Shown here: positions 1-40,958 of the stretch, piece after piece
How positions within the stretch are numbered: position 1 is the first letter of the stretch
How the letters are laid out: every line of letters starts with the position of its first letter
Source: a virus
Virus record (IMG/VR): IMGVR_UViG_3300046012_000442
Location: 1 to 40,958 of that record
Direction: 5' to 3' (one strand)
DNA length: 40,958 nucleotides
Made by a program: the position numbers and the translations under genes
The notes under the pieces: generated by a model
Database searches by the model: none
What the model was told of the DNA's origin: nothing
What the model saw: only the letters and a program-made list of their open reading frames with translations

Positions 1-716
1 GCCACAGAACCCGTATTGGACGAAACCTGCCAATACTTGATTCCGAAGAGCCCGGAGTTCGCAATACCGGCAGAACCGCTCACGAGCAGAAGCGTTCCGG
101 CGACTGCTCCAGCGGGTACAGCGCCCTGCATGTTGATCTGGTTATTGGGGCCATCCACAGACAGGATGGTTCCGGTGCCGAGGAAGTTGCCTCCCAAAGC
201 AGTCCAGAAGTCAATATCCTGGTTGTCCACAAACCAGTTGGCATTGTTGACCGTGATGGTCGTATTGCCATTGGAGAGTGAGACGATCGTATCCAGGGTG
301 TTGGACCCATCGCCCTGCAACACCGACTCCATGCAAACGTTGAACTGTTCCATGGCGTCTTTCATGGTGAGCATGGCGTAGTCTTCAATCGCCTTCTCAT
401 CAGAATTGGTGTTGATTTCTGTTGCCTTGGTGTATTGGCTCGCGTGGAAGAAATACACGGGAACCAGAGTCATGGCATCTGTAGTGAAGGACGAACCGAG
501 GCCGATGTCTTGACCATCCGGAGATCCTACCCTAAATTTGCCACCCGCCAGCAGACGGAGTGGGACGCGAGTCGGGCGGGACGAGACAACAACAATGTCC
601 GTCCTGCTCTTGATGCGACCCCACGCCGTGTAGTCCTGCTGATAAAGACGAGGAAGTTCAGGCCGTACCTGTTCGTGCATGATACCGATTGCCTGAGCTA
701 CATTGGCTACTGACAT
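1..716 (-). CDS. Major capsid protein, N-terminal 238 residues (runs off the left edge)
   Basis: The minus-strand frame starts at ATG 716 (begins MSVANVAQAIG) and stays open to position 1, so the C-terminus is missing. It is preceded by a GAGAGA Shine-Dalgarno about 8 nt upstream. The visible part has the composition of a tailed-phage coat protein: an N-terminal arm (VRPELPRLYQQDYTAW), a segment with PTRVPLRLLAGGKF, then GSPDGQDIGLGSSFTTDAMTLVP, an alpha-helical stretch (DEKAIEDYAMLTMKDAMEQF) and beta-rich, Asn/Gly/Thr-rich sequence. Its place, downstream of portal and scaffold on the same strand, is where the major coat gene is expected. The assignment rests on context and general appearance, not on a diagnostic motif. 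It is separated from the upstream gene by 292 bp containing a structured leader. Confidence 0.75.
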   Translation of the reverse strand, partial: MSVANVAQAIGIMHEQVRPELPRLYQQDYTAWGRIKSRTDIVVVSSRPTRVPLRLLAGGKFRVGSPDGQDIGLGSSFTTDAMTLVPVYFFHASQYTKATEINTNSDEKAIEDYAMLTMKDAMEQFNVCMESVLQGDGSNTLDTIVSLSNGNTTITVNNANWFVDNQDIDFWTALGGNFLGTGTILSVDGPNNQINMQGAVPAGAVAGTLLLVSGSAGIANSGLFGIKYWQVSSNTGSV

Positions 717-1008
717 TGGGATTCTCTCAATTTGGACTCGCCCAATCTCAATTCAAAACAGTTTCCCCGGGCCCTGTCCCGTAGTTTAAGGGTTTCGGAT
801 TCTGTTTCCCGGAATGATTATCCGTATGCTTTTTGGGCTGTAAGTTTGTGAAACCCGGCTGAAAGGAGTGCCGTTTCCTGCCTAAGTACAGGCTAATTCA
901 ACGTACTGGCCTAGGTTATCCTAGGTTTACTTGAAACGGGCCATGGTATGTAATATCATAGCCAGTCTCAAAAATTCAATGCCGGCCCTGTATATGGCGA
1001 GAAATTGA
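717..1008 (-). other. Long structured leader upstream of the capsid gene
   Basis: This 292-base gap has no convincing gene. It holds nested inverted repeats: an outer stem CCGTTTC (871-877) with GAAACGG (933-939), an inner CCTAGG (910-915)-TTAT-CCTAGG (920-925) hairpin and a short CCTG/CAGG hairpin (877-892). On the minus strand this lies in the leader of the coat gene. It could be an mRNA-stabilising or processing structure, a translational control element, or the insulator for a separate coat promoter. No U-tract follows, so a simple intrinsic terminator is unlikely. Confidence 0.5.
943..971 (-). promoter_or_regulatory. Weak candidate promoter for the capsid gene
   Basis: TTGAGA (966-971) and TACCAT (943-948) are separated by 17 bp on the minus strand. 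The -10 is poor and the CCC prefix seen at the strong promoters is absent, so this is only a possibility. The long leader downstream is its main support. Confidence 0.2.
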
Positions 1009-1254
1009 CTACAGAATTTCAGTTAAATAGTCAATTACGCCTTTGTCGTCGGCAAAGACCCTTTTGATCGGATTCATGTAGGTATAACCCTTAGATTCCT
1101 TTCCTGGCTTGGAATCTTTGTTCTTAGGGGTTACGCATACGATGTAACCGTCAGACTTCCCGTCTGGGGCTTCAACGCACTCGATTTCAATGCGCTGAGC
1201 TCTTTTCTCTGGCCCGGACGGATTAGACAAAACTCTCCACTTCTCTCGAGGCAT
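1009..1254 (-). CDS. Hypothetical protein between scaffold and capsid genes (81 aa)
   Basis: I do not recognise this family. It is a small protein with mixed charge (MPREKWRVLSNPSGPEKRAQ at the N-terminus) and alternating beta-like segments (RIEIECVEAP, DGYIVCVTP), ending with a short helix (VIDYLTEIL). It starts 10 bases after the scaffold gene, behind an AAGGAG element, so it is in the head operon. A head-decoration or accessory role is possible from position only; no motif shows it. Confidence 0.7.
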   Translation of the reverse strand: MPREKWRVLSNPSGPEKRAQRIEIECVEAPDGKSDGYIVCVTPKNKDSKPGKESKGYTYMNPIKRVFADDKGVIDYLTEIL

Positions 1255-1263
1255 TGGAACTCC

Positions 1264-2640
1264 TTATGCAGGCGTGTGAGCGCCCCAGTAAACTTTCTTC
1301 CCATTCTTCAGGATAGCCTGCTTACGGAACTTCATCTCAAAGGTAGTTCTCTTCGAGTCAATCTCATCTGGCTTGGGAGCTTTCGAAGCCTCCACCTTAG
1401 CCCACCCCTGTACCACGGGAGTATTCTTAACAGGTGCAGCATTCTTGTCTGTGGGCGTGGTGACCTTTGAAACCTTCTTTGCACCAGGATTGGTGAATAG
1501 AGAGCGATATGCCTTCTTGGTAACTTCTGAAAGGATCTTGGAGGTCCGAGACTTGGAGAACTTGAGAAGATCGTTCATATCCCGGGCGTTGTAGTACCTG
1601 TCCAAGTTCTTCATATACTCGTTGTCGGAGGTGAGAATCGACTTCATATCATCGATCACCCTCTGAGTCAGAGTCTGCATCTGGTAGTCATTGAGAGCCT
1701 TTCCACCAGTGATCTGGGTAATCTCACGGGTGATTTCAGCTGACCTCCAGCGACCGAAGCTCGATGCAAATTCTTGATTGAAAAGCTGGGTTTTCTGAGC
1801 GTCGATCTTCGCTTGCTCAGAAGCGATGTTCGGGTCTACCTTCGGGCGCTCAGGAGCTGTGTTAGCGATCTTATTGACATCGTTGGCCCAAAGAGCAGCT
1901 TGGTTGAGGCAGTCGGTAGCTTCCTTGATTGCCTCGGGAGTACCGAGCTTGAGCATCTTGAACGCAAGATTCAGATTTGCGACCATGCCACCGTCGCGCA
2001 TGGCGTTAACCATGATCTTGCTCATCTCATGGGAGTAACCCTGTGGATCCATGTTTGCCCACTTCGACAGGGTATGAGGCATGAGCTTTGAGAAGCCTTC
2101 GTTGCCGGCAATCTCCACAAGATTGTTGACAATGTCCGGGTCACCAGAACGGGCTTTGTTGTCGAGTGCTTCCTGCTCCTCCACAAGTGCCTTGTGAGTG
2201 GTATTGAGCTGACGAATCTCCTCGATGCCTCCAAGATTCTCAATCTCGGACTTCATGGCACGGATTTCTTTCAAGCCGCCCGGTACTTCTTTCAGGAAGT
2301 TGTTCGCCGTATAAACGGCATTCTGGAGTTGATTTGCCAGCTTGGGATTGGCCTTGGCAATCTCCTGAATGTGAGCCTTTACCTCGGCCGGTACTGTTTT
2401 CCAATCTACCGTACCTTCCTTGGACTCCGGCTTACCAGAACCAGGCTGTGCTTCCGATTCTTCGGTAGATTCGCCGCCTTCTCCACCGTCGGTATCGGTA
2501 TCGTCGGTGGATGACTCTCCGCCGTCAGTCCCTGGGTCGGAGTTGATAATTGCGTCGGCAGCTCCACCTCCGAGATCCGTCATTACGGTACCTGCGAGGA
2601 TAGCTAGTGGGAACAAATGGTGTAGAATCTGGATAAGCAT
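1264..2640 (-). CDS. Capsid scaffolding protein (458 aa)
   Basis: This protein lies between portal and major capsid, the usual place for a scaffold. After a short hydrophobic start (MLIQILHHLFPLAILAGTVM) comes a very acidic Asp/Glu/Ser/Gly stretch (about residues 25-75). Long helical and coiled-coil-like sequence follows (about 80-330, with KEIRAMKSEIENLGGIEEIR and ALVEEQEALDNKARSGD), then a basic C-terminal tail with Lys-rich segments (TSKILSEVTKKAYRS). An acidic N-terminus, helical middle and basic C-terminus is the common scaffold plan, the basic tail binding coat protein. ATG 2640 has AAGGAG 6 nt upstream, and the gene follows the portal stop by 9 bases. The hydrophobic N-terminus is odd for a scaffold. 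Confidence 0.7.
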   Translation of the reverse strand: MLIQILHHLFPLAILAGTVMTDLGGGAADAIINSDPGTDGGESSTDDTDTDGGEGGESTEESEAQPGSGKPESKEGTVDWKTVPAEVKAHIQEIAKANPKLANQLQNAVYTANNFLKEVPGGLKEIRAMKSEIENLGGIEEIRQLNTTHKALVEEQEALDNKARSGDPDIVNNLVEIAGNEGFSKLMPHTLSKWANMDPQGYSHEMSKIMVNAMRDGGMVANLNLAFKMLKLGTPEAIKEATDCLNQAALWANDVNKIANTAPERPKVDPNIASEQAKIDAQKTQLFNQEFASSFGRWRSAEITREITQITGGKALNDYQMQTLTQRVIDDMKSILTSDNEYMKNLDRYYNARDMNDLLKFSKSRTSKILSEVTKKAYRSLFTNPGAKKVSKVTTPTDKNAAPVKNTPVVQGWAKVEASKAPKPDEIDSKRTTFEMKFRKQAILKNGKKVYWGAHTPA

Positions 2641-2649
2641 CTTATCTCC

Positions 2650-4890
2650 TTATTGAGCGGCTGGGGCCGCGTTCAAAACTTGGGCTGCGGCTTGAGGTCC
2701 TGGTTTCCCAGATTTTACGGGCTCTGGGGGTGGTGGAGGCGGGATGGCGGCTTTATGGGCTAGGCCGTGAAGCCTTACATTGAGAACTCCCTTTTTGTTG
2801 TTGTTTTCCTCTTCCTCCCGGCGCCTGTCCTCGGAGTTGAGCCAGTCAGCAACAGTCTGGAATTCCACAGGGTTGTTGTCGAAAGCTGGGTCGATAGGAA
2901 TGCTCGGTTTATAAAGCTCAGGAGGTATAGGGGGAGGAATTGTAGTCCCATCTGGGGCTGTCTTATTCTTTTCCCACTCGGCCATTGCCTGAAGCAACTG
3001 AGGATCCTGCATGGCAGCAGCCTGCAATTCCTGCATGGTTGGAGGTGTCGGGGATTCCTGTAGCAGCTGAGCAATTTCAATCAGCTGTTTGTTCCTTGAC
3101 TCAGCTCCGGGAACCAAAAGCTCAGGAAGACCGAGAACTTCATGACCGTACTCCTGGTTGTTTGGATCTGCCATAACCTGAGCCAGAATTGGGTTCCTCT
3201 CAGAAGCTGCCATGAGCATCTGATAAGCTTGCCTCTTTGAATTGGTACTCTCAGGGAATGAAGCATCGGTATCGGCGACACAAACGCATTTTCCACCCTT
3301 AAGATCTTCAATGGAGATCTTCTGAGGAATCACCTTTCCTGTCTTATCCATAAAGGAATAGGTAAAGTTCTCATCAGTGCTATACCGAATCTCTGATTTA
3401 ACAGCGTTGGTATAGGCTCCGGCAAAAAGTCGCTGTAAAGCAGTCCACGGGAGACCCATCCTACCCATTGCCTGATCGCGCTGTATGGCGATGCCCTTTG
3501 CAGTGTCGTTGTCTCCGGTATCTCCACCGAATAGCGCGGGGAAAGCTCCAGATACGAACTGGGCTAGCGGGCCTTGAACGAATTGAATGAACTGAGGTAG
3601 AGTTGCCGGAATTCCTTCTAGGACTGCCGCATAGAAAGCGGATTCAGCCGAGGAAGCTCCTGGTGGTAAACTAGTGAATGGAACCACGTTTCCGGGCTGG
3701 GAGATCTGTTCATTGATGGCTGTAGTGTCACCAGTCTCAGAATACATAAAGAGAGTAGGAACACAGTAGTCATGGGCTTCATGCCAAAGATTGATCTCAT
3801 CATTGAACACATCCTGAAGTGGAACTACCCGCTTGCCGAGGCTAGGACGGCTCATTCCATCCCCAGGACCTGGGAATCCAATGGTAATGGCATCATCCAT
3901 GGCAATAGACTCAGCTCCACAGTATTCGCCTCCACAGAAGATTACCTTGAGGCCGTCTGGGCACTTAGATTTTACTTCCTCCCTGAATTTCTCGTCGATT
4001 TTCTCGTAGGCCGATGGACGTAGATAACAAGTCTGGCGAGTGATCATGTGAGCAAAGGCATCACCGGCTTGCATAAGGAGCCTTGTGCCCTGAAGAACCC
4101 CAAGACGGGCGATTCTTTCATATGCAGACTCTCCGAGAGCACTAAGCTTGTCCTTTATCTTTTCCTTGTATTCAGGATGATCAGATTTGGCCTGATAGAC
4201 GTCAATTTCTTCGGCGATTACTACGTGAATTAGGTCTTCTTGGCAAGAAGCAGTTATCGGAGTCACCTTAGTCTCAAGGACTCCATGCGCAGTAATCTTA
4301 TTGATTCCATCCTTGGTCCTACGAACCTGGAGTATAGTACGACCATCGGTATAGAAGAACCTGCTAACTGTGGACTGAAGACCTTTACGGTCGTTGTCCT
4401 TCTCAATCTTCTGCTGATATTTCTCGGCAACCTTTGATGAAATTACGTCCTTGGGCTGATCCTCATGTACTGGCTGCCAGTTAACTCCGGGGGGGTTCTG
4501 AATCAAAGTTGACAGGATTGATTCACCGTAGGGAGTATAGATATTATAAACATCAATGTATCTCCCTACGGTGACCTGGTCATTTCCCGCGTTTACGGTT
4601 TGACCAGATACAGCTGGAATGAATCCGACGGCATCATTCTTCCAGTAGATATACTGATCATTCCTCCAATAGAATCTCTGCCTTCTGGCTTCAATAACTT
4701 CTTGACGGCGAACCCATTGATCCAACCCGATAAAATGCTTACAGGCATCCTTAATGGCATTCTGGGCCTCTACATCACCTTTGAAAAGATCCAAAGGATC
4801 AGACTCTGCTGCCTCAGTACCATCAGACTCGGTGTTATCCGTCGTCTGTTGATCTAACTCAAGATCTTCATTTTGATCGATGGGGGGCAT
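2650..4890 (-). CDS. Portal protein (746 aa)
   Basis: This is a large portal, the dodecameric ring at the DNA-entry vertex through which terminase pumps DNA. Its size, its place directly upstream of the scaffold, and portal-like sequence support the call: an aromatic-rich N-terminal region (QRFYWRNDQYIYWKND), a central region with FPGPGDGMSRPSLGKRVVPL followed by DVFNDEINLWHEAHDY, and a helical clip/crown part (AIQRDQAMGRMGLPWTALQR) leading to a Gln-rich C-terminus. The tail end is rich in Pro and Gln (PIPPELYKPSIPIDP, then PPPPPEPVKSGK). The ATG at 4890 overlaps the stop of the upstream gene as TGATG, with AGAAGG (which also encodes part of that gene's RRIK tail) as ribosome-binding site. 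Confidence 0.85.
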   Translation of the reverse strand: MPPIDQNEDLELDQQTTDNTESDGTEAAESDPLDLFKGDVEAQNAIKDACKHFIGLDQWVRRQEVIEARRQRFYWRNDQYIYWKNDAVGFIPAVSGQTVNAGNDQVTVGRYIDVYNIYTPYGESILSTLIQNPPGVNWQPVHEDQPKDVISSKVAEKYQQKIEKDNDRKGLQSTVSRFFYTDGRTILQVRRTKDGINKITAHGVLETKVTPITASCQEDLIHVVIAEEIDVYQAKSDHPEYKEKIKDKLSALGESAYERIARLGVLQGTRLLMQAGDAFAHMITRQTCYLRPSAYEKIDEKFREEVKSKCPDGLKVIFCGGEYCGAESIAMDDAITIGFPGPGDGMSRPSLGKRVVPLQDVFNDEINLWHEAHDYCVPTLFMYSETGDTTAINEQISQPGNVVPFTSLPPGASSAESAFYAAVLEGIPATLPQFIQFVQGPLAQFVSGAFPALFGGDTGDNDTAKGIAIQRDQAMGRMGLPWTALQRLFAGAYTNAVKSEIRYSTDENFTYSFMDKTGKVIPQKISIEDLKGGKCVCVADTDASFPESTNSKRQAYQMLMAASERNPILAQVMADPNNQEYGHEVLGLPELLVPGAESRNKQLIEIAQLLQESPTPPTMQELQAAAMQDPQLLQAMAEWEKNKTAPDGTTIPPPIPPELYKPSIPIDPAFDNNPVEFQTVADWLNSEDRRREEEENNNKKGVLNVRLHGLAHKAAIPPPPPPEPVKSGKPGPQAAAQVLNAAPAAQ

Positions 4891-5096
4891 CAGGATTTAA
4901 TCCTTCTTAAAGCTCTTTTTAGAGTTCCCGGATGGTGGATTCCAGAGGCTTTGTACTCGGTATTTCCACCTTCAGCTTTTCTTTTTTCAGAGAGCATAAT
5001 GGCAATGGCTTGGCGCTGGGACTTTACTGGCTTCCCATTGCCTCCGGATTTAAGATCACCGGATTTCCATTTGTTCATTACTTCATTCCAGGGCAT
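4890..5096 (-). CDS. Small DUF6496-like protein with C-terminal RRIKS tag (68 aa)
   Basis: The chosen start is ATG 5096 (MPWNEVMNKWKSGDLKSGG) because AGAGG lies just upstream. The stretch KSGDLKSGGNGKPVKSQRQA followed by IAIMLSEKRKAEGG matches my memory of small phage proteins grouped as DUF6496, whose function is unknown. It ends LKRALRRIKS, the C-terminal tag found on many unrelated proteins in this window, and is the only clear carrier in the head operon. The tag codons (AGA AGG ATT AAA TCC TGA) sit directly upstream of the portal ATG and probably double as its ribosome-binding site. Confidence 0.75.
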   Translation of the reverse strand: MPWNEVMNKWKSGDLKSGGNGKPVKSQRQAIAIMLSEKRKAEGGNTEYKASGIHHPGTLKRALRRIKS

Positions 5097-5167
5097 AATG
5101 ACCTCTGAGAAAAGAAGGGCACCCAAATTTGAATGAGTGCCCTGAAAACGAGGTGACGGTTTACAAC

Positions 5168-6010
5168 CTAGCTCGCCGGAGCGGCGATCTTGAGTCCCCA
5201 CACCCTAGCATGTACCTTACCGGCGCTGGCATTTGAAGTGGTACAGTGCACCACAGGAACTGCCGCAGTCGCATTGAAAGCGTAAGGAGTTGCCAGAGTC
5301 GAGGAATCTGTAGTAGTTCCTGCAGTCAGAGTTGTATTGGCCGCAGTAAACTCAGTACCTGAGGTAAATCCAAGAGACCACCCGCCAGCGCAAGTACCGA
5401 TGGTAGTAGTCACGAGGAGAGATGCCCCAGTTACTGTCGATCGTGTCGGAATCTTCGTGGAGCTTACGTTGGTATTAGCACCCGAGGTTGAGAGAGTCAG
5501 AGGACCCGAGTCAATCACCCAGTATACGGCGCCGCCGCCAGTCAATGACGCGTCGTTAATGGCTTCTTGAATACCGGAGTCGCCGGACTGAACGAGTGCA
5601 CCACCGTAGTGAATATTGGCAAAGGTCGCAGTAACCTGACAAGTCGCAATCACCTGCGGAGTCGCGCAGCTGACTGAAGACGGCGTCACAGTTTCTTGGT
5701 TTGCTCCGCTATCAATCGTGATAGACGGAATCGCCATACCGTTTGTGGTATTGATACCGGTGAACGGCGCAACCAGTCGGCCATCCTGAGTGGTGAAGTA
5801 GCCATACTGAAGAGTGATGGTTCCCACACCAGTTGAGGTAGTGCCCGTCACAACCCGAAGCGGAGGAATAGACGATACAACCCCATAGTTGTAGTTGGGG
5901 CTGAAGAAGGTTCCGTTTTCATAGGTTGAGGAAGGCGGAGTCGACTGCCCAAGAACTGGCAGACTCAGAGTGGCAAGGGCCACCAGGATAATTCCCAGAA
6001 GTTTCTTCAT
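5168..6010 (-). CDS. Exported Ser/Thr/Asn-rich protein with a signal peptide, beta-helix-like (280 aa)
   Basis: The N-terminus is a typical Sec signal peptide: MKK, a hydrophobic core (LLGIILVALATLSLPV), then a likely cleavage site LG-QS near residue 22. The mature protein is poor in charge and rich in Ser, Thr, Gly and Asn. The segment SGIQEAINDASLTGGGAVYW resembles the opening turn of phage beta-helix tail-spike and pectate-lyase-like proteins. Four Cys in two pairs (SCATPQVIATC and later CAGG, VHC) fit a periplasmic or surface location. It sits in the head operon between the DUF6496-like and His-rich genes and has good translation signals. A virion protein would not normally carry a signal peptide, so a cell-surface or periplasmic role is an inference. 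Confidence 0.75.
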   Translation of the reverse strand: MKKLLGIILVALATLSLPVLGQSTPPSSTYENGTFFSPNYNYGVVSSIPPLRVVTGTTSTGVGTITLQYGYFTTQDGRLVAPFTGINTTNGMAIPSITIDSGANQETVTPSSVSCATPQVIATCQVTATFANIHYGGALVQSGDSGIQEAINDASLTGGGAVYWVIDSGPLTLSTSGANTNVSSTKIPTRSTVTGASLLVTTTIGTCAGGWSLGFTSGTEFTAANTTLTAGTTTDSSTLATPYAFNATAAVPVVHCTTSNASAGKVHARVWGLKIAAPAS

Positions 6011-6043
6011 TTCTTCTCCTCGAGAAGGTCCAGGGTTAAGGCC

Positions 6044-6517
6044 CTAGGACATCAGGTCTGAGACATTGGAGTAATCGTGGGCTCCGCCGTCAGGTTTCTT
6101 GCTTCCGTATGAACCAGAACCCTCGCTCTTTTCTTCATTGAAGAATTGACCGAGATCCTGTTGCAGTTCATCGATGTTCTGATGATCATGCTCTTCGTGA
6201 TTGCCACTCTCATCAATCTTGTGAGTGTGGTGGACACCGGCTTCAGAGTGAATGTGTACATGCTTTGCCGGTTCCATGTGATTGGACATATGAACCATTG
6301 CGTGTCCAAGTGAAGGGTGTTCAGTCCTGTTTTCACCGTTGGATGTGGCGGTGTGATAACTACCGTCTCCATGTTTACTGAGAACCAGGTCTGAATCACC
6401 GTTATCGGCTTCTTGCTCACCACCTCTAGGTTTCTGTTCCTCCCCATTGAGGTGTTTTCCCATCTGAGGATTCATATGAAACTTAGAGCCGCCTTTTCCA
6501 TCGGAGAAAGTGGGCAT
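6044..6517 (-). CDS. Histidine-rich hydrophilic protein (157 aa)
   Basis: I do not recognise a named family. The protein is extremely hydrophilic and has a His-rich middle (HAMVHMSNHMEPAKHVHIHS, then VHHTHKIDESGNHEEHDHQN), with Gly/Ser/Asp-rich flanks and almost no hydrophobic core. It looks disordered and could bind metal ions. A strong AAGGAGGG lies upstream of ATG 6517. It is in the head operon between portal-side genes and terminase-side genes, so a minor head or internal virion protein is possible but not shown. Confidence 0.7.
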   Translation of the reverse strand: MPTFSDGKGGSKFHMNPQMGKHLNGEEQKPRGGEQEADNGDSDLVLSKHGDGSYHTATSNGENRTEHPSLGHAMVHMSNHMEPAKHVHIHSEAGVHHTHKIDESGNHEEHDHQNIDELQQDLGQFFNEEKSEGSGSYGSKKPDGGAHDYSNVSDLMS

Positions 6518-6546
6518 CCTTGCCCTCCTTATGTGCTAGATTCGTA

Positions 6547-6984
6547 TTACTGAACGACCGATTTCTTCTTCTTTTTCGGGGTCGTTCCTTCGGCCGGAAT
6601 TTCCTCAGCCGGTGTTTCATCAATCGACTCTTGATCCACTACCGGAGGTGCAGCCTCAAAAGTGATATACTGCCAGCGCCCACCAGGATAGACTCCGCTA
6701 AAACCATTTTTCTGTGCTTCCTCACCGAATGAGTGGGAATCGTGAACCACGTCCAAGCGGAACTGAACCAGGTCAAACTGCTCGTGAGTCCCCACAATTG
6801 CCTTACGGACCATCTTACCAGTGGCATCGGCCTTCATAACTGGCTTGAAGAAACCGAGGTGAAGGAGAGGCTCGCCATTCTCCCCCATGTGATGATCGAA
6901 TTCCCGAATTTCGAGAACTGTAGCAACGTATCCAACGCCGTTTTCGGTGTAAAGAACGTTATCATTAATTTGCATGTTTCTCAT
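6547..6984 (-). CDS. Hypothetical head-region protein (145 aa)
   Basis: No family is recognised. The N-terminal half looks like a small beta-barrel (VLYTENGVGYVATVLEIREF), the middle has GTHEQFDLVQFRLDVVHDSH, and the C-terminus is a Pro/Glu-rich linker ending in a lysine run (TTPKKKKKSVVQ). ATG 6984 has AGGAGAGG immediately upstream; ATG 6975 (MQINDNV) has a better-spaced site and may be the true start. It overlaps the upstream coiled-coil gene by up to 20 bases. Confidence 0.65.
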   Translation of the reverse strand: MRNMQINDNVLYTENGVGYVATVLEIREFDHHMGENGEPLLHLGFFKPVMKADATGKMVRKAIVGTHEQFDLVQFRLDVVHDSHSFGEEAQKNGFSGVYPGGRWQYITFEAAPPVVDQESIDETPAEEIPAEGTTPKKKKKSVVQ

Positions 6985-7336
6985 CCTCTCCTAGGGTTTC
7001 AAGTACTTTACGGGCAGACGACCAGCTGGTTGTTCTTCCAAGCGGGGCGACTCCTTGCCGGTAGTGCTCAGAGATCTTCTGCTGTAACTCCACCGGATCG
7101 TCAAGAACGGCCTTCCACCCACAGCTGCAGGATGCTGAAGTGTCCGTCTTATCAATCTTGTGAGGCTTGATTTCAGGCTTGTCTGGAACTTTTATTCCGA
7201 TCTTGTTGAATAATGCAAGAACAAGCTCCTGATTTCGAGCTTCAAGAGAGTTAATCCTGTTCATCAGGACAACATTCTCTTTCCGTATATCGCGGTTAAG
7301 GCTTTCGAGCAGGGCAGTGTACCTAAAGAACCTCAT
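6965..7336 (-). CDS. Hypothetical coiled-coil protein with a CxC motif (123 aa)
   Basis: The first 50 residues are a helical coiled-coil candidate (ESLNRDIRKENVVLMNRINS LEARNQEL region). A basic linker follows, then a CSCGW motif near residue 73 and a helical C-terminus (VELQQKISEHYRQGVAPLGR). The ATG overlaps the terminase large subunit stop (ATGA), so the two are translationally coupled. No function is assigned; only two Cys are visible, so a complete zinc site in one chain is unlikely. Confidence 0.65.
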   Translation of the reverse strand: MRFFRYTALLESLNRDIRKENVVLMNRINSLEARNQELVLALFNKIGIKVPDKPEIKPHKIDKTDTSASCSCGWKAVLDDPVELQQKISEHYRQGVAPLGRTTSWSSARKVLETLGEDEKHAN

Positions 7337-8889
7337 GCGGGACGTCTCCAGTTCCTAATTCTCCGAATTGGCTGATGTTTCTTCTTCCAATCCTCTTCAA
7401 ACTTGAGATGGCTTAGGTGCATAGAGGTGTGCATAGCACCTAAATCGGGTGCTTTACCGAATTTAGCCTTTATCGAGTTCATAAAGCCTTCGAATTGAAC
7501 TTTTTTGGGGACTTCACGAGCTCCAAAGCGTGATCTCAGCCCATACCGCGCCGAATCACCTGGATCATCGCCCACAAATTTAACACAGTCCTCAGGATCC
7601 TTCTCGTCTCGGCTGAAAAGTGGAAGATTTTGGATTAAACGCTGGCAATTGCGTCCAATCTTCCATATACCGTAGTTTAACATCTCATGCATGAGCATGA
7701 AACCTGAAACACGGTCATCATTTGCTATTCTAGGGCGGGGAAGACCAGCTGCTACAAAGACTGCAGCCATCTGATCGAGGATAGTATCCTCATTTGTTCT
7801 CTTGGCGCGGGTGTCAGGACTGATATAGATGGCGTCGATGCTATTTACTTCCTCGCCATCGAACATTTTACACTGATCGATGATCTCTTGAGCTAACGCC
7901 TTAGGACCTATACCAGATTTCACAAGCTCACGGTAAGTTTTGGTCACCCGATCATCTTGAGCCCACCAGTAAACTGCGGAATCATGGTGATAGCCCCAGT
8001 CAATAGAGATCCATTTGGGGTGGTAGGGTTTAATCTGAAGATCAGAGTATGGGATGGTCTGCTTATCTTCGTCCCATATGTCGAAGTATTGGCCAGCAAA
8101 GGTGTCAAATGACCCCATCAAGTAGCCAATTCTCAAGGCTTGGGGTAAGGCATCGAGCTCTCGGCCGTACTGTGACTCCTCAATAAAGTATTTGAACCTG
8201 GTATCATTATCCCACGTGTAGAAGTCATCCTCAGTTAAGCCGTTCTCAATTAGTGCAGAGCGAACCCATTCAACGTTATCCCAGCCATAAGCTTGAATAA
8301 ACCTATAGTCTGAGCTTCTTTCCTTCTCGTTGAACTTCTCATCCCTGAAAATTCTCTTCAGGTACATGATTCCAATGCCACCGGGATTGAAGAAAAGCAC
8401 GGTTTTGCATTGGTGGCGTCCAACACCAGGCCAGCGGCAGGCTGTACGCATCACCTTAATCTCTTCCTCGGTAAGCTGCTCAGCCTGATCCAAGAACATA
8501 TCCATGTACTCAACGCCATGGAACTTTCTTTTTACTTCTTGAAGAGTCTCGGCGTAGCCAAAGACGATCCGGGAGGGAGGATTATTACCCACAGGTGGGA
8601 GGATCAATTCGTGATCTGTGGATCTATAGAATTTGAAGAGCTCTGGAAACTCTTCGAAGAACTTGTCAATGTGGTTTCTCTTAAGGTCGTCGTAGACGCG
8701 GCGGAATATCAGACCGGTAGTGCCTGGATGGGAAAGTCTGCGGAGCAGCATTATACGCCTCAGGGCACCACTCTTGCCGCCTCCTCGACTTCCACCATAG
8801 CCTATCATATTATAGGCTGAATTTTCGCACAGCTCAAAGAGTTCAGACTGCTTTGGCTGTAGCTTTAGGGAAACGTTTATCTCAGCCAT
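7333..8889 (-). CDS. terL: Terminase large subunit (518 aa)
   Basis: This is the ATP-driven DNA packaging motor and headful/cos nuclease. Walker A is GGSRGGGKS at about residues 32-40, Walker B is MDMFLDQAEQ at about 129-138, and the C-terminal RNase H-like nuclease begins at KWISIDWGYHHD (about 292-303) with Asp 297 as a likely metal ligand. Length and order are usual for the family. It overlaps the small subunit gene by 8 bases upstream and the coiled-coil gene by 3 downstream. The C-terminus PIRRIRNWRRPA is close to, but not identical with, the RRIK tail seen elsewhere in the window. Confidence 0.93.
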   Translation of the reverse strand: MAEINVSLKLQPKQSELFELCENSAYNMIGYGGSRGGGKSGALRRIMLLRRLSHPGTTGLIFRRVYDDLKRNHIDKFFEEFPELFKFYRSTDHELILPPVGNNPPSRIVFGYAETLQEVKRKFHGVEYMDMFLDQAEQLTEEEIKVMRTACRWPGVGRHQCKTVLFFNPGGIGIMYLKRIFRDEKFNEKERSSDYRFIQAYGWDNVEWVRSALIENGLTEDDFYTWDNDTRFKYFIEESQYGRELDALPQALRIGYLMGSFDTFAGQYFDIWDEDKQTIPYSDLQIKPYHPKWISIDWGYHHDSAVYWWAQDDRVTKTYRELVKSGIGPKALAQEIIDQCKMFDGEEVNSIDAIYISPDTRAKRTNEDTILDQMAAVFVAAGLPRPRIANDDRVSGFMLMHEMLNYGIWKIGRNCQRLIQNLPLFSRDEKDPEDCVKFVGDDPGDSARYGLRSRFGAREVPKKVQFEGFMNSIKAKFGKAPDLGAMHTSMHLSHLKFEEDWKKKHQPIRRIRNWRRPA

Positions 8890-9397
8890 TGATCACCAGT
8901 GGTTCATCATTCGAGGTTGAAGCTTCAATTGTTTTGACAGTCTTAGTTCCCTGACCAATGTGATTCACCACAAAGGTGATCGCAGTGCCGCCAGAGCCGG
9001 CAGCATTCTTTCTCTCGAAATATCCAGCCTGTTCGGAAGCCATTTCAATGTAAGGACGACGAGTTTTCCAATCAGCCCTCTCACTTACCTTCTTACCTTT
9101 GGCATCGAACATAGGCATCTTTGCTTCACATCCGCCTTTAATCAACCGAACCAGCTTCTCGGCGGGAATTGCCTTCTGCATCAGCTCGCGATAAGCTTTT
9201 TGTACATCCTGCTCTTTTTCCCAGCGGGACCCAGCAGGGGCGCCGTATCCTGCCTCAGCGGCAGAAGCCCGTATTGTCTTGCCTTCGGCACGGGCTTTCA
9301 CAAATGTACGTTTGTATGAAGGAAGCTTTTCAATAGCACTACGAGCACTGGAAGTTATACCGGTGCTTCCCCCGATTTTTGCAGCTTTTCTCGGCAA
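8882..9397 (-). CDS. Terminase small subunit-like DNA-binding protein (171 aa)
   Basis: Directly upstream of the large subunit. An N-terminal helix-turn-helix-like segment (YKRTFVKARAEGKTIRASAA then EAGYGAPAG) resembles the DNA-recognition region of phage terminase small subunits. A helical oligomerisation region follows (about 60-110) and a flexible Ser/Thr-rich C-terminus. The start is TTG 9397, with GGAG about 8 nt upstream. TerS recognises the packaging start site and loads TerL. The assignment is by position and HTH appearance. Confidence 0.7.
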   Translation of the reverse strand: MPRKAAKIGGSTGITSSARSAIEKLPSYKRTFVKARAEGKTIRASAAEAGYGAPAGSRWEKEQDVQKAYRELMQKAIPAEKLVRLIKGGCEAKMPMFDAKGKKVSERADWKTRRPYIEMASEQAGYFERKNAAGSGGTAITFVVNHIGQGTKTVKTIEASTSNDEPLVING

Positions 9398-9412
9398 ATT
9401 CTAATCTCCGGT

Positions 9413-9709
9413 TTATTTCCCCACAGAGGAGTAGTGAGGGTAGCCTGGTCCGTCGGGCATCTTTTTGGAAGTTTGACCAACTACCTTCCAAGCACTTTTG
9501 ACGGATTCTCTACGGCTTTCAGATTTCTTTCTAGGTCCTTTAATCAGGATGGCTTTACCCCGGTTGATAGAGCTGGCCTTACCACAGGATTTCAGACGTC
9601 TGGCCTCTTCGATGGTCTCATAGTGGTTAGGAGCCCCACTAGTGATCTGACCAGAGTAATAGGCGGGTATCGCCCTCTGCTTTCCTGCTGCCATCAACTT
9701 TTGAGCCAT
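9413..9709 (-). CDS. Hypothetical basic protein, first gene of the packaging/head operon (98 aa)
   Basis: I do not recognise the family. It is basic (GKASSINRGKAILIKGPRKK, RRESVKSAWKVVGQTSKK) with the N-terminal sequence MAQKLMAAGKQRAIPAYYSG. ATG 9709 is preferred to GTG 9715, although neither has a good Shine-Dalgarno. It is the first sizeable gene after the promoter at 9774-9802 and ends 15 bases before terS. Confidence 0.6.
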   Translation of the reverse strand: MAQKLMAAGKQRAIPAYYSGQITSGAPNHYETIEEARRLKSCGKASSINRGKAILIKGPRKKSESRRESVKSAWKVVGQTSKKMPDGPGYPHYSSVGK

Positions 9710-9739
9710 ATACACCAGATGTCGGTGAATTCGTATGCT

Positions 9740-9758
9740 TAACCTCTATAGAAGGTTA
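9740..9758 (-). other. Hairpin in the leader of the late operon
   Basis: TAACCT (9740-9745) and AGGTTA (9753-9758) pair around CTATAGA. The hairpin lies just downstream of the predicted start of transcription, inside a 7-codon open frame (MSLANLL) whose ATG is at 9769. Confidence 0.35.
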
Positions 9759-9773
9759 GCAAGAGACATTTTG

Positions 9774-9802
9774 ACTATAATACATTACGGAATTTATGTC
9801 AA
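9774..9802 (-). promoter_or_regulatory. Sigma-70-type promoter for the packaging/head operon
   Basis: TTGACA (9797-9802), 17 bp, TATAGT (9774-9779) on the minus strand. It faces the terminase-portal-capsid genes. Confidence 0.85.
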
Positions 9803-9826
9803 GGAAAATGTTTATTGAGGTACAAT

Positions 9827-10144
9827 CTAACCCATTGACTTTATTCGTCTTACTCTAGGTAGTTTTATATTCCTTTTCCTGACAATCATGATAGCCATTT
9901 CTTTAATGGCCATATCAACTTGGACCTCATCCATGCCAACTCCGACGCACAAAAGCTCTATTCTGACGTATTCGAGTTTTTCGGTCAGGTGGTAGACTGG
10001 TACGGCCAACAGGTATGGGCCGAACTTGTAAAATTCCGAGTGGCCCATACCTGCATTGTCCCGTTTAAAACAGCATCCAATCTCATTTAATGGGCTCTGC
10101 CTTAAAGCCACATAGTTAAGAAGATCTAAGTCTCCTTCGAACAT
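9827..10144 (-). CDS. Hypothetical protein with C-terminal RRIK tag (105 aa)
   Basis: No family is recognised. ATG 10144 is chosen because CGGAG lies 7-8 nt upstream; ATG 10159 is the alternative. A mixed alpha/beta pattern is visible (EFYKFGPYLLAVPVYHLTEK, EYVRIELLCVGVG), then a basic end (MIVRKRNIKLPRVRRIKSMG). The tag here is coded AGA CGA ATA AAG and no gene follows within 50 bases, so the sequence is not being kept as a ribosome-binding site. It overlaps the upstream gene by 19 bases. Confidence 0.65.
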   Translation of the reverse strand: MFEGDLDLLNYVALRQSPLNEIGCCFKRDNAGMGHSEFYKFGPYLLAVPVYHLTEKLEYVRIELLCVGVGMDEVQVDMAIKEMAIMIVRKRNIKLPRVRRIKSMG

Positions 10145-10350
10145 TGGTCTTCTCCGCACATATCAAGAACAACTGCATCGATCTGTTTGAAAGCCTCAAT
10201 CATCTCTCTAGATTGTGGCTCATTTTTGAATTCTTCTTTCAGTTGAAGGACAAATTCTCTAAGCTCCATTTGAGCAAAGATGATTTTTTCGCCCTTCGAC
10301 ATACCGCGAGTCTTCTTCCACCACTGCAACCTACCAAAAATGTTGAACAA
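10126..10350 (-). CDS. Hypothetical helical protein (74 aa)
   Basis: A small, probably all-helical protein with a basic, aromatic N-terminus (FGRLQWWKKTRGMSKGE) and an amphipathic helix (ELREFVLQLKEEFKNEP). TTG 10350 has GGAGAA upstream; ATG in MSKGEK (residue 17) is an alternative start. No function is suggested. Confidence 0.55.
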   Translation of the reverse strand: MFNIFGRLQWWKKTRGMSKGEKIIFAQMELREFVLQLKEEFKNEPQSREMIEAFKQIDAVVLDMCGEDQCSKET

Positions 10351-10364
10351 GGGAAGTTCTCCGA

Positions 10365-10601
10365 CTACTCCGTGTGAGTGGAAGTCCAGTTACTTGTAAT
10401 TCTGAGGAGGAATTTGGATTGGCAGTCAGACCCGCATAGGTGTTTTATATGCTTGTCCTTCTCTTTCTTCATATCCCAAGGCATGAAGGTTATTTGATTT
10501 ATTGAAGTGGAGTTGAGCTTTCCAACTCGGGCCATTACCCAGCCGTTCGAGGGTTTTCTCTCCTCATTACAAATCTCACAGAAGTGGTTCACTCTGATCA
10601 T
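10365..10601 (-). CDS. Small zinc-binding-type protein (78 aa)
   Basis: CEIC near residue 8 and CGSDC near residue 56, with a His-rich stretch (KHIKHLC) beside the second pair, look like one treble-clef or zinc-ribbon site. Its ATG overlaps the stop of a 10-codon leaderless open frame (AAATGATC), whose AGAGG serves as the ribosome-binding site. It belongs to the set of Cys-pair microproteins scattered through both arms. Nucleic-acid binding is a guess. Confidence 0.65.
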   Translation of the reverse strand: MIRVNHFCEICNEERKPSNGWVMARVGKLNSTSINQITFMPWDMKKEKDKHIKHLCGSDCQSKFLLRITSNWTSTHTE

Positions 10602-10630
10602 TTACCTCTCCAGATAACAGATTTATCCAT
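10598..10630 (-). CDS. Leaderless 10-codon upstream ORF (MDKSVIWRGK)
   Basis: The ATG lies exactly 7 nt after the last base of the -10 box of the promoter at 10637-10665, that is, at the expected first transcribed base. The frame ends in TGA overlapping the next ATG, and its codons for RG carry that gene's AGAGG. This looks like a leaderless coupling peptide that delivers ribosomes to the next gene. Confidence 0.45.
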   Translation of the reverse strand: MDKSVIWRGK

Positions 10631-10636
10631 ATTTAT

Positions 10637-10665
10637 ATATTAAACTATGGTCAATCTTTTGTCAA
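10637..10665 (-). promoter_or_regulatory. Sigma-70-type promoter with CCC prefix
   Basis: CCC-TTGACA (10660-10665), 17 bp, TAATAT (10637-10642). The ATG of a mini-ORF is at the predicted first base (10630). Confidence 0.85.
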
Positions 10666-10842
10666 GGGTAAAGACCTCATTCGCCTCTGGGTTGGAAGAG
10701 CAGCACTGTCCTTAATATCTAGAGCTACACGTTCTACAATCTTTGCAAACTTGTTATATAAACGATCGCTGACGTCCTCATCCATGGAAGTATACTCCAG
10801 GACTCTTTCGAGGACCGTCAGCTCATCGTTGGAGAACTTCAC
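10651..10842 (-). CDS. Hypothetical helical protein (63 aa)
   Basis: A helical protein (MKFSNDELTVLERVLEYTSM) with a basic C-terminus (RRMRSLPLTKD). The start is GTG 10842, inside the end of the upstream gene (AAGTGA overlap). Its stop lies inside the -35 region of the promoter serving the next genes, so coding and promoter overlap. Function unknown. Confidence 0.65.
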   Translation of the reverse strand: MKFSNDELTVLERVLEYTSMDEDVSDRLYNKFAKIVERVALDIKDSAALPTQRRMRSLPLTKD

Positions 10843-11201
10843 TTAATGCGCCTTTCAACATCGGACGAAATGGTGCAGAAATCTTCACAAGTTACCATTG
10901 ATACCAGATCCATGGGTATATATGCCACAGGTCGGTAAGTGGTGGCTTGATAGAAGGTTAGGAGACCAACCCGGTTGTCATATTCCACGTGCTCGGCTCT
11001 GACAGTTAACCTACCTCCGGCCTTCATGTGAAGAATATAGGTTATTGGCTTAATCTCTTGTGGATTGGATTTGGGACTTAGTCCCCTTGTTTCACCCCGT
11101 TGATTTATCACATCATTCAATCTTTGACTTGCAACGGCGTTTCTTTGTTGACCCTCTTGCTCAGTCTCAGCATTTAGAGCATATGCGGGAGCGATTCCCA
11201 T
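10839..11201 (-). CDS. Hypothetical protein with C-terminal RRIK tag (120 aa)
   Basis: The N-terminal 50 residues are Gln/Asn/Arg-rich and probably flexible. The rest is a beta-rich small domain (PITYILHMKAGGRLTVRAEH, then GLLTFYQATTYRPVAYIPMD). It ends SSDVERRIK, with the tag as the last four residues. A good GAGGTG precedes ATG 11201. The AGGCGC of the tag overlaps the start region of the next gene. No function assigned. Confidence 0.7.
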   Translation of the reverse strand: MGIAPAYALNAETEQEGQQRNAVASQRLNDVINQRGETRGLSPKSNPQEIKPITYILHMKAGGRLTVRAEHVEYDNRVGLLTFYQATTYRPVAYIPMDLVSMVTCEDFCTISSDVERRIK

Positions 11202-11210
11202 TGTTTCACC

Positions 11211-11948
11211 TCATTGCGGGAGTTTAAGGTTGTCGATTTGGCGGCTATCTGGAAGGATATCGTCATAGAGAAGCGGGATGTTGTTCTTGAATTCCTGAAG
11301 CAGTGGAATCATTACTTCCTTCATCTGGGGATGAGCTTCCTTAGTTGTCCTCATGATGAAGATATGACGCCAAGTGCGAAGGTTGTAGGTACAGATGATC
11401 TTACTTGCCAGGCCGTTGGGGAAGATCGACCTTGCCTCTTGTGGCCTCCAGCCTTTTGCCAGCAGCTTTTTGTAGCATTCTTCGGCTGAGTCAATCTGAT
11501 CCAGCCAGTCGCGATCATAGGTACATTTACTCTGTCCCATTAAACCATGGGTATGGAACCAACCGTCAGTGAATTTCTTTGGCTGTTGGTTGGCAATACA
11601 ATCTGGACACTTAACATCTGGTTTTGGGTAAAGAAAACTAGGCGGCATCTTCTTCGCATAATTCACGAAGCGCGTGCTTTCTTGTGTATAGGAGGCAATG
11701 CGGTGGCGAACAATCTCATGGGTAATGCCACGATCGGTGAGAATCTCTACAGGAACGATGGCATGTTCAGTGATGGACCAATCTCCATGGCCTAGTACTA
11801 CGGAACTGATGAATTTGGTCCAGGTTAGGGTGGTCATATCTTCCTCTGACCGATGGCTGATACGTCCGGCATACTCAATCAGGTTTAGGGAGTCCTGAAT
11901 TTGAGCTCTAGACATCAGTACTTTTGCGTATGGTTCCACTATCCGCAT
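11211..11948 (-). CDS. thyX: Flavin-dependent thymidylate synthase (245 aa)
   Basis: ThyX makes dTMP from dUMP using FAD, NADPH and methylenetetrahydrofolate. The signature RHRxxSxxxxSxR is present as RHRIASYTQESTRF at residues 81-94, and the N-terminal VRHR-side helix and C-terminal NLRTWRHIFIMRT (substrate Arg region) are where expected. A CPDC insertion near residue 113 and a HTHG segment are less usual and may bind metal. It overlaps the DUF3310 gene by 41 bases. It coexists with two ThyA-fold proteins on the other arm, which argues that those do something other than ordinary dTMP synthesis. Confidence 0.93.
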   Translation of the reverse strand: MRIVEPYAKVLMSRAQIQDSLNLIEYAGRISHRSEEDMTTLTWTKFISSVVLGHGDWSITEHAIVPVEILTDRGITHEIVRHRIASYTQESTRFVNYAKKMPPSFLYPKPDVKCPDCIANQQPKKFTDGWFHTHGLMGQSKCTYDRDWLDQIDSAEECYKKLLAKGWRPQEARSIFPNGLASKIICTYNLRTWRHIFIMRTTKEAHPQMKEVMIPLLQEFKNNIPLLYDDILPDSRQIDNLKLPQ

Positions 11949-12174
11949 CAGGATGCCTTTCCAAGTAATGATTGAGGTAGTTGTTATACCAGTGAGCTTT
12001 CTGATAGTCCTGATTTGCTGGACCCTTCTTACCGGCTCTAGCAGTATACTTCCAGATTTGGAACTTCATGGCTCCGATAAACTCCTCACGAGACATCCAA
12101 GCTTCACAGACTTTGATGACCTCGTAAGGAGTATCGCCACCATAGTGTAATGGGTGGTTTACAGCTTCATCCAC
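11908..12174 (-). CDS. DUF3310 protein (88 aa)
   Basis: The start NHPLHYGGDTPYEVIKVCEA and the later MKFQIWKYTARAGKKG with KAHWYNNYLNHYL match the DUF3310 pattern (NHPxHY, KYxxRxGKK, KAxWY), a small phage family often found near nucleotide metabolism genes. Its biochemical role is not known to me. The start is GTG 12174, directly after the cold-shock gene stop. Confidence 0.85.
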   Translation of the reverse strand: MDEAVNHPLHYGGDTPYEVIKVCEAWMSREEFIGAMKFQIWKYTARAGKKGPANQDYQKAHWYNNYLNHYLERHPDADSGTIRKSTDV

Positions 12175-12177
12175 AGG

Positions 12178-12381
12178 CTACTTGACTTTAACAACGTTGT
12201 CGGCCTGAGCTCCTTGCCGCCCTTGGGTGATATCAAAGGTAACGTTGTCTCCTTCCTTCAGCGATTTAAACCCCTCTTTCTTGATGGCGCTGTAGTGAAC
12301 GAAGACATCGGCTTGGCCGTCCTTGCGTCCAATAAATCCATAACCCTTGGCGTTGTTAAACCACTTGATAGTGCCTTCCAT
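12178..12381 (-). CDS. csp: Cold-shock domain protein (67 aa)
   Basis: A complete CspA-type OB fold. RNP1 is KGYGFIGR (residues 12-19), RNP2 is VFVHYSAI (26-33), with [11 protein letters not shown] at the start. It binds single-stranded RNA or DNA and melts secondary structure. AAGGAG lies upstream of ATG 12381. In a phage with many short leaders it may act as an RNA chaperone or antiterminator; this is inference. Confidence 0.93.
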
Positions 12382-12420
12382 CTTTCTTTCTCCTTATCTG
12401 GTTAGAGGTTATGGTTTACC

Positions 12421-12449
12421 CACGTGGACGTGAGAGCCGGTACTCCGGC
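12421..12449 (-). other. Tandem small hairpins upstream of the cold-shock gene
   Basis: GCCGG-AGTA-CCGGC (12436-12449) and CACGT-CC-ACGTG (12421-12432) lie in the 74-base gap between two minus-strand genes. No U-tract follows. A processing site or cold-shock leader structure is possible. Confidence 0.35.
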
Positions 12450-12455
12450 ATCGGA

Positions 12456-12776
12456 TCAATCTTCGTCGTCTCCCTCGGGAACCGGGATCCATTCGCCGTC
12501 ATCCCCAAGGTCGACTTTTACGAGTTCGTGTGCGTCTGGAGCAGACTTTTTAACACGCCTCTGGGGACTCGACACGCCCGGCAAAGCAGACTTAAGTTTC
12601 TCAATCTTAGAGGTTACAACAGCCGTAGCTGCTGTAATGATCATTGGATCTATCAGATGACGTGGAAGCTCAGCTTGGAAGCTTTCTCCACCGGCACTGA
12701 AAACTATGCAGATCCTATTGCCTACCAGTCTTACTTCATTTACCTGGATCCTGCCTTCAGACAACACGAAGCTCAC
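12456..12776 (-). CDS. Hypothetical protein, acidic C-terminus (106 aa)
   Basis: A beta-rich N-terminal half (MSFVLSEGRIQVNEVRLVGN, RICIVFSAGG), a helix (MIITAATAVVTSKIEKLKSA), a basic linker (PQRRVKKSAPD) and an acidic tail (VPEGDDED). The start is GTG 12776, whose ribosome-binding site AGGAGG lies inside the RRIK codons of the upstream gene. The family is not recognised. Confidence 0.65.
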   Translation of the reverse strand: MSFVLSEGRIQVNEVRLVGNRICIVFSAGGESFQAELPRHLIDPMIITAATAVVTSKIEKLKSALPGVSSPQRRVKKSAPDAHELVKVDLGDDGEWIPVPEGDDED

Positions 12777-12979
12777 TTAATCCTCCTAAGTGTCTGAGGT
12801 GTATCATGATATTCAAGAATGGGGGTGGAGTTGATAATCTCCAACGGAGATTTAGTGAAGTAAAAAGCCCCGTCATATCCTGAGACGTATATCTTTGCGC
12901 GGCCTGGTGCCTCGTTAAGGATTATTGACACCCGATCTAGATTGAGGACGTGTTCTCCAACTTGAACGAATCTGGCCAT
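12773..12979 (-). CDS. Hypothetical protein with C-terminal RRIK tag, leaderless (68 aa)
   Basis: ATG 12979 is exactly 7 nt after the -10 box of the promoter at 12986-13015, so the mRNA is predicted to be leaderless. The protein is a small beta-rich domain (MARFVQVGEHVLNLDRVSII, then GRAKIYVSGYDGAFYFT) ending PQTLRRIK. The similar sizes and beta-rich plan of several tagged proteins suggest a shared small fold, but I cannot align them convincingly. Confidence 0.7.
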   Translation of the reverse strand: MARFVQVGEHVLNLDRVSIILNEAPGRAKIYVSGYDGAFYFTKSPLEIINSTPILEYHDTPQTLRRIK

Positions 12980-12985
12980 ACATAT

Positions 12986-13015
12986 AGTATATGCCAGTGT
13001 ACCTCAGTTTGTCAA
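12986..13015 (-). promoter_or_regulatory. Sigma-70-type promoter with CCC prefix, leaderless target
   Basis: CCC-TTGACA (13010-13015), 18 bp, TATACT (12986-12991); ATG 12979 at +1. The -35 overlaps the stop codon of the upstream gene. Confidence 0.85.
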
Positions 13016-13305
13016 GGGCAATTTTTAATCCGTCTTTTCTTTGTCGGGTCCACGACAGAAGGCTCAATACGAGATTCGTCGCACATAAGCATTATACAAT
13101 CTGTAGTGTTCGTTAGTATCTTAATATTGACCCAATCTAGCCGTTTTAAGATGGCTCCTACCTCTGACACATAGGTGGCTATGTAGGACCCAAGATTGGT
13201 ATCCGATGTCTGGAATCCATTTGCCGCGGATATAGGGATACCAGAAGATCTGATAGTACGATAGTCCACAGGATTGAGGTGGCAGAAGATGGCGGTGTTA
13301 GGCAC
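13012..13305 (-). CDS. Hypothetical protein with near-terminal RRIK tag (97 aa)
   Basis: Starts at GTG 13305 behind the AGGAGG of the upstream gene's tag. The sequence (MPNTAIFCHLNPVDYRTIRS, then YVSEVGAILKRLDWVNIKIL) suggests a small alpha/beta protein. It ends PTKKRRIKNCP. The three residues after the tag are encoded by bases of the -35 box of the next promoter, as if a promoter had been placed against the tag. No gene follows within translational range, so the tag is not serving as a ribosome-binding site here. Confidence 0.65.
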   Translation of the reverse strand: MPNTAIFCHLNPVDYRTIRSSGIPISAANGFQTSDTNLGSYIATYVSEVGAILKRLDWVNIKILTNTTDCIMLMCDESRIEPSVVDPTKKRRIKNCP

Positions 13306-13615
13306 TCTTGATCCTCCTGTATGGGAGAACCACAGGTTCCACGTCGGTCTTGTACACAGTGCAGTAACGCTTTACCCTATCTATATAGATACTAATCAGG
13401 TAATTGCTCTCGTCACATACTACACCGACATCTCCAGAGACTATTGTTCCGACATCTCTCGATTCGAAGTTAGTTTGGATGATTCTCACTTTAACCCCGA
13501 CCATAGGTTGCTCCACTGGTATTTTCATGACGCATCGATCACATGACATGTGCCCACATGAGCAGCATATGTATTCGTTAATCCTGAAGGTGAGACCGCA
13601 CTGACAGCAGGTCAT
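13298..13615 (-). CDS. Zinc-ribbon protein with C-terminal PYRRIKSA (105 aa)
   Basis: The N-terminal 35 residues hold CCQC, CCSC and CDRC (MTCCQCGLTFRINEYICCSC and GHMSCDRC), enough ligands for one or two zinc ions in a ribbon or RING-like arrangement. The C-terminal half looks like a small beta-barrel (GDVGVVCDESNYLISIYIDR). It ends VLPYRRIKSA. The ATG overlaps the upstream stop (ATGA). Zinc part plus barrel suggests nucleic-acid or protein binding; no specific role is visible. Confidence 0.75.
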   Translation of the reverse strand: MTCCQCGLTFRINEYICCSCGHMSCDRCVMKIPVEQPMVGVKVRIIQTNFESRDVGTIVSGDVGVVCDESNYLISIYIDRVKRYCTVYKTDVEPVVLPYRRIKSA

Positions 13616-13767
13616 GGCTTAATCCTTCTCGTGATGTGGCAAGTACATGGAGGAACATTCAGCCAGTCCTTACGAAGATCATTATATGACATACTCATGA
13701 CCAGTGAAAGCTGACGTAAGTACTGTCTGAAATTCTCATACTCGCAGGTGTCTCTGTGCTCACTCAT
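13612..13767 (-). CDS. Small tagged protein ending RRIKP (51 aa)
   Basis: Runs from ATG 13767 (MSEHRDTCEYENFRQYLRQL) to TGA 13612-13614 and overlaps its neighbours at both ends (8 bases upstream, 4 downstream). A helical body precedes a Cys pair (PPCTC) and the end HITRRIKP. The tag codons AGAAGG stand just before the next ATG, so they also serve as ribosome-binding site. Confidence 0.65.
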   Translation of the reverse strand: MSEHRDTCEYENFRQYLRQLSLVMSMSYNDLRKDWLNVPPCTCHITRRIKP

Positions 13768-13930
13768 GCAATGCGGCTCTCAGAACCCCATCCTCGCTCA
13801 AGGCATTACCCACACTCTGAGTGAAAGTCCCAACCTCCCAGAGAATTCTTATCATGCCACGAGCTTGTGCTAGTTGCTCCCGTAGTAGCCTGTTTTCTTC
13901 CTTGAGAGGCTCTGAAGTTGGATCATTCAC
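13760..13930 (-). CDS. Small helical protein (56 aa)
   Basis: Runs from GTG 13930 (MNDPTSEPLKEENRLLREQL) to TGA 13760-13762. The start overlaps the upstream stop (TAGTG), with the upstream tag codons CGGAGG as ribosome-binding site. A likely coiled-coil (EENRLLREQLAQARGMI) is followed by TFTQSVGNALSEDGVLRAAL. It has no RRIK tail. Function unknown. Confidence 0.6.
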   Translation of the reverse strand: MNDPTSEPLKEENRLLREQLAQARGMIRILWEVGTFTQSVGNALSEDGVLRAALHE

Positions 13931-14139
13931 TACTTAATCCTCCGTGTGATAGTAGGGTGATTTTCCCGGAAGTACGCTATGCCACAGTCTTCTGTACTCA
14001 AGATGCGATAGTTACCTCTGTAGAGGATCTTGAAGCTCTCAAGAGCACTATAAAGGTCATCGTCGAGGATGAACATATCATGAAGGGTTTGGTTATCGAT
14101 ATCCCTGACCCTAAGCTTGAACAGACTTGTCGCCGGCAT
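13930..14139 (-). CDS. Small protein ending RRIK (69 aa)
   Basis: ATG 14139 (MPATSLFKLRVRDIDNQTLH) has GGAG upstream and overlaps the upstream gene by 29 bases. Short strands (GNYRILSTEDCGIAYF) follow a helical centre. It ends PTITRRIK. The family is not recognised; size and tail place it with the other tagged microproteins. Confidence 0.65.
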   Translation of the reverse strand: MPATSLFKLRVRDIDNQTLHDMFILDDDLYSALESFKILYRGNYRILSTEDCGIAYFRENHPTITRRIK

Positions 14140-14332
14140 GGAGCTCTCCTATATGGCTCTCAATGTACTTCATCACGCAAGGTATTGAGCAGAAGATGTG
14201 CGCCTTGCCCGGGTTCTGTGCTAAGTACACTGGGTCAAACTTGTAGATGCCCAGGTAGACTCCCTTGTCATGCTTCACAAGGAACAGGACGAAATCACTC
14301 TTGCCACAACCATCGCAGGAATAGGTAACCAT
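14111..14332 (-). CDS. Zinc-binding microprotein (73 aa)
   Basis: MVTYSCDGCGKSDFVLFLVK carries one CxxC knuckle, and CSIPC near residue 50 supplies the second pair, giving a compact treble-clef-like plan. Its ATG overlaps the upstream stop. It has no RRIK tail. A nucleic-acid or protein-binding zinc finger is the likely type, without a known target. Confidence 0.65.
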   Translation of the reverse strand: MVTYSCDGCGKSDFVLFLVKHDKGVYLGIYKFDPVYLAQNPGKAHIFCSIPCVMKYIESHIGELHAGDKSVQA

Positions 14333-14511
14333 CAGTTGGTCCCTCCTTTGAGCTCGTATACCTGAAGTTTGGATTGAGGGAAGTTCTTGGCAATGATCTC
14401 CTGAACTACCTTCCTGTCCAGAGCCCTCTGCTGCTCATCAGTTAGTACTGGACTAAGCGAAGAAATCTCCCGTTCCATGTGGATTACGTAAGAAAGTTTT
14501 AATCTTCTCAT
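14332..14511 (-). CDS. Hypothetical leaderless protein (59 aa)
   Basis: ATG 14511 (MRRLKLSYVIHMEREISSLS) lies exactly 7 nt after the -10 box of its promoter. An internal ATG (14478) has no ribosome-binding site, which favours the leaderless start. The body is helical (TDEQQRALDRKVVQEIIAKN). The stop overlaps the next ATG (TGATG), with AAAGGAGG upstream. Confidence 0.65.
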   Translation of the reverse strand: MRRLKLSYVIHMEREISSLSPVLTDEQQRALDRKVVQEIIAKNFPQSKLQVYELKGGTN

Positions 14512-14517
14512 ATATAC

Positions 14518-14546
14518 ATGATACGTGAGACGTAAACGTTTGTCAA
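14518..14546 (-). promoter_or_regulatory. Sigma-70-type promoter with CCC prefix, leaderless target
   Basis: CCC-TTGACA (14541-14546), 17 bp, TATCAT (14518-14523); ATG 14511 at +1. Confidence 0.85.
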
Positions 14547-14549
14547 GGG

Positions 14550-14762
14550 TTAAGAAACAGGCTTTATTCTTCTATAAGGAACCTCTATCACGTCTAGCTC
14601 AAATGGATAGAAGTTATATGTCCTAGAATGGATGCCCATTTTAACCTGAATTATGTCAGTTCTGCTGATTTGAGTCACCGTACCCCTATCCCCAATCTTG
14701 AAGTCTGCCTCAAGTGACAGCCAGTCTGGGCGTGATAGAACTACCCGATCACCCACATTCAC
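14550..14762 (-). CDS. Small beta-rich protein with PYRRIKPVS end (70 aa)
   Basis: GTG 14762 starts MNVGDRVVLSRPDWLSLEAD. The pattern of short strands (GDRVVLSRP, GDRGTVTQISRTDIIQVKMG) resembles an SH3 or KOW-like small barrel. It ends VPYRRIKPVS with the tag coded AGA AGA ATA AAG and no gene close behind, so the tail is conserved as protein. The gene is coupled to the upstream frame by a TCGTGA overlap. Confidence 0.65.
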   Translation of the reverse strand: MNVGDRVVLSRPDWLSLEADFKIGDRGTVTQISRTDIIQVKMGIHSRTYNFYPFELDVIEVPYRRIKPVS

Positions 14763-14819
14763 GATTTGATTCTCCTGTACAGCTTACGATCACAGTAGTA
14801 TGAGTTTGGTCTAGTTGGC

Positions 14820-14948
14820 TCATTGCTTGAGAGCCTTTCTTCTGTCCATGAGAACCTGTAGTCTCTTGGCTATTTCCTTCAGTTGTAAGGTGATTCCAAT
14901 ATTTGCTGTTCGTTCACCTGTACGAAGCCTTTTGTATATCTCATCCAT
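14820..14948 (-). CDS. Leaderless small helical protein; +1 shift would add an RRIKS tail (42 aa)
   Basis: ATG 14948 (MDEIYKRLRTGERTANIGIT) is exactly 7 nt after the -10 box. The frame ends KALKQ at TGA 14820-14822. Reading on with a +1 shift at CAA-TGA stays open to 14759 and gives EPTRPNSYYCDRKLYRRIKS, ending TCGTGA, which overlaps the next gene's GTG exactly as in the other tagged genes. Either the gene uses a frameshift or a one-base change (real or sequencing error) has split it; the intact product would be 62 residues. Confidence 0.6.
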   Translation of the reverse strand: MDEIYKRLRTGERTANIGITLQLKEIAKRLQVLMDRRKALKQ

Positions 14949-14954
14949 ATTTTT

Positions 14955-14984
14955 ATCCTATCATGGGCCATATAAGCTTGTTAA
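14955..14984 (-). promoter_or_regulatory. Promoter with CCC prefix (TTAACA variant), leaderless target
   Basis: CCC-TTAACA (14979-14984), 18 bp, TAGGAT (14955-14960); ATG 14948 at +1. The -35 is one base off consensus. Confidence 0.7.
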
Positions 14985-15103
14985 GGGTAGAGACTAAAAA
15001 CTACCTCTTGACCTGTTCGCCGACACCGGTTTCGTCGGAAAAATGAAGAGGAGATGCGTTCCGCTGGAGGAAGGGTTGATGTATTGAATGTACGTACGCA
15101 AAA

Positions 15104-15131
15104 ATATACGGAGGCCGGAGCCCCCGTATAT
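15104..15131 (-). terminator. Rho-independent terminator for the gene at 15141-15482
   Basis: On the minus strand an 11-bp stem (ATATACGGGGG with CCTCCGTATAT, one G-T pair) closes a 6-base loop CTCCGG and is followed by five T. It lies 10 bases after the stop of the HTH gene and separates it from the microprotein cluster. Confidence 0.85.
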
Positions 15132-15140
15132 GTGGCGTTG

Positions 15141-15482
15141 CTAGGCTTTGGCGGGTGCGTGCTGCGCGTCCACCTTAGCTTGGGCCTCCGCCTTCGCCTT
15201 GCGCGATTCGAGGGCGGCCTTGGCAGCGATGGCGCGGTCTTCCTTGTCCTTCGCCAGTTTCGCTATTGCAAGCTCGATCGTCTTGATCTTGGGGTCGTTC
15301 TCGGCCCAGCGGTAGTTCGTGTGGACGCCATCCGCATACTCAGGCATGGAGCGCAGGACCCGGCGGAGCGCGGTGGCCTTCATGCCGAATTTAACGGCGA
15401 GGTGCTTCGTCTGAATCGGGAGGGCGGTTGCTTCGGTTGCGGGCGTGGTGGTTGTGGTCGTGTTTGCTTTCTTCGTGGTCAT
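15141..15482 (-). CDS. Small HTH-like basic protein, paralogue of the gene at 18908 (113 aa)
   Basis: After a Thr-rich N-terminus comes a 50-residue domain (HLAVKFGMKATALRRVLRSM, then PEYADGVHTNYRWAENDPK) that looks like an HTH with a small wing, then a Lys/Ala-rich helical tail (AAKAALESRKAKAEAQAK). The domain aligns by eye with residues 38-90 of the plus-strand protein at 18908 (VAKQLGIRPTILRRYLRTLP, YTRYKWDPSDPK). It has its own promoter and a strong terminator, so it is a separate transcription unit. A DNA-binding, nucleoid-like or regulatory role is inferred. Confidence 0.75.
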   Translation of the reverse strand: MTTKKANTTTTTTPATEATALPIQTKHLAVKFGMKATALRRVLRSMPEYADGVHTNYRWAENDPKIKTIELAIAKLAKDKEDRAIAAKAALESRKAKAEAQAKVDAQHAPAKA

Positions 15483-15536
15483 GGTTGTATCCTTCTCGCG
15501 GGTTAATGAGGCCGCGTCTCAATTTGTTATGTATTG

Positions 15537-15565
15537 ATCTTACCAAAGGCAGGTTCGCCTGTCAA
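15537..15565 (-). promoter_or_regulatory. Sigma-70-type promoter with CCC prefix
   Basis: CCC-TTGACA (15560-15565), 17 bp, TAAGAT (15537-15542), 55 bp upstream of the HTH gene start at 15482. Not leaderless. Confidence 0.85.
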
Positions 15566-15579
15566 GGGTAAGTTTGAGT

Positions 15580-15657
15580 TTATTTCAAGAAAATTATTCT
15601 GGTGCACCCGAGGCCAATGGTCAGAAATGCGAATGCGAGCGTGAGGCCGAAGGTCAT
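15580..15657 (-). CDS. Hydrophobic micropeptide (25 aa)
   Basis: Runs from ATG 15657 to TAA 15580-15582 (starts MTFGLTLAFAFLTIGLG) with AAGGAG 6 nt upstream. One hydrophobic segment could span the membrane. It is preceded by a six-codon leaderless frame (MKGDAI, 15654-15674) that starts exactly at the predicted first base and whose stop overlaps this ATG. A membrane peptide (holin-like, toxin-like or exclusion peptide) is possible; none is shown. Confidence 0.55.
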   Translation of the reverse strand: MTFGLTLAFAFLTIGLGCTRIIFLK

Positions 15658-15680
15658 ATTGCATCTCCTTTCATGTAATA

Positions 15681-15710
15681 ACTTTATCAAAGTTTTAGTA
15701 ACCATGTCAA
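15681..15710 (-). promoter_or_regulatory. Promoter of the micropeptide, with overlapping repeat
   Basis: TTGACA (15705-15710), 18 bp, TAAAGT (15681-15686). AGTAACCA at 15697-15704 abuts the -35 and recurs at 15720-15727, suggesting an operator. The CCC prefix is missing. Confidence 0.7.
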
Positions 15711-15822
15711 TGATTAGTTAGTAACCAACTTTTAGGTTACCAAAATCGCCATACATATATAGGAACGTGCGCGCGCGAGTACCATATTAGACATACGGTT
15801 GTCAAGGAAAAAATTTTAGAGG

Positions 15823-15938
15823 AATGAATGGTTGATTGGTCATACCAATGAATGGTTGATTGAATGGTCGAATGAATCAACTATCGAGTAGATGAAAATA
15901 GCTGTGAATGAATGATTCGTCCAATGGTTGAATGAAAG
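15823..15938. repeat. Iteron-like direct repeats (AATGAATGGTTGATTG)
   Basis: Two perfect 16-base copies at 15823-15838 and 15847-15862, 24 bases apart start to start. Degenerate copies follow: AATGGTCGAATGAAT (15863-15877), GAATGAATGATTCG (15906-15919) and AATGGTTGAATGAAAG (15923-15938). Repeats of this spacing at a divergence point fit binding sites for a replication initiator or regulator. Confidence 0.65.
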
Positions 15939-16079
15939 AAAGCAGTTACCTATAGAACTTGTCGTATTAAACTCCTTTCATCCCACAGTTCGTCCAGCTC
16001 ATCGCTCGATCATTCACCGTAGCTTTCATTCACTCTTTGCTTCGTATTCCCGGAACAAAGCTTTACACTAACATTACCC

Positions 16080-16109
16080 TTGACACGAGATATCACATGA
16101 GTTTATAAT
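16080..16109 (+). promoter_or_regulatory. Sigma-70-type promoter with CCC prefix
   Basis: CCC-TTGACA (16080-16085), 18 bp, TATAAT (16104-16109), opening the plus-strand arm. The target gene at 16132 has a normal ribosome-binding site. Confidence 0.85.
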
Positions 16110-16131
16110 TATAATTATAAGAGGTGTACCT

Positions 16132-16323
16132 ATGGTTAACTTTCCATTAGCCAAGCTTGCATTGATCACCGACCCACACAAGTTGGAGGTCTTGCAGCTT
16201 ATAGCCCGGGTGGACCGTAATATCGCCCGTAACACGAACGACAAGGCGATTAAGCTTCTAGTTGAAGCGTTGAAAGAATCAAATCCACACGCCGAAGACT
16301 TAATCCTAAAACAAGTAGCTTAA
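16132..16323 (+). CDS. Small hypothetical protein, first plus-strand gene (63 aa)
   Basis: A helical protein (MVNFPLAKLALITDPHKLEV, then NDKAIKLLVEALKESNPHAE) with its own promoter and GAGGTG ribosome-binding site, followed by a hairpin. It is a stand-alone unit beside the candidate origin. A regulatory role is suggested only by position and size. Confidence 0.7.
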   Translation: MVNFPLAKLALITDPHKLEVLQLIARVDRNIARNTNDKAIKLLVEALKESNPHAEDLILKQVA

Positions 16324-16328
16324 TAAAC

Positions 16329-16397
16329 TCACACCACCCTGCTAGGTGCAAGAGGGTGGTCTTGTGTTGAAGCTCTATCTGGTTTTCTCACTTTCAT
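16329..16397 (-). CDS. Possible 22-residue peptide with strong ribosome-binding site
   Basis: ATG 16397 has AAAGGAGG about 5 nt upstream and the frame runs to TGA 16329-16331. The product is polar and basic (starts MKVRKPDRASTQDHPL). No promoter is evident and the frame overlaps the hairpin at 16334-16359, so it may be chance or a remnant. Confidence 0.25.
   Translation of the reverse strand: MKVRKPDRASTQDHPLAPSRVV
16334..16359 (+). terminator. Hairpin after the first plus-strand gene
   Basis: CCACCCT (16334-16340) pairs with AGGGTGG (16353-16359), extendable with CACA/TGTG. Only a loose T-rich stretch follows 20 bases on, so termination may be partial. Confidence 0.5.
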
Positions 16398-16605
16398 TGG
16401 AACCTCCTTTCCGACGTAAACAAAACGGTGGTACCCTCGAGTTTTAGCCTAGTTTAACAAAGTTCATCAGAGAATGATTATTTTGCTTTTTTTCTTAACC
16501 ATCCCCTTAGAAATAGTTATTTCTGATACAGTCCGATTTTTTCTTAATTAAGACTCTTACTTAAGCAAAATAAAGCCTACTCTTGTTTAAGTAACTGCCA
16601 TTTTT

Positions 16606-16794
16606 CTCTTATACGCAAGTTAACCTAGAGACTGTTAACTGGTATTCTTAAATAAGTACTTTATTATGAATAATATACCATACCTATTATTAAGAAAGTA
16701 GCAAATATATCAGTAATATCTATTTAGTATCTTACCATTAAGAAGTTTAGGTAGGTAAAAGTTTTAACATGTTAGGTTAACCTGCGTATAAGAG
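16606..16794. repeat. 21-bp inverted repeat, one mismatch
   Basis: The left arm CTCTTATACGCAAGTTAACC(T) at 16606-16626 is the reverse complement, with one mismatch, of 16774-16794. Homology extends outward (CATTTTT on the left, AAAAAATG on the right) with a 3-base gap. Arm centres are 168 bp apart. Confidence 0.8.
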
Positions 16795-16808
16795 GTAAAA
16801 AATGTACC

Positions 16809-16838
16809 TTGACAATAACTATGCAAATCTTATATACT
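16809..16838 (+). promoter_or_regulatory. Sigma-70-type promoter for the triple winged-helix operon
   Basis: ACC-TTGACA (16809-16814), 18 bp, TATACT (16833-16838). The target at 16864 has GGGAGG, so it is a leadered mRNA. Confidence 0.85.
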
Positions 16839-16863
16839 ATAGTTAATAAGGGAGGCACCCGCA

Positions 16864-17892
16864 ATGCCTGGTAGACCGAGAACAATCTTCTCTAACATCA
16901 AGATCAATGAAGAAGAGCTGCGTGAGAAAGCTGAGCTCTTCTATCTTAATGAAGCTCAGGTTAAACAACCTAGACGTCCTCGTAAGGAAGGCAAGACTTC
17001 TGGCCTTATGCAAGACATCTATGAGATGTTTACTCAAGCTTCTGAGCAAGCTGGTAAGAATATACGTCTTCCAGCTACAACCTTCCAGCCTCTGTATGCC
17101 ACACACGCTGTAATGACTGTAAACCGTGCTAAGAAAGTTCTTGGCATAAGGAGCTTACGTAAGTCCGGTAAGTGGTGGTGGACATTCCCTCTCCATGCAC
17201 CTACTGAGGCTCTTGAGAAAGTTCACCAGCGCCGTGTTAAGGAGTACAACCCGTACCTTACTGAGATGAAGTATTTACGGCGTCCTATTGCTCAGAAGCT
17301 TACTGGCATCTTGATAGACAACGGCAATGAGATGCGCAACACTCAGGTCCTGCGACTTATGGAGATGGACGGCTACTCTCGTGCCACAGTTCTTGTAGCT
17401 AAGGCGAAGCTGGGCATCATCTCGCGTAAGCATGATGGCGTGTGGGTGTGGTACTATATTGACGAGCGTATCACCACATGGCTAACTGATCGCCTTGCCT
17501 CTGGGCCTGTACCTGAGCAGCAGCTATTCATCGAGGCGTTAGACGACCACAACTGGTCGGAGCAAGTTGTTCGTATGGCTAAGAAGGTTATGCCACACAT
17601 TCAGCTTAAGTATAATCGTGACGCTCGTGTCATGAGCTGGATGGATATCAACGCAGCAATCGAGGATCCTGAGGCTAACGAGCCCTTGCCTGAGGAGAGT
17701 CGCATCGTTGACGTTGACAATGAAGACATAGAAGAGCTTGACCTAGACGGCCGCACCATCACGGTAGACTTCAGCACCGCACCTGTTGAGCATGACCTTG
17801 CACCTGACGATGAGCATGAGCAAGTAGATGACACAGTAGTTGACGAGGAAGAGATCATGGTCAATGGTGTCAAGATCGTGCGGTTCATATGA
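16864..17892 (+). CDS. Protein with three tandem winged-helix-like units, possible initiator or regulator (342 aa)
   Basis: Three similar segments are visible, each with an AKxxLG-type recognition helix followed by an aromatic wing: about residues 50-110 (RAKKVLGIRSLRKSGKWWWT), 140-200 (VAKAKLGIISRKHDGVWVWY) and 205-262 (MAKKVMPHIQLKYNRDARVM). The first two resemble the C-terminal domain of the RepA-like helicase at 27452 (NKAKSVMGCASQRRLGKWYW). The last 80 residues are an acidic, probably disordered tail. It is expressed first from the promoter beside the repeat-rich region, so an origin-binding or transcription-regulating role is a reasonable inference. ATGA overlaps link it to the next genes. 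Confidence 0.75.
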   Translation: MPGRPRTIFSNIKINEEELREKAELFYLNEAQVKQPRRPRKEGKTSGLMQDIYEMFTQASEQAGKNIRLPATTFQPLYATHAVMTVNRAKKVLGIRSLRKSGKWWWTFPLHAPTEALEKVHQRRVKEYNPYLTEMKYLRRPIAQKLTGILIDNGNEMRNTQVLRLMEMDGYSRATVLVAKAKLGIISRKHDGVWVWYYIDERITTWLTDRLASGPVPEQQLFIEALDDHNWSEQVVRMAKKVMPHIQLKYNRDARVMSWMDINAAIEDPEANEPLPEESRIVDVDNEDIEELDLDGRTITVDFSTAPVEHDLAPDDEHEQVDDTVVDEEEIMVNGVKIVRFI

Positions 17893-18125
17893 GCTTACTC
17901 ATACTACGTAATGGTAGGGTATGGCGTTTCAAGCGCAAGGACTACCGTAAGTTCGTAAATCTGGATATGACCAAGATCCATGACCTCTCTTCTGTCGCCC
18001 ATCTGAACCAGACTGAGTACTATAAGGAGCTGCCATGCCCCTGTGGTAGCCTCTACTTCAATATGGTGCGTAAACCCTTCACTGCCTGGTGCGTTAAGTG
18101 TGGCAAGTTTGTGAGGTTCAAGTGA
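17889..18125 (+). CDS. Zinc-ribbon microprotein (78 aa)
   Basis: A basic N-terminus (RNGRVWRFKRKDYRKFVNLD) precedes a C-terminal ribbon with CPCG (near residue 50) and CVKCGKFVRFK (near residue 68). The start overlaps the upstream stop (ATGA). The two knuckles and basic surface fit nucleic-acid binding. It is the first of three consecutive Cys-pair proteins. Confidence 0.7.
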   Translation: MSLLILRNGRVWRFKRKDYRKFVNLDMTKIHDLSSVAHLNQTEYYKELPCPCGSLYFNMVRKPFTAWCVKCGKFVRFK

Positions 18126-18298
18126 GGCTAGTATGTCCCGAGTGTTTAGCCTGCGACGTATTCTATATGAGCTGGGATCATGACAGACAGCTCATACAAG
18201 TATTCTGCCACAACTGCAAGCTGCCTGTAGACCTGTATCGCATGACTGAGAGCGCACCGGCGCTAGTTGTTCCCACAGCTAGGAGGATTAAGTCATGA
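18122..18298 (+). CDS. Zinc-ribbon microprotein with RRIKS tail (58 aa)
   Basis: The start is GTG 18122, overlapping the upstream TGA; this matches the other junctions and removes an unneeded extension. CPEC (MRLVCPECLACDVFYMSWDH) and CHNC form the two knuckles of a ribbon. It ends VVPTARRIKS. The tag codons AGG AGG ATT AAG TCA TGA include the next gene's ribosome-binding site and start. Confidence 0.7.
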   Translation: MRLVCPECLACDVFYMSWDHDRQLIQVFCHNCKLPVDLYRMTESAPALVVPTARRIKS

Positions 18299-18477
18299 GC
18301 TGGCGTACACTTCGCTGCACTCAGTGCGGCCACACTCACTTCACCATAGAGTATCAGTATGGTGACCCACTGGTCAGGTTAATATGTGTCAGTTGTAACT
18401 CAGTTGAGATAGGTCCTAGTTCTACTGAGCTCATGGGTGGACTATTACCGGCGTCGACCAGAAGGATTAAGTCATGA
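18295..18477 (+). CDS. Zinc-ribbon microprotein with RRIKS tail (60 aa)
   Basis: Two knuckles, CTQCGHTHF and CVSCNS, in a TFIIS-like ribbon (MSWRTLRCTQCGHTHFTIEY). It ends LPASTRRIKS with the same overlapping AGAAGGATTAAGTCATGA junction. It is similar in plan to the preceding gene and may be a diverged duplicate. Confidence 0.72.
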   Translation: MSWRTLRCTQCGHTHFTIEYQYGDPLVRLICVSCNSVEIGPSSTELMGGLLPASTRRIKS

Positions 18478-18818
18478 TGACAATAGACTGCCAAGGTATG
18501 AGCATTCAGAATGCACTTAAGTACATACGAGTCTATGTAGCCTATCGAGGGCGACGTAACTTTGAGGTTTGGATGCATCAGGAGTTATTTGGCCTAATAC
18601 TGTCGAGCAATAACATCATAACCACTTCTGCACAGTTCAGGTCAAATAGCGAGGTTTTTGACCATAGCTTCTTCCTTGGGTTTCCAGTAAGGTTTGTAGA
18701 TATCTCTAATCGGGATGAGATGCTATTTGTCAGTAGTGACGGCGAGAGGATCTTGGTTATAAACATCGGTACTCCAGCTAAGGTTTTGCCCTACCGCAGG
18801 ATTAAGTCTTCGTCGTAG
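18474..18818 (+). CDS. Hypothetical protein with PYRRIKSSS end (114 aa)
   Basis: A mixed alpha/beta sequence (SIQNALKYIRVYVAYRGRRN, HSFFLGFPVRFVDISNRDEM, ERILVINIGTPAK) with no recognised motif. It ends KVLPYRRIKSSS, nearly the same tail as the zinc protein at 13298 and the barrel-like protein at 14550. It is the last gene of this operon, with the next promoter 16 bases on, so this tail does not serve translation of a following gene. Confidence 0.7.
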   Translation: MMTIDCQGMSIQNALKYIRVYVAYRGRRNFEVWMHQELFGLILSSNNIITTSAQFRSNSEVFDHSFFLGFPVRFVDISNRDEMLFVSSDGERILVINIGTPAKVLPYRRIKSSS

Positions 18819-18834
18819 TTGAGTAAACTTATCC

Positions 18835-18864
18835 TTGACAAGGTTATAACCTTTGTAATAGGAT
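18835..18864 (+). promoter_or_regulatory. Sigma-70-type promoter with a palindrome in its spacer
   Basis: TTGACA (18835-18840), 18 bp, TAGGAT (18859-18864). A perfect 14-bp palindrome AAGGTTATAACCTT (18840-18853) sits in the spacer, a likely operator for a dimeric repressor. Confidence 0.8.
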
Positions 18865-18907
18865 ATATCTGTAACATAAATCACAGCTTTACCGAGGATC
18901 TTAACCC

Positions 18908-19381
18908 ATGAGTGATGAGAAGAAAAAGAAAGCCGCAAAACCCGCTGAGGAAGTCGTTGAAAAACCCGCAAAGAAGGAAGCAGAACCCGAAAAGGTAATG
19001 ACCACTTCGAGCGACGTCGCCAAGCAGCTCGGCATCAGGCCGACAATTCTCCGCCGTTATCTGCGCACCCTCCCGCGCTTCCAGGACAGCGGCTACACCC
19101 GTTACAAGTGGGATCCGAGCGACCCCAAGGACAAGCAGTTCTTGGATGACATCAAGGTCAGCTACGAGAAGTACACCAAGAGCGCCGAGGAGAAGAAGGC
19201 TGCTCGTGACGCAGAACGCGCTGAGGCGGCTGCGAAGAAGAAGTCAGAAGCCGGCGACGCTCCGGTCAAGGAGAAGAAGGCAAAGTCTAAGAAGGCACCC
19301 GAGCCCGAGCCAGTTGAGGACGAGGAAGAAGAGATCTTCGACGAGGAAGACGGCGATTCTGAAGGTGAAGAGCTCGAATAA
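18908..19381 (+). CDS. HTH-like protein with acidic tail, paralogue of the gene at 15141 (157 aa)
   Basis: A Lys/Glu-rich N-terminus (35 residues), then a domain matching the protein at 15141-15482 by eye (SDVAKQLGIRPTILRRYLRT and YTRYKWDPSDPKDKQFLDD), then a Lys/Ala-rich helix and a strongly acidic tail (EDEEEEIFDEEDGDSEGEEL). The pairing of a basic middle and acidic end resembles nucleoid-associated or histone-like phage proteins. It has its own promoter with a spacer palindrome, so it may regulate itself. The two paralogues sit on opposite strands flanking the candidate origin. Confidence 0.75.
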   Translation: MSDEKKKKAAKPAEEVVEKPAKKEAEPEKVMTTSSDVAKQLGIRPTILRRYLRTLPRFQDSGYTRYKWDPSDPKDKQFLDDIKVSYEKYTKSAEEKKAARDAERAEAAAKKKSEAGDAPVKEKKAKSKKAPEPEPVEDEEEEIFDEEDGDSEGEELE

Positions 19382-19391
19382 GCTCCTGTTG

Positions 19392-19412
19392 CCGGTCACG
19401 GCCTCCGACCGG
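19392..19412 (+). terminator. Hairpin after the HTH gene
   Basis: CCGGTC (19392-19397) pairs with GACCGG (19407-19412) around a 9-base loop, 10 bases after the stop. No U-tract, so it may be an RNA-stability element rather than a terminator. Confidence 0.45.
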
Positions 19413-19476
19413 TAATGAGGAGGTGGCGCCTCAGCACCTGGAGAAACTGGGGCAATAAGTTTCAGGAAGGAATCAG

Positions 19477-19716
19477 ATGGCACAGAACAAACGATTTTTT
19501 AAGGCTAATACACAGCCTGCCGACCCAGCTCCGGTTGTCACTCTTCAAAGTGAAACTCTTACCCATGTGCGACCTCTGCAAAAACTGTTCACCATCGTGA
19601 TAACTGGCCCCGATGGTTGTATGCTTGCACGTTACGAGAACATCCCAGGATTCACGAAGCAGGATGCCATTCACTTCGTGGAACACCAGCTGTTACTCGA
19701 GGCACATCCCGCCTAA
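19477..19716 (+). CDS. Hypothetical protein (79 aa)
   Basis: A Gln/Pro-rich N-terminus then a small alpha/beta segment (LQKLFTIVITGPDGCMLARY, then NIPGFTKQDAIHFVEHQLL). GGAAGG lies upstream of ATG 19477. The family is not recognised. Confidence 0.65.
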   Translation: MAQNKRFFKANTQPADPAPVVTLQSETLTHVRPLQKLFTIVITGPDGCMLARYENIPGFTKQDAIHFVEHQLLLEAHPA

Positions 19717-19733
19717 ACTCCCACCCGCAAATC

Positions 19734-19759
19734 CGAGGGAGATGGCATCTTCTCCCTCG
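19734..19759 (+). other. Strong hairpin between the 19477 gene and the endolysin
   Basis: CGAGGGAGA (19734-19742) pairs perfectly with TCTCCCTCG (19751-19759) around an 8-base loop. No U-tract. It lies 20 bases before the endolysin start and could be a processing site or a switch over its translation. Confidence 0.6.
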
Positions 19760-19778
19760 CGAATCCCACGAGGAACCT

Positions 19779-20183
19779 ATGATAATGCAGGATTGGTACA
19801 AAGCAGCTCTCGCCTTAGTGATTTGGCGAGAAGCAATGGGTGAATTGTTGGAAGGGAAGATAGCAGTCGGGTCAGTAATTCGTAACCGTGTGGAAGCTAC
19901 TCATCTCGATGATCAATGGGATGATGTAATCGAGCGTAAATGGCAGTTCTCAAGTATGACAGCTCCTGGCGATGCCATGCTGGTCAAGTGGCCACACGAT
20001 GGTGATCAGAGCTGGCTAGACTCGATGGTAGTTGCCCAAGGTATATTCGACGGGACAATTACCGACAATACAAATGGGTCTACTTTATATGCTAATCTTA
20101 AAGTCTGCAGTCCCTCCTGGGACTTCTCCAAGATTACAAAGACTATGGATATAGGGAATCACACCTTCTTTAAGTCAGTATAA
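19779..20183 (+). CDS. SleB-like cell-wall hydrolase, probable endolysin (134 aa)
   Basis: The whole protein matches the Hydrolase_2/SleB plan: ALALVIWREAMGELLEGKIA then VGSVIRNRVE at the N-terminus, WQFSSM in the middle, and IGNHTFFKSV at the C-terminus. Glu in WREAMGE (about residue 18) is the likely catalytic residue. SleB enzymes are lytic transglycosylases or amidase-like peptidoglycan hydrolases. There is no signal peptide, so export would need a holin; a 24-residue membrane peptide follows. ATG 19779 has GAGGAA upstream. Host lysis is the likely job, although the position in the early arm rather than among late genes is unusual. Confidence 0.8.
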   Translation: MIMQDWYKAALALVIWREAMGELLEGKIAVGSVIRNRVEATHLDDQWDDVIERKWQFSSMTAPGDAMLVKWPHDGDQSWLDSMVVAQGIFDGTITDNTNGSTLYANLKVCSPSWDFSKITKTMDIGNHTFFKSV

Positions 20184-20192
20184 TCCTTACCC

Positions 20193-20221
20193 TTGACAAA
20201 TGAATATAGATCTCCTATAAT
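20193..20221 (+). promoter_or_regulatory. Consensus sigma-70-type promoter with CCC prefix
   Basis: CCC-TTGACA (20193-20198), 17 bp, TATAAT (20216-20221): a perfect consensus. An ATG-TAG start-stop pair lies at 20226-20231, just before GGAGAA. Confidence 0.9.
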
Positions 20222-20241
20222 AAAAATGTAGGAGAAAAACT

Positions 20242-20316
20242 ATGTGTGACACCTTTCTCGAGTTAATCCTGGTGGTGATCTTATTCCAGTTGTTTAAGAA
20301 AGACGGTGGAAAATAA
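20242..20316 (+). CDS. Membrane micropeptide (24 aa)
   Basis: From ATG 20242 to TAA 20314-20316 (MCDTFLELILVVILFQLFKK, then DGGK). GGAGAA lies upstream. One strongly hydrophobic helix with a basic C-terminal end fits a single-span inner-membrane peptide. It follows the endolysin gene and has the best promoter in the window. A holin-like or membrane-regulator role is possible. TAATG couples it to the next gene. Confidence 0.65.
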   Translation: MCDTFLELILVVILFQLFKKDGGK

Positions 20317-20678
20317 TGAGAGGAAATAACCATGAGCTACAAATCGCGTATCTCCACGGAAGGCTCGAAGTCCAAATCGAGTCAGCAGCCAACTCTATCG
20401 GCATCCCGTTCCATGAACTTGCCGGCAGGTTGGGGTCACTACTTCTCACCTCGTCGGGCCGGCAGGTACTGGGGGCTCCAGATAATATGCCCACACTGCG
20501 AGGAGAAACCACCGGTGACCGTACGACCGTGGCAAAGGTGGCGGTGGCTCGCCGTCCATATCGCAGAACACAAAAGGTCAAGAAGCTAAACTGGTGGTTT
20601 AAGCGAACTCCCGAGCAACAGAAAGCAATTACTGCCAAACGCGTAAAGTCCATGAAAGAACGTCGGGAGAAGAAGTAA
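20316..20678 (+). CDS. Hypothetical basic protein (120 aa)
   Basis: The N-terminal half is helical (NNHELQIAYLHGRLEVQIES, then IGIPFHELAGRLGSLL) and the C-terminal half is a basic tail (RRPYRRTQKVKKLNWWFKRT, AKRVKSMKERREKK). The overlapping frame at 20332 is rejected because this one is joined by TAATG at both ends. A basic DNA- or RNA-binding protein is likely; no family recognised. Confidence 0.65.
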   Translation: MRGNNHELQIAYLHGRLEVQIESAANSIGIPFHELAGRLGSLLLTSSGRQVLGAPDNMPTLRGETTGDRTTVAKVAVARRPYRRTQKVKKLNWWFKRTPEQQKAITAKRVKSMKERREKK

Positions 20679-20869
20679 TGACCCTCACCTTACACAGCCG
20701 ACAGAAATGCGTAAGAGACGACATCAAGATTGCTTTTCCCCAAGTCGGTATCCTGAACGACTATGGGGATCAATTTGACATAGTCTTTGTCGATCGTAAC
20801 CTGGCCGTCCCAATCACTATCTGGTGCTTGGGACACGAGGTTTCATATACCATAAGGATTGCAGACTGA
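20678..20869 (+). CDS. Hypothetical protein (63 aa)
   Basis: A small alpha/beta protein (MTLTLHSRQKCVRDDIKIAF, then GDQFDIVFVDRNLAVPITIW). TAATG and TGATG overlaps link it to both neighbours. No function suggested. Confidence 0.6.
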   Translation: MTLTLHSRQKCVRDDIKIAFPQVGILNDYGDQFDIVFVDRNLAVPITIWCLGHEVSYTIRIAD

Positions 20870-21069
20870 TGGCACAATTCAATGAGCGGGTTAGGTTCTG
20901 TTTGCTCCAGATGCCGTGCTGCCACACTCTACTGTGTTGGGTGAATCCTAGAATGCCCAACTACTGTCCTGAGTGTGGCACTCGCACGCTGATGACTAAC
21001 CACCATCAATCAGCTGTTATATTCAGAGATGATGATGCGTGGCTTAAGCATAAGGAGATAGATATCTGA
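20869..21069 (+). CDS. Cys-rich zinc-ribbon microprotein (66 aa)
   Basis: ATG 20869 is chosen because it overlaps the upstream stop (TGATGG). PCCHTLLC and CPECGTRTL give the two halves of a zinc site, followed by a His pair (NHH). It belongs to the same class as the ribbons at 17889-18477. Confidence 0.65.
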   Translation: MAQFNERVRFCLLQMPCCHTLLCWVNPRMPNYCPECGTRTLMTNHHQSAVIFRDDDAWLKHKEIDI

Positions 21070-21269
21070 TGGCCCGCACCAGCGCTGAATATCTGCGCAT
21101 CTCAATTGCTTTGTCAGATCTTGAGAAGTTGGAACAACGCTTCTCTGGTATACCTAAGGCCGAGGAAGAGATTCTCGGCCTTATTTCTCATGCCAAGGAA
21201 TACTTGGAAGACCGTAAAGTTTTGGTATCACACTTCAAGGTGGGTAACCGGGAGAGTGGACGTGCCTGA
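21069..21269 (+). CDS. Hypothetical helical protein (66 aa)
   Basis: Largely helical (MARTSAEYLRISIALSDLEK, EEEILGLISHAKEYLEDRKV). TGATGG overlap upstream; its 3' end overlaps the next start by 8 bases. Not recognised. Confidence 0.6.
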   Translation: MARTSAEYLRISIALSDLEKLEQRFSGIPKAEEEILGLISHAKEYLEDRKVLVSHFKVGNRESGRA

Positions 21270-21549
21270 TCATTTCATGGTTGTAACAATCGCAGTTTCA
21301 ATCGTAGTCATTGTTGGATTGTTCTGCCTTACCGGGATCATTTGTAATTTCAATGACCGGGAAAGGGATGACGAGCTGAGAGCAGCACGATCAGATTTCT
21401 CAAACACAATAAGCGAATTAGCTGATGTATCCCGCAAGCTCATGGAAATTATAGAAGGCAAAGAATCAGTACAGAGTCCGTCTGGTATAGTTGGTGATTC
21501 AAATCTCCCGAGGAGAGTCAAGCGTCAAATCTTAACCCTTGACAAATGA
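21262..21549 (+). CDS. Single-span membrane protein with coiled-coil tail (95 aa)
   Basis: GTG 21262 has GGGAGAG upstream. Residues 6-28 are a transmembrane helix (MVVTIAVSIVVIVGLFCLTG), followed by a charged helical tail (RERDDELRAARSDFSNTISE). It ends LPRRVKRQILTLDK; LPRRVK resembles the LPYRRIK tail, and the last residues are encoded by the -35 box of the next promoter. A spanin-like or membrane-anchor role is only a guess. Confidence 0.65.
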   Translation: MPDHFMVVTIAVSIVVIVGLFCLTGIICNFNDRERDDELRAARSDFSNTISELADVSRKLMEIIEGKESVQSPSGIVGDSNLPRRVKRQILTLDK

Positions 21550-21567
21550 TTCGAGATCGCATAAGAT
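21539..21567 (+). promoter_or_regulatory. Sigma-70-type promoter with CCC prefix
   Basis: CCC-TTGACA (21539-21544), 17 bp, TAAGAT (21562-21567); overlaps the end of the membrane-protein gene. Confidence 0.87.
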
Positions 21568-21592
21568 AATAATATAAAGGAGACGGCAAAAT

Positions 21593-21844
21593 ATGCCAAC
21601 TGCAACAGTACCATCTCTGGAACGTATTGATGCCATGACTCACAGGATACACGTGGCAGTAAACGACGCAGCTAGGCTTAAGACAGAGTTTCGCGCAGTA
21701 GGATATGACATCACTCTCGATGGGTACCTAATCCTATATGATGTGACTTATACCCTTGGTCAGATCATATCTCTCGAAGAAAACTACAAGGTTACTCAAC
21801 GTGAAAGTGGATCAGTACTCATCATAGATTGGTTAGGGCTATGA
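21593..21844 (+). CDS. Hypothetical protein (83 aa)
   Basis: AAGGAG precedes ATG 21593. The N-terminus is helical (PSLERIDAMTHRIHVAVNDA) and the second half strand-rich (GYDITLDGYLILYDVTYTLG). No family recognised. ATGA overlap with the next gene. Confidence 0.65.
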   Translation: MPTATVPSLERIDAMTHRIHVAVNDAARLKTEFRAVGYDITLDGYLILYDVTYTLGQIISLEENYKVTQRESGSVLIIDWLGL

Positions 21845-22083
21845 CCGACGAACAGAAACAAGCTTACGATGCCTTTGTGGATGCCGGGCGTAAATTGCTC
21901 GAGGTGCTCAAACCTATCACACCTGATGAAGTTGAGATGGTCAATGACCAACTCATAGACCTTGGCTGGGAAGATTTACTATGTGATTCGAAGAATCCAG
22001 AAGCCGGTGGAGATACCGGCCTTCTGGCAGCAAATGTCTACGAGCTGCGTAAGAGTATCGAGGAGGAATCGAATGAATCGTGA
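21841..22083 (+). CDS. Hypothetical acidic helical protein (80 aa)
   Basis: ATG 21841 overlaps the upstream stop. Acidic and helical (TDEQKQAYDAFVDAGRKLLE, EVEMVNDQLIDLGWEDLL). Not recognised. Confidence 0.6.
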   Translation: MTDEQKQAYDAFVDAGRKLLEVLKPITPDEVEMVNDQLIDLGWEDLLCDSKNPEAGGDTGLLAANVYELRKSIEEESNES

Positions 22084-22171
22084 AGTTATTGCTTGGCTAA
22101 TAGCTTTAGCTTGGCTTACAGTTGGTGCTGCTATTTGTCGTGAGATTTGGAAGTCGGGAGGAAAATCATGA
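22073..22171 (+). CDS. Membrane micropeptide (32 aa)
   Basis: MNREVIAWLIALAWLTVGAA, then ICREIWKSGGKS: one hydrophobic helix with Arg near the N-terminus and a basic C-terminus. GAGGAG lies about 6 nt upstream of ATG 22073. It is the third single-span micropeptide in the window. Confidence 0.55.
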   Translation: MNREVIAWLIALAWLTVGAAICREIWKSGGKS

Positions 22172-22308
22172 AAGAAGAACTAACTCCACGGGAAATTGCT
22201 ACAATCATCGAGGTCCTGGAGTATGCAAAGAGCGGTGAAGATTTCCCGGATGAGCGGTGTGAGGAATTCAACATCATAATTGACAAGCTTAGGGGTGAAG
22301 ATGAATGA
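22168..22308 (+). CDS. Small acidic protein (46 aa)
   Basis: ATG 22168 (MKEELTPREIATIIEVLEYA) overlaps the upstream stop and has GGGAGG upstream. A helical acidic protein ending KLRGEDE. Not recognised. Confidence 0.6.
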   Translation: MKEELTPREIATIIEVLEYAKSGEDFPDERCEEFNIIIDKLRGEDE

Positions 22309-22459
22309 CGAAGAATATCCGCCCGAGTGGCATACAGCCGCTATTCTCGAAGCATACAAAGAGGGAAGACCGTTTTCCTTACTATACTGGTTCCCCTTAT
22401 TTGGTAGAACTGTCAATTGGGACCAGGACACTTTACCCTTGACAAATGAATCGGACTAG
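22301..22459 (+). CDS. Small hypothetical protein overlapping a promoter (52 aa)
   Basis: ATG 22301 (MNDEEYPPEWHTAAILEAYK, then EGRPFSLLYWFPLFGRTVNW) overlaps the upstream gene by 8 bases. The last 10 codons cover the -35 box and spacer of the promoter at 22439-22467. A second frame from ATG 22305 is less likely. Confidence 0.5.
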   Translation: MNDEEYPPEWHTAAILEAYKEGRPFSLLYWFPLFGRTVNWDQDTLPLTNESD

Positions 22460-22467
22460 GATAAGAT
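22439..22467 (+). promoter_or_regulatory. Sigma-70-type promoter with CCC prefix, leaderless target
   Basis: CCC-TTGACA (22439-22444), 17 bp, TAAGAT (22462-22467); ATG 22474 at +1. It is nearly identical to the promoter at 21539. Confidence 0.87.
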
Positions 22468-22473
22468 AACAAT

Positions 22474-22737
22474 ATGCCAAAGAAGATGCAAACCGAATCA
22501 CGCAGACTGCGCCGAGCAAAGAAGGCGAAGTCCACCATGGTCCGGTTTATGTCTAGTCCTAAGCCTCACGTCTACGATCCATCTGGACTCGGGACGTGCC
22601 TCAAGTGTGGTAAGCACCCGGTAGATGTACTGCATCTGCACCCACACTCTTATCAACGCAACTATGACTCCACCTTGCAACGTTGCATGTGTGGAAACAA
22701 GAAAGAACATCCCATTCACCTAGCGAGGACAAAGTGA
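22474..22737 (+). CDS. Leaderless basic zinc-binding protein (87 aa)
   Basis: ATG 22474 lies exactly 7 nt after the -10 box and no Shine-Dalgarno precedes it. A basic N-terminus (ESRRLRRAKKAKSTMVRF) leads to CLKCGKHPVDVLHLHPH and CMCGNKKEHPIH, a Cys/His zinc site. Likely nucleic-acid binding. It overlaps the AAA+ gene by 4 bases. Confidence 0.7.
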   Translation: MPKKMQTESRRLRRAKKAKSTMVRFMSSPKPHVYDPSGLGTCLKCGKHPVDVLHLHPHSYQRNYDSTLQRCMCGNKKEHPIHLARTK

Positions 22738-24188
22738 AAGCTGATGAAATTCTGCAAGACTACTTCGACTGCGGCTATCCGGCAGTTGCGGTAGAGACAC
22801 TGGAAGAGAAACGCCTTCTTCAAGAATGCAAGTCACGGCATCTCGGAGAGCGTATCTTCTCCATCGCGGCTGTTGGGGGTCTCCTCAACGAGTCTGGAAA
22901 CACCAGCATAGTGGCCGATGGACAGGCCAATTTCCCGAAGGCTTTTCAGTTCATGACCAAGCAGGAAGAATCCATCCTGATGGTCTATGACTTCCAATAT
23001 ATGGTACACGCGCCCACATCATATAGACCTTTGCTACAGGTCCTGGATGCGTGCAAGGCGAAGGGTACCATGATAGTCCTCGTTGCTCCAGTCTGGAAGA
23101 TGCCTGAAGAACTCAAGCATGTGATTCCGGTGATCCAAACCGACCTGCCAACCTCGGAAGAACTTGAAGTTCCTCTCGATGCAATACTCAAGTCTACCGA
23201 GGGGCGCACAATCACGCCTAGCCATCGTAGAAGTCTGCTTGAAGCTTCTAGAGGTTTGATCATCGAGCAAGCTGAGAACGTCTTCGCACTCAGTTCTCGT
23301 AAGGACTTCTCGCGACTCATTGTGGAAGCCGAGAAAATGAAGCTCGTGAAGTCTGAATACATGAGCGTCGAGAAGCCCAAAGATCCTAGTCTCCTTGCTG
23401 GCTTGGGAGAACTCAAGCGGTACATCATGGAGGAGGTCTTAACCTCCAAGGATGACATTCAGCTGCAGGTCCGAGGGATTGCTTTGATCGGCGTTCCAGG
23501 TACCGGCAAGAGTCTTTCGGCTAGAGTCATCGCCGCACTGCTCGGTAGGCCTCTCGTCAGGTTTGATATCTCGGCGGCCAAGGGCTCGCTGGTGGGGCAA
23601 AGCGAAGCTAATATGCGGAAGGCTCTTGCAACCGCAGATGCAATTTCTCCATGCGTCTTATGGCTAGACGAGGTGGAGAAAGCAGTTGGTGGCCACAGTT
23701 CGTCCTCGCATACGGATGGCGGAACTACTTTATCTATGGTGGGTACACTGCTCACCTGGATGCAGGAGCACACGACCTCTGTACTAACTGTGGCCACCTG
23801 CAACGATCATCTCAAGCTTCCCACAGAGATGCTGCGAGCTGGGCGTTTCGATGAGAAGTTCTTCCTCGATCTTCCGTCTCGAAAGGAACGTGAAGAAGTC
23901 GCCAAGGTACACCTCACTATCCTGAGCTGTGACCTCAACTGGGCCGACACTATCGCTGAGATGTGCGACGATTTCACGCCTGCCGAGATTGAGCAGCTTA
24001 TTAAATCGGCTGCACGACGCACTGGCAGGAAGCTTGAGCTGCGCATGATCGAACGCTGCTTCAATGAAATTAAGCCTATTGCCAAGACCACCCAGATCCA
24101 GCAGCTCCGGGAATGGGCCAGCACGAATCTCCGCCGCGCCAACGATGCACAGGAAACTGCATCCGGGAGGAAGGTACGTGGCAACTAA
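22734..24188 (+). CDS. AAA+ ATPase, Ycf46-like (484 aa)
   Basis: GTG 22734 overlaps the upstream stop (AAGTGA). The N-terminal 230 residues form a Ycf46-like domain (EILQDYFDCGYPAVAVETLE, then a second strand-helix region). The AAA+ core follows: Walker A GVPGTGKS near residue 252, Walker B VLWLDEVEKA near 307, sensor 1 VATCND near 347 and the arginine-finger/second-region segment RAGRFDEKFFLDLPSR near 368. Such ATPases remodel protein complexes as rings; Ycf46 relatives also occur in cyanobacteria and plastids. In this phage it is followed by a DUF1257/Ycf35-like gene, an association I recall from other genomes. The substrate is unknown. Confidence 0.85.
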   Translation: MKADEILQDYFDCGYPAVAVETLEEKRLLQECKSRHLGERIFSIAAVGGLLNESGNTSIVADGQANFPKAFQFMTKQEESILMVYDFQYMVHAPTSYRPLLQVLDACKAKGTMIVLVAPVWKMPEELKHVIPVIQTDLPTSEELEVPLDAILKSTEGRTITPSHRRSLLEASRGLIIEQAENVFALSSRKDFSRLIVEAEKMKLVKSEYMSVEKPKDPSLLAGLGELKRYIMEEVLTSKDDIQLQVRGIALIGVPGTGKSLSARVIAALLGRPLVRFDISAAKGSLVGQSEANMRKALATADAISPCVLWLDEVEKAVGGHSSSSHTDGGTTLSMVGTLLTWMQEHTTSVLTVATCNDHLKLPTEMLRAGRFDEKFFLDLPSRKEREEVAKVHLTILSCDLNWADTIAEMCDDFTPAEIEQLIKSAARRTGRKLELRMIERCFNEIKPIAKTTQIQQLREWASTNLRRANDAQETASGRKVRGN

Positions 24189-24432
24189 AATCTTCATTGA
24201 CAAGGGGAGGATCTCCTGTGTATATGATGATAGGTTTAGTCCTCTTTTCTTGGCTTTGGGGGGGCTACATGTTGATCGAGCTTCTGAAGTGGAGTTCAAT
24301 CACCAAACAGGAGAATGGGAAGCCAAACTGCTATCGACGAATCAAATCATCGCCCATGGCAAAAACCGCAACGAAGTAATTCACGATGAAGTAAAATGGT
24401 TGGAGGAGAACCAAATATGTCGCACACAGTAA
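24178..24432 (+). CDS. Hypothetical protein between the AAA+ and DUF1257 genes (84 aa)
   Basis: GTG 24178 (MATKIFIDKGRISCVYDDRF) has GGGAGGAAGG upstream and overlaps the AAA+ gene. The stretch VDRASEVEFNHQTGEWEAKL with NRNEVIHDEVKWLEENQI resembles the small 'RAShVEP...WLE' proteins found on plasmids and in phages beside Ycf46-type ATPases. Function unknown; its place suggests a partner of the ATPase. Confidence 0.7.
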   Translation: MATKIFIDKGRISCVYDDRFSPLFLALGGLHVDRASEVEFNHQTGEWEAKLLSTNQIIAHGKNRNEVIHDEVKWLEENQICRTQ

Positions 24433-24926
24433 CAATTGATGTAAAGTTCAAGGACAAGGAAGTAGCCGTCAAAGCTGCCGAGGCTATGGGTGCTTCGGTT
24501 ATTGGGGAAGGTTCTCACCGTCTCTATAGCAGCTCTCATTCCGGCTTGGCAATCAAGTTTCCTGGCTGGAACTATCCTGTGGTTATCGACGGGGATGGAA
24601 AAATCTTCTACGATAACTACAATGGCGCTTGGGGCAATCAGTCGATCCTCGAACGCTTTCAGGAGGAATACTCCAACAAGGTGATCGAGTCTACCTGCGA
24701 GAGCCTCGGCTGGTATCACGAGCGTCAGCCAAATGGTGAACTGGTTGTTCATCACCCGGCCGGTGGGACCATCACTATCCAGAAGGGTGGCACTCTCGAC
24801 GCCACAGGATTTGTGGGAACTAGCTGCCAGGAAGCTACTGCTCCTCTGGAAGCTGCACTCGGTCTGAAGCTTGGATCGGCATACAAGCCGTACCTCAATG
24901 AAGTTGAGATACGGGAAACCGAGTAA
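24417..24926 (+). CDS. DUF1257 (Ycf35-like) protein (169 aa)
   Basis: MSHTVTIDVKFKDKEVAVKA at the start is typical of DUF1257, and the rest (AIKFPGWNYPVVIDGDGKIF, LERFQEEYSNKVIESTCESL) continues the pattern. GGAGGAG lies upstream of ATG 24417. The family is of unknown function and often lies beside a Ycf46-type AAA+ gene, as here. Confidence 0.82.
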   Translation: MSHTVTIDVKFKDKEVAVKAAEAMGASVIGEGSHRLYSSSHSGLAIKFPGWNYPVVIDGDGKIFYDNYNGAWGNQSILERFQEEYSNKVIESTCESLGWYHERQPNGELVVHHPAGGTITIQKGGTLDATGFVGTSCQEATAPLEAALGLKLGSAYKPYLNEVEIRETE

Positions 24927-24936
24927 ACCAGAACCC

Positions 24937-24965
24937 TTGACAATGTGGACTGCTTTGTTTATCAT
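24937..24965 (+). promoter_or_regulatory. Sigma-70-type promoter with CCC prefix
   Basis: CCC-TTGACA (24937-24942), 17 bp, TATCAT (24960-24965). The target at 25005 has GAAAGGA, so the mRNA has a leader. Confidence 0.85.
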
Positions 24966-25004
24966 AGACTTAGCAGTCCCACCATAACCTGAAAGGACAT
25001 CAGC

Positions 25005-25880
25005 ATGAAAACAGTAAGGATTGACGAACAGCCAATATTCCTTCAAATAGGAATATCTCGGATGGGTGATAAACGTGGCGTCTCTAGCGAAGAGATTGAC
25101 GTCGATGCCGATAAAGATTTAGTTAAGGTCCGTAAGGTCATTTTCAAAGCTGCCTCATTTGACAAGATCAAGAGACTCGACAGTGAAATACGCCGCTATG
25201 TGCGCAGCGTATGCTTTCCCTATGAGACTGGTTTGCATCTCATCCCACAGCGAATAGTGACACAGGTATATGATCAGCTCGAGAAGTATTCTGATATGAG
25301 ATATGAGCTGGTATGCCTCTTCGCTCGAGATTTCGAGAGCATCAAGCTGGAGTTTCCCGAGAAGCTTCGCAAGCTGTACAACGCGAAGGACTACGAAGTC
25401 GGTGACATTGTGGCACAGTTCTCGATGTCCTGGCAGACTCTAAAACTTGAAGTCCCACCAGACCTGGAGCAAATCTCCAAAGCAACTTTCACCGAGGAAA
25501 AGAAAAAGCTTCAGGCCCGTATGCAGGAAGTATACGAAGAAGCCCGCATGATCCTTCGTGAAACCTGCTTCCAGCTTGTCAGTCATCTACGTAAGTCCCT
25601 CGAGTCAGATCCATATGGTGGTCCGAAAAGGCTTTCCACAAGTACTGTGACCAAGCTCCAGGAATTTCTAGGGACCTTCGAGCTCAGGAATATCACAAAT
25701 GATGAGGAGCTGGGCGGACTTGTCAACCAGCTGAAGTCTCTTACCATGGGTATTGATGCTGAGTCTTTACGCACGATGGAAGGACTTCGTATGCGGGTTC
25801 GTCATGAGCTTGAAGCTGCAGAAATTAAACTCAACGAGTCGGTCATTGTCACACCGGCCCGCCGTATTAAAGGAGTCTAA
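25005..25880 (+). CDS. DUF3150-like helical protein with RRIKGV end (291 aa)
   Basis: An all-helical protein. The section YVRSVCFPYETGLHLIPQRI, followed by VYDQLEKYSDMRYELVCLFA and LEQISKATFTEEKKKLQARM, resembles my memory of DUF3150 phage proteins, which often lie near AAA+ genes. It ends TPARRIKGV; the tag is coded CGC CGT ATT AAA and the next gene's ribosome-binding site is the separate AAAGGAG after it, so the protein end itself is conserved. TAATG overlap with the next gene. Confidence 0.65.
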   Translation: MKTVRIDEQPIFLQIGISRMGDKRGVSSEEIDVDADKDLVKVRKVIFKAASFDKIKRLDSEIRRYVRSVCFPYETGLHLIPQRIVTQVYDQLEKYSDMRYELVCLFARDFESIKLEFPEKLRKLYNAKDYEVGDIVAQFSMSWQTLKLEVPPDLEQISKATFTEEKKKLQARMQEVYEEARMILRETCFQLVSHLRKSLESDPYGGPKRLSTSTVTKLQEFLGTFELRNITNDEELGGLVNQLKSLTMGIDAESLRTMEGLRMRVRHELEAAEIKLNESVIVTPARRIKGV

Positions 25881-26770
25881 TGCCACCTCCTAGGGACAGA
25901 CATACACAAAGACAAGCTGAGAGATGGGAGAGGAGACGTGATAGAGCTCCTCTCCAACGGGAGGAACGTCCCATAGATACCGAGTTGTTCCATGAGGTAG
26001 AAGTGGAACAGGAGGACGATCCACCGGCTCAACTTTCTCCAACGATCAGCATGAATCCATCTCCTTCGGCTGCAGAGGTCTTCGAAAATACAAACTCCAG
26101 ACGTAGACAGTTCGGATACTGGAGAATGAGAGATGGTAGATACATTAGAATACGGGACATGGAACAAGAACACCTTGATAATACCATCGCTATGATTCAA
26201 AGGAGTGCCGAGACTCGTGGCAGAAGACCCAGTTCTTTTGGAGCTTATGGTGAACTTATTACCGAGCGAGATCGTAGAAGGTTAGCTGAAAACCAACCTT
26301 CCATTGGCCGGATTGCTCCCCCTCCAAACCCACCGGATGGATTTAGAGTTCCTATAAGATACGAGTATGTAAATGCTACTCCATGGATGTCCGGTCTAGA
26401 ACGACGCCCAACCAGCGATGAAGAACTTTCCAGGATAAGAGCTGAAGAAACTGAGCAACTTAGAATAGCAATGGAAGCAATTCAGGAGCGAGAAAGACTA
26501 GAACAAGAAAGAAGATCTCAGCTTGCTGAACAACAAGAACAGCTGAGAACTGGAGTTAATATTCCAGCCAACCTTCAGATAGTTTTGAACCTGAGATCTC
26601 ATACTATTACCATAGGTGAAAACGTCTATAGAATTGCCACAACGATACGGGGTCAAAACATCTGGAATGTAGGTATCTACGATGGGATTCTTATGACTAT
26701 ACTGGATCCCATAACTCCCACAGAAATTGAGCAGCCAGACCGTCCAGTTGGTAGGAGAATTAAGTCATGA
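25880..26770 (+). CDS. Arg/Glu-rich protein with WxxxDGRxIxIxDMxxxHLxNTI motif and RRIKS tail (296 aa)
   Basis: An Arg-rich N-terminus, then the motif WRMRDGRYIRIRDMEQEHLD with NTIAMIQR (about residues 81-108), which recurs in small phage and plasmid proteins of unknown function. A coiled-coil follows (EETEQLRIAMEAIQERERLE, about 200-235), then a compact beta-rich C-terminal domain (NLQIVLNLRSHTITIGENVY). It ends RPVGRRIKS, with AGGAGAATTAAGTCATGA shared with the next gene's start. Confidence 0.7.
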   Translation: MPPPRDRHTQRQAERWERRRDRAPLQREERPIDTELFHEVEVEQEDDPPAQLSPTISMNPSPSAAEVFENTNSRRRQFGYWRMRDGRYIRIRDMEQEHLDNTIAMIQRSAETRGRRPSSFGAYGELITERDRRRLAENQPSIGRIAPPPNPPDGFRVPIRYEYVNATPWMSGLERRPTSDEELSRIRAEETEQLRIAMEAIQERERLEQERRSQLAEQQEQLRTGVNIPANLQIVLNLRSHTITIGENVYRIATTIRGQNIWNVGIYDGILMTILDPITPTEIEQPDRPVGRRIKS

Positions 26771-27129
26771 AGATCCTATGGGTCTCTAAGTACCACCCTC
26801 TAACCTCGCAGGTCAAGGAGCTTAAGAGGCTCTATGGAGAAGACGTCGAGATTGACATATTCGACAAGCTAGAACCCAGCTTGCCACAGATCGTTAAGAT
26901 GTACCGAGCTGGGAAGTATGATGAGATGGTTGTCATCTCATCATTATCCCTTGTCCACAAGATTGTGGGATACGGGTTCAAGCCTCTATATGTGGAGATG
27001 GGACCGGCTAAACAAAAAGACTACGAGCTTAAGCTGGTTAAGAGGCGGTCCCCGACCGACATCAAGTATTACAAGTTCGTCAAGTTCAAGAGGCTAGAGA
27101 AGATAGATATGGTCTTTTCTGACCTCTGA
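26767..27129 (+). CDS. Rossmann-like hypothetical protein (120 aa)
   Basis: MKILWVSKYHPLTSQVKELK, DVEIDIFDKLEP and KYDEMVVISSLSLVHKIVGY give a strand-helix-strand pattern as in small alpha/beta phage proteins of unknown function. The ATGA overlap couples it to the tagged gene upstream. The family name is not known to me. Confidence 0.65.
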   Translation: MKILWVSKYHPLTSQVKELKRLYGEDVEIDIFDKLEPSLPQIVKMYRAGKYDEMVVISSLSLVHKIVGYGFKPLYVEMGPAKQKDYELKLVKRRSPTDIKYYKFVKFKRLEKIDMVFSDL

Positions 27130-27132
27130 CAC

Positions 27133-27161
27133 TTGACATGGATTAATTTCTGTTATAGAAT
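27133..27161 (+). promoter_or_regulatory. Promoter of the sigma region-4-like gene, leaderless target
   Basis: TTGACA (27133-27138), 17 bp, TAGAAT (27156-27161); ATG 27168 at +1. The CCC prefix is missing. Confidence 0.8.
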
Positions 27162-27167
27162 ATTTAT

Positions 27168-27374
27168 ATGAGAAGAAATATCCACACAATTCCGCGCTAT
27201 CTCGACATTCTGGCCTGGCGTAGACAGGATCCTCCCATGACTTTTCAGGAGATTGGTGATAAGCTTGGGATTAGTCGTCAGCGGGCATGGGAGATTTACC
27301 AGAGGGCCCTTAAAAGAATTAAAAAGTCGGTAACCATACGTACCCGCCAGGACAGTCAAAAACAGGCCGCGTAG
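27168..27374 (+). CDS. Leaderless HTH protein resembling sigma-70 region 4 (68 aa)
   Basis: TFQEIGDKLGISRQRAWEIY followed by QRALKRIKKS resembles the -35-binding HTH of sigma factors (TLQEIGxxLGVSRERVRQIE), alone and without regions 2 or 3. ATG 27168 is at the predicted first transcribed base. A small region-4-like protein could bind the very conserved -35 boxes of this phage or the host polymerase; this is inference. Confidence 0.75.
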   Translation: MRRNIHTIPRYLDILAWRRQDPPMTFQEIGDKLGISRQRAWEIYQRALKRIKKSVTIRTRQDSQKQAA

Positions 27375-27403
27375 GACCAATTATGGCCCTTTAAGTACCT
27401 GTT

Positions 27404-27426
27404 TTTGACTCGTTTTGACAGTCAAA
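27404..27426. terminator. Possible bidirectional hairpin between converging genes
   Basis: TTTGACT (27404-27410) pairs with AGTCAAA (27420-27426) in the 77-base gap between genes that end toward each other. The stem is AT-rich and weak. Confidence 0.4.
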
Positions 27427-27451
27427 TTTGCCTTTATGCCTCTCGGCAATC

Positions 27452-28888
27452 TTAGGCCTGTTCCGACTCAGGAAGCTGCCAGTACCACTTACCCAATCTC
27501 CTTTGAGAAGCACAGCCCATAACTGACTTCGCCTTGTTCACATAATTCTTAGAGATGCCGGCGTGCTTTGCCTGAGAATAGACTTCATCAACTTCCAGTT
27601 GTCCATCTCTTAAAACTTCTCTCAGGAATATGCTGGCTTCTTCGAGAGCTACAGAATCTGGTGTGGCAACATTCGCCTTAGCCATAGGATCGAAGTCAAC
27701 TTCGCCAAGCCATCGTATAGCACTTGACTGAATGACATCTTCACCGAGCCAGCTGTTTTGCTCGGTCTTTCTCTTTCTAACTTCTTTAATCTCGTATGCC
27801 ATAGACATAGGCTTACGAGCTAGATTTACTTTAAGTGAATACAAAACCTTCTGGTCATCATCCATCCTTGTAACGCCAAGAACTGATCTTGCCGCAGCGA
27901 TAAAACCGATAGTGCCGCCGACTCGATACAAGGTACTGGCGTCTTCTTTTTTATTGAGGTGAGCGACGATGACAACAGAACAGCCAGTCTCTTGAGCAAT
28001 TGATTCAACCGGATGCAATATCCTTCTCATATCCTGATCTTTGTAACTGTCACTGCCTTTCTCAATGAAGGCAGTAAGAGGATCAATAATGAGAAGCCGA
28101 GCACCTGTGGAAACAATCGTATTCTTGAGTAGTTCCAAATCTCGAGGAAAGGTCAAATACTTGGACTCATCATCCTTAGTTTCTTGTCGTACTTCTCTTA
28201 TGATTCCAACCCTCTTGAGGTTAGCACCACAAGCAATCAGTCTTGGGATGATTGTATCTTCCGGGGAATCTTCGGCCGATGCAATAAGAGATGTTCCTGT
28301 AATGCTTCTTTGACCAGATGGTAAGAATGTACCGCGACTGATTCTGGAGATGATATCACCAACCATTGTAGATTTTCCCATTCCGGGATCTCCAGCAATG
28401 ATAGTAAGCTTTCCTGCCGGTATGTATCCAGGCCAGATCCAGTGAGTTTTCTCAGTCTCAATCTCGTGGCCCATAGAAACTACCAAGCCTGTTCCATTGT
28501 GAACAGGCTTCTTAACAGCAAAGTTAACTGATATCTTTTCAGAATTCTCAAGGAAGGCTGCCGCCCTCTCAATAGTTCTCCTCATGTAATCAGCAAAATG
28601 CCCATTCTTTCTCGCTTGAGCATCCTGACCTCTCGGAGATGCTTCAAAAGTTGCATATGCATCTGCGGGTGAAAGTCCTGCTGAAAGCAAAGATGTTATA
28701 ACTGCAGAATCTTGCCGGCTACCATCGCCACCATGTGACCTTCCACCAGATGAATTGAGGAGTTCTCTAATCTTCTCGGAAACCTTGGGACGAGCGATAA
28801 TAACTCCACCCTCAAGATTGCATTCCTTATAATCCGATTTCTCCTCATAGATGCCAAGGCGTTTAAAGTCTTCAAGCTTATACGGCAT
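27452..28888 (-). CDS. RepA-like hexameric helicase/ATPase with C-terminal winged helix (478 aa)
   Basis: The core is an AAA_25/RepA ATPase: WIWPGYIPAGKLTIIAGDPG followed by MGKST (Walker A), SLIASAEDSPEDTIIPRLIA, Walker B RLLIIDPLTAF and IVAHLNKKEDASTLYRVGGT. The N-terminal 110 residues (GLSPADAYATFEASPRGQDA, FADYMRRTIERAA) resemble the linker found C-terminal to primase domains. The end (GISKNYVNKAKSVMGCASQR, GKWYWQLPE) is a winged helix like the units of the protein at 16864. It should be the replicative helicase, working with the primase encoded just upstream. Confidence 0.85.
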   Translation of the reverse strand: MPYKLEDFKRLGIYEEKSDYKECNLEGGVIIARPKVSEKIRELLNSSGGRSHGGDGSRQDSAVITSLLSAGLSPADAYATFEASPRGQDAQARKNGHFADYMRRTIERAAAFLENSEKISVNFAVKKPVHNGTGLVVSMGHEIETEKTHWIWPGYIPAGKLTIIAGDPGMGKSTMVGDIISRISRGTFLPSGQRSITGTSLIASAEDSPEDTIIPRLIACGANLKRVGIIREVRQETKDDESKYLTFPRDLELLKNTIVSTGARLLIIDPLTAFIEKGSDSYKDQDMRRILHPVESIAQETGCSVVIVAHLNKKEDASTLYRVGGTIGFIAAARSVLGVTRMDDDQKVLYSLKVNLARKPMSMAYEIKEVRKRKTEQNSWLGEDVIQSSAIRWLGEVDFDPMAKANVATPDSVALEEASIFLREVLRDGQLEVDEVYSQAKHAGISKNYVNKAKSVMGCASQRRLGKWYWQLPESEQA

Positions 28889-29417
28889 TTGCAGTTACCT
28901 TTCTTGCAGGAGTATATTTGTAATTGAAGAATCCGGGAACCCTGAGAATGCGGCTAATATCCGGTGTCATAGGATCTCCGCCAAACTTCTTGAGGAGTCC
29001 ACGATTGATAGATTCGATTTCTTTCCATCGACCTGTTCTCACATATATCGGAGTTTCCAGCAGCCAATATATATGATAGCCGCCCCCGGAGTTAACAACG
29101 ATGTCGGGTTGAACTTTCTTGAAGTCAGGAAGCTTATCCACATGGTCTAAATCTGCCCAAACGCAACAAACGCGGGAACAGTCTTCCTTCTTCCCGCCTT
29201 TCTCATGCCTTGTGGCAATGCCATAGTAGATATCCCAACCTGTACCAAAAGCCGAAGCCACTTGAAGGAATTCTCCAGGTGACTTGAGGAATCTTCTGCT
29301 AATGGTCTTGTCGCTCCTCTTAATAGCTCTTAACTCAAGAGTCTCATTCCGAAGGAGTTTTTGCGGCCATATCAGAGATAGGAATTCTGAAGCATCAATG
29401 GATCTCATATTAGTCAC
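28878..29417 (-). CDS. AEP-superfamily primase (179 aa)
   Basis: CVWADLDHVD carries the metal-binding DxD, VVNSGGGYHIYWLLETP the sGGxH active-site motif, and PDISRILRVPGFFNYK the third conserved block of RepB/PrimPol-type primases. GTG 29417 lies 6 nt after the -10 box (leaderless or nearly so); ATG 29408 is an alternative. The 3' end overlaps the helicase gene by 11 bases, so the primase and helicase that are often fused are split here. It would make primers for the phage polymerase. Confidence 0.85.
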   Translation of the reverse strand: MTNMRSIDASEFLSLIWPQKLLRNETLELRAIKRSDKTISRRFLKSPGEFLQVASAFGTGWDIYYGIATRHEKGGKKEDCSRVCCVWADLDHVDKLPDFKKVQPDIVVNSGGGYHIYWLLETPIYVRTGRWKEIESINRGLLKKFGGDPMTPDISRILRVPGFFNYKYTPARKVTANAV

Positions 29418-29422
29418 TTATC

Positions 29423-29451
29423 ATATTAATATGAGAAGAAACATTTGTCAA
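29423..29451 (-). promoter_or_regulatory. Sigma-70-type promoter with CCC prefix for primase-helicase
   Basis: CCC-TTGACA (29446-29451), 17 bp, TAATAT (29423-29428); GTG 29417 is 6 nt after the -10 box. Confidence 0.85.
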
Positions 29452-29513
29452 GGGTCCCTGCAGTTTGTGCTATGATAATAAAGCCTTTAGGGAAACTAAG
29501 CAAATCTTTGCCC

Positions 29514-29543
29514 TTGACAAATAGGACATCACTGGCATAGAAT
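29514..29543 (+). promoter_or_regulatory. Sigma-70-type promoter with CCC prefix for DNA ligase, leaderless target
   Basis: CCC-TTGACA (29514-29519), 18 bp, TAGAAT (29538-29543); ATG 29550 at +1. Divergent from the primase promoter. Confidence 0.87.
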
Positions 29544-29549
29544 ATAACT

Positions 29550-30506
29550 ATGATAAAGAGCGTTCTACTCGCTGCCAAAGTTGACCCTAGTGATCCGGTC
29601 ATAGCTCTTCGGCAGATCGAGTCTCTTGAATACCCGGTGATCGGCTCTCCTAAGATTGATGGGATTAGATGCCACACAACGAATGGAGTATTGAGCCGAA
29701 AGAATAAGCTCATCCCCAATCATTTCGTCCGTGGATATCTGGAGCATGAAGAGCTTAGCCACCTTGATGGAGAACTTGTAGTTGGGTCACCATTTTCTCC
29801 AAGTTGCTTCAATACCACACAAAGCGGGGTTATGTCACAGGATGGGAAACCTAACTTCAAGTACCTAATATTTGACCTGGTAGACGAGTCAGGATCTATA
29901 CCCTTCGACGTTCGTATATCTTTACTCAGGAATAGACTATTACCCATCACCCCCAGGTATTCTCGTTTGCATATGGTTCCTCAGAGGTTTTTGTATAACC
30001 CACAAGAGGTCCTGGACTTCGAAGAGAAAATGGTCACCTGTGGCTGGGAAGGCATTATGCTCAGGAATCCCCACGGGCGTTACAAGCAAGGAAGATCTAC
30101 CCTTCACGAAGAGATTTTGATTAAGGTAAAACGGTTCATGGATTCCGAGGCTGAGATTCTCGGGGCCTATGAGCAAGAGACCAACCTTAATGTTGCAGTT
30201 ATTAACGAGGTAGGACGCAGTAAACGTAGTTCTCACAAAGAGAACAAGATTCCAAACGGGCACCTCGGAGGATTCTATGTCAGAGATAAGAAAACTGGCA
30301 TCGAGTTCGATATAGGAACATTTCAAGGTGTCACCATGGAACAACGACACGAGATGTGGATTACGTTCTTGAGTAATCCTGAGAAGTTCTTGCACAAAAC
30401 GGTCACCTACAAGTATTTTCCTGTGGGTGTTAAGAATAAGCCGCGGCATCCAATATTGCTTGGATTCCGATACGACCTGGGGGAGAATGATGAAATTTCC
30501 GAGTGA
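29550..30506 (+). CDS. ATP-dependent DNA ligase (318 aa)
   Basis: The nucleotidyltransferase motif I is GSPKIDGIRC (catalytic Lys near residue 35). Further motifs are LDGELVVGS (motif III region), GWEGIMLRNP (motif IV) and ILIKVKRF (motif V), followed by a C-terminal OB-like domain. Size and plan fit T7-type phage ligases. ATG 29550 is at the predicted transcription start. It seals nicks in replicated DNA. Confidence 0.92.
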   Translation: MIKSVLLAAKVDPSDPVIALRQIESLEYPVIGSPKIDGIRCHTTNGVLSRKNKLIPNHFVRGYLEHEELSHLDGELVVGSPFSPSCFNTTQSGVMSQDGKPNFKYLIFDLVDESGSIPFDVRISLLRNRLLPITPRYSRLHMVPQRFLYNPQEVLDFEEKMVTCGWEGIMLRNPHGRYKQGRSTLHEEILIKVKRFMDSEAEILGAYEQETNLNVAVINEVGRSKRSSHKENKIPNGHLGGFYVRDKKTGIEFDIGTFQGVTMEQRHEMWITFLSNPEKFLHKTVTYKYFPVGVKNKPRHPILLGFRYDLGENDEISE

Positions 30507-30840
30507 AGTAATGATTGAGTCTGCAATCTCCGAATTATCTGCTCACCAAAAAGCTGCACATGCCGATGGTGAAAAGGGAGGAAAATGCGACTTCTGTGAG
30601 CTATGCGATGAACTCTCAAAACGGAACGAGAGTTCAGAACCGCATCACCTCTGCGCGTTGGATGAAATGACTTACAACGTAAGCGCCAGTGATCCGGCTT
30701 TGATGATCATAACAGCGATTGCGGGTCCCGCTGCAATCATTCAACTTACCGCTATTGCAAGAGCTGCTTTCCTTATTGGTCTTAAATCGGCCAAGGCCAT
30801 GCATGACCAACAAAGCCTCGAATCACTGATGGAGCAATAA
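30487..30840 (+). CDS. Hypothetical protein with a CxxCxxC motif (117 aa)
   Basis: ATG 30487 (MMKFPSEVMIESAISELSAH) has GGGGGAG just upstream; ATG 30490 is equally possible. CDFCELC near residue 33 plus HHLC near 55 give a possible zinc site, and the C-terminal part is hydrophobic and helical (LMIITAIAGPAAIIQLTAIA). It overlaps the ligase gene by 20 bases. Not recognised. Confidence 0.6.
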   Translation: MMKFPSEVMIESAISELSAHQKAAHADGEKGGKCDFCELCDELSKRNESSEPHHLCALDEMTYNVSASDPALMIITAIAGPAAIIQLTAIARAAFLIGLKSAKAMHDQQSLESLMEQ

Positions 30841-30841
30841 C

Positions 30842-32287
30842 ATCTCTTACCCGTATCTCAAAACGCCCAGGCCTGAGCAACTCAGGGCCATGAAAGATAT
30901 CTATCGCCACAAGCATGTGCTGATTGTCGGCGACATGGGCGTTGGTAAGACTAAGATTGTAGTTGACTTCATCGGCAATCTGGTATATCACAAAAAGACT
31001 TCTCGTGCTGTTGTAATTGCGCCAATCGAGGCAATAGACGTCTGGATCGCCGAGATTACAGAGAACTGCCCATTCTTGAGATACTCCCTTTATATGAAGG
31101 GATACAAACCAGACTGGAGTAGCGATGTTATCCTTATCAACTACGACTACATCTGCCCCCGTCGGAAAAAGAAAAAACCGACGGAACTGGCGATTAAGAG
31201 GGCATCCTCCAAGGGGAGATCACCTCGTAAGAAATACTTCATTGATAAGACAATACTTGAGAGTGTTATTAGGTGGTGCCCATCGATCGTAGCAATTGAT
31301 GAAGGCCATAAGATCAAGCGACCGACTGCCAGAAGGTCGAAGGCTATACATCAATTGGGACCTATTGCGGACTATACCATAGATCTTACTGGGACGCCAA
31401 CTGGCAATAAGAAAGTGATGGATTTGTGGAGTCAGTTTAGGTTTATCAAGAGGGATGTTCTTGATGAAGAATTTGATGATCATAAACACAGGTATGGCGT
31501 ATGGGGCGGTTTTGGTAACTTCCAGCTTCTGAAAACTCGCAATGTTAAGAAGTTGGCAAGCATCATCGCCCCATATGTAATTAGGATTAAGAAGACTGGA
31601 CTTCCTGAAAAGAATTTCATCCCATGGAAAGTTACTCTCCCTCCGGCAGCCAAGCAAGTCTACAACCAGATGGAGAAGGAGTTCGTTGCATATGTTGAGA
31701 ACCAGAATGTGATAGCTTCTATCGCCCTAACGAAGATGATGAAGCTTTCCCAAATTGCTGGCGGCCATATTAAAAATGAAAGAAAGGAAGATCTCTTTGT
31801 ACATAGGTCGAAGCTAGATGCCTTAAAAGGTTTACTTGAATCTATGCAGGAATCTGGAGTTGAGAGGGTAGTAATTTTCGCTCGGTTCCTGTGGGAGATT
31901 GCTGAGATTCAGAAAGTTCTTAAAGACCTGGAATGGAAGAATATCCACAGGGTTAAGGGTAGGGTGGTGGCCTCGGTACTTGAGAAGTTCAACCGTGAAG
32001 GCGGAGCAATGGTTTGCCAAACCCAGTCGGGTTCCGGTTCAAATAACTTCCAAGCAGCTAACTACATGATCTTCTATTCCACCGACTACTCACTGATAAA
32101 CTTCCAACAAGCGATCGACCGTATACATAGGTTAGGTCAAACGAAACCATGCTTCTATTATTTCCTGCAATCCAAAGGAACTGTAGATGTCAGAATATAC
32201 AATCTTCTACAGGAAAATAAGGATGCGGCTGAAGAAATCAAAACCCTAGTTGAGGAGATCAAGAATGATCATCATAGAAGGTCCTGA
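30842..32287 (+). CDS. SNF2-type DNA helicase/translocase, probable non-standard start (481 aa)
   Basis: Motif I is GDMGVGKTK, motif II AIDEGHKI, motif III LTGTPTGN, and the second RecA domain ends with the SNF2 motif VI segment FQQAIDRIHRLGQTKPCFYY. These translocases move along double-stranded DNA. The first ATG (30890) would cut off YLKTPRPEQLRAM, a Q-motif-like element that normally precedes motif I. Upstream the frame has no ATG, GTG or TTG, but an in-frame ATC at 30842 lies 7 nt after GGAG, so a rare AUC start is possible. If the standard start is used the gene is 30890-32287 (465 aa). Confidence 0.85.
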   Translation: MSYPYLKTPRPEQLRAMKDIYRHKHVLIVGDMGVGKTKIVVDFIGNLVYHKKTSRAVVIAPIEAIDVWIAEITENCPFLRYSLYMKGYKPDWSSDVILINYDYICPRRKKKKPTELAIKRASSKGRSPRKKYFIDKTILESVIRWCPSIVAIDEGHKIKRPTARRSKAIHQLGPIADYTIDLTGTPTGNKKVMDLWSQFRFIKRDVLDEEFDDHKHRYGVWGGFGNFQLLKTRNVKKLASIIAPYVIRIKKTGLPEKNFIPWKVTLPPAAKQVYNQMEKEFVAYVENQNVIASIALTKMMKLSQIAGGHIKNERKEDLFVHRSKLDALKGLLESMQESGVERVVIFARFLWEIAEIQKVLKDLEWKNIHRVKGRVVASVLEKFNREGGAMVCQTQSGSGSNNFQAANYMIFYSTDYSLINFQQAIDRIHRLGQTKPCFYYFLQSKGTVDVRIYNLLQENKDAAEEIKTLVEEIKNDHHRRS

Positions 32288-32765
32288 CGGAGCGGGTAAG
32301 TCAACACTCTGTGGGGCCCTAAAAAATTCCGGTATAGTTGATAAAGTCCTTCCGTCACCCCGCATTACTTCGAAGGGCGATCCTGACCGGATGAAGTATG
32401 AAACCCGTCGCTATCTCCACCTATACGGTCAGAACCATACCATTGCAGTTGACAGGTTCTTGTTCTCCGAGATGGTGTATGGCAAAGTTCTCAGAGGCAA
32501 ATCCTCCTTCTCCAGATTGGAATATCTCAATACTTTACTTGAGATTATGACCACCGGCAGCATAGTTATTTTCTGCCTCCCGGAGAAACTCAACTTCAAA
32601 AAAGATGAGAATCCACGGGTGATTGAAAGCATCGAGCAGCTGAGGAAAGAATACGAAGCATGCGTGGAAGACTCTGCATTCTCGACGTCCCGCACATACG
32701 TATACAAGTGGGACGAAAAAAGGTCTTTTGATAGGGTGGTAAAATTCATCAGGGAGAATCAATGA
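32265..32765 (+). CDS. Deoxynucleoside monophosphate kinase, P-loop (166 aa)
   Basis: MIIIEGPDGAGKSTLCGALK begins with a Walker A as in thymidylate kinases and phage dNMP kinases. VDRFLFSEMVYGKVLRGKSS resembles the DRxxxSexVYg segment of this group. GAGGAG lies upstream of ATG 32265. It would phosphorylate a dNMP, possibly a modified one made by the ThyA-like enzymes nearby. Confidence 0.8.
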   Translation: MIIIEGPDGAGKSTLCGALKNSGIVDKVLPSPRITSKGDPDRMKYETRRYLHLYGQNHTIAVDRFLFSEMVYGKVLRGKSSFSRLEYLNTLLEIMTTGSIVIFCLPEKLNFKKDENPRVIESIEQLRKEYEACVEDSAFSTSRTYVYKWDEKRSFDRVVKFIRENQ

Positions 32766-33259
32766 AAACACGTTCTTACGAACATTTGTCTGATTACCAA
32801 TGTCAGATGGAAGCCGGTGATATACTCGAAAAAGCTTTGCTGGCCTTCCATAACAAGTATGGGCACCTGGTGAATGAAAAACCAACAGGCAATGTCCATG
32901 AAGGAATTATCAACCTGCGCATTAGGTTGATTAACGAGGAAGTTAACGAGGAGCTTATAGTTGCTCTTAACCGACTCAAAAGAGCTACTCCAGAGACCGA
33001 AGATACTCTTCTGGAGGAAGTCCTGGACGGTGCAGTAGATTCCATCTATGTGATTCTCGGAACCCTATTAACTCTGGGACTTCCATTTGGTCATGCCTTT
33101 GCTGAAGTCCAGCGGAGCAATATGAGCAAGACCGCCCCTGATCCAAACCGTGTAGTTGACCCAACTCAGAAGTATCAGGTCAAAACGCCCAAAGGCCCTG
33201 ACTTCGAACCACCAAATCTATCGGCTGTAATCAGCCTCGCCAAAGGAGTAGAAGATTGA
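32762..33259 (+). CDS. MazG-like all-alpha NTP pyrophosphohydrolase (165 aa)
   Basis: The metal-binding signature is INEEVNEELIVAL (ExxE type, near residues 57-62) and VLDGAVDSIYVILGTLLTLG (DxxxD, near 90), followed by FAEVQRSNMSK. This is the fold of MazG and of T4-type dCTPases. It would hydrolyse an (d)NTP to the monophosphate; in a modification pathway it could remove the unmodified dNTP. ATGA overlap with the kinase gene. Confidence 0.8.
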   Translation: MKTRSYEHLSDYQCQMEAGDILEKALLAFHNKYGHLVNEKPTGNVHEGIINLRIRLINEEVNEELIVALNRLKRATPETEDTLLEEVLDGAVDSIYVILGTLLTLGLPFGHAFAEVQRSNMSKTAPDPNRVVDPTQKYQVKTPKGPDFEPPNLSAVISLAKGVED

Positions 33260-33633
33260 AAGTTTACCTCGCAGCCCGTTATTCCCGACGTGAAGAATTA
33301 GCTGCTCTAGTCCCTGATCTGGCAGAACATGGATTAGAGATAACCTCAAGCTGGCTCAACAGTACTGGAACTGGTAAGTTACCTGACAGGACCTTTGAAG
33401 AGAACCAGCAATGCGCAATCATGGATCTTGAGGATATAGATATGGCAGATACCGTTATCTTATTCTCAGAAGATCCAACTGTGCCAACCCTTCGTGGCGG
33501 AAGGCACTTTGAATCCGGGTATGCCCTAGGATGTGGGAAAGAGCTGATCATCATTGGTCCTCTCGAGAATGTTTTCCACTTTCACCCGAAAGTTAAGCAG
33601 TTTGCAACGATTGACGACTATCTTTTTGGATGA
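33256..33633 (+). CDS. Nucleoside 2-deoxyribosyltransferase-like protein (125 aa)
   Basis: TTG 33256 (MKVYLAARYSRREELAALVP) overlaps the MazG-like stop. MDLEDIDMADTVILFSEDPT and RGGRHFESGYALGCGKELII match the NDT-like fold, with Asp of DLEDI and Glu of HFESG at the usual active-site places. These enzymes cleave or exchange the N-glycosidic bond of deoxynucleosides or their monophosphates. Nucleotide salvage or destruction of host nucleotides is likely. Confidence 0.8.
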   Translation: MKVYLAARYSRREELAALVPDLAEHGLEITSSWLNSTGTGKLPDRTFEENQQCAIMDLEDIDMADTVILFSEDPTVPTLRGGRHFESGYALGCGKELIIIGPLENVFHFHPKVKQFATIDDYLFG

Positions 33634-33643
33634 GGAGAACCAA

Positions 33644-34459
33644 TTGATCGAGAGGAAGTTCCCAACACTGCTAACAGCCTATAGAGGCCTAACCGACGAA
33701 CTGGCCTACAACAAAGAACTCCCAATATTGAAATGGGGAGTTTGCATCGGGTACAAAGACCTAATTACTGTAAGGGTCGAAGATGCACTCGACAACGACA
33801 ACATGAACCTGGGTATGGCAAGCTATACCAAGTCCAGGTGGACCAGATTCCTACGGAGGTATCTACGCAGTGATTTTTCAAGTTGGATTGACGAAGCTAT
33901 GGCGAAACTACAGCGTTATCCCAGCCGTCCTTTCGTCGCTTCTTATTCTGTCAATCTTAATACAGGCCATAACTATGGTGGATGTTTGGCATCTCTACAG
34001 ATCCGAATCTGCCCGATTCCCGAAGTTATTCTTACCTCACGTGCTTGTCATGTTGATAAAGTTGGGTTTCTTGACCTGTCTCTTATTAACGTGGTAGCTA
34101 AGAAGATGGGAGTTCCCAAGGTAAAGGGCACCTGGGTTATCTCAAACTGCTTTATCTCTGGCATCAGCCAGGTGTATTACTTGAAGAGGTTTGATATGCC
34201 GCTTCAGGGTCACAGGCTCGAGAAAACGCTCAAGCGCCTCATTGATGTGGATTACGACGACATCAAGTTCGGACCACTGAAGAGGGGACGTAAGAGGATG
34301 ATGGCCCTCGACGAACATGGGTTTATTCCCAATAGCATTGACGTTGACAAACTCTCCATTGCACCGGGTAAATTCTTTGGAGAATTGCCAGCCACAACAA
34401 CTATGGACGTAGATCCAGAAGGCATTGAGGACTTCCTGGAAGAAATGGGATGTGACTAG
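33644..34459 (+). CDS. ThyA-fold protein 1, possible deoxycytidylate-modifying enzyme (271 aa)
   Basis: TTG 33644 has GAGGAG 6 nt upstream. The segment HNYGGCLASLQIRICPIPEV, followed by ILTSRACHVDKVGFLDLSLI, resembles the thymidylate-synthase core, with a candidate nucleophile Cys114 and an RSCD-like RACH (133-136). Eight residues after RACH stands Asp144, where ThyA has Asn177. In known enzymes Asn-to-Asp at this place goes with dCMP rather than dUMP. The final Asp of RSCD is His here. This is a by-eye alignment; a structural role or a partner of the next gene is also possible. Confidence 0.55.
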   Translation: MIERKFPTLLTAYRGLTDELAYNKELPILKWGVCIGYKDLITVRVEDALDNDNMNLGMASYTKSRWTRFLRRYLRSDFSSWIDEAMAKLQRYPSRPFVASYSVNLNTGHNYGGCLASLQIRICPIPEVILTSRACHVDKVGFLDLSLINVVAKKMGVPKVKGTWVISNCFISGISQVYYLKRFDMPLQGHRLEKTLKRLIDVDYDDIKFGPLKRGRKRMMALDEHGFIPNSIDVDKLSIAPGKFFGELPATTTMDVDPEGIEDFLEEMGCD

Positions 34460-35218
34460 GTGGGAGTCTATTCGAGATTCGACACACCAATTGCTTTGGC
34501 AGCTGAGAGACTGAAAACGGCCCGTGTAGTAAGGGCCGGTTTCTGGCAAGGCATAGATTCATCCAAGCGTCCTGAACTAGCCACACATGAGTTATTGAAC
34601 TTCAGTCTCAGCGTACTGAACTCGCACATCTCCAAAGAAGAACTGGCTGCTCAGATTAAACCCGACCTACCATGGGCTGACGATCATTTTGCTGAAAGGG
34701 TTAGCAGAATCCCGTTTAATCCTCCTCCAAGTGAGGAATGGTGGCCACACGCACCAAAAGGTAACGAGGAATTCAAGAAGCACGGCATCTTCAGCCATAC
34801 CTATCCTGAGAGATATTGGCCTCCATCCACATTCGGTATTCGGTTTAGGTATGGTAATCTTGATGACCTGATCCAGATGCTCAAAGTTGACCCGTTCACT
34901 CGGCAAGCATACTTGCCAGTGTGGTATCCGGAAGACTTGGGCGCCCCTATGGACGAGCGTAAACCATGCACACTTGGGTATCAATTCATAATGAGGGATG
35001 ATCAGTTCCACATTGTGTATTATATACGCAGCTGTGATTTTGTGCGTCACTTCAGGAATGACATCTACCTGACAGTGCGTCTTCAACAGTGGGTACTTCA
35101 AGAACTACAAAGGCTAGACGCCAGGTGGGCTAGAGTGGTACCCGGTAGCTTTACCATGCACATAACAAGCCTACATCTTTTTGTGAATGACTATCGAAAG
35201 ATATTCCCGAAGGAGTAA
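34460..35218 (+). CDS. ThyA-fold protein 2, possible dCMP hydroxymethylase or methylase (252 aa)
   Basis: The C-terminal half has the thymidylate-synthase core: KPCTLGYQF (nucleophile Cys170), YYIRSCDFVRHFRND (RSCD 190-193), and FTMHITSLHLFVND (His/Tyr loop). Eight residues after RSCD stands Asp201, the position of ThyA Asn177, which in phage dCMP hydroxymethylases is Asp. GTG 34460 follows the upstream stop directly. With thyX elsewhere in the window, ordinary dTMP synthesis is already covered. Confidence 0.65.
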   Translation: MGVYSRFDTPIALAAERLKTARVVRAGFWQGIDSSKRPELATHELLNFSLSVLNSHISKEELAAQIKPDLPWADDHFAERVSRIPFNPPPSEEWWPHAPKGNEEFKKHGIFSHTYPERYWPPSTFGIRFRYGNLDDLIQMLKVDPFTRQAYLPVWYPEDLGAPMDERKPCTLGYQFIMRDDQFHIVYYIRSCDFVRHFRNDIYLTVRLQQWVLQELQRLDARWARVVPGSFTMHITSLHLFVNDYRKIFPKE

Positions 35219-35219
35219 A

Positions 35220-35477
35220 ATGGACGCACTTGAGGAAGCAATTCAATCAGTTGATCGTGAAGTCCGCAGTGCAATGAAACTTCACCCACCCATGAATTCT
35301 CATCATGAGGCCTATGCAGTTATCAAAGAAGAGTTTGAGGAATATTGGGAAGAAGTTAAAGTGAATCCCAATAAGCTTAAACTCGGTGAACAACTCGCAC
35401 GAATTGAACACATGAGGAAAGAGTTAATCCAAGTAGCCGCAATGGCCATAAGAACCATTGCAGATTTGGGGCTTTAA
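35220..35477 (+). CDS. Small MazG-like protein (85 aa)
   Basis: ATG 35220 has AGGAG upstream. YAVIKEEFEEYWEEVK (ExxE type) and MRKELIQVAAMAIRTIADLG are typical of compact phage MazG-like proteins. It is the second member of this superfamily in the block. A (d)NTP pyrophosphohydrolase activity is likely, substrate unknown. Confidence 0.78.
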   Translation: MDALEEAIQSVDREVRSAMKLHPPMNSHHEAYAVIKEEFEEYWEEVKVNPNKLKLGEQLARIEHMRKELIQVAAMAIRTIADLGL

Positions 35478-36022
35478 TGCCGAGAATCAGCAAACACGAA
35501 CTCATGCTGTCTATTTCAAAGCTCTTAGGACAGAGAGGCACTTGTCCTAGAGCTCGTGTAGGATGCGTCATTGAGCTTGAAGGGCGCATCTTGTCCACAG
35601 GGTATAACGGCTCTCTGTCGGGAAGTCCACACTGTGACGAGGAAGGCTGCCTTATGAAAGATGGGCACTGCCTTAGGACTATTCATGCAGAAGCCAATGC
35701 GATTTGCTTTGCAGCTAAGCATGGAATTAGTCTGAAAGGTGCAACTCTCTATGTCACTGGGTATGCCGGTGGTTGCTGCCATGCATGTGAGAAACTAGCT
35801 CTATCGGCCGGTATTGCTCGGATCATCAGTGAGCCGTATTATACCTGTATGAGCTGTAATGCCAAGGTTCTTTGTACCGATCGCCCAAAAATCTCGGGTG
35901 GTAAATTCATTAACGGGGGTTCTTACGACTTCGGTCGCGGAACTGGTATCGCACCGGACGTCTGTAAGAATTGTTGGTCTGAAGGTAAGAGGGTGTTAAA
36001 TCATATGTCTGGGGTAAAATGA
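35477..36022 (+). CDS. Deoxycytidylate deaminase-like protein with Cys-rich extension (181 aa)
   Basis: HAEANA (residues 70-75) and CCHAC (100-104) are the zinc and catalytic motifs of the dCMP deaminase family, which makes dUMP. PRARVGCVI and TGYNGSLSGSPHC are the substrate-side segments. The C-terminal 60 residues add further Cys pairs (CMSC, CKNCW) not needed for the deaminase, perhaps a second zinc site. TAATG overlap upstream. Confidence 0.88.
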   Translation: MPRISKHELMLSISKLLGQRGTCPRARVGCVIELEGRILSTGYNGSLSGSPHCDEEGCLMKDGHCLRTIHAEANAICFAAKHGISLKGATLYVTGYAGGCCHACEKLALSAGIARIISEPYYTCMSCNAKVLCTDRPKISGGKFINGGSYDFGRGTGIAPDVCKNCWSEGKRVLNHMSGVK

Positions 36023-36561
36023 TGCTTTACACTGATGTGATGGTAGATATTGAGACCTTAGGAACTACGCCGGGATGTTCCATAATCTCCATTGGGGCTA
36101 TAGGCTTCAACATATTACTCGAACAGGATGAATGGATGAGGTTCTATTCTGGGCCAATCAGTCGTGAATCCAACAGACGCTGTGGTCTCAAAGAAGATAG
36201 GGACACGGTGGAGTGGTGGCAGACTCAGTCACAGGAAGCAAGAGTAGTTTTTGAAGAAGCTTCTCGACCTTGTCGAGGGATTGATGATGCTTTGGCGGCT
36301 TTCAAGAAATTCTTCCCGGAGAATGGCAAGATCTGGGGGAATGGTGCAGATTTTGACAACCCTGTTCTGTCTGTGGCTTATAAAGCAGTAGGAATCAAGC
36401 AGCCATGGAATCACTGGAATAGCCGGTGCTATCGGACCATGAAGAACATTTTCAAGAAGGTCGAAGCACCAGAATTTATCGGTACCAGACATAATGCTTT
36501 GGACGATGCATTTCATCAGACAAGGCATCTTGTAAAGATCCTGGAAGAGGCATACAGATGA
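36019..36561 (+). CDS. DnaQ-like 3'-5' exonuclease (180 aa)
   Basis: The DEDD motifs are visible: MVDIETLGTTPGCSIISIGA (ExoI), GNGADFDNPVL (ExoII) and ARHNALDDA-type TRHNALDDAFHQ (ExoIII). The sequence and size resemble the Rv2179c/ExoX-like exonucleases of phages. It sits directly before the DNA polymerase and may supply proofreading. ATGA overlaps on both sides. Confidence 0.85.
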   Translation: MMLYTDVMVDIETLGTTPGCSIISIGAIGFNILLEQDEWMRFYSGPISRESNRRCGLKEDRDTVEWWQTQSQEARVVFEEASRPCRGIDDALAAFKKFFPENGKIWGNGADFDNPVLSVAYKAVGIKQPWNHWNSRCYRTMKNIFKKVEAPEFIGTRHNALDDAFHQTRHLVKILEEAYR

Positions 36562-38369
36562 GCAAACTCTACTCCATGTTCCCTCCTGAGGGGACCTTTG
36601 ACGAATCACTTCCAGTAGAAGTAGATATTGAGACCAACGGGCTTGATCCTTTCAGGCCTGATGCGAAGATCCATTGCATGGCTCTGTCTCAAGATCCAAA
36701 TACGATCTACTGGGTTAGAATCCGTAAAGGTCAATTTGACCTGTATGAGAAATTCTTCCAGAAGTACAGGATAATCTGCAGGCGCGGAACATTCGAGGGA
36801 ACATGGATACTGAGGATCTTCGGAGTTCAACCGAAGCTCTATTTTGACACCAAAGTTGGTGCATACCTCATCGACGAGAATGATGAAAATGGTCTTAAAG
36901 ACGAGGCTGTGGCATACCTCAACATCCCGTACTGGGATGATGTAGATGAGTTTAGGGTTGTCACTGACTGGGAAAAGATGAAGAAATACAACTCTCGGGA
37001 TGTCCTGTATGACCTACGACTTTATCGAGAGCGTCACCTCCCATTTCTCAAGACACATCCGAAGGTTGCCAGAGTTGCTAAGTACATCCTCATTCCAGCT
37101 GTTGAGACATTCACCAAGGTTATCTATGATGGCTTCCATATTGATATGGAGAAAGCTATCGAAAGAATTGACATCTGCAATGATAAGATCAAGGAATTCA
37201 ATTTACAGATTGACTCATTCGCTGATGGTAGGCATATCAATCCGGGATCTCCAAAGCAGATGAACTGGCTGCTTTATGAGCATATCGGACTTCGATGCCC
37301 GGTCAAGACCAAGAAAGGCAGTAACAGTTCTGCTGAGGCAGCCCTAATTCGGCTGATGGGACAACACGCCGTAATTGACGCAATCCTGGAATGGAGAAAG
37401 TGGAAGAAATACCTGTCAACCTACCTAATTCCATGGACGAGGAAAGGTCCGGTGTTACATGCAAACTACGGGTTTACAGCGACGGATACGGGCCGTCTCA
37501 ACTCCACGATGGTACGCAATAACCGAAGAGAAAAGAACCTTGGCGCTACACTTCACCAGTGCCCTCGTGATCATTTTATCCGTAACCTCATTACCGCTCG
37601 CAATCCCGATTGGTGCATCGTTGCTGCCGATCTTTCTCAAGTTGAGCTACGCCTTGTGGCTCACGTTGCCCAAGAACCGACGATGATGCGAGTATTTAAC
37701 TCTGGTGAGGACATCCACACGTCCACAGCCATGACTCTGACTCATGGCGAAATCGACAAGGAGACTAGGAAGAAGGCCAAGGCTGTAAACTTCGGATTTG
37801 TCTACGGCATGTGGGCTAAGAAGTTCGTAGCATATGCTAAAGAAAAGTTTGGCTTAGACCTCACGAAGCATGAAGGAGAGTTATACCGTGAAGCATTTTT
37901 TGATAAATACGCTGGCCTGGTTCTCTGGCATAATCGTGTTGAACACTTCGTTGCGCAAAACGGTTATATTGATTCCGTTTTTGGTCGCCGCCGCCACCTT
38001 CCTGGTGCTAAGTATGGTTCTGGACTTGAGGAGTGGCTCCGAAAAGAAGCCATCCGTCAGGGAGTTAACTCACCGATTCAATCGGCTGGCTCTGATCTTA
38101 ACCTTTTTATCAATAATCTTATTAGTTCTTATCAGCTTAAGTGGGACTTTAAAATAGACCCAACGAAGGCGATGCTGGTAGGTTCTGCTCATGACTCGCA
38201 GATCTTTGAGGTGCGTAGAGATTATGTACCACAGTTAAGGGCTGGGATCAAGTATACCCTCGAGAATCTGCCGACTGAGAAGTATTTCAACTTCAGTTTT
38301 AGGATTCCAATTCTCATGGATGTTACTGCTTATGAAGATTGCTGGGAAGGAAAGGAAATCGAATGTTAG
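36558..38369 (+). CDS. Family A DNA polymerase (603 aa)
   Basis: Polymerase motif A is AADLSQVELRLV (near residue 353), motif B RKKAKAVNFGFVYG (near 403), and motif C SAHDSQIFEV (near 544). The N-terminal 3'-5' exonuclease domain has ExoI DIETNGLDP, but the ExoII region is GTFEGTW where N-x-x-F-D is usual, and motif C has HDS instead of HDE. The exonuclease may be weak, which would give the DnaQ-like gene a purpose. No 5' nuclease domain. This is the likely replicative polymerase. Confidence 0.92.
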   Translation: MSKLYSMFPPEGTFDESLPVEVDIETNGLDPFRPDAKIHCMALSQDPNTIYWVRIRKGQFDLYEKFFQKYRIICRRGTFEGTWILRIFGVQPKLYFDTKVGAYLIDENDENGLKDEAVAYLNIPYWDDVDEFRVVTDWEKMKKYNSRDVLYDLRLYRERHLPFLKTHPKVARVAKYILIPAVETFTKVIYDGFHIDMEKAIERIDICNDKIKEFNLQIDSFADGRHINPGSPKQMNWLLYEHIGLRCPVKTKKGSNSSAEAALIRLMGQHAVIDAILEWRKWKKYLSTYLIPWTRKGPVLHANYGFTATDTGRLNSTMVRNNRREKNLGATLHQCPRDHFIRNLITARNPDWCIVAADLSQVELRLVAHVAQEPTMMRVFNSGEDIHTSTAMTLTHGEIDKETRKKAKAVNFGFVYGMWAKKFVAYAKEKFGLDLTKHEGELYREAFFDKYAGLVLWHNRVEHFVAQNGYIDSVFGRRRHLPGAKYGSGLEEWLRKEAIRQGVNSPIQSAGSDLNLFINNLISSYQLKWDFKIDPTKAMLVGSAHDSQIFEVRRDYVPQLRAGIKYTLENLPTEKYFNFSFRIPILMDVTAYEDCWEGKEIEC

Positions 38370-39385
38370 TCAAAGGTGTATCGTTCTCCTCGGATCGTAA
38401 ACTGGCTCGATGCGAGCAACAGTATTCGTACAGGTATGAAGAAGGCATTCAGCCTAAAACTAAAAAGATTGGCCTGTTCAGGGGAGATCTTGGACACCAG
38501 CTGGTTCAGGCCCATTACACCCGCCCAGGACCAGGTTGGGAAGCCAAGTTCGAGGAGCTGAAAAAGGAACGATGGGATAAGCTCTTTGACGAGGAAAAGG
38601 AAGATTATGGCATGGACTTCATGGATAGTCTTCATGAGCTCATGGAACACTACACTGAGCATTGGGCCGACTGGGATAAGAATTGGGAGATAGTATCAGT
38701 CGAAAAAGACTTCTCAATTATGACAAAAGCCGGTTTTCCTGTACGATGGAAAGCCGACCTCATAGTTGACGAGATTACCAAAGTCTCAACTGCACGATGT
38801 ATCAAAGGTCATGAACTTCGCAACAGGATCCTTGTTGAACACAAGTTTAAGAAGAAGATCCCAGATCCTGAGGAAAGAATGCTACAGCCACAGGTCCACT
38901 CGTATGCCTGGTTGCTCGGGAAAGTAGATCTTAAAATCGACGGCATCCTGTGGGATTATATCCGCACTGAGCCTGTCCCGCGTCCAAAAATCAACAAGGA
39001 TGGCAACCTGTCAGTTAGGCAGATCAATACCGACCAGAGGGGATACTTGAGATCTCTGAAGGAAGCCGGTATTGAGGCTAAGACACCGGATGAGATTAAG
39101 GGGCTCCAGAATAAGCTCGAGAGCCTCCCCAAAACTCTGAGTCTTGAGCGGGTCCGCAATAGCGTCAATATGAGAATGGGTGAGGAGTTCGTTAAGCAGT
39201 GGGTTGAACGTGCTATAAGAGCTAAGAGCGCCAAACGACCATTGCGCAACTGGACTGCTGATTGCAAATTCGATTGTGATTACTACCTTCTATGCCAGTG
39301 CGATATGCTTCAGCAAACTGACAGGAATCTGGTAGTTATCAAGAATTACGAAAAGCGACCGAATAGGCCAGAAGAGCTCAAGTAA
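38363..39385 (+). CDS. PD-(D/E)XK nuclease, RecB/Cas4-like (340 aa)
   Basis: ATG 38363 has AAGGAA upstream. The RecB-type pattern is seen in GFPVRWKADLIVDE (metal Asp), RILVEHKFKKKIPDPEERML then QPQVHSYAW (ExK and Q motif), and a C-terminal Cys cluster CKFDCDYYLLCQC that with an upstream Cys fits a Fe-S site. Such nucleases process DNA ends in recombination or replication. It lies before the Sak4-like and SSB-like genes. Confidence 0.85.
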   Translation: MLVKGVSFSSDRKLARCEQQYSYRYEEGIQPKTKKIGLFRGDLGHQLVQAHYTRPGPGWEAKFEELKKERWDKLFDEEKEDYGMDFMDSLHELMEHYTEHWADWDKNWEIVSVEKDFSIMTKAGFPVRWKADLIVDEITKVSTARCIKGHELRNRILVEHKFKKKIPDPEERMLQPQVHSYAWLLGKVDLKIDGILWDYIRTEPVPRPKINKDGNLSVRQINTDQRGYLRSLKEAGIEAKTPDEIKGLQNKLESLPKTLSLERVRNSVNMRMGEEFVKQWVERAIRAKSAKRPLRNWTADCKFDCDYYLLCQCDMLQQTDRNLVVIKNYEKRPNRPEELK

Positions 39386-39405
39386 TATTCATCAGTTCTT
39401 TACCC

Positions 39406-39434
39406 TTGACAAATAACAGAGCGTGAGATATACT
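39406..39434 (+). promoter_or_regulatory. Sigma-70-type promoter with CCC prefix
   Basis: CCC-TTGACA (39406-39411), 17 bp, TATACT (39429-39434), 19 bp before ATG 39453 with its GAGGGAG site. Confidence 0.88.
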
Positions 39435-39452
39435 CAAATTGAGGGAGAAACA

Positions 39453-40232
39453 ATGGCTGAACCTGTACTAGAATTCTCGGACCCATCCGAGTACTCCAAG
39501 AAGAACCCGATTCATCTGGCAATCTATGGGTTCAATGGAGTTGGCAAAACCACCTTTGCCGGTAACCCGTCAAAACAGAACATGAAAGTAACGATCCTTG
39601 ATTGCGGAGATTCTGGTGCAGTAACCCTGAGAAAGCATCCCAAGGAGTTCCTCAGGATCATCCGAATCAAGAGCATTCTTCACTACCTGGATGTAGTTGA
39701 TCATATCAACAAACATCCTGAAGATACAGACATCCTAGTTCCCGACACAGTAACTGGACTTCAGGCTTTGGCTCTTCGGGAAGTTAAAGGTAGAAGAAAC
39801 TTCGAGATGAACCAACGCAAGTGGGGATTGGTCAGTGCTAGAATCATCGAATGCATTGCCGAAACTCGCAATTTCTCCAAGGACGTGGTTTATCTGGTTC
39901 AGGAGAAGAAGTCACAGGGCGAGAATGAGGGTCCTGACGAGATCTCTACCGCAGTAACTCCAAGCATCAGAGGCTACCTATCCAGCGCGGTAGACTGGGT
40001 TGGTAGAATGACTGTTGAAGATGTTGAAGACGAAAAATCCGGTGGGATGAAACCTGCACGATTCCTAGACTTCCGCATCGCCGAACACGTGGAGGCGAAA
40101 GACCGTGCAAGCCTCTTTCCTAAGCGATTGAAGAATGCTTCTTATATCGCAGTCCGCAACCGAATTTCCCAACAGCTTTTTGAATCAACACCACAAGGAG
40201 AAGAGAACAATGGCGAATCTAATAACAGTTAA
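39453..40232 (+). CDS. Sak4-like RecA-type ATPase (259 aa)
   Basis: AIYGFNGVGKTTFAG (Walker A near residues 25-34), ILDCGDSGAVTL, DILVPDTVTGLQALALREVK (Walker B region) and VVYLVQEKKSQGE match AAA_24/Sak4 recombinases, single-strand annealing proteins of phages. The start is placed at ATG 39453 because upstream in-frame codons lie inside the promoter. It probably works with the next gene, an SSB-like protein, as is common for Sak4. Confidence 0.82.
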   Translation: MAEPVLEFSDPSEYSKKNPIHLAIYGFNGVGKTTFAGNPSKQNMKVTILDCGDSGAVTLRKHPKEFLRIIRIKSILHYLDVVDHINKHPEDTDILVPDTVTGLQALALREVKGRRNFEMNQRKWGLVSARIIECIAETRNFSKDVVYLVQEKKSQGENEGPDEISTAVTPSIRGYLSSAVDWVGRMTVEDVEDEKSGGMKPARFLDFRIAEHVEAKDRASLFPKRLKNASYIAVRNRISQQLFESTPQGEENNGESNNS

Positions 40233-40713
40233 CTTTGAAGGCGTTGAATCGGGAGGTGGGTTTGTCCACATTCCTGAGGGTGACTATGGCCTCAAGGTTG
40301 CTAAAGTCGTTCAAAAGGTCGGCGAAAGCTCCGGCAAACCGTACTTGCTCTTTACGCTGAAGGCCACAAAGGGCAACCCGAAGGGCGTTAACAAGTCCAT
40401 CCCACACACCTGCTCGCTTTCCAAAAACTCCCTGTGGAATCTACGCAACCTGCTCGAGGCGGCGGGCAAGGCCATACCGTCAAAGGCAATCAAGATTGAC
40501 CTGGACAAGCTCGTCGGTCTCGAGATGGGTGGCTCGGTAGTTGACGACGAGTACGAGGGCAAGAAGAAGTCAATCGTCACGGCATTCTTCCCACTCTCCG
40601 AGCTCGTCAAAGTCGAAGAAAAGGAAGCTGAGGAATCCGCCACAGAGACCGAAGACGAAGAAGCCGGTGATTCTGCCGAGGCCACAGAAGAGGAAGAAGA
40701 GCTTTTCGAGTAA
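40210..40713 (+). CDS. SSB-like protein with acidic tail (167 aa)
   Basis: ATG 40210 has GGAGAAG upstream and overlaps the Sak4-like gene by 23 bases. An OB-like region (FVHIPEGDYGLKVAKVVQKV, KPYLLFTLKATKGNPKGVNK) of the DUF669 type is followed by a Glu-rich flexible tail ending EEEEELFE, like the protein-binding tip of SSB. It would bind single-stranded DNA and recruit replication or recombination proteins. Confidence 0.78.
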   Translation: MANLITVNFEGVESGGGFVHIPEGDYGLKVAKVVQKVGESSGKPYLLFTLKATKGNPKGVNKSIPHTCSLSKNSLWNLRNLLEAAGKAIPSKAIKIDLDKLVGLEMGGSVVDDEYEGKKKSIVTAFFPLSELVKVEEKEAEESATETEDEEAGDSAEATEEEEELFE

Positions 40714-40714
40714 T

Positions 40715-40730
40715 CCCGGACAATACCGGG
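40715..40730 (+). other. Short hairpin after the SSB-like gene
   Basis: CCCGG (40715-40719) pairs with CCGGG (40726-40730). No U-tract; it may stabilise the mRNA end. Confidence 0.35.
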
Positions 40731-40768
40731 GAGATTGATGATGACGATATTCAGTTCTAGGAGCTAAC

Positions 40769-40958
40769 ATGAAAGGTCTTTTGATGAAGTACTTTGTTCT
40801 GAAGCCAAGGGGCGACAATGAACATGCTAAGGCTTCTAGAGCAGCGATGAGGCGATATGCAAAAGTTATTGCCTCATCGGAACCTCAACTTGCCAAAGAT
40901 CTCACAGAATGGGCTGATACAGAGTTTGCCAATGCATACTGTGAAAGTATAGATGCAC
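40769..40958 (+). CDS. Hypothetical protein, N-terminal 63 residues (runs off the right edge)
   Basis: ATG 40769 (MKGLLMKYFVLKPRGDNEHA, then SRAAMRRYAKVIASSEP) has AGGAG 6 nt upstream and the frame is open to the window end. The start resembles small phage proteins that begin MKYFVLxPxxxxxHxxASR. Function unknown. Confidence 0.65.
   Translation, partial: MKGLLMKYFVLKPRGDNEHAKASRAAMRRYAKVIASSEPQLAKDLTEWADTEFANAYCESIDA

Follow-up and report, generated by a model that had tools for sequence, protein, structure and literature searches.

The virus record analysed here (IMGVR_UViG_3300046012_000442, a stretch of 40,958 nucleotides, hereafter the window) is likely to encode a pathway in which two ThyA-fold proteins, TSB and TSA, modify cytosine at C5 while it is still a free nucleotide. 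An earlier note on this DNA had suggested a T4-type modified-pyrimidine pathway. The clustered enzyme classes (PF01503, PHROG 761, PF00383) and the ThyA fold bear this out, but the signature residues of the T4 hydroxymethylase are missing. The proposal can be narrowed to cytosine: at the position of ThyA Asn177, the residue that reads dUMP, TSB and TSA alike have Asp. All genes between 32265 and 36022 are found on the same strand, overlapping or abutting, and form a single tight operon. The genes relevant to the pathway are as follows:

32265..32765, + strand: dNMP/thymidylate-kinase-like P-loop protein (PHROG 761, E = 4e-12; PF02223, E = 4e-5, below cut-off)
32762..33259, + strand: PRA-PH/MazG-type nucleotide pyrophosphohydrolase (PF01503, E = 1e-7, above cut-off; PHROG 671, E = 1.3e-21)
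33256..33633, + strand: nucleoside-deoxyribosyltransferase-like protein, a weak call (PF05014, E = 1.7e-4, 22.2 bits against a cut-off of 28.8)
33644..34459, + strand: TSA, second ThyA-fold protein, unannotated, TTG start (AlphaFold2 and fold search, residue conservation, linkage to TSB)
34460..35218, + strand: TSB, ThyA-family protein of putative cytosine-reading type, Cys170 and Asp201 (PF00303, E = 1.8e-8)
35220..35477, + strand: small protein of unknown function (PHROGs 25385 and 2831, both of unknown function)
35477..36022, + strand: dCMP deaminase (PF00383, E = 1.4e-16; PHROG 174, E = 2e-34)
36558..38369, + strand: family A DNA polymerase, PolA (PF00476, E = 1.3e-63)
11211..11948, - strand: ThyX (PF02511, E = 7e-38)

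The kinase, the dCMP deaminase, the ThyX on the other arm and the two ThyA-fold proteins named in the earlier note were all recovered, TSB by its Pfam match and TSA by its predicted structure. Two MazG-like pyrophosphohydrolases had been proposed; the first was retained, but the protein at 35220-35477 has no MazG/PRA-PH family match in Pfam or NCBIfam. The deoxyribosyltransferase-like protein does match PF05014, but only below the cut-off. It is possibly a dNMP N-hydrolase, for which DmtZ of 2-aminoadenine phages provides a precedent (PMC12884076). No match to it was found in other loci containing the TSA/TSB pair, and as it is confined to the window and a near-identical sibling contig it lies outside the conserved core.

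TSA and TSB form a conserved module in their own right. When records were scanned with TSA alone, TSB adjoined TSA in 40/41 loci, the lone exception being cut by a contig end, and the two genes overlap by 4 bases in half of the loci. The pair occurs in phages of Gordonia, Streptomyces, Curtobacterium, Brevundimonas and Pseudomonas, where public records list it as 'thymidylate synthase' and 'hypothetical protein'. The kinase/MazG and dCMP deaminase genes are also conserved around it, as is PolA, which lies beside it in 52 of 55 loci. Moreover, the order kinase/MazG, TSA, TSB, dCMP deaminase, PolA is seen again in unrelated phages, a recurrence that is more than chance. Judged by gene content, TSA appears to depend on TSB and not vice versa: a whole TSB clade is without TSA, and a search for TSA elsewhere in the contigs lacking it returned 0/25, with both positive controls recovered. 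ThyX was found in 15/35 records with TSA and 0/15 without. No experiment on any member was found, and PADLOC returned nothing for TSA or TSB. The earlier note had listed the two ThyA-fold genes and overlooked the pair as a conserved module.

In TSB, Asp at the ThyA N177 position and a catalytic-type Cys are present in 96/96 loci examined, and the residue following the Cys is Thr or Ser. The substitution N177D makes ThyA act on dCMP in place of dUMP, and in the MetaGPA study ThyA proteins of the Asp177 type were associated with contigs carrying modified cytosine, where they co-occur with PRA-PH and dCMP deaminase as here (PMC8670742). That study defined the ThyA domain by Pfam, which does not detect TSA. 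Public records label TSB 'thymidylate synthase'. However, it has no Asn177 and no full site-closing C-terminal part, as only 84 residues follow the Cys, compared with 120 in ThyA. The predicted structure of TSB (pLDDT 85.8) matches T4 dCMP hydroxymethylase and ThyA structures, and the MilA, T4 and thymidylate synthase models match it about as well as AfhB does. The nearest PDB sequences are the phage dCMP hydroxylase AfhB (top) and an N229D ThyA-dCMP complex. The named enzyme nearest the TSB profile by score is SPO1 gp29 dUMP hydroxymethylase (39.0 bits), which differs in its substrate, in having Asn where TSB has Asp, and in having Asp three residues before the Cys. Glu44 of TSB was considered as the counterpart of ThyA Glu58 and rejected, as residues 42-52 form a strand in the model whereas the ThyA residue is helical; the alignment of TSB with ThyA is unreliable in its N-terminal part, and no TSB residue is assigned to Glu58, Trp80 or Trp83 of ThyA.

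The proposed signature of dCMP hydroxymethylases is Asp or Glu three residues before the Cys and Ser or Thr two before the active-site Tyr (PMC6400193). At these positions the T4 enzyme has Asp and Ser, whereas TSB has Arg (96/96 loci) and an invariant His113. TSB thus lacks the signature, which counts against the modification pathway proposed here and leaves a T4-type hydroxymethylase activity of TSB a prediction.

TSA has no Pfam match, and a sequence search of the PDB returned no related match. Its AlphaFold2 model (pLDDT 83.6, pTM 0.83) adopts the ThyA fold, with best matches to 9iqu (AfhB, Z 15.0), MilA (Z 14.4) and thymidylate synthases (Z ~11), and a Foldseek E value of 6e-7; on the strength of the model, TSA is assigned to the ThyA superfamily by fold. 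The active-site Cys, Arg and Asp are kept in 49/49 relatives despite identity down to ~10%, and the residue matching ThyA N177 is Asp in all 49. The conserved residues are Tyr73, Cys114, Arg133 and Asp144, of which Tyr73 may be equivalent to ThyA Tyr94 (its median distance to the Cys is 50 residues, compared with 51). The part of TSA before the Cys is short, at 113 residues against 146-174, and holds no recognised folate motif.

From the folds, residues, linkage and distribution described above we infer the substrates, products and order of steps of a pathway. The MazG-type enzyme, whose substrate is putatively dCTP, would yield dCMP. TSB and TSA, each with a catalytic-type Cys and a cytosine-reading Asp, would convert dCMP to a C5-substituted dCMP, which the kinase would phosphorylate and the family A polymerase of the phage would build into DNA. 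The first attack on dCMP is probably made by TSB, with 5-hydroxymethyl-dCMP as its likeliest product, and TSA would act only together with TSB, either as a partner subunit or on the product of TSB. The dCMP deaminase and ThyX would form a separate dTTP supply; ThyX is encoded elsewhere in the window, so dTMP has a separate source.

The same set of functions makes up the T4 dCMP hydroxymethylase pathway (gp42, dCTPase, dNMP kinase and dCMP deaminase), with the classes here assigned by family match only, and gp42 shares the ThyA fold, the catalytic Cys and the Asp at the N177 position. The window differs in belonging to a PolA-type phage with ThyX, in encoding two ThyA-fold proteins, and in that no glucosyltransferase was found. 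The absence of a visible glucosyltransferase, as the earlier note had it, agrees with most of the relatives tested, since families 1 or 2 (GT1/GT2) occur in only 5/36 records with TSA. However, the window looks like a fragment, and in a seemingly incomplete record a missing glycosyltransferase proves little. A carbamoyltransferase, the tailoring enzyme for which MetaGPA gives a precedent, was rejected (0/50 records). None of the three families tested (GT1, GT2, carbamoyltransferase) was found in the window, a point against the proposed pathway.

How TSA and TSB divide the work can be read in several ways. Tentatively, the two may form one hetero-oligomeric dCMP hydroxymethylase, with TSA completing or regulating TSB and 5-hydroxymethyl-dCMP as the sole product. 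The near-strict linkage and the 4-base overlap favour such a complex, as does the fact that ThyA enzymes are dimers with shared active sites; in T4 dCMP hydroxymethylase, Arg123 and Arg124 are supplied by the other protomer (PMC6400193). However, the clade without TSA implies that TSB can work alone, most TSA proteins seem by alignment to have no Arg to lend to the TSB site, and an invariant Cys would be superfluous in a partner with a purely structural role. It is possible, if somewhat unlikely, that TSA is instead a second-step enzyme whose Cys adds to the ring of the TSB product and directs a folate-free exchange or addition at C5, giving a hypermodified dCMP. Consistent with this, TSA needs TSB and not the reverse, its Cys, Arg and Asp are invariant while its short pre-Cys part shows no folate motif, and glycosyl- and carbamoyltransferases that act on DNA are missing from most records. 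Against it, TSA may yet bind folate, and its activity is a prediction. More doubtful is the broader proposal that TSA is the first of the folate-independent ThyA-fold cytidylate enzymes, its Cys adduct adding or exchanging the C5 group on the TSB product such that hypermodified cytosine is completed at the nucleotide stage and no DNA-level transferase is needed. MilA, a CMP hydroxymethylase of the same fold and a strong structural match to both models, differs in serving an antibiotic pathway, in its ribonucleotide substrate and in being a single protein.

It is distinctly unlikely that TSB, TSA or both are flavin-dependent dCMP hydroxylases making 5-hydroxy-dCMP, as AfhB does. The RB69 group makes 5-hydroxycytosine via a ThyA-superfamily enzyme (PMC13390438), and AfhB (9iqu, 9iqc), the 5-hydroxy-dCMP synthase of RB69-like phages, ranks first among the structures matching TSA and among the PDB sequences matching TSB, and it shares the ThyA fold, the Asp at the N177 position and Thr after the Cys. 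The kinase gene near the RB69 enzyme also belongs to PHROG 761. However, AfhB is very remote from either protein, other models match TSB about as well, and three residues before the Cys AfhB has Glu where TSB has Arg. The RB69-like locus differs in that a single ThyA-fold protein is encoded next to a PHROG 3891 protein, with arabinose genes nearby; the PHROG 3891 protein was considered as a relative of TSA and rejected, there being no profile similarity.

An ordinary dTTP-supply operon, with unmodified DNA, a divergent thymidylate synthase in TSB and a decayed paralogue of it in TSA, has room because the substrates of the pyrophosphohydrolase and kinase are predictions, and it fits the public annotation of TSB and neighbours that are all known from plain phage nucleotide-metabolism operons, but it is very unlikely given that no TSB has anything but Asp at position 177, and given the short TSB C-terminus, the ThyX already present and the invariant active-site residues of TSA.

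The ThyA-fold pair is more than a T4 look-alike. In sequenced phages that infect Gordonia and several further hosts, TSB-family genes labelled 'thymidylate synthase' look cytosine-specific. If the pair makes modified cytosine, the DNA of these cultured phages is altered, with consequences for restriction, CRISPR and sequencing, and TSA would represent a whole ThyA-fold family whose chemistry could be explored in laboratory phages. The idea that TSA is a fast-diverging specificity factor was rejected, since its evolution between close relatives resembles that of TSB, the deaminase and PolA.

The main new point is a protein family, TSA, and its near-strict pairing with the ThyA-family protein TSB; no earlier description of the family or the pairing was found in the part of the literature covered. 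Both genes lie in a block (32265-36022) whose genes share one strand and overlap or abut; the same run extends to genes for an exonuclease and a DNA polymerase of family A. The relevant features are as follows:

32265-32765, + strand: thymidylate-kinase-like protein (PHROG 761, E 4e-12)
32762-33259, + strand: PRA-PH/MazG-type pyrophosphohydrolase (PF01503, E 1e-7)
33256-33633, + strand: deoxyribosyltransferase-like protein (below Pfam cut-off)
33644-34459, + strand: TSA (no Pfam match; matched only by a PHROG of unknown function)
34460-35218, + strand: TSB, ThyA-family (PF00303, E 1.8e-8)
35220-35477, + strand: proposed second MazG (no match to a MazG-type family)
35477-36022, + strand: dCMP deaminase (PF00383, E 1.4e-16)
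11211-11948, - strand: ThyX (PF02511, E 7e-38)

The earlier note had named these proteins from the sequence. Family searches recovered the kinase, the deaminase and the separately located ThyX, and structural modelling added the second ThyA-fold protein. Only one of the two MazG-like proteins was borne out, the protein at 35220-35477 matching no family of that kind, and the Pfam match of the deoxyribosyltransferase-like protein, which falls outside the conserved core of the pair loci, is sub-threshold. At another locus (L013, 3742-4692) one reading frame matches both the kinase-like and MazG-like parts, an apparent fusion that supports a functional link between them.

An AlphaFold2 model of TSA (22 relatives as input; pLDDT 83.6, pTM 0.83) predicts a ThyA fold. 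Its top PDB matches were 9iqu (Z 15.0) and 9iqc (Z 14.7), both the phage dCMP hydroxylase AfhB, followed by the CMP hydroxymethylase MilA (Z 14.4) and thymidylate synthases (Z ~11); T4 dCMP hydroxymethylase was also among the Foldseek matches. In a profile comparison (E 0.03 only), Cys114, Arg133 and Asp144 of TSA align with Cys170, Arg190 and Asp201 of TSB. All 49 non-redundant TSA sequences carry these three residues and Tyr73, with identity to the window protein down to ~10%; such retention is more in line with a part in catalysis or nucleotide binding than with a purely structural role.

A TSA-profile scan found 41 TSA loci, some near-identical. TSB lay on the same strand in 40, the genes overlapping by 4 bases in half of the loci; the sole exception (L117) stops ~250 bases past TSA. 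TSBs without TSA often come from very large contigs, and a search of 25 such contigs detected no TSA at any position. Because they form a single clade (100/99) nested among TSA-bearing TSBs, the tree favours an old pair with one loss, though this calls for caution because its outgroups are long branches. Around 55 TSA-bearing loci the neighbours include PolA (52), Cas4-like nuclease (49), dCMP deaminase (48), kinase/MazG (45) and RecA-like ATPase (42); except for two dCMP deaminases, these were missing around 39 TSBs without TSA. ThyX occurs in 15/35 records with TSA versus 0/15 without. Named hosts of phages with the pair include Gordonia, Curtobacterium, Streptomyces, Brevundimonas and Pseudomonas. 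TSA accompanied TSB at 6/8 loci in metagenome-assembled genomes. Two TSB contigs (L152, L157), binned to Lokiarchaeota and Pacearchaeota, are most likely misbinned virus contigs.

Aligned with E. coli ThyA, TSB has Asp at position 177 and retains the catalytic Cys, followed by Thr or Ser, in 96/96 loci. Asp at 177 causes ThyA enzymes to use dCMP, and the MetaGPA study placed such proteins on environmental contigs whose cytosine is modified, with ThyA domains co-occurring there with PRA-PH and dCMP deaminase domains (PMC8670742). The closest PDB entries by sequence profile were AfhB and the L. casei N229D-dCMP complex. Where the proposed T4 hydroxymethylase signature has Asp/Glu at Cys -3 and Ser/Thr at Tyr -2 (PMC6400193), TSB has invariant Arg167 and His113, and its tail after the Cys is 84 residues against 120 in ThyA. 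Thus a cytosine-type substrate class is well supported for TSB, whereas its product is not. The T4-type modified-pyrimidine pathway proposed in the earlier note is partly upheld and narrowed to cytosine.

TSA has a short segment ahead of the Cys (median 113 residues versus 146-174 in other compared ThyA-fold enzymes), with no recognised folate motif, and it depends on TSB while TSB does not depend on TSA; a role as second-step enzyme or partner subunit would fit. In the putative pathway, the MazG-type enzyme would yield dCMP, TSB and TSA would turn this into a dCMP substituted at C5, the triphosphate would be formed by the kinase together with host enzymes, and PolA would insert the modified nucleotide into DNA. 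The dCMP deaminase and ThyX would supply dTTP, and the deoxyribosyltransferase-like protein could clear an unwanted dNMP, much as DmtZ removes dAMP in 2-aminoadenine phages (PMC12884076). The transferase search covered carbamoyltransferase (0/50 records) and glycosyltransferase families 1 and 2 (5/36 TSA-bearing records; among seven published phage genomes, KimJongPhill only).

A ~300-aa protein of unknown function (PHROG 3891) adjoins the ThyA-fold gene of RB69-group phages (L143, 5348-6247; L140, 4598-5498) and is annotated as two adjacent ORFs in the RB69 record. Pseudomonas phage PaMx28 (L142, 2731-3627) encodes a distinct member of the ThyA family that carries Asp at the position of N177 and may represent another cytosine-modifying lineage; DNA of this phage group resists restriction enzymes (PMC6469090).

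The window is listed as a virus record 40958 bases long. The ORFs searched included recognisable terminase and replication genes but no recognisable tail genes, which makes it probable that the genome is incomplete and the record a fragment. Ten of its open frames share a C-terminal peptide resembling RRIKS, though most of them are not otherwise related:

minus strand, ORF ends 4892, 7335, 9829, 13014, 13300: RRIKS-like C-termini
+ strand, ORF ends 18295, 18474, 18815, 25877, 26767: RRIKS-like C-termini

Codons vary among the frames, and therefore this is a peptide motif rather than a DNA repeat. Its frequency looks far above chance, and the peptide could serve as a tag for capsid targeting or for processing.
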